Under the pieces are notes generated by a model. It was given only the letters and a program-made list of their open reading frames with translations. It ran no database searches and had not been told where the DNA came from. A stretch of 53,887 nucleotides of DNA, taken from the NCBI GenBank assembly GCA_016841825.1, contig JAENYK010000022.1, forward strand, positions 1 through 53,887. The letters run 5' to 3'. This stretch comes from Halothermothrix sp. (lineage in GTDB: Bacteria > Bacillota > Halanaerobiia > DY22613). Positions 1 through 53,887 of this stretch are shown here, one piece after another. The position numbers and the translations under genes were made by a program. The first letter of the stretch is position 1. Each line of letters begins with the position of its first letter.

Positions 1-37
1 AAAGATAAATTACACTACTACTCCTCGCAAAATGTTA

Positions 38-87
38 AGTCCGCAAAGCTTGTGAGCATAAGCCTTGCGGACTATTTTTTATTTTTT
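38..87 (+). terminator. Hairpin with T-rich tail
   Basis: AGTCCGCAA at 38-46 pairs with TTGCGGACT at 65-73, with a further GCTT/AAGC inner stem. T-rich sequence follows on the plus strand (75-87), as in a rho-independent terminator. No plus-strand gene upstream of it is in view. On the minus strand the same hairpin would lie in the leader of the transcript that starts near position 110, so a leader role is also possible. Confidence 0.5.
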
Positions 88-116
88 TGCTTCCGAAAAG
101 AAGAAATACACTAACT

Positions 117-145
117 ATATTATCAAATATGCAGATTTATGTCAA
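117..145 (-). promoter_or_regulatory. Sigma-A-type promoter firing out of the left edge
   Basis: Read on the minus strand: -35 TTGACA (140-145), 17 nt spacer, -10 TAATAT (117-122). It matches the housekeeping consensus closely. It points leftward, so its gene lies outside the window. The same -35/-10 pair with the same spacer precedes purB-purA. Confidence 0.75.
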
Positions 146-153
146 CGATATAG

Positions 154-188
154 CGAACTTTATTTCTATATTTTATTATAATGTTCGT
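154..188. promoter_or_regulatory. Putative PurR operator (PurBox pair)
   Basis: CGAAC at 154-158 and GTTCG at 183-187 form an inverted pair separated by 24 nt. It starts 8 nt upstream of the -35 of the leftward promoter. The right half reads ACGAACATTA on the minus strand, which matches the Bacillus PurBox as I know it. The purB promoter has an operator with the same spacings. No purR gene is seen in this window, so the regulator is inferred. Confidence 0.6.
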
Positions 189-455
189 ATTTTATCACTG
201 TCTGAATTAGTAAATCAGCTTTAACATTGTCCTGCTTCAGATTTCTACACGACAGCAAATAGTTCGGTAGGTAACAAGGAAATACTATAGTTAAGTAAGA
301 ATGATTCCAAATCTGCTTTTTTCAAATATTTGAAAGGATATAGCTGTTTAAATGAAGAAAGAACACATAAGATAAAGAAAACCATACGGCTGATTATTTC
401 GCTGATATGACAAAACTTATCAGTATCAATACTGCTGTTAGAAAGGATTGGGGAT

Positions 456-2639
456 ATGAGTAAGACATTAGTATTAGCAGAAAAACCCTCTGTTGGAAAA
501 GATTTAGCCAGAGTCCTTAACTGTAACCGGAAGGCGAAAGGCTATTTTGAAGGTGCCAGATATGTGGTAACCTGGGCATTAGGTCATCTGGTCACCCTGG
601 CTGAACCCGAAGTTTATAATGAGCGATACAAATCATGGAAAATCGAAGATTTACCTATCCTGCCATCATATTTAAAGCTTGTGGTTATCAAACAGAGTGG
701 CAAACAATTCAATACTGTCAAACAACAGATGCGCCGTCAGGACATCGGTGAGATTGTCATTGCTACTGATGCCGGACGTGAAGGAGAACTGGTTGCCCGC
801 TGGATTATTGATAAAGTCAATGTGAGAAAACCTCTCAAAAGATTGTGGATTTCTTCCGTAACCGATAAAGCTATCAAAGATGGCTTTAACAGACTACGAA
901 ATGGCAAAGATTATGAAAACCTTTATGCCTCTGCTGTTGCCCGGGCTGAAGCTGACTGGTTTGTCGGGATCAATGCCACCAGAGCACTGACCTGTAAACA
1001 CAATGCCCAATTATCGTGTGGTCGGGTACAAACTCCTACTCTGGCGATCATCGCCGAGCGGGAAAAGGAGATTCAAAACTTCAAACCCCGAACCTTTTAC
1101 GGTATTACCGCTCAGACCAATGGTTTTAAACTAATCTGGCAGGACAAAAATTCCCGGGATACCAGGTCTTTTAATTCGGAAAAGATCCAAAATATCATTA
1201 AATCATTAAACAATAAACATGCCCAGGTAACTAATGTAAATAAAGTTCACAAAAGGTCATACTCTCCACGATTATATGATCTGACTGAACTGCAAAGGGA
1301 TGCCAATCGAATCTATGGTTTTTCAGCTAAAGAGACCCTTTCGATTATGCAAAGGTTATATGAGCAGCATAAACTGTTGACATACCCGAGAACAGACTCC
1401 AGATACATCTCGACAGATATTGTAGACACTCTAAAAGATAGAATCCGGGCCTGTGGCATTGGTCAATATGCTGCACTGGCTGCCAGGCTACTAAAACATC
1501 CGCTTAAAACCAACAAATCATTTGTTGATAATGATAAAGTATCAGATCATCATGCGATAATTCCGACAGAAGAATCAGCTGCCAGGAGCTCTTTAACGAA
1601 CACTGAACAAAAGATCTATGACCTGGTTGTCAAACGTTTTCTGGCTGTTCTCTATCCTCCATTTGAATATGAGCAGATAACTATACAGACAACAATTGGG
1701 GGGCAGCAGTTTATAGCCAAAGGCAAGACCGTACTCTCTCCGGGTTGGAAAGAGGTCTATGAGAATAACTACGATGATGAATCAACAGATGATATTTCTG
1801 AACAGACTTTACCCAACATACAGAAGGGAGATACCCTGAAGATCTTTAACATCTCCGAGACTACAGGTCAGACCAGACCACCCGCACCTTTTAACGAGGG
1901 AACACTCCTTTCTGCAATGGAGAATCCTGCAAAATATATGGCTGATCAGCGCAAAGATTTGATTAAAACTATAGGTGAGACCGGAGGACTTGGTACCGTC
2001 GCCACCAGAGCCGATATTATCGAAAAACTCTTTAACAACTTTTTAATCGAAAAGAAGGGAAATGATATTTTTATCACTTCAAAAGGTGAACAACTGCTCG
2101 ATCTGGTTCCTGAAGGGTTAAAATCCCCTGCCCTGACCGCCCAATGGGAACAGAAATTAAGTTTAATCTCCAAAGGTTCTTTAAGTAAAGACACCTTTAT
2201 CAAGGAGATGAAAAGCTATGCCAAAATCGTAGTTAATGAGATAAAAGAGAGTGATGAAAAATTTAGACATGATAACCTGACCAAAAATAGATGTCCCGAG
2301 TGTGGTAAATATATGCTTGAAGTCAATGGCAAACACGGGAAGATGCTGATCTGTCAGGATAGAGAATGTGGTGAGAGAAAAACTATTGCTAAAAAGACCA
2401 ATGCCCGCTGCCCTAACTGTCATAAACGTTTAGAATTACGGGGAGAAGGAGAAGGTAAGATCTTTGTCTGCAGCTGTGGATTCCGGGAAAAACTCTCGTC
2501 ATTTAACGCAAGAAAAAAAGATAAGCACACTAAAGCATCTAAAAAAGAGATTTCTAAATATCTCAAACAGCAAAAAAGGGCAGATGAACCGATCAACACC
2601 GCCCTGGCAGATGCCCTCTCCAAACTGAAACTTAAATAA
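456..2639 (+). CDS. topB: DNA topoisomerase III
   Basis: A 727-residue type IA topoisomerase that passes single DNA strands and is expected to decatenate or resolve recombination intermediates. The Toprim domain opens the protein (AEKPSVGKDLARVL near residue 8, ATDAGREGELVARW near residue 104). The catalytic tyrosine is about Tyr310 in LLTYPRTDSRYIS. The C-terminal tail has two zinc-ribbon-like Cys4 motifs (CPECGK..CQDREC and CPNCHK..CSC), then a basic end. The ATG at 456 has GAAAGGATTGGGG upstream. It is a single-gene unit on the plus strand, head-on to the fork from oriC, and ends at a hairpin shared with purA. TopB genes also travel on integrative elements, but nothing else here suggests one. 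Confidence 0.95.
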   Translation: MSKTLVLAEKPSVGKDLARVLNCNRKAKGYFEGARYVVTWALGHLVTLAEPEVYNERYKSWKIEDLPILPSYLKLVVIKQSGKQFNTVKQQMRRQDIGEIVIATDAGREGELVARWIIDKVNVRKPLKRLWISSVTDKAIKDGFNRLRNGKDYENLYASAVARAEADWFVGINATRALTCKHNAQLSCGRVQTPTLAIIAEREKEIQNFKPRTFYGITAQTNGFKLIWQDKNSRDTRSFNSEKIQNIIKSLNNKHAQVTNVNKVHKRSYSPRLYDLTELQRDANRIYGFSAKETLSIMQRLYEQHKLLTYPRTDSRYISTDIVDTLKDRIRACGIGQYAALAARLLKHPLKTNKSFVDNDKVSDHHAIIPTEESAARSSLTNTEQKIYDLVVKRFLAVLYPPFEYEQITIQTTIGGQQFIAKGKTVLSPGWKEVYENNYDDESTDDISEQTLPNIQKGDTLKIFNISETTGQTRPPAPFNEGTLLSAMENPAKYMADQRKDLIKTIGETGGLGTVATRADIIEKLFNNFLIEKKGNDIFITSKGEQLLDLVPEGLKSPALTAQWEQKLSLISKGSLSKDTFIKEMKSYAKIVVNEIKESDEKFRHDNLTKNRCPECGKYMLEVNGKHGKMLICQDRECGERKTIAKKTNARCPNCHKRLELRGEGEGKIFVCSCGFREKLSSFNARKKDKHTKASKKEISKYLKQQKRADEPINTALADALSKLKLK

Positions 2640-2642
2640 AGT

Positions 2643-2674
2643 AAAAGAGCCAGCTTTACCAGCCTGGCTCTTTT
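2643..2674. terminator. Bidirectional terminator between topB and purA
   Basis: AAAAGAGCCAG (2643-2653) pairs perfectly with CTGGCTCTTTT (2664-2674), leaving a 10 nt loop. T residues follow on both strands, so it can end both topB and the convergent purB-purA transcript. Confidence 0.85.
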
Positions 2675-2778
2675 AAATTGGCTCATATCGATTTCTGCGC
2701 CTATCGGCACTGTAAAACAACAAATCTACGCTTTAGCGTATCCAAACACCGGAACAGCAATCTACGTCTGCGAAAAAT

Positions 2779-4062
<1,284 letters not shown>

Positions 4063-4070
4063 CTAAACCA

Positions 4071-5369
4071 TTAAACTAAAAGACCAATTCTACTAAAAAC
4101 TTTATCAATATGAATCAAATAATCTTCATAGTGGAATATTCCATCCAATTCTTCAGGAGTCAAATGGTTCATCACCCGCTTATCCTGAAGTAATAGTTCC
4201 TTAAAATCGCACCTCTCTTCCCAGGCACGTAAAGCATTTGACTGAACGTAAGCATATGCTTCTTCTCTGAGTAACCCTTTTTCCACCAGGGCCAGCATCA
4301 CCTTTTGCGAAAAAACCAGACCCAAAGTTCTCCCCAGATTCTCCCGCATCCGATCTTGATGAACTCCCAGTTCTTTGATAATTGTAGTAAACTTTCTCAG
4401 CATATAATATACCAGAGTAGTGCTATCCGGCAAAACCACTCTTTCTGCGGAAGAATGGGTCATATCCCTTTCATGCCAGAGAGCGACGTTCTCAAAACCA
4501 ACAATCGCATTGGCTCTAACGATCCTGGATAAACCAGACATCTGTTCACTGACAATAGGATTTTTTTTATGGGGCATAGCCGAAGAACCTTTTTGTCCCT
4601 TTTTGAATGCTTCTTCCACTTCCAGAATATCTGTCCGCTGCAGGTTTCTAATCTCAGTGGCAAATTTATCAACAGATGAAGCAATATTGGCCAACACACT
4701 CAAAAAGAAAGCGTGTCGATCCCGCTGCAGAATCTGGGAACTAACCCGTGCCGGTCTCAGATTCAGACGTTCACAGACCCTTATCTCTACTTCAGGGTCA
4801 ATATTGGCATAAGTACCCACTGCCCCTGACAATTGACCGACAGCGATCTCCTGCAGAGCAAACTCCATCCGTGCTAACTGTCGTTTAATCTCTTCATACC
4901 ACACAGCTAGCTTTAATCCAAAAGTTAGCGGTTCTCCGTGAATTCCATGAGTACGCCCAACCATTAACGTATCCTTATGCTCAACTGCTTTGTTTCCTAT
5001 AGCATCACGTAAGTGTTTCAATTCATCAATTATGAACTCTCCCGCTTCTTTTAACAACAATGAAGTAGCTGTATCTTTAACATCACTGGAGGTTAAACCC
5101 AGATGGACATATTTGGATTCCTCACCCAAATTTTCATTGACCGCCTCCAGAAAAGCTAGCATATCATGCCTGGTCCGCTGTTCAATCTGATGAATTCTTT
5201 CCACAGTAAATCTGGCATTAGTTCTAATTTTGTTGGCGGCTTCCCGGGGAATCTGGCCCAATTCACTCATCACAGCTGCAGTCTCAATTTCGATCTCCAA
5301 CCATTTTTGATAAGTATTCTCTTCACTCCAGATTCGGGCCATCTCAGACAAAGTATAGCGTTCAATCAT
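4071..5369 (-). CDS. purB: Adenylosuccinate lyase
   Basis: A 432-residue member of the fumarase/aspartase superfamily. It cleaves adenylosuccinate to AMP and SAICAR to AICAR, each time releasing fumarate. The superfamily signature SSAMPHKKNPI lies near residue 265, and the His-containing loop GRTHGIHGEPLTFG near residue 140. The ATG has a GGGGGG ribosome binding site. It is the first gene of the purB-purA unit and is preceded by about 200 nt of leader, two promoters and a PurBox-like pair. Confidence 0.97.
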   Translation of the reverse strand: MIERYTLSEMARIWSEENTYQKWLEIEIETAAVMSELGQIPREAANKIRTNARFTVERIHQIEQRTRHDMLAFLEAVNENLGEESKYVHLGLTSSDVKDTATSLLLKEAGEFIIDELKHLRDAIGNKAVEHKDTLMVGRTHGIHGEPLTFGLKLAVWYEEIKRQLARMEFALQEIAVGQLSGAVGTYANIDPEVEIRVCERLNLRPARVSSQILQRDRHAFFLSVLANIASSVDKFATEIRNLQRTDILEVEEAFKKGQKGSSAMPHKKNPIVSEQMSGLSRIVRANAIVGFENVALWHERDMTHSSAERVVLPDSTTLVYYMLRKFTTIIKELGVHQDRMRENLGRTLGLVFSQKVMLALVEKGLLREEAYAYVQSNALRAWEERCDFKELLLQDKRVMNHLTPEELDGIFHYEDYLIHIDKVFSRIGLLV

Positions 5370-5531
5370 CGGTAATCCCCCCAGTTCTTATATTTCCCCA
5401 TACTTAAGGATACCCCATAAACATAAAATTAACCTAAATAGATGGGAAGTCTATTCAGGTTAGCAATTACTGCATCTATTATTTCTGTGTACCAATACGT
5501 CTTATTCTCTAGTAGATAACTCTAACCTCTT

Positions 5532-5560
5532 TCTATAGCTGTTAGTGTCCTCCCTGTCAA
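5532..5560 (-). promoter_or_regulatory. Second purB promoter (P2)
   Basis: On the minus strand, -35 TTGACA (5555-5560), 17 nt spacer, -10 TATAGA (5532-5537). It lies downstream of P1 and away from the operator, so it could give basal purB-purA expression. Confidence 0.5.
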
Positions 5561-5572
5561 GACCCGTGTGTA

Positions 5573-5601
5573 ATATTATCAAAAAACTCCTTCCTTGTCA
5601 A
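5573..5601 (-). promoter_or_regulatory. purB promoter P1
   Basis: On the minus strand, -35 TTGACA (5596-5601), 17 nt spacer, -10 TAATAT (5573-5578). The PurBox-like pair ends 8 nt upstream of the -35. Confidence 0.75.
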
Positions 5602-5605
5602 GAAA

Positions 5606-5651
5606 ACTTCGAATTATTTTTGAAATTTTGTAAAGAATGTTCGTGTGTTCG
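5606..5651. promoter_or_regulatory. Putative PurR operator of purB-purA
   Basis: CGAA at 5610-5613 and GTTCG at 5639-5643 are inverted. There are 24 nt between the half-sites counted as five-mers, and 8 nt to the -35. A further GTTCG at 5647-5651 makes a tandem outer half-site. In Bacillus, purine genes including purA are repressed by PurR at paired PurBoxes just upstream of the -35. The match is by motif and spacing only. Confidence 0.6.
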
Positions 5652-5695
5652 TAGGACGCTTTGAAAATATTCCTTTAAAAAGAATTAAACAGCTA

Positions 5696-6772
5696 TCAGA
5701 CATACTGTTTTTTCATCAATTCCAATCCTTCCAACAGTCTGGCGAACTCCTCTAAATTAAGCTGTTGATGGGCATCAGAACGTGCTCTCGCAGGGTTGCA
5801 GTGTACTTCTACCATCAAACCATCTGCTCCAGCTGCCAATGATGCTTTAGAGATAGGAATAATAATATCTTTTCTCCCGGTAGAGTGACTGACATCGACA
5901 ATCACGGGTAGATGAGTCTTCAATTTTAAGATGGGTACTGCTGAGAGATCGAGAGTATTGCGTGTCCAATTCTCAAAGGTTCTGATTCCCCGTTCACAGA
6001 GGACAATCTGAGTATTTCCCCTGGCATAGATATATTCAGCGGCCAACACCAATTCCTCCAGAGTTGCTGCAAAGCCGCGCTTTAGAAGAACAGGTTTCTT
6101 CACCTGTCCAACTTCCTTAAGCAGCTCAAAGTTCTGCATGTTACGGGTTCCAATCTGAATCATATCTACATAGTCTTCTGCCCATTCCAGATGTTCAGCA
6201 CTCATCACCTCTGAAACAACTTTCATTCCATTACGTTCAGCTGCCGCTTTCAAAATTCTTAATCCTTCTTTGCCCAACCCCTGAAAACTGTAGGGTGAAG
6301 TCCGGGGCTTAAAGGCACCGCCGCGCAATACTGGCACATTCATTTTACTTAACTCTTTCGCTACTTCATCCATCTGCTGCACGCTTTCAACCGCGCAGGG
6401 GCCAGCAATGATTACCGGCTCACTGCCTCCAAAAATAACCTCTCCCAGAAGAACCTGAGTATCTTCACATCGGGTCTCCCGACTGACCAGAAGTTGTTTC
6501 TCGTTAGCCTTCTCCTGCAGTTCCAGAGAAGCCCTGGCTACCTCTTTAAACAGACGTTCAATGATCTCATCGGAAAACGGTCCGGGATTCTTAGCTACTA
6601 ACCTGGCATACATGTCCTGTTCCCGCTCAGGGTCATATAAAGGTAGATTGTTCTCTTTTTTAATTCTCCCAACCTCCTGAACAATCTTGGCCCTGCGGCT
6701 AAACAACTCCAGAAGTTGATCATTTATCTGATCCAACTCACCACGTAATTCTTTAATTCGCTCTATTGTCAT
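5696..6772 (-). CDS. aroA: Bifunctional chorismate mutase / 3-deoxy-7-phosphoheptulonate synthase
   Basis: About 358 residues. The N-terminal 90 residues form an AroQ-type helical chorismate mutase (RIKELRGELDQINDQLLELF, then ENNLPLYDPERE). The rest is a DAHP synthase of the type fused to chorismate mutase in Bacillus (GPCAVES near residue 130, LRGGAFKPRTSPYSFQG near 152). It makes the first intermediate of the shikimate pathway; the mutase domain may also act as a prephenate or chorismate sensor. I chose the ATG at 6772, because the GTG four codons upstream lies inside the ribosome binding site AAAGGTGGG. A promoter at 6824-6853 serves it, and it is a monocistronic unit. Confidence 0.93.
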   Translation of the reverse strand: MTIERIKELRGELDQINDQLLELFSRRAKIVQEVGRIKKENNLPLYDPEREQDMYARLVAKNPGPFSDEIIERLFKEVARASLELQEKANEKQLLVSRETRCEDTQVLLGEVIFGGSEPVIIAGPCAVESVQQMDEVAKELSKMNVPVLRGGAFKPRTSPYSFQGLGKEGLRILKAAAERNGMKVVSEVMSAEHLEWAEDYVDMIQIGTRNMQNFELLKEVGQVKKPVLLKRGFAATLEELVLAAEYIYARGNTQIVLCERGIRTFENWTRNTLDLSAVPILKLKTHLPVIVDVSHSTGRKDIIIPISKASLAAGADGLMVEVHCNPARARSDAHQQLNLEEFARLLEGLELMKKQYV

Positions 6773-6823
6773 TCTCTGTCCCACCTTTTTGATCTTTTAA
6801 AAGAAATTAATTGCTCACTTCTT

Positions 6824-6853
6824 ATTTTAACATTAATATATGGAAAGATGCAA
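6824..6853 (-). promoter_or_regulatory. Promoter of the aroA-type gene (repeated module)
   Basis: On the minus strand, -35 TTGCAT (6848-6853), 18 nt spacer, -10 TAAAAT (6824-6829), 51 nt before the ATG. The whole module, spacer included, is nearly the same as the one at 8021-8050. Confidence 0.65.
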
Positions 6854-7049
6854 CTCTGCTTACCAGGAAGCCATAACTAAAACCTATATCCAACCCCAAA
6901 TTTTCAGGTATAAGCGAAGTTTCTACCCCAAAAAAGAGGTAGCCTAACCTGAAGAAAGAAATCATAACCAGAGCAATATTTTGTTTATCCAGCGAACAAT
7001 TTGACGGGAATTTCAAAACAGACTGATCAATCCCGGGAAAGGGATCCAA

Positions 7050-7886
7050 TCACCTAACATTTTCCAGTACACGCTGTCTTGCTATCTCATACAATACTAT
7101 TGAAGCTGCACAAGATACATTTAAGGATGATGCTACTCCACTAATCGGTATTCTGATCATTGAGTCGGCAATCTCTACATAATTTTTACTCAATCCAATA
7201 GTCTCGTTACCAATTAATAGGACAGTCGGTTTTTGAAAATCACAGCCATTAATATAACTCTCACCTCTGGCACTCGTTCCAACTATCTGAATATCTGGAT
7301 AACTATTTTTCAGGCTCAATACCCAGTGATATACCTCTTTATATGATGATAAACGCAAAATAGGTAGACTAAAGAATGCTCCCACTGAAGAGACGATAGT
7401 CTCCGGGTTATAGAGGTCAATCGCGTGACCTGCGATGATCAAACCGTCACACCCAAAAGCATCACAGGAACGAATTAGTGTTCCCAGATTACCTTTATTC
7501 GATGGGCGATCAAAAACCAAAATTAAAGGCTTCTCTTTTAACTTGAGGCGTGAAAATTTATCTTCCTTCATTTTTCCAATAGCGATTAATTCTGACGTAT
7601 CTGTTTTGTCACTCAGTTTTTCCATCAATGCCGGAGTTAGCTCATAAATGCTATCTGCGTGAACATTATTCAGTATATTTCTGGCCCAATCCGATAACCT
7701 CTGATCTGAGGAATAAAGAAAAGAGCTAATCTGCCAATTATTTAGAATAGCCTGATTAATATTGTTCACACCTTCAATAAAAAACTCTTTATATTTATAT
7801 CTTTTGTTCCTATTCCTCTTTATTACTTCAAAATGCTGAAAATCGTTATCTTCCTTAATCACCTTAACCACCGAACTCTCTTGCAC
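7050..7886 (-). CDS. SpoU/TrmH-family RNA 2'-O-ribose methyltransferase
   Basis: About 278 residues. The N-terminal part resembles the substrate-binding domain of this family (FFIEGVNNINQAI). The C-terminal half carries the three SPOUT motifs: RPSNKGNLGTLIRSCDAFG (motif 1, Asn and Arg), LLIGNETIGLS (motif 2) and SLNVSCAASIVLYE (motif 3). It should methylate a ribose in rRNA or tRNA with S-adenosylmethionine; the target cannot be read from sequence. I prefer the GTG at 7886, because the upstream TTG at 7895 touches the AAAAGGGG ribosome binding site. It has its own promoter at 8021-8050. Confidence 0.88.
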   Translation of the reverse strand: MQESSVVKVIKEDNDFQHFEVIKRNRNKRYKYKEFFIEGVNNINQAILNNWQISSFLYSSDQRLSDWARNILNNVHADSIYELTPALMEKLSDKTDTSELIAIGKMKEDKFSRLKLKEKPLILVFDRPSNKGNLGTLIRSCDAFGCDGLIIAGHAIDLYNPETIVSSVGAFFSLPILRLSSYKEVYHWVLSLKNSYPDIQIVGTSARGESYINGCDFQKPTVLLIGNETIGLSKNYVEIADSMIRIPISGVASSLNVSCAASIVLYEIARQRVLENVR

Positions 7887-8213
7887 ACTGAACAACCCCT
7901 TTTCGCTAAATGTTGGTCGGATAAATTCTTCCAGCCAGAATCAACCCTTATAAACGTACATCATATCAATTAATAATACCTTCCCTATTATTACCACATA
8001 ATCGTCCTCTTTTGCCTCTTATTTTACCATTAATCTATCAAAAGATGCAACTTTATTCACTATTAATAATGAACTACCACCCAATTCAGATTTTCTAGAT
8101 TAAGACTGTCGTTTTTGCCATCGGGAACAAGGTAATTCGCTCTGAATAGAGAAATCCTATAATTATAACTGTAAACGTAATTAATCGACTTTAAAAAGGT
8201 GGGGATTAGAGCA
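7887..8213. other. Divergent intergenic region
   Basis: This lies between the leftward RNA methyltransferase and the rightward NUDIX gene. It holds the leftward promoter module (8021-8050). For the NUDIX gene there is a possible -10 TATAAT (8158-8163) with a weak -35 (TTCGCT at 8136). No further gene is seen. Confidence 0.5.
8021..8050 (-). promoter_or_regulatory. Promoter of the RNA methyltransferase (repeated module)
   Basis: On the minus strand, -35 TTGCAT (8045-8050), 18 nt spacer, -10 TAAAAT (8021-8026). It shares about 37 nt with the module at 6819-6856, including most of the spacer. Confidence 0.65.
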
Positions 8214-8801
8214 ATGACCGAACTGGTTGGTTCATCAATTATCTTAAGGCATAACAAACAATTTGTTTTCGAAATCCAGAAAAAGCACAAATGGACGACC
8301 ACCACTTCAGGTGATTTAAAGATCGGCATCGGCTGTATCGGTGGAGCCATTGAGGAGGGGGAGACTCCATTAACAGCCCTATACCGGGAGGTTCAGGAAG
8401 AGATCGCAACTGAGATTGAGATATTTCCTGTCAATAATCCCTTTCTGGTCAGCACAGACTTTCAACTATCTCCTCTTATTCCTGACCCATCTATAGACGA
8501 TACTCTTTTCTGCTGGCATGGCTATAACCAGGCCAGAATCTGTACATATCTGGGCCAGACCCGGGGAGAACCTTATCCGAACGACCTGGGGGGTATTTTA
8601 CTGACTGATCCGCAAACCCTGTTCAAAGCCTATACAGAAGGACTTACAGTAAAACAGGCTCGCAAAACAGGATCAGTTATCATCGAAAAAGATCCTATTC
8701 CAGAGGAAGCTCTCTTATCACCTGTCGGTACGGCAGAAATCTTGTGCAAAATTAATCAGCTGAATAATTATCAACTTCCCGTCTGGTTTACGACGGTCTA
8801 A
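8214..8801 (+). CDS. NUDIX hydrolase
   Basis: About 195 residues. The Nudix box is complete: GAIEEGE, then REVQEE about residues 45-70, fitting Gx5Ex7REUxEE. These enzymes hydrolyse nucleoside diphosphates linked to another moiety; the substrate cannot be told. The C-terminal third has no motif I recognise. I chose the ATG at 8214 with AAAGGTGGGG 10 nt upstream; a GTG at 8199 would overlap that site. It lies just before the primosome operon but with about 300 nt between, so joint transcription is uncertain. Confidence 0.88.
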   Translation: MTELVGSSIILRHNKQFVFEIQKKHKWTTTTSGDLKIGIGCIGGAIEEGETPLTALYREVQEEIATEIEIFPVNNPFLVSTDFQLSPLIPDPSIDDTLFCWHGYNQARICTYLGQTRGEPYPNDLGGILLTDPQTLFKAYTEGLTVKQARKTGSVIIEKDPIPEEALLSPVGTAEILCKINQLNNYQLPVWFTTV

Positions 8802-9098
8802 AGACCGACAATATCACCACTTAAAATAACTATAATCGAAAACTAAGAAAAAACTTAATACTACCTCTCAATTTTGATAATTATGATACAATAAAGTTGA
8901 TATATTCCCAAACACAAATTTCAGGATGTATCAACTTATCATTTTGTAATCATAATCAAGAGAACTATGGTTTAATTATTTTTCAGAATCTGATATAATT
9001 AAATATTGTACAATACCCCTGGGTATATACCGGGGATATTACTTATATAATACTCTATATATTGTCAAATCAACAAAATGACACTGGAGATGATAATT
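8802..9098. other. Intergenic region before the primosome operon
   Basis: No gene is seen. A 9 bp inverted repeat (AAGTTGATA 8894-8902, TATCAACTT 8929-8937) and a GC-flanked palindrome around GGTATATACC (9016-9035) sit in this AT-rich stretch. TATAAT occurs at about 8994, but I see no good -35. These could be operators of the primosome genes. Confidence 0.4.
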
Positions 9099-10202
9099 AT
9101 GTCTCAATCAGAGCAAATAAAAATCTTACGTATTCAGGAACTATGTTTAGACCATACAGGAAATCAATCATTCCAGACCAAACAGTCTGTAGAACTGACC
9201 AAAGACATAGTTCAGTCTGGTTTTTTGAAAAACTTACCTGGTAGTATGCTTCCTGTCTATCTTTACATTTTGACGCATGTTGAAGCAAATTTTACTTTGA
9301 GCATCACTCCAGAAAAGATGGCAGAACTCTTACCCTATACTCCTCTGGAGATCGAAATGGCTCTAACCATGTTAAAACGCCACAAATTCATTATTTTAGA
9401 GGAATCTGATATTGGCTATTCTATAGAACTGGCCATCCCTCCCGGGGTGAGCTCAGAATCTCTCTCTTCTCCATCTGAAATAATGACAACAGTTGAATCT
9501 GAAGGTTCCACTGTTTCACGAAATAGTCAGCTTATTGACTACATTTTAAAACAAAAAGCTTTTTCTGAAGAAGACCTGGTCAGGGCTATCTCTTCCATGA
9601 TGCCTGCCCAGAATCTAAACTATGGTTTTCGTCAGGAAGTAGATTACTGGTTCAAAACCTTTGATAAAGAAGTGATTAAAGAATTAATTCGACGAACTGA
9701 TGAAGCCTGGCAAAGAGACCCTGAGATGAACTGTCAAGCCTATATGCGGAAGATAGCCAGCGAATGGATTGCAGAACAGATAATTACTTTCTCTGACCTG
9801 GAATCATCTGACAAGATCTATCGACAGGTCAAATCCCTATTAGAAGAGTTTGGTATTGAGCGGCAAAAAGAGATGACCCGCACCCATTGGCGAACCGTAT
9901 ACAGTTGGATTAATTCTATATCTGAAGAAGATTTTGCTCTCAGCGTTAATGTGGCCAAATATGCTATTCAACAGGCAATTCTACGTAAAAGTGATGGACG
10001 ACCTTCGTTAAATTACATTGAAGATAACTTTATAAAACCTTTTAAAGAGAAGAAAATCAAAACTATTGAGGAGGCTCAGACTTTTCTCAGTCAGAGACCT
10101 GGAATATCCTCAACAGACAAGAACACAGCTCTGGACAAATCTAATGAGAAGAAGAACAAATGGCAGCTTGGTATTGACTTTACCCGTTTTCGGGAAAATT
10201 AA
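9099..10202 (+). CDS. DnaD/DnaB-like replication initiation protein
   Basis: About 367 residues. The N-terminal third looks like the DnaD winged helix (LPGSMLPVYLYILTHVEANF, then TPLEIEMALTMLKRHKFI). The C-terminal part (about residues 230-330) resembles the DnaD/DDBH2 helical domain, with a WRTVYSWI..SLNYIEDNFI pattern. In Bacillus such proteins bring the helicase and its loader to DnaA-opened or PriA-bound DNA. The loader and DnaB helicase follow directly, which fits. I chose the ATG at 9099 with GGAG 9 nt upstream over in-frame ATGs at 9078 and 9090. Whether it acts as DnaD, DnaB or both is not clear. Confidence 0.78.
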   Translation: MSQSEQIKILRIQELCLDHTGNQSFQTKQSVELTKDIVQSGFLKNLPGSMLPVYLYILTHVEANFTLSITPEKMAELLPYTPLEIEMALTMLKRHKFIILEESDIGYSIELAIPPGVSSESLSSPSEIMTTVESEGSTVSRNSQLIDYILKQKAFSEEDLVRAISSMMPAQNLNYGFRQEVDYWFKTFDKEVIKELIRRTDEAWQRDPEMNCQAYMRKIASEWIAEQIITFSDLESSDKIYRQVKSLLEEFGIERQKEMTRTHWRTVYSWINSISEEDFALSVNVAKYAIQQAILRKSDGRPSLNYIEDNFIKPFKEKKIKTIEEAQTFLSQRPGISSTDKNTALDKSNEKKNKWQLGIDFTRFREN

Positions 10203-10227
10203 CCGTTTATGACAGGAGGAATTACGG

Positions 10228-11265
10228 ATGGGTTTTCAATTTAATAAAGACCTATATGATGAAAAAGTAAGACAAAAGTTTTTAGAGGCCGAGAAGAATC
10301 GCGACCTGATTTTTCAAAAATACCCTGAAGTTAAAAAGGTTGACGACTATCTCCAGCGTCTCAAAAAAGAATATCGACTGTTACAAATACAGAATCTATT
10401 GAACAAACCAAATCAGAAAACCCCTATCCAATCCCTCTCCTCCTTAGAAGAAGAGATCAAAGCTCTGGGAGAAAAATATCAAAAACTGTTGAAAAAATAT
10501 CATATCCCGGCAGACTTTAAAGAACCAAAATGGGATTGCCCTCAGTGTATGGATACTGGTCGAATTATGCAGAATGGAATCTCCAGGCCATGTGCCTGTT
10601 CATTTAAACATCGACGCCGGATCTTACTTAATCGGTCAGGGTTACCCAAAAGATTAGAAGCTGCCAGCTTTCAAAACCTTAACTTAGAACTCTACTCAAC
10701 TGATCAGATGACAGATCATCCTCAAATAACAATCAGAGAAAATTCTGAAAAAGTTTTTGATGCAGCCAAACTATTTGCCTATACATTCGAAGAGGGTAAA
10801 GATATGCGCGGCCTTTTGATAGAAGGACATGTCGGCAGTGGTAAATCCTATCTTCTGGGATGTATTGCCAATTATCTGGTCGATCGGGACATAGAAGTAA
10901 AGTATATCGTTTATAGTGATCTAATTCAAAAGATTAAAGCTACCTTTAACTCTGAAAGTCAGACCACTACCGAAGAAATTTTAGAAGAATTGCTTCAAAT
11001 TCCTGTACTACTGATCGACGATCTGGGTACAGAACATGTTACCGAATTCACCAGTTCTATACTTTATCAGATAATTGACCGCCGCTATCGAGATGAACAT
11101 CCCTTTATCGTCACCTCGAACTTCTCCCCCAATGAACTATCCCAGCGGATGGGTCTGATGGGCGAACGAATCTTCCAGAGAATTGTAGAGACCTGCCGTT
11201 ATTTACAACTGGTTGGTAATGTTCGTGAGAAAATCGCCTTATCCAGACGGGGAGGTGATCAATAA
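10228..11265 (+). CDS. dnaC: DnaC/DnaI-type helicase loader ATPase
   Basis: 345 residues. After a charged helical N-terminus there is a Cys4 cluster typical of DnaI-like loaders (CPQCMDTG..CAC, about residues 105-130). An AAA+ ATPase follows, with Walker A GHVGSGKS (about residue 205), Walker B LLIDDLGTE (about 265) and the arginine-containing GERIFQRI near the end. It should load the replicative helicase onto single-stranded DNA using ATP. The ATG has AGGAGG upstream. Its stop codon overlaps the dnaB start by one base (TAATG), so the two are translationally coupled. The name dnaI would be equally fair. Confidence 0.88.
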   Translation: MGFQFNKDLYDEKVRQKFLEAEKNRDLIFQKYPEVKKVDDYLQRLKKEYRLLQIQNLLNKPNQKTPIQSLSSLEEEIKALGEKYQKLLKKYHIPADFKEPKWDCPQCMDTGRIMQNGISRPCACSFKHRRRILLNRSGLPKRLEAASFQNLNLELYSTDQMTDHPQITIRENSEKVFDAAKLFAYTFEEGKDMRGLLIEGHVGSGKSYLLGCIANYLVDRDIEVKYIVYSDLIQKIKATFNSESQTTTEEILEELLQIPVLLIDDLGTEHVTEFTSSILYQIIDRRYRDEHPFIVTSNFSPNELSQRMGLMGERIFQRIVETCRYLQLVGNVREKIALSRRGGDQ

Positions 11266-12674
11266 TGGCTATCGAAAAATCTGAATTTCCACAGAATCAG
11301 AATACACAAAAAAGCGTTGATCTGGATATCCATCGCCAGGAGTTTCAGATTCTCGGCATTGTCTTACAACACCCGGAGAAAATAGATGACATAGCTGATA
11401 GCTTACAACCACAGCACTTCTCCAACTCCCGGGCTCAGATGATTTACGAGATGCTCTTACAACAATATCAAACAGACAACCGTCTTTCCAGAACCAAGCT
11501 GTATATTCAGTTAAAAAAAGAAGGTATTGTTAATGATCCCGATGAGTTAATCAAAGAATTAACCAGTGGATATATAGCCCTTTCTGAGTTGGAACCGGCG
11601 ATCAAACTTGTCAAAGCCCATTATCATAAGAACTTGCTCCTGCAGGCTGCCAAAGCTATAGAAAAGACCGTTCTGGAAGAAGATATGAATATTGACGACT
11701 ATCAGGCCAGGGCACAGGAATTAATTCATCAGGCAACCAACGAGGTTGGAGAGACTACAAAACATATCTACACTATGGACGAAGCCCTTTATCAGGCCTT
11801 CACAGCCTATATAGAACGAAAACATGGGGAGATAGATTCAGGGCTTAGAACGGGTTTCATGACTCTGGATAAACTAATGGGAGGCTTTAAAAAGGGACAT
11901 TTAGTTATTCTGGCAGCTGGTACATCTATGGGTAAGACCTCCCTCGCCCTCAATATCTGCCAAAATGTTTTGAAACGTAACGAACCTGTAGGCATCATTA
12001 GCCTCGAGATGGACGCAGTGGAGATTATCGATAGAATGATTATCAGTGAATCCAGTGTCCACGGCTGGAAATACTCTCAGGGTGAGACCAATGAAGAGGA
12101 AGACCAACGAATCTCCAAGGCCCTGGACTCGCTGCATAATCTACCTTTAGTTATCTCTGACGAAAGAGGTTTAAACGTTTCACAAATCCGGGCCAGACTA
12201 CGAAAGATAAAAAATCAATTAGGTGATCTATCATTGATTATAGTGGATTACCTGCAGTTGGTCTCTTTAACAGATGTTAATCAAAATGAGTCCACTGCTA
12301 GACAGATTGGTAAAGTAGTTGTCCAATTGCGAAACCTGGCTTCTGAACTGGAGTGTCCTATAATTCTACTATCCCAGATTAGTCGAAGTTTTAGTGCCCG
12401 TCAGGACAAGCGTCCCATTCTTTCCGACCTGCGTGACTCAGGCAACATTGAGGAAGTTGCTGACTCTGTTATCTTTCTCTACCGTCATGCCCATACCAGT
12501 ATCGGAGCCAGAGAAAAAGCCAGAGAAGAAGGAACCGAAAACCATGCTGAAATTATCGTCGCCAAGGCCAGAACAGGTTCAACCGGAGCTGTGACACTCC
12601 TCTTTGAGGATGTCTATACACGTTTTGTTGATCCTGAAAACCTCTCATACGAAGGGATGATGCCCAATGGATGA
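11265..12674 (+). CDS. dnaB: Replicative DNA helicase
   Basis: 469 residues. The N-terminal helical domain (about 20-130) binds primase. The RecA-like domain follows, with FMTLDKLMGGFKKGHLVILA, Walker A AGTSMGKTS, Walker B LIIVDYLQL and SDLRDSGNIEEVADSV. It is the hexameric 5'-3' helicase at the fork. GGGGAGGTG precedes the ATG. It overlaps the loader gene by one base and the small downstream gene by eight. In Bacillus the helicase gene lies between rplI and purA; here those genes flank the region too, but the helicase is inverted and travels with its loader. Confidence 0.95.
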   Translation: MAIEKSEFPQNQNTQKSVDLDIHRQEFQILGIVLQHPEKIDDIADSLQPQHFSNSRAQMIYEMLLQQYQTDNRLSRTKLYIQLKKEGIVNDPDELIKELTSGYIALSELEPAIKLVKAHYHKNLLLQAAKAIEKTVLEEDMNIDDYQARAQELIHQATNEVGETTKHIYTMDEALYQAFTAYIERKHGEIDSGLRTGFMTLDKLMGGFKKGHLVILAAGTSMGKTSLALNICQNVLKRNEPVGIISLEMDAVEIIDRMIISESSVHGWKYSQGETNEEEDQRISKALDSLHNLPLVISDERGLNVSQIRARLRKIKNQLGDLSLIIVDYLQLVSLTDVNQNESTARQIGKVVVQLRNLASELECPIILLSQISRSFSARQDKRPILSDLRDSGNIEEVADSVIFLYRHAHTSIGAREKAREEGTENHAEIIVAKARTGSTGAVTLLFEDVYTRFVDPENLSYEGMMPNG

Positions 12675-12870
12675 GTCTAAACTAACTCCGGCCAGTTTTT
12701 CAATCTATTTTACTGAAGCATATTACTCACTGTATGAAAAGGGTCTAATTACCCCCGATCAATTGGAGAGAATTATTGTTCTTTTAGATATGATGGAATC
12801 GTTACCGCCTGAACTATTTCAGGAACGACTCATGCGGATCTTTCCGGAAATCAAAAATGATCTAGAATAA
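12667..12870 (+). CDS. Small protein of unknown function at the end of the primosome operon
   Basis: 67 residues, acidic, with no motif I recognise. It looks mostly helical (YFTEAYYSLYEKGLI, DQLERIIVLLDMMESL). Its ATG overlaps the end of dnaB, with AAGGGA about 10 nt upstream, so it is likely translated with the helicase. Position suggests a replication-linked role; nothing in the sequence proves it. Confidence 0.6.
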   Translation: MDESKLTPASFSIYFTEAYYSLYEKGLITPDQLERIIVLLDMMESLPPELFQERLMRIFPEIKNDLE

Positions 12871-12924
12871 AAAAAGAGCTGTCTCAATTAGCACGCCCCC
12901 AATAAAGAAGTATTTGTAAAGCAC

Positions 12925-12954
12925 ACGGCATAGTCATTTTGTCTATGCCGTTTT
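12925..12954 (+). terminator. Terminator of the primosome operon
   Basis: ACGGCATAG (12925-12933) pairs with CTATGCCGT (12943-12951), followed by TTT on the plus strand. It lies between the convergent primosome operon and the C1q-like gene and may serve both. Confidence 0.7.
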
Positions 12955-12977
12955 ACCTCATTAATATTGAAAATCAT

Positions 12978-13799
12978 TTAATTACTTAATTGAACGATTG
13001 TTAAAGAGCGATTCATATAACCTAAAATAGGAAAATCTGTACTAACACTTGCTCCTACCTCATCTCCTGCTGCTAAGGAAGCCTGGACGACAAACGTTGA
13101 ACTACTTCTATTAGTTATCTTAAAAAAAGTAGTAGTATCGCCAAAAATCGGTGTACCATTGACAGTAATAATCGCATCCAGGTATGGTTGATCTGGATCT
13201 GGCTCAACAGTGGCTTCAGCGTTAATAGATATCGTTATTTGATAAATTCCACTTTCTCCAACTACTAATTCATTGCCTGATAGACTAACTGTGATAGTAT
13301 CGGATAAAGGTCCAACCACACTAAATGGTACGGGTGTGAGTGTTGCCCCAGGTGTTTCCACACTACTTCCCCTTAAAGATCCAAAAGCCAAAACGGCTTG
13401 GTCTGTCCCAATTACTGCCAAAGATGCTTTTACCGGGGCAATAGGTGAATAATAAATCGTTGCGTTGCTGTTGTTACTCAACGCTACGGTTACAGGCGCT
13501 GTAACAACCTCTATGACACCAACTCCGACCACTTCTCCTGTTTTGATTGGTGAATTACCGATTATGGTATCTTCCTGTGATGAAACCAGCGCAAATCCAG
13601 CGCCAATGGTTGATATAGAGGATTGTGTGGCTACCCACCAGTCAAATTCATATCTGCCTGCTTCCTGTATTGTAATAACGCCAGTGGCGCTGTTATAACT
13701 AATATTCCCAGAAGAAATCACGGTTGAATCAAAGATGACGTTTGCGTTGGATTCAACGTTCTCCGCCATCAAGCGTTCAACCTGTAATACTATACTCAT
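12978..13799 (-). CDS. Protein with two tandem C1q/TNF-like jelly-roll domains
   Basis: 273 residues with no signal peptide and no collagen-like GXX repeats. Two similar beta-rich halves are visible (about 5-130 and 135-273). Each has a GxYxfd/GIYQITI strand, a central hydrophobic strand and a final L-x-V strand, as in C1q-like domains of Bacillus exosporium proteins (BclA-type) and clostridial collagen-like proteins. It is rich in Thr, Ser, Val and Ile and has almost no Lys. A spore-surface or external role is plausible because this is a spore former, but unproven. AAAGGAGGT precedes the ATG. It stands alone between two hairpins. Confidence 0.6.
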   Translation of the reverse strand: MSIVLQVERLMAENVESNANVIFDSTVISSGNISYNSATGVITIQEAGRYEFDWWVATQSSISTIGAGFALVSSQEDTIIGNSPIKTGEVVGVGVIEVVTAPVTVALSNNSNATIYYSPIAPVKASLAVIGTDQAVLAFGSLRGSSVETPGATLTPVPFSVVGPLSDTITVSLSGNELVVGESGIYQITISINAEATVEPDPDQPYLDAIITVNGTPIFGDTTTFFKITNRSSSTFVVQASLAAGDEVGASVSTDFPILGYMNRSLTIVQLSN

Positions 13800-14172
13800 A
13801 AGGATACCTCCTTTTGTTTGATACTTCCTATAAATTATTTTACGTTATCAGGCTGAATTTGTGCATACCGTCTTGGCGAAGGGATTCGGATTGACAGCAG
13901 TTGGTAACTTTTCGCAGTGGCTCTGCCCCAGCGCTCCCGGCCTCTCCCAAGAGACAGGAGGGGAAACCTGGCGAGGCTTCTGGGCAAGCCCTTTTGAAAA
14001 CCCCATTTTGACTGTCACGGCTTTGCTTTGTCCCTCATAATGCAAAAGACAGACTATCAGCTTTATACTGATAGTCTGTCTTTTGTTGTTACATTCCACT
14101 TGCCGACTGGCCAATTTGAATCTTCCTCAATACTTCCATATTGAGGGGCAACCTTTAACACAGCCTTTTTTA
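13800..14172. other. Intergenic region with a GC-rich repeat-like patch
   Basis: Positions about 13850-14035 are strikingly GC-rich (70 of 120 bases are G or C at 13901-14020) against an AT-rich background. An open frame crosses the patch on the minus strand but has no ribosome binding site and odd composition, so I do not call it a gene. The patch resembles an interspersed intergenic repeat. It lies between the lonC terminator and the C1q-like gene. Confidence 0.5.
14044..14084. terminator. Long perfect hairpin after lonC
   Basis: AAAAGACAGACTATCAG (14044-14060) pairs perfectly over 17 bp with CTGATAGTCTGTCTTTT (14068-14084), with a 7 nt loop. The stem ends in TTTT in either direction, though the tail is short. 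It probably ends the lonC transcript. Confidence 0.7.
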
Positions 14173-16128
14173 TTAGCCAAGTTTAGCTTTTTCTTTAACA
14201 GGTGGCATTATCAGATCAATAATATCCTCTACTCGGTCAACAATAGTAATCTCTATATTACCACAATCCTTTGGTACATCATTCTCATTATCTTTTGGCA
14301 CAAAGACCTGACTGATACCAGCCTGTCTAGCACCATAGATCTTCTCAAAAACTCCCCCGACAGCTTTAACCTTACCCTGAATGGAGATCTCTCCGGTAAT
14401 CGCAATATCTTGTCTAATAGGCTTGTTTTCAAGAGCACTGATGATAGCCAGTAGGATAGCAGTACCAGCAGAAGGCCCATCAATCTTCCCTCCACCCACA
14501 ATATTTACATGAATATCATAGTCGCCAATATCTTTACCTGTCAGTTTACGCACTACGGAGGCTGCATTGAATACAGAATCTTTAGCCATAGAGCCAGCTG
14601 TGTCATTAAATCTGAGGCGTCCCTTACCTTTTTCCGATGCCGTAAACGCGATAGCTTCAATCTCGATCACAGAACCCAAATATCCTGCCACTCCCAGACC
14701 AAAGATCTTACCCACTTCTCTGGATTGAGACCCTTTAATCGTCACATACGGAGACAGACGACTTATCTGGGCGACCTCATAGATCAATTCTTTACGCAAA
14801 ATAACCTCATCCTCTGGACTTTCCTCAGCAAATCCAGCACTCTCTGACTCATATAAAGCCATACTATAGGCATCAGCTAATATATTAATTGCCTTACGAC
14901 CTTCAATAGTGTAAGTGCTAATAATCTCATCAACACCAGGTTCTAACTGTACTTTCAACTTCCCGGCAGCATTATTAACAATTTCTTTAATATCACCCGG
15001 AGTCAGAGGTTCAAAAAATACCTCTGCTGAACGGGAACGAAAGGCCGGATTTATTTCAGATGGATCCCGGGTGGTTGCTCCAATCAGCAAAAAGTCCGCC
15101 GGAGCACCTTCTTCAAATAGTTTTTTGATATATTGAGGTACGCTTTCATCAGTAGGATCATAATAGGATGATTCAAAATATATCCGCTTATCTTCCAATA
15201 CTTTTAAAAGTTTGTTCTGCAGCATTGGATCCATCTCACCAATCTCGTCAATAAACAGAACTCCACCATGTGCTTCGGTAACCAGACCCGGTTTTGGCTC
15301 AGGTACACCGCCATCTGCCAGATTTTTTTTGGCACCTTGATAGATAGGATCATGCACAGAACCTAACAGTGGATTAGTTACTTCCCGTGGATCCCAACGC
15401 AGTGTAGCTCCATCAACCTCAACAAATTTAGCATCTTCATCAAAAGGTGTTCTGGACATTTTTTTAGCTGCTTCTAAAACCAGACGTGCGGCAGTAGTCT
15501 TTCCAATTCCTGGAGGGCCGTACAAAATCACATGTTGAGGGAATGGCGAAGCAACTTTGGCCATTAATGCCTTAATCGCTCTCTCCTGACCGATAATCTC
15601 GTCTAATTTTCCCGGACGCAGTAACTCCATAGCAGATCGGGTTAGACCACGGTGTTCCAACTTCTCTAACTCAGCATATTTTTTCAGAGTTTGAGGGTTA
15701 TCTGCCCCTTCAGTCTCCCGGACAATCTGCTTTTTAATCTCCTGAATATACTCATTATGTCTTTCCTGCATCTTTTCGGTAATCTGACGTTCAATCTTAT
15801 CTTCTACAGTCCTGCGGGCTATAATGTCTGCCAACCCTTCTTCCACTTCCTCTAAAATCCCAGGAATTTCTGCTTCTGTTGGGATCTCATCAATGGTTGG
15901 ATCTTCAAAAACAATTCTCTGTAAAGCAACAACCCTTTCTGCCAGATCGGTAGACCTCATCATATTTAGTGCTTCTAATTTGCCAGCTTTTAAGACTAAT
16001 TTATCTGCTCCATATAAATTGGACAGTAAACTGAACAGAGCTGTTACCTGGCGGCGCATCTGGTTAAGCTCCAGTTCCTCCTCACCCATACCGCTTTTTT
16101 TGAAAATCCGCTGAATCAAATCTTTCAT
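14173..16128 (-). CDS. lonC: Lon-family ATP-dependent protease, LonC type
   Basis: 651 residues. It lacks the usual Lon N-terminal substrate domain. It has a helical N-terminus, an AAA+ domain (Walker A YGPPGIGKTTAA about residue 203, Walker B GVLFIDEIGEMD about 287) and a C-terminal Lon protease domain. The catalytic pair is Ser553 (DGPSAG) and Lys596, 43 residues apart as in Lon. The overall form matches the Lon-like family restricted to endospore formers (LonC), rather than housekeeping Lon or the shorter LonB. It lies 17 nt after rplI, so the two are probably co-transcribed. Confidence 0.85.
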   Translation of the reverse strand: MKDLIQRIFKKSGMGEEELELNQMRRQVTALFSLLSNLYGADKLVLKAGKLEALNMMRSTDLAERVVALQRIVFEDPTIDEIPTEAEIPGILEEVEEGLADIIARRTVEDKIERQITEKMQERHNEYIQEIKKQIVRETEGADNPQTLKKYAELEKLEHRGLTRSAMELLRPGKLDEIIGQERAIKALMAKVASPFPQHVILYGPPGIGKTTAARLVLEAAKKMSRTPFDEDAKFVEVDGATLRWDPREVTNPLLGSVHDPIYQGAKKNLADGGVPEPKPGLVTEAHGGVLFIDEIGEMDPMLQNKLLKVLEDKRIYFESSYYDPTDESVPQYIKKLFEEGAPADFLLIGATTRDPSEINPAFRSRSAEVFFEPLTPGDIKEIVNNAAGKLKVQLEPGVDEIISTYTIEGRKAINILADAYSMALYESESAGFAEESPEDEVILRKELIYEVAQISRLSPYVTIKGSQSREVGKIFGLGVAGYLGSVIEIEAIAFTASEKGKGRLRFNDTAGSMAKDSVFNAASVVRKLTGKDIGDYDIHVNIVGGGKIDGPSAGTAILLAIISALENKPIRQDIAITGEISIQGKVKAVGGVFEKIYGARQAGISQVFVPKDNENDVPKDCGNIEITIVDRVEDIIDLIMPPVKEKAKLG

Positions 16129-16145
16129 AATATCCCCCTTCTAGA

Positions 16146-16589
16146 TCAGGCTTCTATCACTCTCACCTTCAGGGTAGCTGTTACATCCCGATGTAATTTG
16201 ATAGAAACCTGGTGCACTCCTAATTCCTTAATATTCTCTTTCAATTCAATTTTACGTTTATCTACTTTATAACCATTCTTCTTTAGAGCATCTGCTATAT
16301 CAGCACTAGTTACTGAACCAAATAACCGTCCAGCTTCTCCGGCCTTAACTTTGATCTCCAATGGTTTCTTCTCAAATTTAACTTTTAAGTCTTCAGCAGC
16401 CTGCAGCTCCTGATTCGCCTTCTTCTTCTCAACCTCTTTTTTATGTTTCAAATCATTCAGACTGCCCTGAGTAGCTTCTTTTGCCAGACCACGGGGAATC
16501 AAATAATTCCGTCCATGACCATCTGCTACGTCCACAACTTGTCCTGCCTTACCTAAGCTCTTAACATCTTTTAACAATATTACCTTCAT
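16146..16589 (-). CDS. rplI: 50S ribosomal protein L9
   Basis: 147 residues, the normal length. The N-terminal domain begins MKVILLKDVKSLGKAGQVVDV with GRNYLIPRGLA. A long charged linker helix (about 40-75) joins it to the C-terminal rRNA-binding domain. It binds 23S rRNA near the L1 stalk. GGAGGGATAG precedes the ATG. It lies between yybS and lonC on the minus strand, in the order yybS-rplI seen in Bacillus. Confidence 0.97.
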   Translation of the reverse strand: MKVILLKDVKSLGKAGQVVDVADGHGRNYLIPRGLAKEATQGSLNDLKHKKEVEKKKANQELQAAEDLKVKFEKKPLEIKVKAGEAGRLFGSVTSADIADALKKNGYKVDKRKIELKENIKELGVHQVSIKLHRDVTATLKVRVIEA

Positions 16590-16667
16590 ACTACTATCCC
16601 TCCATACAATGATTATATAACATATTTAAACCCTTGACAATATTATTTCATTAACAATTGATACCAA

Positions 16668-17567
16668 CTAAATCTTTTCTTTTTCATGTTTTCTAATCCT
16701 TCGCAAATCAATCAAATTATCCACTAAACCTAAAAAACTTATAAATATATTCAAAATCAAAAATGCCACCACGATGATTATATTGCGTATCCAGGAAGGT
16801 ATCCCCCATTTATCTCCATAATAATCCATCAAAGCAAACCCCTCAATCAATAATACAAATATCATGACAACTGAGAGATTAATACTAATTGGATCCTTTG
16901 GCAAGATCACAAAAATTATAAATAAAAAAGATATATAACGGGAAAATCTCCATAATTTAAAAGGTTTAATGTGCTCAATCTGAAATTTTAACTTCTGTAG
17001 AAAATAAGCAGATATATAATAATTTAGAATACCATAAATAGACAAGAAACCCGCAATCAATCCGGGTAAAATTAAAATAAACACCTCGACATAAAGGTCT
17101 CTATATTCAGCTGCCAACGAATTATCTGTCATGCTCTGTAAAAGATCAAAATTTTGCTGAATACTTTCGCGAAATAAATCGTTGAGCGGAAATCCCAATA
17201 CTGGAGACAGATAATAAGTAACTAATCCGCAACCTACACACGTAAGGATAGACAAAAGCATAATCCGGTTAGGTCTGATCTTTTCGTGAAAAGCTCCACC
17301 CACAACTATCCCTACTAGACCAAACGTAATCAGCGTTAATACCAACCCCATATATCCAATCAGGAACAGGTTCACCACTGCTGTAAGACCAACAGCAAAT
17401 GTACCAGCTCGATGTCCATGTTTATTGATTACTATAACATAGGGTAGCGGTAAAAAGAGAAACAAAAATAAGAAACCAAAAAACAATGGCAAAACACTCA
17501 AACAAATACCTGCAAATCCAGCAAGAAGAATATCTCGAATCTCCTGTGATGAAGTACGTTCTTCCAT
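16668..17567 (-). CDS. yybS: YybS-like integral membrane protein (DUF2232)
   Basis: About 299 residues with roughly seven or eight hydrophobic segments, starting with ILLAGFAGICLSVLPLFFGF. The gene upstream of rplI in Firmicutes is usually yybS, and this protein fits in size and topology. Function is unknown. The start is ambiguous: ATG at 17567 with AGGTGG 5 nt upstream, or GTG at 17576 with AAAGGT. I prefer the ATG. Confidence 0.75.
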   Translation of the reverse strand: MEERTSSQEIRDILLAGFAGICLSVLPLFFGFLFLFLFLPLPYVIVINKHGHRAGTFAVGLTAVVNLFLIGYMGLVLTLITFGLVGIVVGGAFHEKIRPNRIMLLSILTCVGCGLVTYYLSPVLGFPLNDLFRESIQQNFDLLQSMTDNSLAAEYRDLYVEVFILILPGLIAGFLSIYGILNYYISAYFLQKLKFQIEHIKPFKLWRFSRYISFLFIIFVILPKDPISINLSVVMIFVLLIEGFALMDYYGDKWGIPSWIRNIIIVVAFLILNIFISFLGLVDNLIDLRRIRKHEKEKI

Positions 17568-17582
17568 AATGTCCACCTACCT

Positions 17583-17912
17583 TTAGAAGTTCTTTCGCTT
17601 CTCTAAATGTTCTTGCAATGCACTCAGGTCACCATACCATTCTTCTATTTCATGTTGATCATCAATCAACTCCTGCAGCTTAGAATTCAACTCAGTTTCT
17701 ACCCTATCGAAAGTAATACCTAATCGTCGAGCCAGAAGATAAGCAGCAATAATCATCCTCACCAGAGCACTGAGGATATTCTTCTCCTGATTAGGAATCA
17801 TTGCTTTAAAAAGAGATGAAACTCCATCTACTAATTCACACTTTAATAATTCAATTGTCTTAAGACTACGAGTTATATTTAACTTAAGATTACCATTTCG
17901 GGTAGGTTTCAT
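17583..17912 (-). CDS. MazG-like family protein
   Basis: About 109 residues, mainly helical, resembling the short MazG-like proteins found near rplI/yybS in Clostridia (SLKTIELLKCELVDGVSSLFKA; SALVRMIIAAYLLARRLGI). MazG-type folds hydrolyse nucleoside triphosphates, but I cannot see a complete ExxE metal site, so activity is open. I chose the second ATG (17912), 8 nt after GGAG. It is the first gene of a probable mazG-like-yybS-rplI-lonC unit. Confidence 0.65.
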   Translation of the reverse strand: MKPTRNGNLKLNITRSLKTIELLKCELVDGVSSLFKAMIPNQEKNILSALVRMIIAAYLLARRLGITFDRVETELNSKLQELIDDQHEIEEWYGDLSALQEHLEKRKNF

Positions 17913-18016
17913 CCACATCTCTCCTTTTCACATCAGGCATTAACAACTGACTTTAACACTGATAGATTTCGTTAAAAAATGGAGAAACTCCTGCATCTAT
18001 TTTGAAAAACATATAT

Positions 18017-18050
18017 TATAAAAATGGAGGCTAATAAAATTAACCTCCAT
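18017..18050 (-). terminator. Terminator of the rpsF-ssb-rpsR operon
   Basis: On the minus strand, ATGGAGGTTAAT (18039-18050) pairs with ATTAGCCTCCAT (18024-18035, one mismatch), followed by TTTTTATAAT. It lies 12 nt after the rpsR stop. Confidence 0.85.
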
Positions 18051-18061
18051 CGCTTTAAGTC

Positions 18062-18286
18062 TTATTCAGCTGTAAAAGGCAGTAAAGCAATATTTCGTGC
18101 TCTCTTAATAGCTCTAGTTAACTGACGTTGATGACGGGCACAGTTACCAGAGATCCGACGAGGCAAAATTTTACCACGCTCAGTAATATATCTTCTAAGA
18201 CGATTGACGTCTTTGTAATCAATATGCTCTACCTTATCAATACAAAAGGCACAAGACTTTCTACGTCCTTTTCTTCCACCACGCAT
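18062..18286 (-). CDS. rpsR: 30S ribosomal protein S18
   Basis: 74 residues, the usual length. The family core is clear: [20 protein letters not shown], then [19 protein letters not shown]. An N-terminal CAFC and a later Cys suggest a zinc-binding form. S18 binds 16S rRNA together with S6. GGAGGGG precedes the ATG. Last gene of rpsF-ssb-rpsR. Confidence 0.97.
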
Positions 18287-18306
18287 TTAACTTCCCCTCC
18301 TTTGAA

Positions 18307-18723
18307 CTAGAATGGTACATCGATGTCATCACCAAAATTGTCAAAGTTGTCATTACTATCGGAATAACCACTTTGTTTGTTGGAAGAATTATCATTTGAA
18401 TCTTTAGGCCAATCCAGAAAACGAACATTATCAGCAACAACTTCCGCAACTTTGCGCCTTACACCGTTGCTATCATCATAAGATCGGGTTTGCAGTCGTC
18501 CTTCTACAGCAACAAGACGACCTTTGCCCAGATGATTGGCACAAGTTTCTGCTAACTTTCGCCAAACTACTATATCGATAAAGTCAACATCTCTCTCACC
18601 ACTCTGATTGGTGAATGGACGTTCTACCGCAATCGCAAAGGTTGCTACAGCTATTCCACTTGTTGTGTACCGAAGTTCTGGATCTCTAGCCAGACGACCA
18701 ATCAAAATAATACGATTTAACAT
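18307..18723 (-). CDS. ssb: Single-stranded DNA-binding protein
   Basis: About 138 residues. The OB fold (MLNRIILIGRLARDPELRYT to about residue 105) is followed by a Ser/Asn/Asp-rich linker and the acidic tip DDIDVPF, which docks partner proteins. It coats and protects single-stranded DNA at forks. I chose the ATG at 18723, 7 nt after AAGGAGGGG; the TTG two codons earlier is too close. It sits between rpsF and rpsR, as in other Firmicutes. Confidence 0.96.
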   Translation of the reverse strand: MLNRIILIGRLARDPELRYTTSGIAVATFAIAVERPFTNQSGERDVDFIDIVVWRKLAETCANHLGKGRLVAVEGRLQTRSYDDSNGVRRKVAEVVADNVRFLDWPKDSNDNSSNKQSGYSDSNDNFDNFGDDIDVPF

Positions 18724-18766
18724 TTGCAAACCCCTCCTTGAAGAATTTCCGCTCAGGTTCCTTAAA

Positions 18767-19054
18767 CTAGTCCTCCAAACGGATAATAATGTACTTCATC
18801 AGATTGTCCATAATGCGATAATTCCGCTTTAGTTCTTCAATGGTATCTGCATTGCCGTTAAATTGGATGCAGGAGTAAAAACCAGAACGACGCTTTTTAA
18901 CTTCATATGCCAGTTTTTTAACTCCCCAATTATCAGTGTTGACGACTTCACCATTGTTAGAAGTAATGATACCCTGGATCTTTTCGATCGTATTGGTAAT
19001 CTCTGCTTCTTCCAGTTCAGAATTAATGATAATGGTAGTTTCGTACTTTCTCAT
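18767..19054 (-). CDS. rpsF: 30S ribosomal protein S6
   Basis: About 95 residues, starting MRKYETTIIINSELEEAE. The family core continues with NWGVKKLAYEVKKRRSGFY and MDNLMKYIIIR. It pairs with S18 on the 30S platform. The ATG at 19054 is chosen because the in-frame ATG at 19072 lies in the GGAGGAGGTG ribosome binding site. First gene of rpsF-ssb-rpsR, behind a consensus promoter and a structured leader. Confidence 0.96.
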   Translation of the reverse strand: MRKYETTIIINSELEEAEITNTIEKIQGIITSNNGEVVNTDNWGVKKLAYEVKKRRSGFYSCIQFNGNADTIEELKRNYRIMDNLMKYIIIRLED

Positions 19055-19137
19055 TACTTTCACCTCCTCCATTCGGCCCTATGGCTCTATATCAATGTAT
19101 AGAGCATGGATTGTTGTAATAAAGCTACAACATTGGA
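19055..19137 (-). promoter_or_regulatory. rpsF leader, candidate S6:S18-binding RNA
   Basis: The leader has a hairpin (GCTCTATA at 19084-19091 with TATAGAGC at 19098-19105). On the minus strand a CCG element (AGGGCCGAATGG) follows just before the ribosome binding site. The known S6:S18 autoregulatory leader pairs a stem with a conserved CCG bulge near the rpsF start. The parts are here, but I could not fold or align it. Confidence 0.5.
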
Positions 19138-19166
19138 ATTATAACATTTTCAGCCCATATTGTCAA
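19138..19166 (-). promoter_or_regulatory. Promoter of rpsF-ssb-rpsR
   Basis: On the minus strand, -35 TTGACA (19161-19166), 17 nt spacer, -10 TATAAT (19138-19143): a full consensus match. Confidence 0.85.
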
Positions 19167-19344
19167 GTCGGCACTTATCCTATCTTAATATCTCTAAAGT
19201 GGAAAGATTTATACATTACAGTCGCATTAACAACAAACTGTTAATGTTTGGTTTTACAACTTTAGAAGGAAATTTATGCTTTCACTGAAGTAAACACCAT
19301 TTAATTACCCATGATTTCCACCTATAGAGGCTGAGAGACTCACC

Positions 19345-20445
19345 TTATGAAATGGCGTTAAATCTGAATAGACAGACATCCCCATCTACTACCTGATAAT
19401 CTTTACCCTCAATCCGCAATTTACCCTCTTCTCGCGCTCTGGCGAAGGTATCCAGGCGATCAATCTCAGCAAAATTAATCACCTCTGCCTTGATAAACCC
19501 CCGCTGCATATCTGTATGTACTTTTCCTGCTGCCTCGGGTGCTGTGGCACCCTTCTTTACAGTCCAGGCTCGAACTTCATTCTCATTGCCTGTAAAAAAA
19601 GTTATCAGATCAAGAATCGCATAACTGGTTTGAATCAACTGAGAGAATCCAGTCTGCTTAATTCCCAGTTCTTCCTGAAAAATAACTGCCTCTTCTACCG
19701 GGAGTTCAGCCAGATCTGCTTCTATCTTCGCACTGATAGCCACTGTCGGAAAACCTTCAGCTGCTGCCAACTCCTGGATTTGCCGATAGTATTCATTATT
19801 TTGTGGATCTTCTCCCTCTGTAACATTGGCCACATATACTATTAATTTGGCAGTCAGTAAAAACAATTCTGAGACTATTTCCTCCTCTAAAGCATCCAGT
19901 GTGAGCTGATTAATCAGCTTACCTTGATTCAACTCTTTGGCTAACCTTTGCAATCTCTTGAACTCTTCTTGATAAGCAGGATCACCGGTCTTTAGCATTC
20001 GTTCAGTCTTGTCTGCTCTTTTCTCCACAGTAGCCAGATCAGCCAGACATAACTCTGTTTTGATGATCTCAATATCTCGAATAGGATCTAACTCTGTCTC
20101 TACATGAGTGATATCAGAATCGACAAAACATCTGACAATTTGAGCAATAGCATCTACCTCTCTAATATGAGCCAGAAACTGATTACCCAATCCTTCACCC
20201 CTACTGGCCCCTTTTACTAATCCAGCTATATCCACAAATTCGATGGTAGTTGGAGTTAATTTTTTCGGTTTATAGATCTCACCTAATCGCTCTAAACGGT
20301 AGTCAGGTACTGAAACTACTCCTATATTAGGGTCAATAGTGCAAAAAGGATAATTCTCTGCGCTAACCCCAGCACGAGTTAAGGCATTAAATAAGGTGGA
20401 TTTACCTACGTTAGGCAGCCCAACTAGACCTATACGTACTCCCAT
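19345..20445 (-). CDS. ychF: Redox-regulated ATPase YchF (OLA1-like)
   Basis: 366 residues, the normal length. The G1 motif GLPNVGKSTLFNALT opens the protein. DIAGLVKGASRGEGLGNQFL gives the G3 region. The usual NKxD is replaced by NVTE, as in YchF, which favours ATP over GTP. The C-terminal TGS-like domain (TFFTGNENEVRAWTVKKG) ends it. It binds ribosomes and affects stress responses. AGGAGGTG precedes the ATG. Last gene of the TPR-mscS-DUF951-ychF cluster. Confidence 0.96.
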   Translation of the reverse strand: MGVRIGLVGLPNVGKSTLFNALTRAGVSAENYPFCTIDPNIGVVSVPDYRLERLGEIYKPKKLTPTTIEFVDIAGLVKGASRGEGLGNQFLAHIREVDAIAQIVRCFVDSDITHVETELDPIRDIEIIKTELCLADLATVEKRADKTERMLKTGDPAYQEEFKRLQRLAKELNQGKLINQLTLDALEEEIVSELFLLTAKLIVYVANVTEGEDPQNNEYYRQIQELAAAEGFPTVAISAKIEADLAELPVEEAVIFQEELGIKQTGFSQLIQTSYAILDLITFFTGNENEVRAWTVKKGATAPEAAGKVHTDMQRGFIKAEVINFAEIDRLDTFARAREEGKLRIEGKDYQVVDGDVCLFRFNAIS

Positions 20446-20457
20446 CTAATTCACCTC

Positions 20458-20658
20458 CTACTTTTCATCTGAATCCATTTTTCGCTGTATAATCTTCTTT
20501 ACTGAACTTTCAAACTTCCTCCTGGGCAGCATGACCACCCGATCACACCCCAGACAGCGAATTCGAATATCCATTCCCACACGAATAATCTCCCACTGAT
20601 CACTACCACAGGGATGATTTTTTTTGGTCTGCACAATATCACCCAAATATAATTCCAT
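20458..20658 (-). CDS. DUF951 family small protein
   Basis: About 66 residues with the family pattern LGDIVQTKKNHPCGSDQWEI, then IRIRCLGCDRVVMLPRRKFE. The single Cys and the CLGC pair suggest a small metal-binding fold, which I infer. Function is unknown; in Firmicutes it commonly sits beside mscS and ychF, as here. The ATG at 20658 lies 7 nt after GGAGG, so I prefer it to the GTG at 20664. Confidence 0.85.
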   Translation of the reverse strand: MELYLGDIVQTKKNHPCGSDQWEIIRVGMDIRIRCLGCDRVVMLPRRKFESSVKKIIQRKMDSDEK

Positions 20659-20702
20659 ACTCACACCTCCAGATTGATTTTAACTCTGGGGAGCTATCCC
20701 AT

Positions 20703-21614
20703 TCATCTCTCATCAGTTTGATTTATAAACAAATTCTCATCTTCAGCAGTCTGAGGTCCTATAAAGAGAACCCTTTTGGGATAAGGAATCTCAATATCAT
20801 GAGCATCAAACTCTTTTTTAATTCGATGTTTTAACCGTCTCTCCACATCCCATTGTTCCATTGGAATTACCCGGGCCAGTATCCGAATAGATACCGCATA
20901 ATCACCCAAATCCTGAACTCCTAAAACTTTCGGACCTTCCACCACTTTCTCATTCTCTGCTGCAAAAGCTTTACAGATATCTTCCAGAATAGCAATTACC
21001 TTATCTATATCTTCTTCATAGGCAACTCCCACATCAAACATCACCCGCATACTTTCAGTAGTAACAAAGTTCGTTACCACATTAATCTCACCATTGGGAA
21101 TGATATGAACCTGTCCAGCAAAACTCTTAATCCTGGTCGACCTCAAACCGACCTCCTGCACAATTCCTTCCAAATCCCCAATTCTAACGTGATCCCCTAC
21201 ACTAAATTGATGTTCAAAAAGAATAAAAAAACCTATTATCACATCTTTGACCAGACCCTGTGCACCAAAACCTATAGCTAGTCCGAAGATTCCTGCACCG
21301 GCCAAAAGTGAAGTTACCGGAAACTCAAAAGTTTCCAAAATCATGGTACCTGCCACAAAATATATTACATAATAAGAGACACTTACAGTCAAAGATTTTA
21401 GAGTTTGAACTCTGCGAGGATTATAGTTAATACCTTTGATTGGTGACTCTCTAAAAATCTGTTCCACAAAAAATTTAATAAACCGCATAACCAGTCTGGT
21501 AATTAGCAGTATTAGAAAAACCCGAATTACTATCAATAGATATCCACTAAGTCGTTCTGGCGAAAGATATTCGATAAGATTCCCTTTAAACTCTATCCAA
21601 ATTTGTTCAAACAC
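20703..21614 (-). CDS. MscS-family mechanosensitive ion channel
   Basis: About 303 residues. It has an N-terminal membrane helix, two more helices, and the pore helix TM3 rich in Gly/Ala (SLLAGAGIFGLAIGFGAQGL). The beta domain of MscS (FSVGDHVRIGDLEGIVQEVG) and an alpha/beta cytoplasmic end follow. It should release solutes on hypo-osmotic shock. I chose the GTG at 21614 with AGGAGGAGT upstream; longer starts would run into the upstream TPR gene. Confidence 0.92.
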   Translation of the reverse strand: MFEQIWIEFKGNLIEYLSPERLSGYLLIVIRVFLILLITRLVMRFIKFFVEQIFRESPIKGINYNPRRVQTLKSLTVSVSYYVIYFVAGTMILETFEFPVTSLLAGAGIFGLAIGFGAQGLVKDVIIGFFILFEHQFSVGDHVRIGDLEGIVQEVGLRSTRIKSFAGQVHIIPNGEINVVTNFVTTESMRVMFDVGVAYEEDIDKVIAILEDICKAFAAENEKVVEGPKVLGVQDLGDYAVSIRILARVIPMEQWDVERRLKHRIKKEFDAHDIEIPYPKRVLFIGPQTAEDENLFINQTDER

Positions 21615-21628
21615 AAATAATACTCCTC

Positions 21629-22159
21629 CTAGCCTTTTAATGTATTTAAGATCCACAAAACTAAAGCAATACCTGCCAGTATCAATACAATCAGACAACC
21701 ACGATTTTTGCTATTTGCAGCTCGCTGTACCGAGAAAGTACCCGCTTTTTGAGCTTTTTTCATATGTTTCACAGCTTCGGTAAGTCTACCTGATTTTTTA
21801 AAGATATAAGCCAGATTATTATGAGCGGGGCCATAGTTTGGATCAAGAGCCAACACTCTTCTAAACATCATCTCAGCTTTGTTAACATTGCCGTCTTCTA
21901 GTTCTAAACTTGCCATATTAGACAAGCTAGGGATATGATCTTTGTTAATATCAAGACATCTCTGAAAATACTCTCTGGCCTGTTCCTTATCCTGTCTATA
22001 AATATGAATCACACCCATTTTATTTAGAGTGTCCAATTCTTCAGGTTCAACAGCCAAAATCTGCTGAAAATGTTCTTCCGCTTCATCTAATTTACCCACT
22101 TCTAAGGCACCATTACCCTGTTTGTATAACTCCTGTTTTTCATCAAAAGACATAGACAT
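21629..22159 (-). CDS. TPR-repeat protein with C-terminal membrane anchor
   Basis: 176 residues. About three tetratricopeptide repeats span residues 5-140 (GKLDEAEEHFQQILAVEPEE; ALDPNYGPAHNNLAYIFKKS). One hydrophobic segment near the end (CLIVLILAGIALVLWIL) would tail-anchor it with the repeats in the cytoplasm. It should be a protein-interaction scaffold; partners are unknown. GAGGGGTGA precedes the ATG. It starts the unit with mscS, DUF951 and ychF. Confidence 0.8.
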   Translation of the reverse strand: MSMSFDEKQELYKQGNGALEVGKLDEAEEHFQQILAVEPEELDTLNKMGVIHIYRQDKEQAREYFQRCLDINKDHIPSLSNMASLELEDGNVNKAEMMFRRVLALDPNYGPAHNNLAYIFKKSGRLTEAVKHMKKAQKAGTFSVQRAANSKNRGCLIVLILAGIALVLWILNTLKG

Positions 22160-23024
22160 TTTACTTCACCCCTCTATTTATTTAGTATATCCCTTCCTGG
22201 CATTTTCAAAGCCTACCACTAGTTTAACTTCCATCTTTCCCTGGTTAAACAATAATACTTATTTCTTCTTGATAACCGTAACTTTTTCCTGCTGCTATCC
22301 ACGGGTTTTATTTTATAATTAAAACATTGCTAATAATCTATATAGTTGTGTCGAAATTTCCTGGATTTCCAGCAATAAATACATTTATCAACACAGAACA
22401 ACAAGCAGCAGCAACTATTCTGTCGAAACCAATTCTCATCAACTAATCATTAGAACAATCCCATTAACTCAAATAAAATTCATAACCTGCAGAATAATTG
22501 GTAAGATTATTAACTTAACCAAAGACCCCCATCCCATGCTCCAAATCTTCCCTGACTACATCAGTAATTAAATAAAACTATCTACGTTTCCAACTTTGAT
22601 CGTAAAACAAAGCCCGGACTGACTGATTATATTCCTGATAATCTAATGATAGTAAACTTTCTTCTGTTATATAGACAGGTCTAAAGATGTAAAAAGGAAA
22701 TATCACCTTTATAGTTAGGCAATATTTCCCGGGAAATTCCTGATATCAATCTTTCACTTCTTCTGATAAAACCGATTTATCCAATCGTTTTGTTGAATAA
22801 CCATTTGTAGCAAAAGTTATCTGCTCTTTCACCTTTCTACCATGATAATTAGCCCTGTTGAATTTACTCCCAATTATAAAATCCAGTTCATTTAGATTCC
22901 AGTTACATAATTTTCTATAAAAATAAATCAAAATTCATCATTTTGCTACATATATCACGTTTTTATCGACAATAATTCAAACATCTTTTTATTCTCCCAT
23001 AAAATTACCTAATAAGACAACCAT
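22160..23024. other. 865 nt AT-rich gap
   Basis: No convincing gene. An open frame at 22746-22931 (minus) has no ribosome binding site or known relative. The perfect palindrome ATTTCCCGGGAAAT (22724-22737) is the only clear site. The promoter of the TPR-mscS-ychF unit must lie near 22170-22330, but I see no strong match. Confidence 0.5.
22724..22737. promoter_or_regulatory. Candidate Noc-binding site (NBS)
   Basis: ATTTCCCGGGAAAT is a perfect 14 bp palindrome and matches the Bacillus Noc-binding consensus as I know it. A noc gene with matching specificity residues lies at 36210-37016. The site is intergenic. Confidence 0.65.
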
Positions 23025-24080
23025 TTATCTAACATTTTGCTTTCTCCAACCCAACCACATCATCACCAATACCACTAAAGTAACTCCTCCATAGATTGGG
23101 TACAAAAAACTAACCAGGTTAGCAAAACCAAATCTCGTCAAAGGTAAAACCACTATCACCGTTAGCATAGTGCTATTATAATAGCTCATATTAAAAAGTG
23201 GGATCACTCTTTGCACAAAAGCATACACATGAGCTACAGCTGTAGTTATCATTGCAAACCATAAACCAATCATATAGGTCAGATGTAGAGTAGTTGAACC
23301 GGAGATATCTGCAATTCTTAACATTGGCATCTCTCTTCCCACAATCTCATTATAGTTACAATACATAGCTGTACCCATCAGCAATAGAATTACGGTTAGC
23401 AATCCTCCACCTACAATGCCGCCCCAGACCAGAGTATTCTTACGTTTCTCTTCTGTTCCGATCACACTCAGAATCGCTAAAGACATAAACACATTAAAGG
23501 AGACATACATCATCGCACTACAATACCATGGAAGCAGGCCAGAACTCTCCTGAACAAAATCCAATCCTGGCGAATTAAATTGCAGACTACCAAGACTACT
23601 ATAAATAATCACCAATGTTAAAAAGGGAATCAACAGACTATTAAAAATCAATATCCCCTTAACACCAGTAAAGATAGTCATCATTACTACAATTAAGGTT
23701 ATCAAGACTCCCAGATTATAGTTAATTCCCAGAGCCTGTTCAAATATTGTCCCACTTCCGGCTAACATTACTGAAATACTACCTAAAATAAATAATACAT
23801 AAATCAGATCAATAACAATTCCTTTACCTTTACCTAAAAGTTTATAGAAAATCTGATGATAATTTTCTACTCTCAATCTTCTGGCCAATTGTAAAAAAAT
23901 TACTCCCCCCAGGATAAATAATCCTCCAGCCAGAAAAATACCCCCTACCCCTGCCTTACCATAGCGTACGAAAAACTGAAAAATTTCCTGGCCTGATGCA
24001 AAACCAGCACCAATCACCGCTCCTACATATGTAAAACCGATTTTGCATATATTTAAAATTGGAAAATTGTTTTTATTCAA
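23025..24080 (-). CDS. ykvI: YkvI-type integral membrane protein (APC-like fold)
   Basis: About 351 residues with about ten transmembrane helices. The first helix has the small-residue signature of the APC/LeuT-like families (GFTYVGAVIGAGFASGQEI). It is a likely transporter of unknown substrate. The best start is a TTG at 24080, 9 nt after GGGGAG. It is alone, next to an IS-like remnant just upstream. Confidence 0.75.
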   Translation of the reverse strand: MNKNNFPILNICKIGFTYVGAVIGAGFASGQEIFQFFVRYGKAGVGGIFLAGGLFILGGVIFLQLARRLRVENYHQIFYKLLGKGKGIVIDLIYVLFILGSISVMLAGSGTIFEQALGINYNLGVLITLIVVMMTIFTGVKGILIFNSLLIPFLTLVIIYSSLGSLQFNSPGLDFVQESSGLLPWYCSAMMYVSFNVFMSLAILSVIGTEEKRKNTLVWGGIVGGGLLTVILLLMGTAMYCNYNEIVGREMPMLRIADISGSTTLHLTYMIGLWFAMITTAVAHVYAFVQRVIPLFNMSYYNSTMLTVIVVLPLTRFGFANLVSFLYPIYGGVTLVVLVMMWLGWRKQNVR

Positions 24081-24330
24081 TGTATTCAACTCCCCTTTTT
24101 TTCATACACTATCAATATATGAAAAATCACTTCTGGATAGGTCAGGGAAAATTTTACAGTGAACTCGTTCAGCTAAAGCTGAACCTTGGGGCTTCAGATG
24201 GGGATTCAACCCCACCTAAAGTAGAACAAGGCAGCTCCCCCTTCTGAAAGTGGGAGTCATAGAACCTAAGATATAAAATAGTTTTTTGTTACATATAATT
24301 TACTATAAATATGGTATTGGAGGGCAGCAT
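24081..24330. other. Divergent region with an IS-end remnant
   Basis: This lies between ykvI (minus) and yyaC (plus). It contains three stem-loops at 24167-24256 that look like an end of an IS200/IS605 element, then the yyaC ribosome binding site (GGAGGG, 24319-24324). No gene is seen. Confidence 0.6.
24161..24265. mobile_element. Remnant IS200/IS605-family end
   Basis: Three hairpins follow closely: GTTCAGC/GCTGAAC (24167-24184), TGGGG/CCCCA (24199-24214, extended by AG/CT) and CTCCC-CTT/AAG-GGGAG (24235-24256). Sub-terminal hairpins of this kind are typical of IS605-type ends recognised by the Y1 transposase. Neither tnpA nor tnpB is present, so it is a solo end or a small non-autonomous derivative. 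Confidence 0.6.
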
Positions 24331-24918
24331 ATGAAACTTAAGTCCGGAATAGATGTAGAAACTAGAATCCCCATGGATTCTCCCTTTGCACAGATCAAAC
24401 TCAAAGATTCAATCATTCACTTCCTTTTCAAGTACCAACCAGAAATCTCCGATCCGACAGTTATTCTTTGCATCGGCACTGACCGTTCAACAGGAGATGC
24501 TTTAGGACCGTTAGTCGGCACTAACCTGGTTCAATATCAATCGCCATATATTAGAGTATTTGGTACCCTTGAGGAACCAGTTCATGCCATAAATTTAGAT
24601 GAAACTCTTTTTCAAATTCAAAATACTTACCATTCACCATTCATTATAGCCATCGATGCTGGATTGGGTAAACATAGTAGTGTTGGCATGATCGATATTA
24701 AAGATGGTCCCCTGAAACCTGGTACTGGAGTAAATAAAGAGTTAACACCTGTAGGAAATATGCACCTGACTGGACTAGTAAACATAGGTGGGTATATGGA
24801 ATATTTTGTCCTACAAAGTACCCGGTTGAATCTTGTAATGAAAATGGCAAACATTATCTCATATAGCATCAACACTGGAATTCGTGAATTCTTTCAACAA
24901 AAAGCACAGGCTGAATAG
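24331..24918 (+). CDS. yyaC: YyaC family spore protease-like protein
   Basis: About 195 residues. It resembles YyaC, a sporulation protein related to the GPR germination protease fold: ILCIGTDRSTGDALGPLVG (about residue 48), then VHAINLDE, IAIDAGLG and GNMHLTGLVNIGGYME. Its exact role is not settled. The ATG at 24331 has GGAGGG 7 nt upstream; the in-frame ATG at 24286 has none. It is alone on the plus strand, head-on to the fork, ending at a shared terminator. Confidence 0.88.
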   Translation: MKLKSGIDVETRIPMDSPFAQIKLKDSIIHFLFKYQPEISDPTVILCIGTDRSTGDALGPLVGTNLVQYQSPYIRVFGTLEEPVHAINLDETLFQIQNTYHSPFIIAIDAGLGKHSSVGMIDIKDGPLKPGTGVNKELTPVGNMHLTGLVNIGGYMEYFVLQSTRLNLVMKMANIISYSINTGIREFFQQKAQAE

Positions 24919-24965
24919 TTCTCAAATTGATATTTCCTATCTCGTATAAAATTTCCCTGAAATAC

Positions 24966-24996
24966 AAAAAAGCGTACACACTTAGTACGCTTTTTT
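24966..24996. terminator. Bidirectional terminator between yyaC and ykuS
   Basis: AAAAAAGCGTAC (24966-24977) pairs with GTACGCTTTTTT (24985-24996), with a T-run on each strand. Confidence 0.9.
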
Positions 24997-25058
24997 GCTT
25001 TAATTTAGTCTTTGCTAGACATTTCTAAATCTCATTTCTGGCTATTTAAAAGGACTTA

Positions 25059-25307
25059 CTACCCCTTGCTCAGTCTCCTTTCTAATTCATTTAAAACTTC
25101 CCTGGTATCCAGACCTCGTGCCTCGATTACAGGAGCCGGAGTTTGAGTATCTTGCATCCCCATCACGTTATCACTCATCCCACTAACAACAACTGCATCA
25201 GGATTTTGGCTAATAGCATTCATACTCAGTACCTCATAACCCTGTTGTTGTAAAGCAGATTTAATATTTCCTAAATCATCTTCGACTACAATCCTTCTTT
25301 TTCTCAC
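25059..25307 (-). CDS. ykuS: YkuS family protein (UPF0180)
   Basis: 82 residues. The family form is clear: an N-terminal RRIVVEDDLGNIKSALQQQG, a central DAVVVSGMSDNVMG, and a C-terminal helix with LNELERRL. Function is unknown. The start is GTG at 25307, preceded by AAGGAGGG. It sits behind the lipid kinase on the same strand, 93 nt away, and ends at the terminator shared with yyaC. Confidence 0.8.
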   Translation of the reverse strand: MRKRRIVVEDDLGNIKSALQQQGYEVLSMNAISQNPDAVVVSGMSDNVMGMQDTQTPAPVIEARGLDTREVLNELERRLSKG

Positions 25308-25400
25308 AGTTTTCCCTCCTTATAGTTTCTATTCCTATTGTATCACCAATAGAACAAACTATTCACTCATCAAAATTTAAGAAACCAGAGGAGGTATTTT

Positions 25401-26285
25401 TTATGGTATCAGTACTGACAGTGCCTGTGATTTAAGTTCAAAACCCATAGGCAGAGTTCCTTTTAGTTCGCCGTCTGCCTGAATTAGAACCTTTTCCGGG
25501 GAATGAAGATATACCTTTTTTCCGTGATATACTCTTACCGCTGGATGCTTTATATGATTACCTTTAAAGATTGTCGGCAGAACTTTCAATACCTCCAATT
25601 TATCTACATCTTCAACCACAACAATTTCAAACTGACCATCATCAATCTCCGCACCCGGGGCAATCATCATACCCCCACCATAATATTTACCATTAGCGAT
25701 AGCTACCAGAATATACTTTCCTTCCAAAATAAGGTCATCAATCTGAATCCTCATCTGTGGACTTTTATATTGAAATAATACTTTTAATACCCCATATAGA
25801 TAGGCCGCAGTTCCCTTTAACCATTTCACATTATGATTAACCTCATAAGCTATCGCTCCATCAAAGCCAACTCCAACCACATTAATAAAATAATCTCCGT
25901 TCACTCTTCCCATATCTATTATTTGAACATTAGCTTTTTGCAGTACTTCCACTGCCGCCGATATATTTTGCGGAATATTCAGAGTACGGACCAGATCATT
26001 ACCTGTTCCGGCAGCAATAATTCCCAGATAGATTTTATGTCCCATATCTTCCTGAATAATTCCCTTAATTACTTCGTTAATCGTACCATCTCCTCCAACA
26101 GCAACCAGAATATCAAAACCCTTCTCTATACCTTCTTTTGCCAGAAAAACACCATCCCCGGGAGCCCTTGTAAAAGCTACCTCATAATCCAAACCAACCT
26201 GTTCAACCTCTTCTTTTATTAACCTCCATTTTTCTTTACATTCTCCCCGCCCGGCAATAGGATTGACTATGAAAAAATATCTCAT
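25401..26285 (-). CDS. YegS/BmrU-type lipid kinase (diacylglycerol kinase family)
   Basis: 294 residues. The catalytic N-terminal domain has NPIAGRGE, VGGDGTINEV and GTGNDLVR, the nucleotide-binding motifs of the DAGK family. The C-terminal beta-sandwich ends with IQADGELKGTLPM. It should phosphorylate a lipid such as diacylglycerol with ATP at the membrane; the substrate cannot be told. GGGGG precedes the ATG. A terminator separates it from the upstream bactofilin gene. Confidence 0.9.
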   Translation of the reverse strand: MRYFFIVNPIAGRGECKEKWRLIKEEVEQVGLDYEVAFTRAPGDGVFLAKEGIEKGFDILVAVGGDGTINEVIKGIIQEDMGHKIYLGIIAAGTGNDLVRTLNIPQNISAAVEVLQKANVQIIDMGRVNGDYFINVVGVGFDGAIAYEVNHNVKWLKGTAAYLYGVLKVLFQYKSPQMRIQIDDLILEGKYILVAIANGKYYGGGMMIAPGAEIDDGQFEIVVVEDVDKLEVLKVLPTIFKGNHIKHPAVRVYHGKKVYLHSPEKVLIQADGELKGTLPMGFELKSQALSVLIP

Positions 26286-26302
26286 CAGTGTAACCCCCTC
26301 AA

Positions 26303-26332
26303 AGTAAAAAGAAACTCAGCCTGCAGGCTGAG
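26303..26332 (-). terminator. Terminator after the bactofilin gene
   Basis: CTCAGCCTGCAGGCTGAG (26315-26332) is a perfect palindrome, followed on the minus strand by TTTCTTTTT. Confidence 0.85.
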
Positions 26333-26351
26333 CTCCTCATTCTCCAGTTTA

Positions 26352-26771
26352 TTAATTTTTAGCTGGGTTATCTTCTTTTTCCTCTTTAGTAGCTGCAGCT
26401 GTGGGAATCTCGTTACCTTTACGAGATTCACTCTTACCTTTAAAGATAGCACCATCTTCAATTACTAAAGTAGCGATTTTAATATCACCAATTAAACTAC
26501 CGGTTGGAACAATCTCCAGTTTCTCTTTAGCATCAACGTCACCTCTTATGTCACCTGCTATAATGACATTTCGACCTTTAACATTTGCCAGAATCTGGCC
26601 ACCTTGACCGACAAATACATCTCCGGCAGCCACAACTTCCCCACCTTCAATTTTTCCTTCAATTCGAATAGAGCCTTTACAGTACAAATCACCGTTTATG
26701 GAAGTACCTTTACCGATAATTGTCTCAACTCTTATCGGACTTTCCACAGTTTTGTTCTTTTTACCAAACAT
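26352..26771 (-). CDS. Bactofilin (polymer-forming cytoskeletal protein)
   Basis: 139 residues. The core (about 15-110) is a beta-helical repeat rich in Gly, Val and Ile: GTSINGDLYCKGSIRIEGKI, VFVGQGGQI, GRNVIIAGDIRGDVDA. The ends are short and charged. Bactofilins assemble into filaments near the membrane and often work with M23 peptidases in shaping the wall. The M23 gene lies 18 nt upstream, in the same unit. Confidence 0.92.
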   Translation of the reverse strand: MFGKKNKTVESPIRVETIIGKGTSINGDLYCKGSIRIEGKIEGGEVVAAGDVFVGQGGQILANVKGRNVIIAGDIRGDVDAKEKLEIVPTGSLIGDIKIATLVIEDGAIFKGKSESRKGNEIPTAAATKEEKEDNPAKN

Positions 26772-26789
26772 CTATCTTCCCCCTGTCAT

Positions 26790-27788
26790 TTAATTTTTGA
26801 TATAACTTCTCGGATTTTTCGGAACACCATTCACCCTGACTTCATAATGTAAGTGGGGACCGGTACTCTTACCTGAATTCCCAGAATATGCAATCACATC
26901 TCCGCGTTTAACATATTGACCACTCTGAACAGCCAATTTACTGTTATGTGCATATCTGGTCTGATAACCATAACCATGATCTATAAAGACAACACGTCCA
27001 TAACTACCCATCCAATCAGCATAAGTTACCTTTCCATCCGCTGTTGCTATAACTGGTGTACCATACCAGATACCTATATCCAAACCTTCATGAAAAGTGT
27101 TTTGAGATGTTACAGGATCTTTTCGAAAACCATATTCAGATGAGATATAACCCTTACCATCATCATCTAAAGGCCAACCAGTAGGTGTAGCTGCTTTCAA
27201 AGCATTATAATCTTCCACTTCACCTTCCAAATCAACCAATATTTCATCCTGTAATGGAAGTTCCACTCTGAGCATCCTTAACTCTTCTCTAATTTGAGAC
27301 AACAGGTCAAATGCATTGGTATTTAGATATTCACCACCACCACCAAGGGGATTAACACTTTCGCCATCCAATAATCTGTAATTAAAAAGAATCAGATCTT
27401 TGACCTTCTCATTACTGGCAACAGTCTGTTCATCAGAGATTAATGCTTCAATATTCTCGCCCTTTTTCTCCAATTCTAAAAGGACTTTACGCATAGCATC
27501 TGTCTCCTTAGCGACCTGAGCCAATCCTGCTTTTAAACTGATATTCTCTGTTTGGACAATAGTCAATTCATCAATCTTAGCATTAGCTGTTTGATTTTGG
27601 TCCAGAGATCCTTTATACAAGTATGTAACTATACTCATATATCCAATTAGGCAGAGAAATAGTAATAGAATAATAAATCTAGGTAATCGAAAACTGCGCA
27701 TTCGACCCCTGGAATGGGGAACGAAACTTAAAGTGATCCTTTCAAACAGATAATTTTTCAGGCGTCTTTTTATTTTTCTTGCTCTCAC
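26790..27788 (-). CDS. Membrane-anchored M23 metallopeptidase
   Basis: About 332 residues. A basic cytoplasmic N-terminus leads to one transmembrane helix (FIILLLFLCLIGYMSIVTYL, about residues 38-57), a coiled-coil stalk, then the LytM domain (about 205-330). Zinc ligands are seen as HEGLD (His and Asp) and HLHYE (HxH). It should cut peptidoglycan cross-bridges outside the membrane. I chose the GTG at 27788, 8 nt after GAGG. Co-transcribed with the bactofilin gene. Confidence 0.9.
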   Translation of the reverse strand: MRARKIKRRLKNYLFERITLSFVPHSRGRMRSFRLPRFIILLLFLCLIGYMSIVTYLYKGSLDQNQTANAKIDELTIVQTENISLKAGLAQVAKETDAMRKVLLELEKKGENIEALISDEQTVASNEKVKDLILFNYRLLDGESVNPLGGGGEYLNTNAFDLLSQIREELRMLRVELPLQDEILVDLEGEVEDYNALKAATPTGWPLDDDGKGYISSEYGFRKDPVTSQNTFHEGLDIGIWYGTPVIATADGKVTYADWMGSYGRVVFIDHGYGYQTRYAHNSKLAVQSGQYVKRGDVIAYSGNSGKSTGPHLHYEVRVNGVPKNPRSYIKN

Positions 27789-27921
27789 TACTGACACCTC
27801 TCTATTAATTAGATTAGGTACGCTTTTTGCGTATTTTTAACTATTGTGTAATTATTCTATACAATTAAAAAGAATTCCTGCATATCAACATTATAAGATT
27901 ATTTGATTTAGGCAAAAAGTC

Positions 27922-28425
27922 CTAATTTCCATCTTTTTCAGCTATCGCCCGCTTGATAGCCTCTCCCTCTTCATCAGATAACTGATATGAAGAGTGACCA
28001 TTTACAATAGGCTTTCCATAGAATCTACAATTTTCCCGATTATATAAACTGCTGATGACAACCCCATTATTATCACGATCCAGGAGAGCTATCGCAAAAC
28101 TCTGATCTCCTCCAACTTCGGAAAAAGGATTAAATCTAATCACTCCTACTTTGCTAAGACAACGCTGTAGAATGAGATTAATCTCCTCCTGGTTTATTAG
28201 AATTTTCCCCTGAGTCGATTTAACCTCTTCTACATCAGTATAGTACTGATTGATAATTGTCTCAATATTCATCCCATCTTGATTATGGGTTACTAGTTTA
28301 AGTTTCTTTTTTAAACCAAAAATCATTATCAAGTTTATTAACAGAAGTAAAAAAAGAACCATTACTATTACTGCTAGCAAGAAAAATGCCTGATCAGTTG
28401 ATAGTTTTTCTAAAAAAACTTGCAT
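27922..28425 (-). CDS. DUF4446 family protein
   Basis: 167 residues with one N-terminal transmembrane helix (FFLLAVIVMVLFLLLLINLI), a short charged linker, and a soluble domain with VIRFNPFSEVGGDQSFAIAL and VVISSLYNRENCRFYGKPI. This is the DUF4446 pattern. In Firmicutes it often lies beside parA-parB near oriC; here it is about 6 kb from parB. Function is unknown. AAGGAGG precedes the ATG. Confidence 0.85.
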   Translation of the reverse strand: MQVFLEKLSTDQAFFLLAVIVMVLFLLLLINLIMIFGLKKKLKLVTHNQDGMNIETIINQYYTDVEEVKSTQGKILINQEEINLILQRCLSKVGVIRFNPFSEVGGDQSFAIALLDRDNNGVVISSLYNRENCRFYGKPIVNGHSSYQLSDEEGEAIKRAIAEKDGN

Positions 28426-28709
28426 CAGTCTTCCTCCTTAGACTCTGCAGTATAATCATACCTGCAAATTTTATTTTATTAAAATAATATAATTGGTATA
28501 TATATCTCTGAAATAACTACAGGATTTTATTATCATATTATTATCTATATAAGCCCGTCAATCAATTATCGCCTATCAAACAACTTTACTCTATATAGTT
28601 TAATTTTAAAATATTTATACCTTATATTTTCCACATTATCCACATTTATCTGTGGATAAACGAATGTATGTTCCGTGAATATATGTTCGATTTCTCCACA
28701 GACTGTGGA
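28426..28709. other. Intergenic region with a DnaA-box cluster
   Basis: Between the PrcB-like gene and DUF4446. Apart from the DnaA boxes (28627-28723) it is AT-rich with no visible gene. Confidence 0.6.
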
Positions 28710-28723
28710 TTAAATGTGGATTA
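28627..28723. other. DnaA-box cluster outside oriC
   Basis: Six boxes in 97 bp: TTTTCCACA (28627-28635), TTATCCACA (28636-28644), TGTGGATAA (28651-28659), TTCTCCACA (28692-28700), TGTGGATTA (28704-28712) and TGTGGATTA (28715-28723). Two are perfect. It is about 15.5 kb from dnaA and overlaps the 3' end of the PrcB-like gene. Confidence 0.7.
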
Positions 28724-29039
28724 CTTTCAGGATATTTCCATTCTCTCTCTGGAAAACTATCTCCTTGATCTCCTGATTCAAATTTACAAGGTATTTTCTT
28801 GTCGGATAAGTTATCACCATAGTAACAAACCCTTTTGGATCAGGATCTTTAAACATAACTACCGCTTTCAATACAGTATCTTCCAGAATTACTTCCTTTA
28901 ATTTTATATCATAACCACCGGTTCGACATTCCCCCCTTGCCAGTATCAGATTCCACTGCCCATCTTCTTTCACACACTGATAATCTTCCATTTTCAGATT
29001 TTGAAGATCTTTTATCTCAGTGAACTCGATACTTTTCAT
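28710..29039 (-). CDS. PrcB C-terminal domain-like protein
   Basis: 109 residues. The second half matches the PrcB-type domain as I know it: GECRTGGYDIKLKEV, then FKDPDPKGFVTMVITYP. In treponemes PrcB stabilises a protease complex; in Firmicutes such small proteins have unknown roles. There is no signal peptide. AAGGAGGTG precedes the ATG. It follows the DSD1-like gene by 37 nt. Its stop codon lies within a DnaA box. Confidence 0.7.
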   Translation of the reverse strand: MKSIEFTEIKDLQNLKMEDYQCVKEDGQWNLILARGECRTGGYDIKLKEVILEDTVLKAVVMFKDPDPKGFVTMVITYPTRKYLVNLNQEIKEIVFQRENGNILKVIHI

Positions 29040-29076
29040 CTATTTCACCTCCTTAACAGATTATCTGTATAATAAC

Positions 29077-30183
29077 TTACTTTAATCTCCCTCTGCCCTT
29101 TACTTTCCAGATCTCAGCCACCTCTTCATTTCTTATCAAATAAACTTCATCAAATAGATTAATTACTGGACAAGCATGATTGGGAATAATCTCAATCTTA
29201 TCTCCAATCTGTAAAGGACTATCCGGCGAAACTTTAAGAATACCATGTTCTTCCGAAAGTCTCTCTATAATTACATCTTCATGCCCTTTAACCAGACCAA
29301 AACCTTTAACTGAACTTTTGCCATGAGCTCCTTGATCTAAGGCCAGTGTCTTGCTTCCGGCGTCGATCACTATCCGTTCGGGAGATGGTCTCGAAATAAC
29401 TGTAGCCAGGACACTTAGTGAACAATCTTCTTTAACCGCAACCCCCAGGCCAATCTGGATTGCATCATAGAAAACGTAATTTCCAGGTCTGGTTTCAGTA
29501 ACCCCTTTAACCATTCCAGAAATCTTAGCAGTTGGAGTAGATCCTACACTTATGACCTGAACCTCAATATTATTCTTTCTCAAAAGTTCAGCAGTTTGAA
29601 CCATCTCTTCTCCCTCTCTTTTGCCAATCTGTATAACCTCTTCAGGAGAACTTGAACCATATACATGACCTGCATGGGTCATAATTCCTAAAAAAAGTAA
29701 ATTAGGTAATTGAATAATCTCCTTAACCAGGTTCAAAGTATCTGTACCGGGGAGAACTCCACATCGATTCAATCCTGTATTAACTTCGACCAACACCTGT
29801 ATCTCTCTTCCATACTCCTGACAGATACTATTTAATTCTCTGGCGCCAACCAGACTATCAACGGTCACCTGAATATCAGCTTTCTCCAATAAAACCATCA
29901 ACCGCTCTAATTTCTGACGACCTATTATCTGGTAAGCAATCAAAATATCTTTAATTCCCTCTTCTACCATCACTTCTGCTTCACCTAGTTTTGACACAGT
30001 AATTCCACCAGCCCCCATAGCCAATTGGGCTTTGGCGATCGGAGGTAACTTGTGTGCTTTCGTATGTGGACGTAAATTTATATCGACATGTTCTGCAAAA
30101 TAAGCCATATCCTCAATGTTTCTCAATAACAATACTTCTCTAATTAATAATGCCGGTGTATCCAATTCATGTACTTTAGTCAT
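29077..30183 (-). CDS. PLP-dependent D-serine dehydratase / D-threonine aldolase family enzyme
   Basis: About 368 residues. The N-terminal TIM barrel is of the alanine-racemase type, with the PLP lysine in RPHTKAHK near residue 45. The C-terminal domain has the metal site of the DSD1/D-threonine aldolase family, NHACPVINLFDEVYL. It should act on a D-hydroxy amino acid (dehydration or retro-aldol cleavage); the exact substrate is open. I chose the ATG at 30183, behind AAAAGGAGTG. It follows the DUF554 gene by about 20 nt and is probably co-transcribed with it. Confidence 0.88.
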   Translation of the reverse strand: MTKVHELDTPALLIREVLLLRNIEDMAYFAEHVDINLRPHTKAHKLPPIAKAQLAMGAGGITVSKLGEAEVMVEEGIKDILIAYQIIGRQKLERLMVLLEKADIQVTVDSLVGARELNSICQEYGREIQVLVEVNTGLNRCGVLPGTDTLNLVKEIIQLPNLLFLGIMTHAGHVYGSSSPEEVIQIGKREGEEMVQTAELLRKNNIEVQVISVGSTPTAKISGMVKGVTETRPGNYVFYDAIQIGLGVAVKEDCSLSVLATVISRPSPERIVIDAGSKTLALDQGAHGKSSVKGFGLVKGHEDVIIERLSEEHGILKVSPDSPLQIGDKIEIIPNHACPVINLFDEVYLIRNEEVAEIWKVKGRGRLK

Positions 30184-30203
30184 CAAATTCACTCCTTTTA
30201 ATA

Positions 30204-30887
30204 TCATCCGAAAAAGTACACCATAGCTACAGCAATAAAAATAGCAGGCAATAGGTTTCCTACTTTAATCTTTGTAATTTCTAACACATTTAAACCTATC
30301 GCCATGATTAGAAGACCACCAGTTGCAGTCATCTCAGTCACAATAGCTGTCGTCATTAATGGTTCTACCCATTGAGCAGCTATAGTTAGTATTCCCTGAT
30401 ACAGAAAAACCGGAACTGCGGATAATACTACCCCAATTCCCATAGTAGCTGCAAAAGGAATAGCCGAGAACCCGTCTATCATTCCCTTTGCAATCAAAGT
30501 TGAAGGATCATTATTCAATCCATCCTGAATCGCCCCCATAATCGCCATCGCTCCTACACAATAGATCAAACTGGTCCGCACAAAGGCTGTAGCAATACTT
30601 CCTTCACCCTGACCAGGCTTAAATTTACTCTCAATCCATCTACCTAATCTATGTAGATATTCTTCAATATCAATTAGTTCACCAATGATACCACCAAAAA
30701 CAATACTCAAAATCACCATTAAAAGATTTTCCGATTTAATTGCCATCTGCATCCCAACCAGGAGAACCGTTAAACCCAGACCCTGAATTACTGTGGATTT
30801 AATCTTCTCTGGAAAGCGATGTCCCAGTATTGAACCTACTAATCCGCCTGTTATAATCGCAATAGCATTAACTAGTGTGCCTATCAT
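30204..30887 (-). CDS. DUF554 family membrane protein
   Basis: 227 residues with about six or seven transmembrane helices. Family patterns are GTLVNAIAIITGGLVGSILG at the start and FVRTSLIYCVGAMAIMGAIQ mid-protein. It is a probable transporter of unknown substrate. AGGAGAG precedes the ATG. First gene of a DUF554-DSD1-PrcB-like unit. Confidence 0.88.
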   Translation of the reverse strand: MIGTLVNAIAIITGGLVGSILGHRFPEKIKSTVIQGLGLTVLLVGMQMAIKSENLLMVILSIVFGGIIGELIDIEEYLHRLGRWIESKFKPGQGEGSIATAFVRTSLIYCVGAMAIMGAIQDGLNNDPSTLIAKGMIDGFSAIPFAATMGIGVVLSAVPVFLYQGILTIAAQWVEPLMTTAIVTEMTATGGLLIMAIGLNVLEITKIKVGNLLPAIFIAVAMVYFFG

Positions 30888-31390
30888 CTGTATCTCTCCT
30901 ATTTAGTAAATTATCCTTATTTTAATTCTATGCTCAAAGGAAAAAACCTCTATTTTTCTATCCACTAACCTCAGCTTAGGACTAAAGTTTGACTGAACAA
31001 TTGGATTTGTAAAAGGTTTTTGCTAAGGTCTGCTCTTTCAGCCACTAATAATTACTTATTAGTATTTAACAGTAATCGAAAAAAAAAAACACTGAAAAAG
31101 TCTGTAATTCTGGTTACAGTGCTTTTTCAGTGGTATTAGCACATCTTCTATTAAGAAGAGCAGGCTAGTCATGTTAAGTATTCAATCATTTGACAAATCG
31201 GATATTTGTTATCTGATTAATAATAACATAGTGAAAAACCCTATTCTGACAAGGTTTTTGTCATTCTAAACATATTCGGATTTTTATTGTCTTAATAAAT
31301 TTTCTGTAACCAAAAACTTATCTCTTTTCATCTCTACCCTTAGATTTTAGTAATTGGACTTTCAAAGTCTGATTATTTAATAACTTAATT
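30888..31390. other. 503 nt gap between the trkA-type and DUF554 genes
   Basis: No gene is supported. It holds a strong minus-strand terminator (31081-31132) 260 nt after the trkA-type stop, so a long 3' untranslated region or a small RNA could be made here. A weaker AAAAACC/GGTTTTT hairpin lies at about 31233-31259. Confidence 0.5.
31081..31132 (-). terminator. Strong terminator downstream of the trkA-type gene
   Basis: CACTGAAAAAG (31090-31100) pairs with CTTTTTCAGTG (31122-31132), and inner CTGTAA pairs with TTACAG. On the minus strand ten T residues follow. Confidence 0.85.
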
Positions 31391-32068
31391 TTAATCCTGC
31401 TGTTCGCTAGAATTGCCATTAAGACATTTCCGCAATTCCAACTCTTCATGAGGATGAGTCAAAGCTATTATCTTATCATTTTCCAGAATTATTGTCTTAC
31501 CTCTCGGAACCAGAGCATTATTACCACGTAAGATAGTTATCAAAATAGCTTCACTGGGTGGATTTATATCTTTAATCATCTTATTTATCACAGGCGACCC
31601 TTCTTTAATCGTAATCTCAACCATAATTAGATCATGTTTTGGAATATTAAATAAGGAAGTAATATCCTTCATAGTTACCTTTTGATCAACTAAGGCTGCC
31701 AAAATAGCTGTACTACTAACTGCTACGTTCACCCCAAGCCACTCAAATAATTTTTCATTCCCAGGTGTATTCACAGTTGCAAAAGTTCGAGGAACCTGAA
31801 ACTGTCTCTCTGCTAATTGACAGATAACCAGATTATCCTGATCATCTTCGGTTACAGCCAGAAGGACTTCCACATTTTCAATGCCAGCTTTTTCCAAAGT
31901 TTTGACTTCAGAACCATCACCAGTAATGACTTTTATCGGAAATTTCTCTTCAAGCATCAGACATTTCTCTATATCTTGCTCTATCAAAGTTACTGAATGA
32001 CCTCTACCCAGGAACTCTTTTACTAGAAAACGACCGGCTTTGCCACCACCTACTATCAAAATTTGCAT
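31391..32068 (-). CDS. trkA: TrkA/KtrA-type K+ uptake regulator (RCK protein)
   Basis: 225 residues. The N-terminal RCK/Rossmann domain has the nucleotide-binding loop GGGKAGRFLVKEFLGRGH, then IEQD and GDGSE. A TrkA-C domain (about 135-215) follows, with SPVINKMIKDINPP. It should gate a K+ channel subunit in response to NAD(H) or ATP/ADP. No trkH or ktrB partner is in view. AGAGAGGAAG precedes the ATG. Confidence 0.9.
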   Translation of the reverse strand: MQILIVGGGKAGRFLVKEFLGRGHSVTLIEQDIEKCLMLEEKFPIKVITGDGSEVKTLEKAGIENVEVLLAVTEDDQDNLVICQLAERQFQVPRTFATVNTPGNEKLFEWLGVNVAVSSTAILAALVDQKVTMKDITSLFNIPKHDLIMVEITIKEGSPVINKMIKDINPPSEAILITILRGNNALVPRGKTIILENDKIIALTHPHEELELRKCLNGNSSEQQD

Positions 32069-32110
32069 TACTAATCTTCCTCTCTTTTAAATAAATTTCT
32101 CAAATATCAA

Positions 32111-32136
32111 AGAAAAAGAAACCGTATGACGGTTTC
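32111..32136 (-). terminator. Terminator after the Spo0E-like gene
   Basis: GAAACCG (32118-32124) pairs with CGGTTTC (32130-32136); on the minus strand TTTTTC follows. Confidence 0.75.
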
Positions 32137-32186
32137 CTGAAAGGTCCTTTAATAGTGTATAATCTTTTACCTCCCATGTCAAGTAC

Positions 32187-32369
32187 TTATATATTACAGG
32201 CTTTCTTCTTTTCATATTCATTTTTCTGAAATTGCATCCATTGTAAAATTAACTCATCAAGCTTTTGACTTATATGTAGAATATCAGTTCTTGATTCGGC
32301 ATTTTCTAGAGCCTGGTATAACTTATTTCGTAGAAGTTCTATCTCTGCTTTCAAAGCTAAATTCTCCAA
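32187..32369 (-). CDS. Spo0E-like aspartyl-phosphate phosphatase
   Basis: About 60 residues, two helices in a hairpin. The second helix holds the family motif SQKLDELI (here ILHISQKLDELILQW). Such proteins remove phosphate from Spo0A and so delay sporulation. I chose the TTG at 32369, 8 nt after GGGAGG; an upstream TTG lies inside that site. It has its own terminator. Confidence 0.82.
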   Translation of the reverse strand: MENLALKAEIELLRNKLYQALENAESRTDILHISQKLDELILQWMQFQKNEYEKKKACNI

Positions 32370-32499
32370 ATTCTTCCCTCCCAAATTATAGCTTTTTTAT
32401 AAATAAATTCATAAATTACATTATATTTAATTTACAATCCTTTGCACTATATATTTAGTATATTTTATCCAAATTGAAAATTTATATTCCTCAGATTAT

Positions 32500-33648
32500 T
32501 TAGCTTACTTTGTCAGCAATCTGTCGTATAGCTATTACCGCCTGGTTTATCTCTGTTTGAGTATTAAAATAACCAAAACTAGCTCTAACCACTCCCTGTT
32601 GCAAAGTCCCAATTGTCTGATGAGTCAAAGGAGCACAATGTAAACCACTACGAACAGCAATATCAAATACCTGATCCAAAATATATCCCACTTCAGAAGA
32701 ACTCTCCTCGCCTATATTAAACGATACCACTGGAGTTCTGGGTTTTTCTACCCCAGGTCCATATATTTTCACATTTTCAATCTCAACCAGACCGTTCATA
32801 AAAGATTGACATAAACTCATCTCATGTGCTCTAATTTTGTCTAGACCTTCATTTTTTATAAACTTTATTCCTTCGCCTAATCCAGCAATTCCTATGCTGT
32901 TAGCTGTCCCACTCTCATATTTTTCTGGCCAGACTTCAGGTTGATACAACTCTTCAGACTTACTTCCAGTACCACCAGCAAATATTGGCTTAACTTCTGT
33001 TCCCTTACGAATAAATAATCCCCCTGTTCCTGGGGGGCCATATAGTGATTTGTGTCCAGCAAAAGCCATCAGATCAACATTCAACTCACTTAGATTAATT
33101 GGAAAAACCCCTGCTGTTTGCGCAGCATCAACCATAAATAGAACTTTATTATCTTTAGCCACTTGACCTATTTTTTTTAAATCAAAAAGATGACCTGTAA
33201 CATTAGAACCATGAGATACAACAATCATTTTGGTCTCAACCTTAATACTTTTCTTCAGCATCTCCAGGTCCAGATCTCCTGATTCATCTAGCTCGACAAT
33301 CGATAATTCAATTACGCCCTCCTTCTCTAACTCCTTCAAAGGACGAATAACTGAGTTATGTTCCAGAGAAGAAGTAATAATGTGATCTCCCACCTTTACT
33401 ACACCTTTAATCCCCAGATTCAATGAATGAGTAGTACTTGTAGTAAAAATAATCTCAGAAGAATCCTGAGCTCCAAAAAATTCAGCCACTGCCTCTCTGA
33501 CTTCATATACCTTCCTTCCCGCATGTGCTGCCATCTTATGACCTGCCCGTCCTGGATTTGCTCCATAGTTTCTAAAAAAACTATCCATCTCTACATACAC
33601 CGCTTCCGGCTTGGGCCAGGTCGTAGCTGCATTATCAAGATATATCAC
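32500..33648 (-). CDS. Cysteine desulfurase-like aminotransferase class V
   Basis: 382 residues. It begins MIYLDNAATTWPKP, typical of NifS-like proteins. The PLP lysine is in AFAGHKSLYGPPGTGG (about residue 196). The loop with the catalytic cysteine is SGLHCAPLTHQTIG (about 340). It belongs to the group of NifS relatives often annotated as a cysteine desulfurase family protein; sulfur acceptor unknown, and no iscU is in view. The start is GTG at 33648 behind AGGAGG. Confidence 0.9.
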   Translation of the reverse strand: MIYLDNAATTWPKPEAVYVEMDSFFRNYGANPGRAGHKMAAHAGRKVYEVREAVAEFFGAQDSSEIIFTTSTTHSLNLGIKGVVKVGDHIITSSLEHNSVIRPLKELEKEGVIELSIVELDESGDLDLEMLKKSIKVETKMIVVSHGSNVTGHLFDLKKIGQVAKDNKVLFMVDAAQTAGVFPINLSELNVDLMAFAGHKSLYGPPGTGGLFIRKGTEVKPIFAGGTGSKSEELYQPEVWPEKYESGTANSIGIAGLGEGIKFIKNEGLDKIRAHEMSLCQSFMNGLVEIENVKIYGPGVEKPRTPVVSFNIGEESSSEVGYILDQVFDIAVRSGLHCAPLTHQTIGTLQQGVVRASFGYFNTQTEINQAVIAIRQIADKVS

Positions 33649-34543
33649 TGTACATCCTCCTATTCTTGTTGTTCCTTTACATCATCTTTTGTGCACAATC
33701 CCAAAAGAAAATAACACAGTCATCCCATCAGCAGACTAAATCTTACTAACGACTAAACAGCACATCTCCAACCAAACTTTTTCAACTCCAATTCTTTTTA
33801 CATAGAGACAAACTTTTATTAAAACAAAGAATTTATTATATCTTCTTATTCCGCATTCGTACTAAATTCTCCTTCCAAAATAATCATTTTATTTACGACA
33901 TTTTGCCTAACAGATAAACAAATCATTTCATTCAAATATTAAGACCACAATCTTTTCAAAAATAATCTCATCAGTTACGCCTTTATTGTCCGATTCATAA
34001 GTTCTACCTTCTCCATTATTTCTTTAGATCAGTTTAAAATCTTATACCTTTCTATTATCAACTCTCCAGATAACTTCTCCGATTTCCTGCCTATACTTTT
34101 ATTTGCATTAGCGTAATTTCCCAAGCTTGTTTTAAAGATTGTCCATGAATATAAATACATCTACAAGTTTTTTAAAATTATAAACCAGACACTACACTAA
34201 CATTATATTATTCAGCAAATTTTAATAGATGTCTAATTATTTTAACCGTAGCAGATAAATTAACTCTACAGTCAAATAGGCTATCTACTTTTCAGTTTAC
34301 AGCCTAATTGGACATCAAACATTCACATCAACAAGTCGATTTATTGAGTTTTTTCAGTCAAGGGATATTCATCTTATTAAGCGGTCAAATCAGATTTTTT
34401 AACTCATCCCATACTGTATTTTCTATAGCTAATCCTGACAACTGTTTAATTATACTTACTGAATATTAATTTTCATTTTATTAATATCAAAATTTGAGAT
34501 TTCAAAATTTGTTTCATTTCTTCTCAAGTAATCTTTTCCACGC

Positions 34544-34584
34544 AAAAAATGTTCCACGCTATAATGTTTCACGTGGAACATTTT
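34544..34584 (-). terminator. parB terminator with an embedded parS
   Basis: On the minus strand AAAATGTTCCACG (34572-34584) pairs over 13 bp with CGTGGAACATTTT (34546-34558), and T residues follow (34544-34549). The hairpin begins 2 nt after the parB stop. parS at 34565-34580 covers the loop and most of one arm. Confidence 0.75.
34565..34580. promoter_or_regulatory. parS site 1
   Basis: TGTTTCACGTGGAACA matches the Firmicute parS consensus with one break in symmetry. It overlaps the parB terminator. Confidence 0.85.
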
Positions 34585-34586
34585 AA

Positions 34587-35441
34587 TCACTCTCCCAATA
34601 TATCAAGCACTCTTTGAAAATCATCATTTGATTTACATTCAATCGTAATAGTTTTATTATTCTTTGTTTCTCCAAACTTCACCCTAGTTCCAAATTTGTC
34701 CTCCAAATTATTTCTTAATTGTTCAAGCAGCGGATCCTTATCTCTTTTTTTCTTCCGCGAATTATCTTTCTTTTTGAGAAAGTTAATATAGTCTTCCAAT
34801 TGACGAACAGACATTTTTTCTGAAATACACTTTTCACAAACTTTAAGCATCTCTTTTTCGGTATCTAGTCCGAGTAAAGCTCTAGCATGTCCCATATAAA
34901 TTGTTTCACGTGAAACATATTCTTGAATTAAAGTTGGTAGATTTAACAGTCTGATCATGTTAGCAACAGCAGCCCGACTTTTACCGATCCGTTTAGCCAC
35001 TTCTTCCTGAGTAAGGTTAAACTGTTCGATTAATTGTTGATAAGCTAGTGCTTCTTCAATCGGATTCAAGTCTTCCCTCTGTAAATTCTCAATAAGCGCT
35101 AATTCCATCATCTGACGATCATCTATATTCTTCTCTATCGCAGGAATAGTAGTTAACTGTGCCAGTTTACTCGCCCGCAATCTTCTTTCTCCAGCGACCA
35201 ATTGATATTTGTCTCCGATTTTCCGTACACTAATGGGTTGAATAATCCCATTCTCTTTAATTGATTCACTTAGTTCTTTAAGTTGGTTTTCATCGAACTG
35301 TCTTCTGGGCTGAAATGGATTAGGTTCTATCTCATCTATATCTACCTCTACAACTTTAGTACAGTTATCATTTACTACATTATTTGGTTCGTCATCGGGG
35401 AGTAAGGCGCCCAGACCTTTCCCCAATCTTTTTTTACTCAT
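34587..35441 (-). CDS. parB: Chromosome partitioning protein ParB (Spo0J)
   Basis: About 284 residues. It has the CTPase/N-terminal domain (VEVDIDEIEPNPFQPRRQFD; GERRLRASKLA), the helix-turn-helix EEVAKRIGKSRAAVANMIRL, and a C-terminal dimerisation domain. It clamps onto DNA at parS and spreads, helping origin segregation with ParA. The specificity positions read Arg (KSRAA), Met, Asn and Gly (GHARALL), with Arg and Gly as in parS-type proteins. The ATG at 35441 lies within the last codons of parA; a TTG two codons earlier is the alternative. Confidence 0.96.
   Translation of the reverse strand: MSKKRLGKGLGALLPDDEPNNVVNDNCTKVVEVDIDEIEPNPFQPRRQFDENQLKELSESIKENGIIQPISVRKIGDKYQLVAGERRLRASKLAQLTTIPAIEKNIDDRQMMELALIENLQREDLNPIEEALAYQQLIEQFNLTQEEVAKRIGKSRAAVANMIRLLNLPTLIQEYVSRETIYMGHARALLGLDTEKEMLKVCEKCISEKMSVRQLEDYINFLKKKDNSRKKKRDKDPLLEQLRNNLEDKFGTRVKFGETKNNKTITIECKSNDDFQRVLDILGE
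34902..34917. promoter_or_regulatory. parS site 2 (inside parB)
   Basis: TGTTTCACGTGAAACA is a perfect 16 bp palindrome and an exact parS. A parS inside parB (spo0J) is also known in Bacillus. Confidence 0.92.
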
Positions 35442-36195
35442 TGGCAATCACTTCCCTGGCTAAACTCTTATATGCTTGAGCACCTCTAGAACTAGGATCA
35501 TAAGTATTGATCGGTTGACCAAAACTCGGAGCTTCACTTAATCTTACATTACGGGGAATGATAGTGTTATACACCCGGTTCTGAAAATGGTTTTTAACCT
35601 CATCAATCACCTGTTGAGCAAGGTTTGTTCGGGCATCAAACATCGTTAAAACCACACCATCAATCTCCAGAGTAGGGTTCAGATGCTTTTGAACCAATTG
35701 AATAGTGCGCATCAATTGCCCTAACCCTTCCAGAGCATAGTATTCACATTGAATAGGAACCAAAACAAAGTCTGAAGCTGTCAAAGCATTTAAAGTCAAC
35801 AATCCTAATGAGGGAGGACAGTCTATTAAAATATAATCATAATCATCCCGTACATTAGACAAAGAATTTTTCAATCTGGATTCTCTGGAAAAAACAGAAA
35901 CCAATTCAATCTCTGCACCCGCAAGGTCAATAGTTGCAGGGATTAGATCTAGATTTACAGTTTTGGTCTTAACAATCACATCGGCAATATCCTCATCTTG
36001 AACTAACAGATCATATATACATCTTTCTAAAGATGATTTGTCCACGCCTACCCCACTGGTAGCATTACCTTGAGGGTCTATATCAACAAGCAATACCTGA
36101 TGATTCAGCTCAGCGAGACATGCCCCCAGATTCACTGCAGTAGTACTCTTTCCGACTCCGCCCTTCTGGTTAACAACTGCCATAATTCTTGACAA
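35434..36195 (-). CDS. parA: Chromosome partitioning ATPase ParA (Soj)
   Basis: 253 residues. The deviant Walker A is NQKGGVGKSTTAVNLGA. Walker B is DYILIDCPPSLG, and the C-terminal region includes TIIPRNVRLSEAPSFGQP. It dimerises with ATP on DNA, is released by ParB, and also affects DnaA activity in Bacillus. The TTG at 36195 has GAGGTG about 8 nt upstream; the ATG four codons later is less well placed. It overlaps parB by 8 nt and follows noc by 14 nt. Confidence 0.95.
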   Translation of the reverse strand: MSRIMAVVNQKGGVGKSTTAVNLGACLAELNHQVLLVDIDPQGNATSGVGVDKSSLERCIYDLLVQDEDIADVIVKTKTVNLDLIPATIDLAGAEIELVSVFSRESRLKNSLSNVRDDYDYILIDCPPSLGLLTLNALTASDFVLVPIQCEYYALEGLGQLMRTIQLVQKHLNPTLEIDGVVLTMFDARTNLAQQVIDEVKNHFQNRVYNTIIPRNVRLSEAPSFGQPINTYDPSSRGAQAYKSLAREVIANE

Positions 36196-36209
36196 ACTAT
36201 ATCACCTCT

Positions 36210-37016
36210 CTATTCGTGATTTTTCGGTAAGCGAATCTTAAATTCAACAAACTCTTCATTCTCTAACTCCTCCACTTGAACATCTAACCCTCCTTGCTTT
36301 AGTTCCTTAATCGTCGCCCATAAAGTATTAGTATAGAGCCGTAAATCCTTAAAAACTCTGATAACAGTATTTTTTTTGACATCTTTTTTGCGATTAATCA
36401 AGTTTTCGACAAGGTTATCGGTGTCTCTAACAGTCAACTCCCGTTCAATAATCTCCTGTAACACTATCTTTTGATCCTCTTCCTTTTCCAGCTTTAACAG
36501 AGATCTGGCATGACGTTCTGTCAAATTATTCGTTACCAAAACACTTTGAATCTCTTCAGGAAGTTTTAAAAGACGCAATTTATTGGCAACGGTAGATTGA
36601 CTTTTTCCTACTTTTTGCGCCAATTCCTGCTGAGTCATTCCAAATTTTTTTATCAATTTCTGATAACCCAGAGCCTCTTCAATAAAGTCCAGATCTTTTC
36701 TCTGCAAGTTCTCGACTAAAGCTATAGCCGCAGATTCTTCATCAGAGAACTCTTTAATCATTACGGGAACTTGCTCCAAACCAGCTAACTTACTGGCTCG
36801 CAACCTTCTTTCCCCAACAATTAATTCATAGTGGTCTTCCACTTTTCGAACTGTAAGAGGTTGAATAATACCGTGTTCTTTGATGGACTGGCACAACTCC
36901 ACCAGATCTTCCTCATGGAAAATAGTCCGTGGTTGGTGTGGGTTTGGAATAATCTTGTCAACATCAACATATTTAATTCGCTCTTCCTTTTCCTTTTTCA
37001 AAAATGGTGATAACAT
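36210..37016 (-). CDS. noc: Nucleoid occlusion protein Noc
   Basis: 268 residues, a ParB paralogue. The N-terminal CTPase part has IIPNPHQPRTIF and GERRLRASKLAG. The helix-turn-helix is QELAQKVGKSQSTVANKLRL. Positions that decide ParB versus Noc site choice read Gln (KSQST), Lys (NKL), Lys (LLKL) and Arg (ERHARSL), the Noc set. It should bind Noc-type palindromes and block septum formation over the nucleoid. The N-terminal MLSPFLKKEKEERIKY is basic and partly hydrophobic, fitting the membrane-binding helix of Noc. The GGGGG upstream is rather far (12 nt) from the ATG. Confidence 0.92.
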   Translation of the reverse strand: MLSPFLKKEKEERIKYVDVDKIIPNPHQPRTIFHEEDLVELCQSIKEHGIIQPLTVRKVEDHYELIVGERRLRASKLAGLEQVPVMIKEFSDEESAAIALVENLQRKDLDFIEEALGYQKLIKKFGMTQQELAQKVGKSQSTVANKLRLLKLPEEIQSVLVTNNLTERHARSLLKLEKEEDQKIVLQEIIERELTVRDTDNLVENLINRKKDVKKNTVIRVFKDLRLYTNTLWATIKELKQGGLDVQVEELENEEFVEFKIRLPKNHE

Positions 37017-37405
37017 CTGTCAGGTGTACCCCCTTATTGTTCTTCAAAATAATAATTTCTTCAAAGTTTATTTAGTTCCTGCTTCCTTGAAAATGGAATT
37101 TTTAAAAAGAGTAATAAATCAGGCATTGTTCTGGAATTATATGGGTGAATACTAACTTATGTTAGTTTGGCGATTTTTAATTATACCAAAAATATCTATT
37201 TTTATCCGTCATATTAGTATTTTTTAACTTACTAAGCGATAAAACCCTCAATTTCCCTAATCAAAATAAAATCGATCAGCTTTAACAATATCAGAAAAAT
37301 TGTTGCAGATTTATCATGCATTCTTCTCTTCGACAAAAACAAACGCTCCAATTTAAGCTTTAAAGGAGCGTTACAAAATTCTTTTCTGAATAAGAAACTT
37401 CTCTA
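37017..37405. other. 389 nt gap between noc and rsmG
   Basis: No gene. It holds the rsmG terminator (37335-37372). The noc-parA-parB promoter should lie here, but I see no confident match. Confidence 0.5.
37335..37372 (-). terminator. Terminator of the mnmE-mnmG-rsmG unit
   Basis: On the minus strand AACGCTCC (37365-37372) pairs with GGAGCGTT (37342-37349), then TGTTTTTG. It lies 33 nt after the rsmG stop. Confidence 0.8.
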
Positions 37406-38131
37406 CTACAGGGGACTCTTTTTTGGAGTTCCAGGTTTTCTCGGATATTTATTAGGTGTAGTCTTTATTTTTTTGATAAAAACCAGAGTTCGTGGATCAT
37501 TGATCTTTGGAAGCTCTATCTGTTCTACTCCGGTGATCTCTCCACCCAGAAGAACAATAGCTTTTTTGGCATCTTCCAACTCATCATTCAAATTAGGTCC
37601 TTTTAAAGCAACAAAAACCCCACCCAGTTTAACCAAGGGTAAGCAATATTCAACTAGAATATTCAGCGCAGCAACTGCCCGGGAAAAAACAGCACTAAAT
37701 ATTTCCCGATAATTTCTGTTACTACCCATCTCTTCTGCTCGAGCATGTAGAGTCTCAATATTCTGCAAACCCAACTCTTTAATAACAATATCAAGATAAG
37801 TAATTCTCTTTTTTAGAGAATCCGCCAAAAGTATTCTACTCTCTGGATGCATAATTTTTAGTGGAACACCCGGAAATCCTCCTCCAGTCCCCAGGTCTAA
37901 AGAAGAACTGAGATTAAGTCCATATTTTTCAATATAGCATAAAGGTACAAGAGAATCAATAAAATGTTTTATCAGGACTTCTTCCGGTTCAGTAATTGCA
38001 GTCAAATTAATCTTTTCATTCCATTCCAACATCAATTCCATGAATCTCTCAAACAGAACTAACTTCTCTTCGGTAATATTTATCCCTAACTCTTTAAGTC
38101 CAGAAGTCATAATTTCTTTAATATCATACAC
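37406..38131 (-). CDS. rsmG: 16S rRNA (guanine-N7) methyltransferase RsmG (GidB)
   Basis: About 241 residues. The S-adenosylmethionine site SLDLGTGGGFPGVPLKI lies near residue 75, with VFSRAVAALNILVEY further on. It makes m7G at the 530 loop of 16S rRNA. The C-terminal tail is basic (NKYPRKPGTPKKSPL). I chose the GTG at 38131, 7 nt after AGGTG; the GTG at 38140 is inside that site. It follows mnmG by about 24 nt. Confidence 0.95.
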   Translation of the reverse strand: MYDIKEIMTSGLKELGINITEEKLVLFERFMELMLEWNEKINLTAITEPEEVLIKHFIDSLVPLCYIEKYGLNLSSSLDLGTGGGFPGVPLKIMHPESRILLADSLKKRITYLDIVIKELGLQNIETLHARAEEMGSNRNYREIFSAVFSRAVAALNILVEYCLPLVKLGGVFVALKGPNLNDELEDAKKAIVLLGGEITGVEQIELPKINDPRTLVFIKKIKTTPNKYPRKPGTPKKSPL

Positions 38132-38142
38132 ATTTATCACCT

Positions 38143-38156
38143 ATTTCCCAGGAAAT
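38143..38156. promoter_or_regulatory. Degenerate Noc-type palindrome
   Basis: ATTTCCCAGGAAAT differs at one base from ATTTCCCGGGAAAT. It sits between rsmG and mnmG. A weak candidate only. Confidence 0.3.
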
Positions 38157-40063
38157 TATTTTTTATCAGAAGTCTGTGCGTTCTCTCTTTCACCTTTTTC
38201 CAAATAAATCATCAACACGGAAATATCAGCTGGTGAAACCCCGGAAATTCTGGAAGCCTGCCCTAAAGAAGTAGGTTTAATTTTATCTAATTTTTCTCTG
38301 GCTTCTTTACGCATATTCTCCATGCGAAGATAATCAAGATTCTCAGATAATCTCTTCTCTTCCATCTTCCGAAAAGCCTCAATCTGTGACATTTGACGGT
38401 CAATATATCCCCGATATTTGGTTTCAATCGCTAACTGTTCTTTCACATCCGATGGAAAATCAGGCAGATTAGGATCTAATCTTTTTAAATCATCATAAGA
38501 TAACTCCGGACGACGAAATATATCCGTCAAATTTACTGGTTTTTGTAATTCACCACTATTTAATTCAACTAAAGTCTCTCTAATCTCAGTAGTAGGATTC
38601 ACTCTAATAGAATCTAAATAAGACTGACCTGCTTTGATCAATTCCCGTTTAGTTTTGAATTTTTGATAGAATTCATCGCGCAACAAACCAATAGAGTGAC
38701 CGATCTCCGAAAGACGTAGATCAGCATTATCCTGGCGTAATATAAGTCGATATTCTGCTCTGGATGTCAACATTCTATAGGGTTCATTGGTTCCTTTTGT
38801 CACCAGATCATCAATCAAAACACCAATGTAGGCCTGTGATCTTTTTAAGATTAGTGGATCTTCTCCTCTAAGTGCCAAAACTGCATTAATTCCAGCCAGC
38901 AATCCCTGTCCAGCAGCTTCCTCATAACCTGAAGTTCCATTAACCTGACCGGCAGTATATAAACCGCGAATAGCTTTAGTTTCCAGAGTTAATTTCAACT
39001 GGGTAGGATTCAAACAATCATACTCAATAGCATAACCAGGTCTGATAATCTCCACATTCTCCAGACCAGTAATTGTTCTTAAATATCTTAACTGTACATC
39101 ATAAGGCAAACTAGTAGAAAGCCCGGCAACATAATATTCGTTAGTATCCAAACCCTCCGGCTCTAAGAAGACCTGGTGTCTTTCTTTATCTCGAAAACGA
39201 GTAACCTTATCTTCTATTGATGGACAATAACGAGGTCCCACACCTTCAATATCACCACTAAACAATGGAGCTCTATCTATATTATCATGGATAACCTGAT
39301 GTGTATCCAGATTCGTATAGGTTAACCAACAGGGAATATCCTGATATTCTCTTTCCGGTGAGAAAAAAGAAAATCTCAGATTCTTATCCCCTTCCTGAAT
39401 CTCCATTCTATTAAAATCTAGGGTTAGACCATCAACTCTTGGAGGAGTACCCGTCTTAAATCTACGCAAAATAATCCCAGATTCAATTAATTTTCTGGAT
39501 AATTCATTAGCGGGATATTGAAAATTCGGCCCAGATTCATAGATAGCCTCACCAATAATGACCTTACCGCGTAAAAATGTCCCCGTTGTCAAAATAACTT
39601 TATTACCCGGGAAATAAATACCAGTCCGGGTAATAACTCCTTTTACTTCACCTTTTTTTATCACAATATCCTCAACAACAGCCTGTTTTAAATCCAAATT
39701 TGAAGTATTCTCTAAAACCTGACGCATCCTACTATGATATCTCTTCTTATCAGCCTGTGCCCGTAAAGCATGAACAGCTGGCCCTTTTCGGGTATTTAAC
39801 ATTCTGATCTGAATTGTAGTAGCGTCCATATTCAGTCCCATCTCTCCGCCCAAAGCATCTATTTCCCGGACAATATGGGCTTTTGCAGGGCCTCCCAAAG
39901 ATGGATTACAGGGCATAAAAGCTACATGATCTATACTAATTGTCAAAATCAAAGTTTTCATACCCATTCTCGCAGCTGCCAGGCCTGCTTCACAACCAGC
40001 ATGCCCAGCCCCGACAACTATAACATCATAGGAAGTTGGATATTCGTAAACCAATTTCTTCAC
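38156..40063 (-). CDS. mnmG: tRNA uridine-5-carboxymethylaminomethyl modification enzyme MnmG (GidA)
   Basis: About 635 residues, the usual length. The FAD-binding motif GAGHAGCEAGLAAARMG lies near the start. Family signatures include GPRYCPSIEDKV and NGTSGYEEAAGQGL. With MnmE it modifies U34 of certain tRNAs, using FAD and methylenetetrahydrofolate. I chose the GTG at 40063 with AAAGGATG upstream; longer starts overlap mnmE and add a non-family extension. Confidence 0.95.
   Translation of the reverse strand: MKKLVYEYPTSYDVIVVGAGHAGCEAGLAAARMGMKTLILTISIDHVAFMPCNPSLGGPAKAHIVREIDALGGEMGLNMDATTIQIRMLNTRKGPAVHALRAQADKKRYHSRMRQVLENTSNLDLKQAVVEDIVIKKGEVKGVITRTGIYFPGNKVILTTGTFLRGKVIIGEAIYESGPNFQYPANELSRKLIESGIILRRFKTGTPPRVDGLTLDFNRMEIQEGDKNLRFSFFSPEREYQDIPCWLTYTNLDTHQVIHDNIDRAPLFSGDIEGVGPRYCPSIEDKVTRFRDKERHQVFLEPEGLDTNEYYVAGLSTSLPYDVQLRYLRTITGLENVEIIRPGYAIEYDCLNPTQLKLTLETKAIRGLYTAGQVNGTSGYEEAAGQGLLAGINAVLALRGEDPLILKRSQAYIGVLIDDLVTKGTNEPYRMLTSRAEYRLILRQDNADLRLSEIGHSIGLLRDEFYQKFKTKRELIKAGQSYLDSIRVNPTTEIRETLVELNSGELQKPVNLTDIFRRPELSYDDLKRLDPNLPDFPSDVKEQLAIETKYRGYIDRQMSQIEAFRKMEEKRLSENLDYLRMENMRKEAREKLDKIKPTSLGQASRISGVSPADISVLMIYLEKGERENAQTSDKK
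39602..39615. promoter_or_regulatory. Degenerate Noc-type palindrome inside mnmG
   Basis: ATTACCCGGGAAAT differs at one base from the perfect palindrome at 22724. Coding context makes chance likely. Confidence 0.25.
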
Positions 40064-40097
40064 TTTCGGACATCCTTTCACCAAAAGATTCTTCTTT

Positions 40098-41477
40098 CTA
40101 TTTTCCCAGACAAAATTCAGCAAAAATCTGATCGATTATATCTTCTGTCAATGTTTCTCCAGTAATCATCCCAATATATTCTAAACCAGCTTTTAAATCA
40201 ATAGTTACAAAATCATAGGGCATTTCAGATTGAAAACTCTCTCTAGCTCGATATAAGCTATTTAATGTATCTTCTAGAGCCTGTTGATGCCTCAAATTGG
40301 TAATAATAGTATTATCTATTGAAACAACTTTACCTTCAAAAATCAATCTAAGAATCACTTCCCGCAAATTATCTAATCCCTGTTCTTCGATAACCGAAGT
40401 ATGTACGATATTCTCTGTGGGAAGGTGTTTTCTCAGTTCAGTTTCATCTATTTGAAGATTAAGATCAATTTTGTTAATCACGACAATTACCTTTTTATTT
40501 TTAGCCAATTCAATAATCTGAAGATCCTCACAGGTCAAATTCTGACTGACATCTAAGACTAATAAAACCAGGTCAGCCTTATTCAATAATTCTTTACTTC
40601 TTTCGACGCCGATCTTCTCAACCATATCCTGAGTCTCTCTAATTCCAGCTGTGTCAACAAGCCTTAAAGGTATTCCTTCTAAATTAATCATCTCTTCGAT
40701 CACATCTCTGGTTGTTCCGGGAATCTCAGTAACAATAGCTCTCTGTTCACGTAATAGTGAATTTAAAAGACTAGATTTACCTACATTGGGTTTTCCAATA
40801 ATGGTAGTTTTAATACCTTCTCTATAAATTTTCCCACTTTGACTTGTTTTTAGCAATTTTTGAACATCTTCAATCACTCGATCAATGATTTGATTAAGTT
40901 CAACAGTAGAAAAACCCTCAATTTCATCTTCTGGGAAATCTAAAGCTGCTTCTAAATGAGCCATTACTCTGATCATCTGTTGACGAAGATCACTTATTTG
41001 TCTTGACAAATTCCCTTCCAATTGTTGAAAAGCAATCTCCATACCCTTTTCAGTCTGTGAATTAATAATCTGAATAATAGCTTCAGCCTGTGCTAAATCT
41101 ATTCTACCATTCAAAAAAGCCCTCTTCGTAAACTCACCAGGTTCAGCTAGACGGGCACCTGCCTCTAATACTGTATGTAATATTCTCCTTATGGGAACAA
41201 TTCCTCCATGACAACTGATCTCAACAACATCTTCAGTAGTAAAAGAATTGGGAGAACGCATTACCAGACAGATGACTTCATCTATTTTATGTTCAGTAGC
41301 AAATTCATATATATAACCATATCTGGCAGTATATGTTTTGGTGTTACTCAGACTATTTTTACCACGAAAAATCTTGTCTACAATCTGAATTGCCTGTTCC
41401 CCACTAACTCTGATAACGCCTATTCCTGACTCTCCCACAGCAGTGGCTATTGCGGCAATAGTATCACGTATATACAT
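40098..41477 (-). CDS. mnmE: tRNA modification GTPase MnmE (TrmE)
   Basis: 459 residues. The N-terminal folate-binding domain, helical domain and inserted G domain (about 220-380) are all present: GKPNVGKSSLLN, EIPGTTRD, DTAGIRET and VINKID. It ends FCLGK, the C-terminal Cys motif of the family. It works with MnmG. GGGGGG precedes the ATG. The mnmE-mnmG-rsmG order is classical near oriC. Confidence 0.96.
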   Translation of the reverse strand: MYIRDTIAAIATAVGESGIGVIRVSGEQAIQIVDKIFRGKNSLSNTKTYTARYGYIYEFATEHKIDEVICLVMRSPNSFTTEDVVEISCHGGIVPIRRILHTVLEAGARLAEPGEFTKRAFLNGRIDLAQAEAIIQIINSQTEKGMEIAFQQLEGNLSRQISDLRQQMIRVMAHLEAALDFPEDEIEGFSTVELNQIIDRVIEDVQKLLKTSQSGKIYREGIKTTIIGKPNVGKSSLLNSLLREQRAIVTEIPGTTRDVIEEMINLEGIPLRLVDTAGIRETQDMVEKIGVERSKELLNKADLVLLVLDVSQNLTCEDLQIIELAKNKKVIVVINKIDLNLQIDETELRKHLPTENIVHTSVIEEQGLDNLREVILRLIFEGKVVSIDNTIITNLRHQQALEDTLNSLYRARESFQSEMPYDFVTIDLKAGLEYIGMITGETLTEDIIDQIFAEFCLGK

Positions 41478-41594
41478 CTATCTATCCCCCCTTTACACAT
41501 AAGATAACCAGCCCATAATCTCTTTATTAAAGATGAGATGGTTTTAGATCAATTTAAAATTTAAAATCAGATAACACTATTGGTATAAGAATTT

Positions 41595-41625
41595 AAACCC
41601 AGTAGGGAACTCCTACTGGGTTTTG
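41595..41625. terminator. Hairpin between jag and mnmE
   Basis: AAACCCAGTAGG (41595-41606) pairs perfectly with CCTACTGGGTTT (41612-41623), 5 nt loop. It probably ends the rnpA-yidD-yidC-jag transcript on the minus strand, although the T-tail there is poor. Confidence 0.65.
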
Positions 41626-41660
41626 AATAACACTAACTAGATTTTGGACTTCTGGTAATA

Positions 41661-42293
41661 TTAGTTAGCTACAATAATTACCTTCCGGTAAGGTTCATTA
41701 CCTTCACTATAGGTCTTAATATCTTTCTCCTCTTGAAGAGCCAGATGGATAATTCTCCTTTCATGAGGAGGCATAGGCTCTAAGACAACTTTTCGACCAG
41801 TAGTTCTAGCCTTTTCAGCAAGTCTCTTCGCCAATTGGAATAAAGTTTTACGTCTTCGATCCCGATAACCTTCAGCATCAAGAACTATTCTTACATAACC
41901 ATCTGTAACATCTTTATTAGCTACAAGAGATGTAAGGTATTGTAAAGAGTCTAAAGTACTACCTCTATGGCCAATCAGAATACCAAGGTTTTCACCAATT
42001 AAATTTAACGCTACCTGTTCATCATCAGAATCTTCTTCAATAATCTCTATCTTCAGAGATAAACCCATGCTGTTAGTCACTTCGTGCAAAAACTCAATCG
42101 CAATATCTGCTTTAGTCTTTTTGATAAAGACTTCGACAATAGCATCCCGATTCCCGATAAGACCAAAAATTCCTTTGTTACCTTCATCAATAATCTTGAT
42201 CTCTACCTTTTCTTTAGGTACAGCAAGTTTAGTCAAGGCCTTTTCAATAGCAATGTCAACATTCTTAGCAGTTTCACGAATAGAAGTTTCCAT
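41661..42293 (-). CDS. jag: RNA-binding protein KhpB/Jag (Jag-N, KH and R3H domains)
   Basis: 210 residues. The N-terminal Jag domain (AKNVDIAIEKALTKLAVPKE; NKGIFGLIGNRDA) is followed by a KH domain (LIGHRGSTLDSLQYLTSL) and a C-terminal R3H domain (MPPHERRIIHLALQEEKD). In other Firmicutes it binds RNA with KhpA and affects cell elongation. AAGGAG precedes the ATG. It lies 4 nt after yidC, in the usual order. Confidence 0.93.
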   Translation of the reverse strand: METSIRETAKNVDIAIEKALTKLAVPKEKVEIKIIDEGNKGIFGLIGNRDAIVEVFIKKTKADIAIEFLHEVTNSMGLSLKIEIIEEDSDDEQVALNLIGENLGILIGHRGSTLDSLQYLTSLVANKDVTDGYVRIVLDAEGYRDRRRKTLFQLAKRLAEKARTTGRKVVLEPMPPHERRIIHLALQEEKDIKTYSEGNEPYRKVIIVAN

Positions 42294-42296
42294 AAT

Positions 42297-42971
42297 TTAT
42301 TCTCCTTCCCCTTTCAAGGCTGGTCGTCCCTGATAGTTCAATAATTGCTGAATCGTCATTACCAGCGTGGAAGTGAACCAATAAAGAAGCAAACCTGCAG
42401 GAAGGCTTCTACTGATCATAATAATAAGAATAGGCATCATATAGGTCATCATAGCAGTTTGATTACCAGCTCCATTATTAGCAGTCATCTTCTGCTGAAG
42501 ATATGATTGAGCGAAGGTTACCAGACCAGTCAATATGATCAATGCTAAATCCCCTGTCTTAGTTAAGCTATCTAACCAGAGAAATTGAGCAGATTCCAGC
42601 TCAACAGACAGGCCTCTGATAGATGCAAACAATGCAAACAAAATCGGCATCTGTAACAACATCGGTAAACAACCAGCAGCAGGATTAATACCTTTTTCTT
42701 TATACAATTCCATAGTTTTCATCTGTAGTTCTTGTTGATCTTTATATTTCTTCTTCAATTTTTCCATTTCCGGTTGCAATTCTTGCATAGCCTTCATAGA
42801 ATCCATACTTTTCTTATTCAATGGTTGTAACAATATCCTAATAATTAGAGTAAACAATATAATCGCAATACCCCAATTACCAGTGACAGAATTCAAAATC
42901 TTCAACGCAGCACTCATTAAGTCACCCAACCAAACAAACGGATTCAAACTAACTAACACAAATGGAAACAA
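42297..42971 (-). CDS. yidC: Membrane protein insertase YidC/Oxa1
   Basis: About 224 residues, short form. It has five predicted transmembrane segments. The conserved Arg of the hydrophilic groove is in LIIRILLQPL, the cytoplasmic coiled region is LQPEMEKLKKKYKD, and NPAAGCLPMLLQMPILFALF follows. It inserts membrane proteins with or without SecYEG. The start is a TTG at 42971, 8 nt after AAGGAGG. No lipobox Cys is seen, unlike the SpoIIIJ-type lipoproteins of Bacillus. Confidence 0.95.
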   Translation of the reverse strand: MFPFVLVSLNPFVWLGDLMSAALKILNSVTGNWGIAIILFTLIIRILLQPLNKKSMDSMKAMQELQPEMEKLKKKYKDQQELQMKTMELYKEKGINPAAGCLPMLLQMPILFALFASIRGLSVELESAQFLWLDSLTKTGDLALIILTGLVTFAQSYLQQKMTANNGAGNQTAMMTYMMPILIIMISRSLPAGLLLYWFTSTLVMTIQQLLNYQGRPALKGEGE

Positions 42972-42998
42972 ATAAAAAACCTCCTTAAACTTCACATA

Positions 42999-43208
42999 TT
43001 ATTTTAATGGATCATACCCTCCAGGATTGAAAGGATGACATCTCAAAATTCTCTTAATCCCTAAATATGTTCCCTTAATAGATCCATATTTTTCTATAGC
43101 TTGCAGCATATATTGGGAACAAGTCGGATAAAACCTGCACTTTCCAGGTTTGACGGGAGATACATACTTTTGATATAATCTTATTATCAAAATCAAAAAT
43201 TTTTTCAT
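42999..43208 (-). CDS. yidD: Membrane protein insertion efficiency factor YidD
   Basis: About 69 residues. The family core is clear: [20 protein letters not shown], then [12 protein letters not shown], and the end [12 protein letters not shown]. It helps YidC-dependent insertion. I chose the ATG at 43208 with GAAGG upstream over 43232. It sits between rnpA and yidC, as usual. Confidence 0.93.
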
Positions 43209-43249
43209 AGCAAACCTTCTCTCTTGTCTCACCTAAACTACAAATATAT

Positions 43250-43600
43250 TTATATCTTGTGCTTTAGAATTCCTGCTTTTGAAAATAATTTTATCAATCC
43301 TTTTTCAATCTGTTGATAAGTTGAATTTACAATTTTATATCGGGGTATAATAATTATATCCAATCCATTTCTAAACCTGTCCTGATTTAAACGATATATT
43401 TCTACTATCATTCGGCGAATTCGATTTCTAACCACCGCATTACCAATTTTTTTGCTTATAGAAAATCCTATCTTTCTGGTTGGATCATTTCGATGATGAA
43501 GTATATAAACCACCAGAATGTGATTAGCATAGGACTTCCCATTGTTATATACTTTTTGAAATTCGCAATTCTTTTTTAGTTTCTCTACAGGTTTATTCAT
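43250..43600 (-). CDS. rnpA: Ribonuclease P protein component
   Basis: About 116 residues. The RNR signature is visible in GNAVVRNRIRRMIVEIYR, with FSISKKIGNA just before it. It assists the RNase P RNA in cutting 5' leaders from tRNA precursors. The ATG at 43600 has TTAGGAGG 10 nt upstream. It is first in rnpA-yidD-yidC-jag. The gene that normally precedes it, rpmH, is missing. Confidence 0.95.
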   Translation of the reverse strand: MNKPVEKLKKNCEFQKVYNNGKSYANHILVVYILHHRNDPTRKIGFSISKKIGNAVVRNRIRRMIVEIYRLNQDRFRNGLDIIIIPRYKIVNSTYQQIEKGLIKLFSKAGILKHKI

Positions 43601-43650
43601 TAGAATAAAACCTCCTAACAAAAATCCACTATTCTTTCTAAATAATTTTT

Positions 43651-43660
43651 CCTCCTTTCA
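43651..43660 (-). promoter_or_regulatory. Orphan ribosome binding site
   Basis: TGAAAGGAGG on the minus strand is an ideal ribosome binding site, but no start codon with an open frame follows: ATT ATT is followed by a TAG stop. The rnpA site (43611-43618) is separate. It may be what remains of the rpmH translation start. Confidence 0.5.
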
Positions 43661-43707
43661 AGTAAATATATACAAATCTTCTCATCAATTTATCGGAGTC
43701 TATTAAA

Positions 43708-43736
43708 ATTATAGGCTAGAGGTAAAGGGATGTCAA
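43708..43736 (-). promoter_or_regulatory. Promoter of rnpA-yidD-yidC-jag
   Basis: On the minus strand, -35 TTGACA (43731-43736), 17 nt spacer, -10 TATAAT (43708-43713). This is a perfect consensus, as expected of an rpmH promoter. Confidence 0.9.
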
Positions 43737-43758
43737 GTTATACATTACTCTGGTAAAG

Positions 43759-44189
43759 TTATCAACAGAGATAAAATTCCTCCGAAAATCTGAAAAAAAT
43801 ACTGTTTCACCAAAATTAAATGTTGATAATCTGTGAATTATTTGTTATCATTAAAGTGGTTTAACACGAGTTTTGGTCAGTACGAATTAATCCAAATTCA
43901 GACCTTATCCACAACATGTGTATAAATTTGTGAATAATTTTATACTGAAGGGTTTTTTGTGAATAAATATTTTTTATCCACAAAAAGCCTTTATTTTGTC
44001 ATCAGGTTGTTGATAACCTTTTATTTAAATTTTTTTTTGTGCATAATTTGTGGAGTAACTGTGGAATTATTATCCAAAATATATTATAAAAATAGTTGAA
44101 ACTCTAATTAAATGTCGATATTTCAAGAAATGCCGACGTTTTTTGTTATACACACAAGAAGAGAAAAGTTATCCACAGAATGTGAATAA
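43759..44189. other. oriC, DnaA-box array upstream of dnaA
   Basis: At least ten boxes lie in 430 bp. Exact TTATCCACA or its complement is at 43905-43913, 43974-43982 and 44169-44177. TTATTCACA-type boxes are at 43929-43937, 43958-43966 and 44181-44189. TTATCAACA-type are at 43759-43767, 43821-43829 and 44008-44016. TGTGCATAA is at 44038-44046. T-rich stretches lie between. This corresponds to the left half of a bipartite origin and likely also to DnaA autoregulation of dnaA. Confidence 0.9.
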
Positions 44190-44234
44190 ACTGTGGAAAG
44201 AAATTTTAACAGTTCTATAATGGGAGGATTATTT

Positions 44235-45599
44235 ATGGTTGAAAAAGAGCGTATATCACTTATTTGGGAAGAGGCTTTATCAATAATTAGGTCTAAATTA
44301 TCAAAACCTAGTTATGATACATGGTTAAAGGCTACTGAAGCCATATCTCTGGATGAAAATCAAATAATAATACAGGTTCCCAATGAATTTTCCCGGGAAT
44401 GGCTAGAGAATCGATATGTTGAACTGATCAAAGATACATTATTTCAGCTTACCAACAAAGAATATGACATTTATTTCGTTACTCCTCAGACCAAAGATAA
44501 CTTTGCTGACAGTTATCAGTATCAACAGACCTTCTTAAAAAAACACCCTGAAGAGCAGGTAACGTCAAATCCAGTAACTTCTCTAAACCCAAAGTACACC
44601 TTTGAAACATTCGTTGTGGGTAACAGTAACCGATTCGCCCATGCAGCATCACTGGCTGTAGCTGAAGCTCCAGCGAAAGCTTACAACCCTCTGTTTATTT
44701 ATGGAGATGTAGGTTTAGGCAAAACTCACTTAATGCAGGCAATTGGTCATTACATTTTGAGGCATTCCCCACAATCTAATGTAGTTTATGTCTCATCAGA
44801 GACTTTTACCAATGAGCTAATTAATGCGATTCGTGACGACAAAACTACTGATTTTCGAAACAAATATCGGACAATAGACATTTTATTAGTCGATGATATT
44901 CAATTTGTAGCTGGTAAAGAGAGAACTCAGGAAGAGTTTTTCCATACTTTTAATGCTTTACACGAAGCAAACAAACAGATTATCTTATCCAGTGACCGTC
45001 CCCCCAAGGAGATTCCAACATTAGAGGACAGATTGCGCTCCAGATTTGAGTGGGGTCTAATTACTGATATTCAAAAACCAGATTATGAGACCAGAATGGC
45101 GATTTTGCGTAAAAAAGCGAACTTAGAAAATTTACAGGTTCCTGATGAAGTTATAGCATATATTGCTAACCATATTCAATCAAACATTCGAGAATTAGAA
45201 GGTGCTCTAATTAGAGTAGTAGCTTACTCTTCTCTGACCAATAAAATGATTACAGAAGAATTAGCCAGAGATGCTTTAAAAGACATCTTACCATCTACCA
45301 AAGAACGAGAGGTAACAACCAGGATGATTCAGGAGACTGTAACTGATTACTACAGTTTAAAGATCAAGGATATGACTTCCAAAACCCGAACGCAAACAGT
45401 TGCCTTTCCAAGACAGATAGCCATGTATCTCTGTCGTGAACTAACTAATGCCTCTCTTCCACAGATTGGCGAAGAATTTGGCGGGCGTGACCATACAACC
45501 GTGATACATGCCTGTAACAAAATTAGTGAAAAAATCGAACAAGATAGTTCTTTTAAAAATACCGTCGAAAAACTGATCGAAAAAATCAAAACTGGATAA
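44235..45599 (+). CDS. dnaA: Chromosomal replication initiator DnaA
   Basis: About 454 residues. Domain I (about 1-80) contains [15 protein letters not shown]. Domain III has Walker [17 protein letters not shown] and Walker [15 protein letters not shown]. Domain IV ends with [15 protein letters not shown], the DnaA-box reading helix. It opens oriC with ATP and loads the helicase. I chose the ATG at 44235, 7 nt after GGGAGG; an upstream GTG lies in a DnaA-box region. DnaA boxes before and after the gene suggest autoregulation. Confidence 0.97.
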
Positions 45600-45860
45600 A
45601 AGATTGTTTATAACATTGGGAAAAGATGTGTGTGAATTGTGAATAACTTTTGAGCGAGAAATAAACTCTGGATATGTGGATAACTTCTAAGACCTTTTAC
45701 ACATCTTATAAACATCTATAGATTCGGTTATTTTGGGGATAGTAAGGGTTTTCCCCATCATCAACACCCCCTACTACTATTACTATTAATTAAGATTTAA
45801 TAAATAATAATAATATATAGGACTATCCAGGTGTGGAAAAAATATAAGGAGGTCAGAAAA
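45600..45860. other. oriC, unwinding region between dnaA and dnaN
   Basis: DnaA boxes TGTGAATAA (45638-45646) and TGTGGATAA (45675-45683) are followed by a CTACTACTATTACTATTA run (45771-45788), which reads as DnaA-trios on the opposite strand. An AT-rich stretch follows (45784-45820). This order (boxes, GC-rich spacer, trios, AT-rich) matches the Bacillus basal unwinding system. Confidence 0.85.
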
Positions 45861-46967
45861 ATGAAATTCAAAATCTCACAAAAAGAATTCTACGAAGGTA
45901 TTCAAATTGTGCAAAGAGCAGTTTCTAACAAGAACACACTGCCTATTCTTTCAGGAATACTTATCAAAGTCGAAGATACCAGATTAAAATTAGTCGCTAC
46001 AGACTTAGAAATAGGTATAGAATGCTATATAAATGCAGAAATTATAAGTAAAGGTGAATTAGTTTTACCTGCATCTCATTTATCCAATGTAATTCGGGAA
46101 TTACCATCAATGACTGTTATGGTACAGTGCGATTTGCAGAATAAATCAGCAGAGATACTCTGTGGTCATTCTCAGTTTACTATTAATGGTTTTTCAGCTG
46201 ATGACTTTCCAATTCTGCCGAAAATTGAAGATGGAACTCATTTGAGTATTAATCAACCTCTATTCAAAGAGATCGTTGAACAGGTCAAAATAGCTACTTC
46301 AACTGATGAAACTCAGCCGTTCTTAAATGGTGCACTTCTCAGAATAGTGGATAATCAGTTAAAGATGGGGTCAACCAATTCTTATCGTCTAGCTCATCGA
46401 GAAGCAATTATAGAAACAGGAATCGATGAAAAATTAGAGGTAATTATCCCAAACAAGACTTTAGATGAGATGGCTCGACTCCTAAATGATGATCAAGAAG
46501 CAACGGTTAATTTACAATTTACTAATAATCAAATTTTGTTTGATTTAGAAAATATTACTATAATATCCCGACTAATTGAAGGCAGATTTCCAAATTATGA
46601 ACCAGTAATCCCTAAAAACTCTAATACGTTTATTAAGCTGAATAGAAAAGAATTATTACAGGCAGTGAAGCGAGTTTCTTTGATAGCAGCTGCAAATTCT
46701 AATATTATTAGAACAACAGTAACCAATGGACAGATGATTTTGGAATCAGCTAATTCAGAGATAGGTCAGGCTCATGAAGAGTTGGATATAGATATGGAAG
46801 GTTCAGGTGTTGAGATTTCTTTTAATGCTGGATATTTGCTTGACGGACTTAAGATATTAGATACCGATGATGTACAACTTTGCTTTAGTGGCAAATTCAG
46901 TCCATTTATTTTACGTCCCACAAACGAGATAAATTATACTTATGTGGTTAGTCCATTACGCTCATAA
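45861..46967 (+). CDS. dnaN: DNA polymerase III beta subunit (sliding clamp)
   Basis: About 368 residues, three similar clamp domains. The start MKFKISQKEFYEGIQIVQRA and the end PTNEINYTYVVSPLR are typical. It forms the ring that holds the polymerase on DNA. The ATG at 45861 is behind AAGGAGG. It follows the unwinding region, as expected. Confidence 0.97.
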   Translation: MKFKISQKEFYEGIQIVQRAVSNKNTLPILSGILIKVEDTRLKLVATDLEIGIECYINAEIISKGELVLPASHLSNVIRELPSMTVMVQCDLQNKSAEILCGHSQFTINGFSADDFPILPKIEDGTHLSINQPLFKEIVEQVKIATSTDETQPFLNGALLRIVDNQLKMGSTNSYRLAHREAIIETGIDEKLEVIIPNKTLDEMARLLNDDQEATVNLQFTNNQILFDLENITIISRLIEGRFPNYEPVIPKNSNTFIKLNRKELLQAVKRVSLIAAANSNIIRTTVTNGQMILESANSEIGQAHEELDIDMEGSGVEISFNAGYLLDGLKILDTDDVQLCFSGKFSPFILRPTNEINYTYVVSPLRS

Positions 46968-46994
46968 CTAATTATAAAGTGAGGGATCAGGTTC

Positions 46995-47210
46995 GTGGAA
47001 GAAATTATAATTAATACAGAATCTATTAAACTTGATCAATTTTTAAAATGGTCAGGTGTTGCTTATACAGGTGGAGAGGCTAAATTAATGATCAAGGAAG
47101 GAATAGTTATAGTTAACGGCGAATTAGAAACAAGACGTGGTAGAAGTTTAGTTCCCGGTGACGAAATAGAGATTGAAGGACGGGGTCTTTTTAAAATCAC
47201 CCGTGAATAG
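46995..47210 (+). CDS. yaaA: S4-domain RNA-binding protein YaaA
   Basis: 71 residues: IKLDQFLKWSGVAYTGGEAK, then EGIVIVNGELETRRGRSL, the S4 RNA-binding fold. In Bacillus it sits between dnaN and recF and is linked to ribosome maturation. The start is GTG at 46995 behind GTGAGGG. Confidence 0.9.
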   Translation: MEEIIINTESIKLDQFLKWSGVAYTGGEAKLMIKEGIVIVNGELETRRGRSLVPGDEIEIEGRGLFKITRE

Positions 47211-47223
47211 TTGGTGATAGATT

Positions 47224-48360
47224 TTGTATGTGGAAAGATTATATTTAAAAAATTATCGTAATATAAAAGAAGAGGATTTAGCATTTAACCCTACTTTGAA
47301 TCTTTTTATTGGGAAAAATGCTCAGGGAAAGACTAATCTTTTAGAATCTATTTATCTGATGGGAACAGGTTCTTCCCATCGAACCAAAAGCGACCAGGAT
47401 TTGATTGATTGGGATGCTGATTATTTTTTTTTGAAAGCCAGTATTATTAAACGAACCCGGGAGATGACTTTTAGTTATGGTTACAACAAATCAAAAAAAG
47501 AGATCAAGATAGACAACAACCCCCTGCAAAAGATTGGTGATCTGATGGGATATATCAACGTTGTTCTTTTTTCCCCTGAAGATTTACAGATGGTCAAGGG
47601 GAGTCCTGCATTTAGGAGGAGATTTTTGAATTTGGAAATATCTCAGGTTAACCCTTATTATTATCATAATCTCCAGAAGTATAATCAGGTTGTGCGGCAG
47701 CGTAATTTACTTCTCAAAGAGATTCGCGCTAATTATGCTGAGAGAAAAAAGAAACGGGATCTGTTATCTGTCTGGGATCAACAGTTAGTTGATCTGGGAA
47801 GCCGTTTAATTAAAAAACGACTTGAGGTTATCGAAAGATTAGATATATTGGCCAGATTGACTCACAGAAAGATTACTGATGGTCGAGAAAACTTGAAAAT
47901 GGAATATAAATCAGTACTGGGAGCGATTGAAGAACAAACTAGTAGAGAAGAGATTGAGATTATATTTGCGGAGAGATTGAAGGAAGATGTTGACAATGAG
48001 ATTAATCGCGGTAGTACTTTGTACGGACCTCACCTTGACGATATAGAGTTATTTATTAATGAGGTTAATGTTCGTCAATTTGGTTCTCAGGGTCAACAAA
48101 GGACTACTGCATTAGCTTTAAAGATATCTGAACTGGAGTTTATGAAATCAGAGATAGGTGAATATCCAATATTACTCCTGGATGATGTCTTTTCAGAATT
48201 GGACTCTCTCAGGAAGAGTCATCTTTTAGAGGTAATCAGAGATAAGATTCAGACTTTTATAACCAGTACAGATGCCGATGCAGTGAATGAGATTCAAAGT
48301 AAATATAATTTATATTCAGTTACGGAAGGGCAGGTCGAATTGAGTAAAGGGAGTGATTGA
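47224..48360 (+). CDS. recF: DNA replication and repair protein RecF
   Basis: 378 residues. The P-loop GKNAQGKTNLLESIYLMGTG lies near residue 30. The ABC signature FGSQGQQRTTALALK is near 290, and the Walker B ILLLDDVFSELD near 320. It binds gapped DNA with ATP and helps load RecA. The start is a TTG at 47224, giving MYVERLYLKNYRN, which aligns with other RecF proteins. It follows yaaA by 13 nt. Confidence 0.96.
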   Translation: MYVERLYLKNYRNIKEEDLAFNPTLNLFIGKNAQGKTNLLESIYLMGTGSSHRTKSDQDLIDWDADYFFLKASIIKRTREMTFSYGYNKSKKEIKIDNNPLQKIGDLMGYINVVLFSPEDLQMVKGSPAFRRRFLNLEISQVNPYYYHNLQKYNQVVRQRNLLLKEIRANYAERKKKRDLLSVWDQQLVDLGSRLIKKRLEVIERLDILARLTHRKITDGRENLKMEYKSVLGAIEEQTSREEIEIIFAERLKEDVDNEINRGSTLYGPHLDDIELFINEVNVRQFGSQGQQRTTALALKISELEFMKSEIGEYPILLLDDVFSELDSLRKSHLLEVIRDKIQTFITSTDADAVNEIQSKYNLYSVTEGQVELSKGSD

Positions 48361-48361
48361 T

Positions 48362-50604
<2,243 letters not shown>

Positions 50605-50637
50605 TTTTCGGGAAAATGGAAAGGCAGGTTATAAATT

Positions 50638-53229
50638 ATGTCTATGGACGGAATACACGAAGGTGACAACATAAGGCTAGTTGATATTGAAGACCAGATG
50701 CAGGACGCATATTTGGATTACGCAATGAGTGTAATTGTTGGACGTGCGCTTCCAGATGTAAGAGATGGTTTAAAACCTGTTCATCGGCGAATACTTTATG
50801 CTATGCATGAACTGGGACTGGCCCCGAATAAACCTCATAAAAAATCGGCGAGAATAGTTGGGGAAGTTTTAGGTAAATACCATCCACATGGTGACAGCGC
50901 AGTTTATGATACAATGGTCAGGATGGCTCAGGAGTTTTCGTATCGCTATACTCTAGTTGATGGGCACGGTAATTTTGGTTCTGTTGATGGTGATCCTGCC
51001 GCAGCTATGCGTTATACTGAAGCTAGAATGTCTAATTTTAGTATGGAACTTCTATCTGATATTAACAAAAATACAGTTAATTTCCGGCCCAATTTTGATG
51101 AATCTTTAGAAGAACCAGAAGTTTTACCAGCTCGTTTACCAAATTTATTGGTGAATGGTGCTTCAGGTATTGCTGTTGGTATGGCTACAAATATTCCACC
51201 ACACAATATAGGTGAAGTTATTGATGGGATTATTATGATGATTGACAATCCGGAGATTAGCTTGAGCAAGTTAATGCAAGTTATTAAAGGTCCTGATTTC
51301 CCAACAGGTGGTATCATTATGGGAAGAGGTAGGATTAAAAAGGCGTATAAAACGGGGCGTGGGCGTTTAAAAGTACGTGCCAAGACAGATATAGAAGAGA
51401 TGAGTAATGGTAAAAACAGGATTATCGTTACTGAGATCCCCTATCAGGTAAATAAAGCAAAATTGATTGAAAAAATTGCTGAACTGGTGCGGGAAGGTAA
51501 GATTGACGGAATCACAGATTTACGGGATGAATCAGACCGTGAGGGTATGAGAATTGTAATTGAATTGAGAAAAGACGTAGTTCCAAAGGTTGTGTTAAAT
51601 CAATTATTTAAACATACCAGAATGCAGATTACCTTTGGAGTTATTAACCTGGTTTTGGTGAATAATGAACCAAAAGTTTTGCCTTTAAAAGAACTTTTGA
51701 AAGAATATATCAATCACCAAAAAGAGGTTGTAACACGCAGAACTCAGTATGATCTGGATAAAGCAGAGGCTAGAGCACACATTTTAGAAGGATTGCGAAT
51801 AGCTTTAGCCCATATTGATGAGATTATTCAATTAATTCGCAGCTCTGAAGATGGACAGATAGCTAAGAATCGTTTGATTGAAGAATATAGTATGACCGAA
51901 AGACAGGCACAGGCTATTTTGGATATGCGTTTACAAAGGTTAACTGGCCTGGAGCAGGAAAAGTTAGAGATAGAATATAAAGATCTTTTGGAAAAAATCG
52001 CTTATTATAAAAGTATTTTAGAAAATGAAAGTAGACTTTTAGCGATTATTAAAGAAGAAATTTTAGATTTACGGAATAAATATATTGATGAGAGAAGGAC
52101 TGAAATTGTTGAAGATTATTCTTCATTGGATGTTGAAGATTTGATACCACAAAAGGATTCAGTAATTACCCTCACTCATCATGGATATGTAAAAAGGGTA
52201 CAGTTAGATCAATATAAGAGCCAACGACGTGGAGGTCGTGGGATCACAGGAATGAACACCAAGGAAGAGGATTTTGTGGAGACGATGTTAACAGCCACTA
52301 CTCATGATTATTTTCTTTTCTTTACCAACAAAGGATTAGTATATCGTCTCAAGGGATATCAGATACCTGAATCTTCTAGACAGTCCAAAGGAACTGCTAT
52401 TATTAATTTGCTAGAACTTAAAGATGGTGAACGGGTATCAGCCATTATTCCTGTTCGTGAATTCTCCGATAACAAAAATTTAGTAATGGTTACTAAGTGT
52501 GGTTGGATAAAAAAGACACCACTCAAAGATTATGATTCTAAATATACCAGTCTTATTGGGGTTACGCTTCGCGAAGGGGATGAATTGATCTCAGTGAGGA
52601 TGGCAGATCAAGATAATGATATCATTGTTGGTACAGCTATGGGTAAATCTATACGTTTTGCTGAAAAAGAAGCCCGTGCGATGGGACGTTCAGCTCAGGG
52701 AGTTAAGGCGATCACTCTGGATAATGGTGATTATGTAGTAGGTATGGGTGTAATTTTAGAGGGGAGTCGTATACTGACTGTGACTAATAAGGGTTACGGG
52801 AAATTAACTCCTGAAAATGAATATCGTCCGCAGATTCGGGGTGGTAAAGGTTTAATTACCATGCGTCTGATTGAGAAAAATGGCCACCTGATAACATTGC
52901 GGGTCATTGATAAAGAGGAAGAGATTATGCTGATATCTTCTGGTGGTATTATGATTCGGATTTCAGTAGAAGATTTACCAATTCTGGGTAGGAATACTCA
53001 GGGTGTTAGAGTTATGCGCTTAGATGAAGAAGATGAAGTGGTCTCCATCGCATTAATTGACCCTGAAGATGAAGAAGAGTTGCAAAATCTCAGTAAAAAA
53101 GAAGGCCTGGTAGAGATGGATGAAGATGAATTAGATGAAGAACTGGATGATGAGATAGAAGAAGATGATGAGATAGATTTACCGGATTTTGTTGATCAGG
53201 AATATGATGAAGGTATTGATGAGGGCTAA
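50638..53229 (+). CDS. gyrA: DNA gyrase subunit A
   Basis: 863 residues. The catalytic tyrosine is Tyr126 ([11 protein letters not shown]). The quinolone-region serine and acidic residue are Ser87 and Asp91 ([11 protein letters not shown]). The GyrA box QRRGGRG starts the C-terminal wrapping domain. The last ~55 residues form a very acidic tail ([20 protein letters not shown]), longer than in many GyrA proteins. AGGCAGG precedes the ATG. Downstream lie DnaA boxes, a terminator and rrn-type promoters. Confidence 0.97.
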
Positions 53230-53247
53230 AGTTATGTGTAAATTTAT

Positions 53248-53414
53248 TTATCCACCAAATATCCACAGATGTGAATAACTTTTATAAAAAATTAGCTGTT
53301 GGCTAAAAAGTCAGCAGCTTTTTTTAATAATAAAGGAAAAATCAGATAGTTCTGTGGATAAGTATTAAAGAAATAATAATTTTTTGTATCATAATGCTGA
53401 TAAGCTGTGAATAA
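53248..53414. other. DnaA-box cluster downstream of gyrA
   Basis: TTATCCACC (53248-53256), ATATCCACA (53259-53267), TGTGAATAA (53270-53278), TGTGGATAA (53353-53361, exact) and TGTGAATAA (53406-53414) flank the gyrA terminator, about 8 kb from the unwinding region. Confidence 0.65.
53294..53326 (+). terminator. gyrA terminator
   Basis: AGCTGTTGGCT (53294-53304) pairs with AGTCAGCAGCT (53309-53319, two wobble pairs), then a T-run. Confidence 0.85.
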
Positions 53415-53480
53415 ATTTTAAAAAGAGAGTGTAACAGATTTAAAGAGTAAAAACCATGTTAAATAACTGTTAAAAGGTCC

Positions 53481-53510
53481 TTGACAATTTTTAAATTAAT
53501 ATGGTAAGAT
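53481..53510 (+). promoter_or_regulatory. Tandem promoter 1 of the presumed rrn operon
   Basis: -35 TTGACA (53481-53486), 18 nt, -10 TAAGAT (53505-53510). Confidence 0.7.
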
Positions 53511-53630
53511 AAAAAAGGTTATGGTGATGAACATATTTTAAGCGTTTAGAATAAAAGTGTGTTAGTTTTACGGACAATCTGAACTGTGCGTTTTTTGACG
53601 GTATTTTGGATTTGACAGTTAATTTGGTTC

Positions 53631-53659
53631 TTGACGTAGAAGAGAAAGTTTGTTATGAT
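53631..53659 (+). promoter_or_regulatory. Tandem promoter 2 of the presumed rrn operon
   Basis: -35 TTGACG (53631-53636), 17 nt, -10 TATGAT (53654-53659). Confidence 0.7.
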
Positions 53660-53789
53660 GTCTTTTGTTCTGTAACCGAGATTTTTCTGAGGTGTTGGTT
53701 TTGACCGCAGTTCGGAAATATGTAAAATTATTAATCAGGAAGCTTAAAATATTAGCAAAATTTTTTAAAATAGAGGTTTTAAAAAATGC

Positions 53790-53818
53790 TTGACAATCTT
53801 TAAAAGGGATGTTAAGAT
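53790..53818 (+). promoter_or_regulatory. Tandem promoter 3 of the presumed rrn operon
   Basis: -35 TTGACA (53790-53795), 17 nt, -10 TAAGAT (53813-53818). The downstream leader has a GTCGC..GCGAC hairpin and a GACCTTTGAAAA stretch like those before Firmicute 16S genes. Confidence 0.75.
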
Positions 53819-53887
53819 ATGAGAGTCGCGGTAATAAGCGACAGGAGATGACCTTTGAAAAGTGAATAGCAATCAGCCAAGTCTAAA

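Follow-up and report, generated by a model that had tools for sequence, protein, structure and literature searches.

The window, by which we mean the whole 53,887-nucleotide stretch of DNA that was analyzed (Halothermothrix sp., assembly GCA_016841825.1, contig JAENYK010000022.1), contains the conserved neighborhood of dnaA and rnpA (Table 1). Ribosomal protein bL34, encoded by rpmH, is close to universal in bacteria. An initial annotation of this DNA had claimed that rpmH is missing between dnaA and rnpA, that a perfect promoter and an ideal ribosome binding site are kept, and that no L34 frame precedes the start of rnpA, and each of these observations was confirmed. Among minus-strand open reading frames of at least 20 amino acids within 43601-43740 there is no L34 frame, the only one found being a 5' extension of rnpA, and the promoter is present with both hexamers intact. 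Exact matches to TTGACA and TATAAT spaced by 17 bases occur twice in the window versus 0.01 expected. The Shine-Dalgarno-like ten-mer, which strictly occupies 43650-43659 and not 43651-43660 as first given, occurs once versus 0.15 expected; it is directly followed by ATTATTTAG, with no ATG, GTG or TTG start codon at a usable distance, and a search of the leader for Rfam elements returned two chance hits only.

Two further features of the sequence can be recorded here. The second perfect promoter match in the window lies at 19138-19166 on the minus strand (TTGACAATATGGGCTGAAAATGTTATAAT). At start-codon distance from the ten-mer, the window reads ATT ATT TAG (43637-43645), a start-like codon followed by one codon and a stop, and the corresponding leader (L100) of G001, the single further family member among the genomes examined, reads CTG TAT TAG.

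Table 1. Features of the rnpA-dnaA region, in window coordinates.
Feature	Position	Strand	Evidence or remark
Putative former rpmH promoter, today in front of rnpA	43708..43736	-	TTGACA-17-TATAAT
Orphan Shine-Dalgarno GAAAGGAGGA, most likely of the lost rpmH	43650..43659	-	Same site GAAAGGAGGAAAA in G001
Junction of old leader and rnpA Shine-Dalgarno; position of rpmH (~135 bp) in other Bacillota	43617..43649	-	33 bases, without L34 frame
rnpA Shine-Dalgarno AGGAGGT	43610..43616	-	Sequence
rnpA, RNase P protein subunit, now first gene of the operon	43250..43600	-	PF00825, E 3.8e-30
yidD, next gene of the operon	42999..43232	-	PF01809, E 5.5e-33
yidC-like, jag-like, mnmE, mnmG, rsmG	After yidD, in operon order		Assigned by reading the ORF list, not by profile
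dnaA, divergent neighbor marking the conserved dnaA-rpmH-rnpA position	44235..45599	+	PF00308, E 4.2e-78

The absence of L34 extends beyond this locus to the entire genome and to the class Halanaerobiia, in which the genome (5.08 Mb, 99.7% complete) is placed both by its kinship assignment and by a tree of ribosomal proteins. Six-frame searches of whole genomes from 59 members of the class, representing 30 genera and including 47 near-complete genomes, gave no match to the Pfam model for L34 (PF00468) in the window's own genome or in any other (0/59; 0/47 near-complete). A second profile, built from 20 Bacillota L34 proteins and run at E<=10, likewise found nothing in 50 of the 59, the window's own genome among them, and returned from the remaining nine only scattered fragments that cover 14-25 profile positions. 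By comparison, L36, which at 38 residues is even shorter than L34, was recovered from 56 of the 59 genomes and from all 47 near-complete ones, and rnpA from 55 of 59.

Comparison with relatives also shows the junction without rpmH in contiguous assemblies: it is present in G001, a finished genome of one contig (3,557,532 bp), in G015 (one contig of 2,469,596 bp) and in G024. L34 is missing from all complete members in which the flanking locus is assembled, and its absence is confined neither to one assembly nor to contig edges. The proposal that an assembly or sequencing error dropped about 140 bases with rpmH at 43620-43660 has some appeal, in that an orphan ribosome binding site that no start codon follows looks like a truncated gene. 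It is nevertheless extremely improbable: the finished G001 shares both the junction and the orphan site, rnpA comes immediately after the promoter or a contig edge in the 30 class loci inspected besides the window, and none of the 59 genomes, each assembled separately, has L34.

The initial annotation had alternatively predicted that L34 is encoded elsewhere, an expectation that the genome searches did not bear out. A broader form of this idea, in which L34 lies elsewhere in a strongly diverged form or has been replaced in the 50S subunit by an unrelated small basic protein, draws on the observation that ribosomal proteins, being short, are often badly annotated, a point made in the text of one survey (PMC3353972), and a replacement would indeed be invisible to an L34 profile. 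We consider it very unlikely, because two profiles searched against six-frame translations of 59 genomes yielded only the short fragments in nine of them, and because L34 is otherwise well conserved, with a mean column identity of 80% among 20 Bacillota, although an L34 in a form that no profile recognizes could in principle exist. The loss of the gene is real and class-wide, and reflects neither a sequencing gap nor relocation.

The distribution of L34 outside the class helps to place this event. In a sample of 398 Bacillota that included 15 class members, and thus about 383 others, L34 was found in 368 of the latter, so the sister lineages contain the protein. Nine of the 15 L34-less genomes from outside the class were tested for rnpA and none has it, which indicates that the locus is simply missing from those assemblies. 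With nine of the 15 L34-less outgroups covered by the rnpA test, Halanaerobiia is therefore the only group in the sample seen with rnpA but without rpmH. In a tree built from 14 ribosomal proteins, all 19 class members included fell on one branch (SH-aLRT 100), with the window's family sister to part of the class (support 88). The absence of L34 from all 59 genomes combined with the monophyly of the class argues for a single ancestral loss, as opposed to a sequencing gap, and one loss in the ancestor of the class is the likeliest, as well as the shortest, account of these data.

The promoter and leader that remain at the locus suggest how it was remade. Of the 31 class loci, counting that of the window, 30 have a promoter scoring at least 10/12 in front of rnpA; the other is truncated 52 nt upstream of this gene. 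The -10 box lies a median of 62 nt from the rnpA start in the class, and a median of 66 nt from the rpmH start in 91 rpmH loci of other bacteria, mostly Bacillota. Since a score of 10/12 is also reached by 22% of shuffled leaders, single scores mean little and it is the shared position that counts. Leaders in the window's family are longer and carry the extra Shine-Dalgarno site, which lies about 51 nt after the -10 box in the window and 36 nt after it in G001; given the 66-nt median of relatives, an rpmH Shine-Dalgarno would be expected at about this distance. By chance, AGGAGG arises in 1.6% of shuffles of the window leader. The orphan site is therefore read as most likely a remnant of the lost rpmH. 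The view of the initial annotation that promoter and unused site are both remnants of rpmH is consistent with these positions. The promoter itself is not orphaned, however: throughout the class it has been retained immediately ahead of rnpA. In another family of the class, two Shine-Dalgarno sites are also seen in the rnpA leader (L083 and L088, from G033 and G031).

A different interpretation of the leader is that it was kept for regulation, with a strong Shine-Dalgarno site and an immediate stop holding a ribosome ahead of rnpA. Both the orphan site and the stop behind it are common to the two genera of the window's family even though the surrounding leader differs. An extra AGGAGG is nevertheless present in only 4 of 30 class leaders, there is no usual start codon, and the combination is known from two genomes only, so a regulatory role appears improbable.

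If rpmH is gone, one could ask whether other parts of the 50S subunit have changed in its place. Together with uL22 and uL2, bL34 stabilizes the region around H49a and H35 of 23S rRNA (PMC9687910). 23S loci were located by BLAST with the E. coli 23S sequence, and 12 class sequences were compared with 16-20 from other Bacillota; the window's own assembly has no full 23S, two truncated or odd loci (L145 and L154) were excluded from the position test, and 4 of the 20 outgroup loci are N-masked over most inspected sites. At the threshold chosen, 12 positions were class-specific, none of them in H35, H47, H49a or H50, and the contacts A749, A1272, A1614 and A1618 are kept in the class. Among the large-subunit proteins encoded in the S10-spc-alpha cluster, length differs only at the end of uL2, by two residues in the class, and in uL23 and uL4, and no extension of uL22 or uL2 that would fill the L34 site was found. 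The 23S rRNA and the S10-spc-alpha cluster showed neither a dedicated replacement protein nor an rRNA change that would mark the loss as compensated. One-residue insertions in uL23 (near residue 26) and uL4 (near residue 151) are common to the class (L178-L197) and nearly absent outside it.

The same gene cluster revealed that a second large-subunit protein has been lost, as uL30 (rpmD) is found in 0 of 59 class genomes. Between rpsE and rplO lie 15-43 nt in 19 class loci, whereas 16 of 20 outgroups have about 206-247 nt there; in the other four, no gap of uL30 size with a match is present. The uL30-less S10-spc loci comprise one in the window's own genome (G000:C15, L195) and others of the class among L178-L197. 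Loss of uL30 is less surprising than that of L34 because it is common in bacteria, the text of one survey giving it as missing from 145 of 995 genomes (PMC3353972). Across 14 large-subunit proteins, net positive charge per residue is 0.022-0.081 in the class versus 0.072-0.097 in outgroups, the largest drops being in uL3, uL5, uL6 and uL24 (L178-L197 versus L198-L217). This reduction is uneven across the class and smallest in the window's genome, whose value of 0.081 lies inside the outgroup range.

These data bear on the idea that the loss was itself an adaptation to salt. On this view, a cytoplasm rich in ions made very basic ribosomal proteins superfluous or even damaging, and L34, itself very basic, disappeared in the course of a broader shift. 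The reduced charge of the 14 proteins, most marked in uL3, uL5, uL6 and uL24, and the additional loss of uL30 are what such a shift would predict. However, the overlap of the window's genome with outgroups indicates that the loss is not mirrored in present-day charge. Moreover, uL30 has also been lost elsewhere, and Halanaerobiales do not have a genome-wide acidic proteome (PMC3817357), making an adaptive origin unlikely.

In the account we favor, rpmH was deleted once in the Halanaerobiia ancestor, the deletion falling between the ribosome binding sites of rpmH and rnpA, and the promoter and leader were retained and now serve rnpA directly. The class-wide loss of rpmH and the remaking of the locus can be asserted with high confidence. 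On the basis of gene content, the 50S subunit of these bacteria should lack both bL34 and uL30. L34 is known to be dispensable in B. subtilis, where the defect is suppressed by Mg2+ (PMC8844918), in S. mutans (PMC12815764) and in M. bovis (PMC4045577). If mutants of other Firmicutes are a guide, the main cost of losing L34 may be weakened packing and subunit joining that Mg2+ can offset. Halanaerobiales use ions for osmotic balance (PMC3817357), and it is conceivable, although on present evidence doubtful, that an ancestor relying on ions for this balance could tolerate the loss because of the ions in its cytoplasm. The ionic part of this proposal is weak, because B. subtilis lacking rpmH is severely impaired at 1.2 M NaCl (PMC8844918) and S. 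mutans lacking it fails on 0.3 M KCl (PMC12815764), the opposite of what a simple ionic rescue predicts. Simple ionic rescue was for this reason not accepted as a full account and is retained as no more than one component of the explanation. A wider and decidedly speculative extension is that Halanaerobiia are a natural, ancient lineage without L34 and uL30 in which 50S assembly depends on cytoplasmic ions and ribosomal protein content has been reshaped by ion-based osmoadaptation. Given that the window's genome lies in the outgroup charge range and that the known mutants are hurt by salt, the link to salt is a hypothesis and not a finding.

The existence of a class of ordinary-sized, free-living bacteria without bL34 illustrates that permanent loss of this protein is possible, and makes Halanaerobiia a natural comparison for analyzing the role of bL34 in 50S assembly. 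It also poses a testable question, as there is a paradox between the sensitivity of Bacillus and Streptococcus rpmH mutants to salt or KCl and the halophilic lifestyle of this class. In practical terms, L34 should not be counted among universal marker genes.

Galperin et al. 2021 reportedly described ribosomal protein losses specific to particular bacterial lineages, and this class may already be listed in the phyletic data of that work. No papers linking L34 and Halanaerobiia were found in a literature search that did not cover this likeliest earlier record. The new elements presented here are a count across the whole class, a dissection of the locus and the retention of the leader.

Compared with known systems, the locus resembles the dnaA-rpmH-rnpA region of other Bacillota in having a divergent dnaA, a strong sigma-70 promoter at the same distance and a Shine-Dalgarno site, followed in order by rnpA, yidD and yidC, but differs from it in that the class lacks an L34 frame (rpmH, PF00468) and rnpA comes first behind the promoter. 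As in B. subtilis and S. mutans strains with rpmH deletions (PMC8844918; PMC12815764), life with a 50S subunit devoid of bL34 is viable, although for the class such a subunit is predicted from gene content; those mutants need extra Mg2+ and are sensitive to salt or KCl, whereas in the naturally halophilic Halanaerobiia the loss is old and fixed. The event also resembles lineage-specific losses of other ribosomal proteins (uL30, bL25 and bS21) in the text of the PMC3353972 survey, in which a protein is cleanly dropped from a lineage, and uL30 has been lost here too. In contrast to that survey of 2012, where at most one to three of 995 genomes, left unnamed in the main text, have no bL34 (PMC3353972), the loss described here encompasses a whole class of free-living bacteria with genomes of up to 5 Mb.
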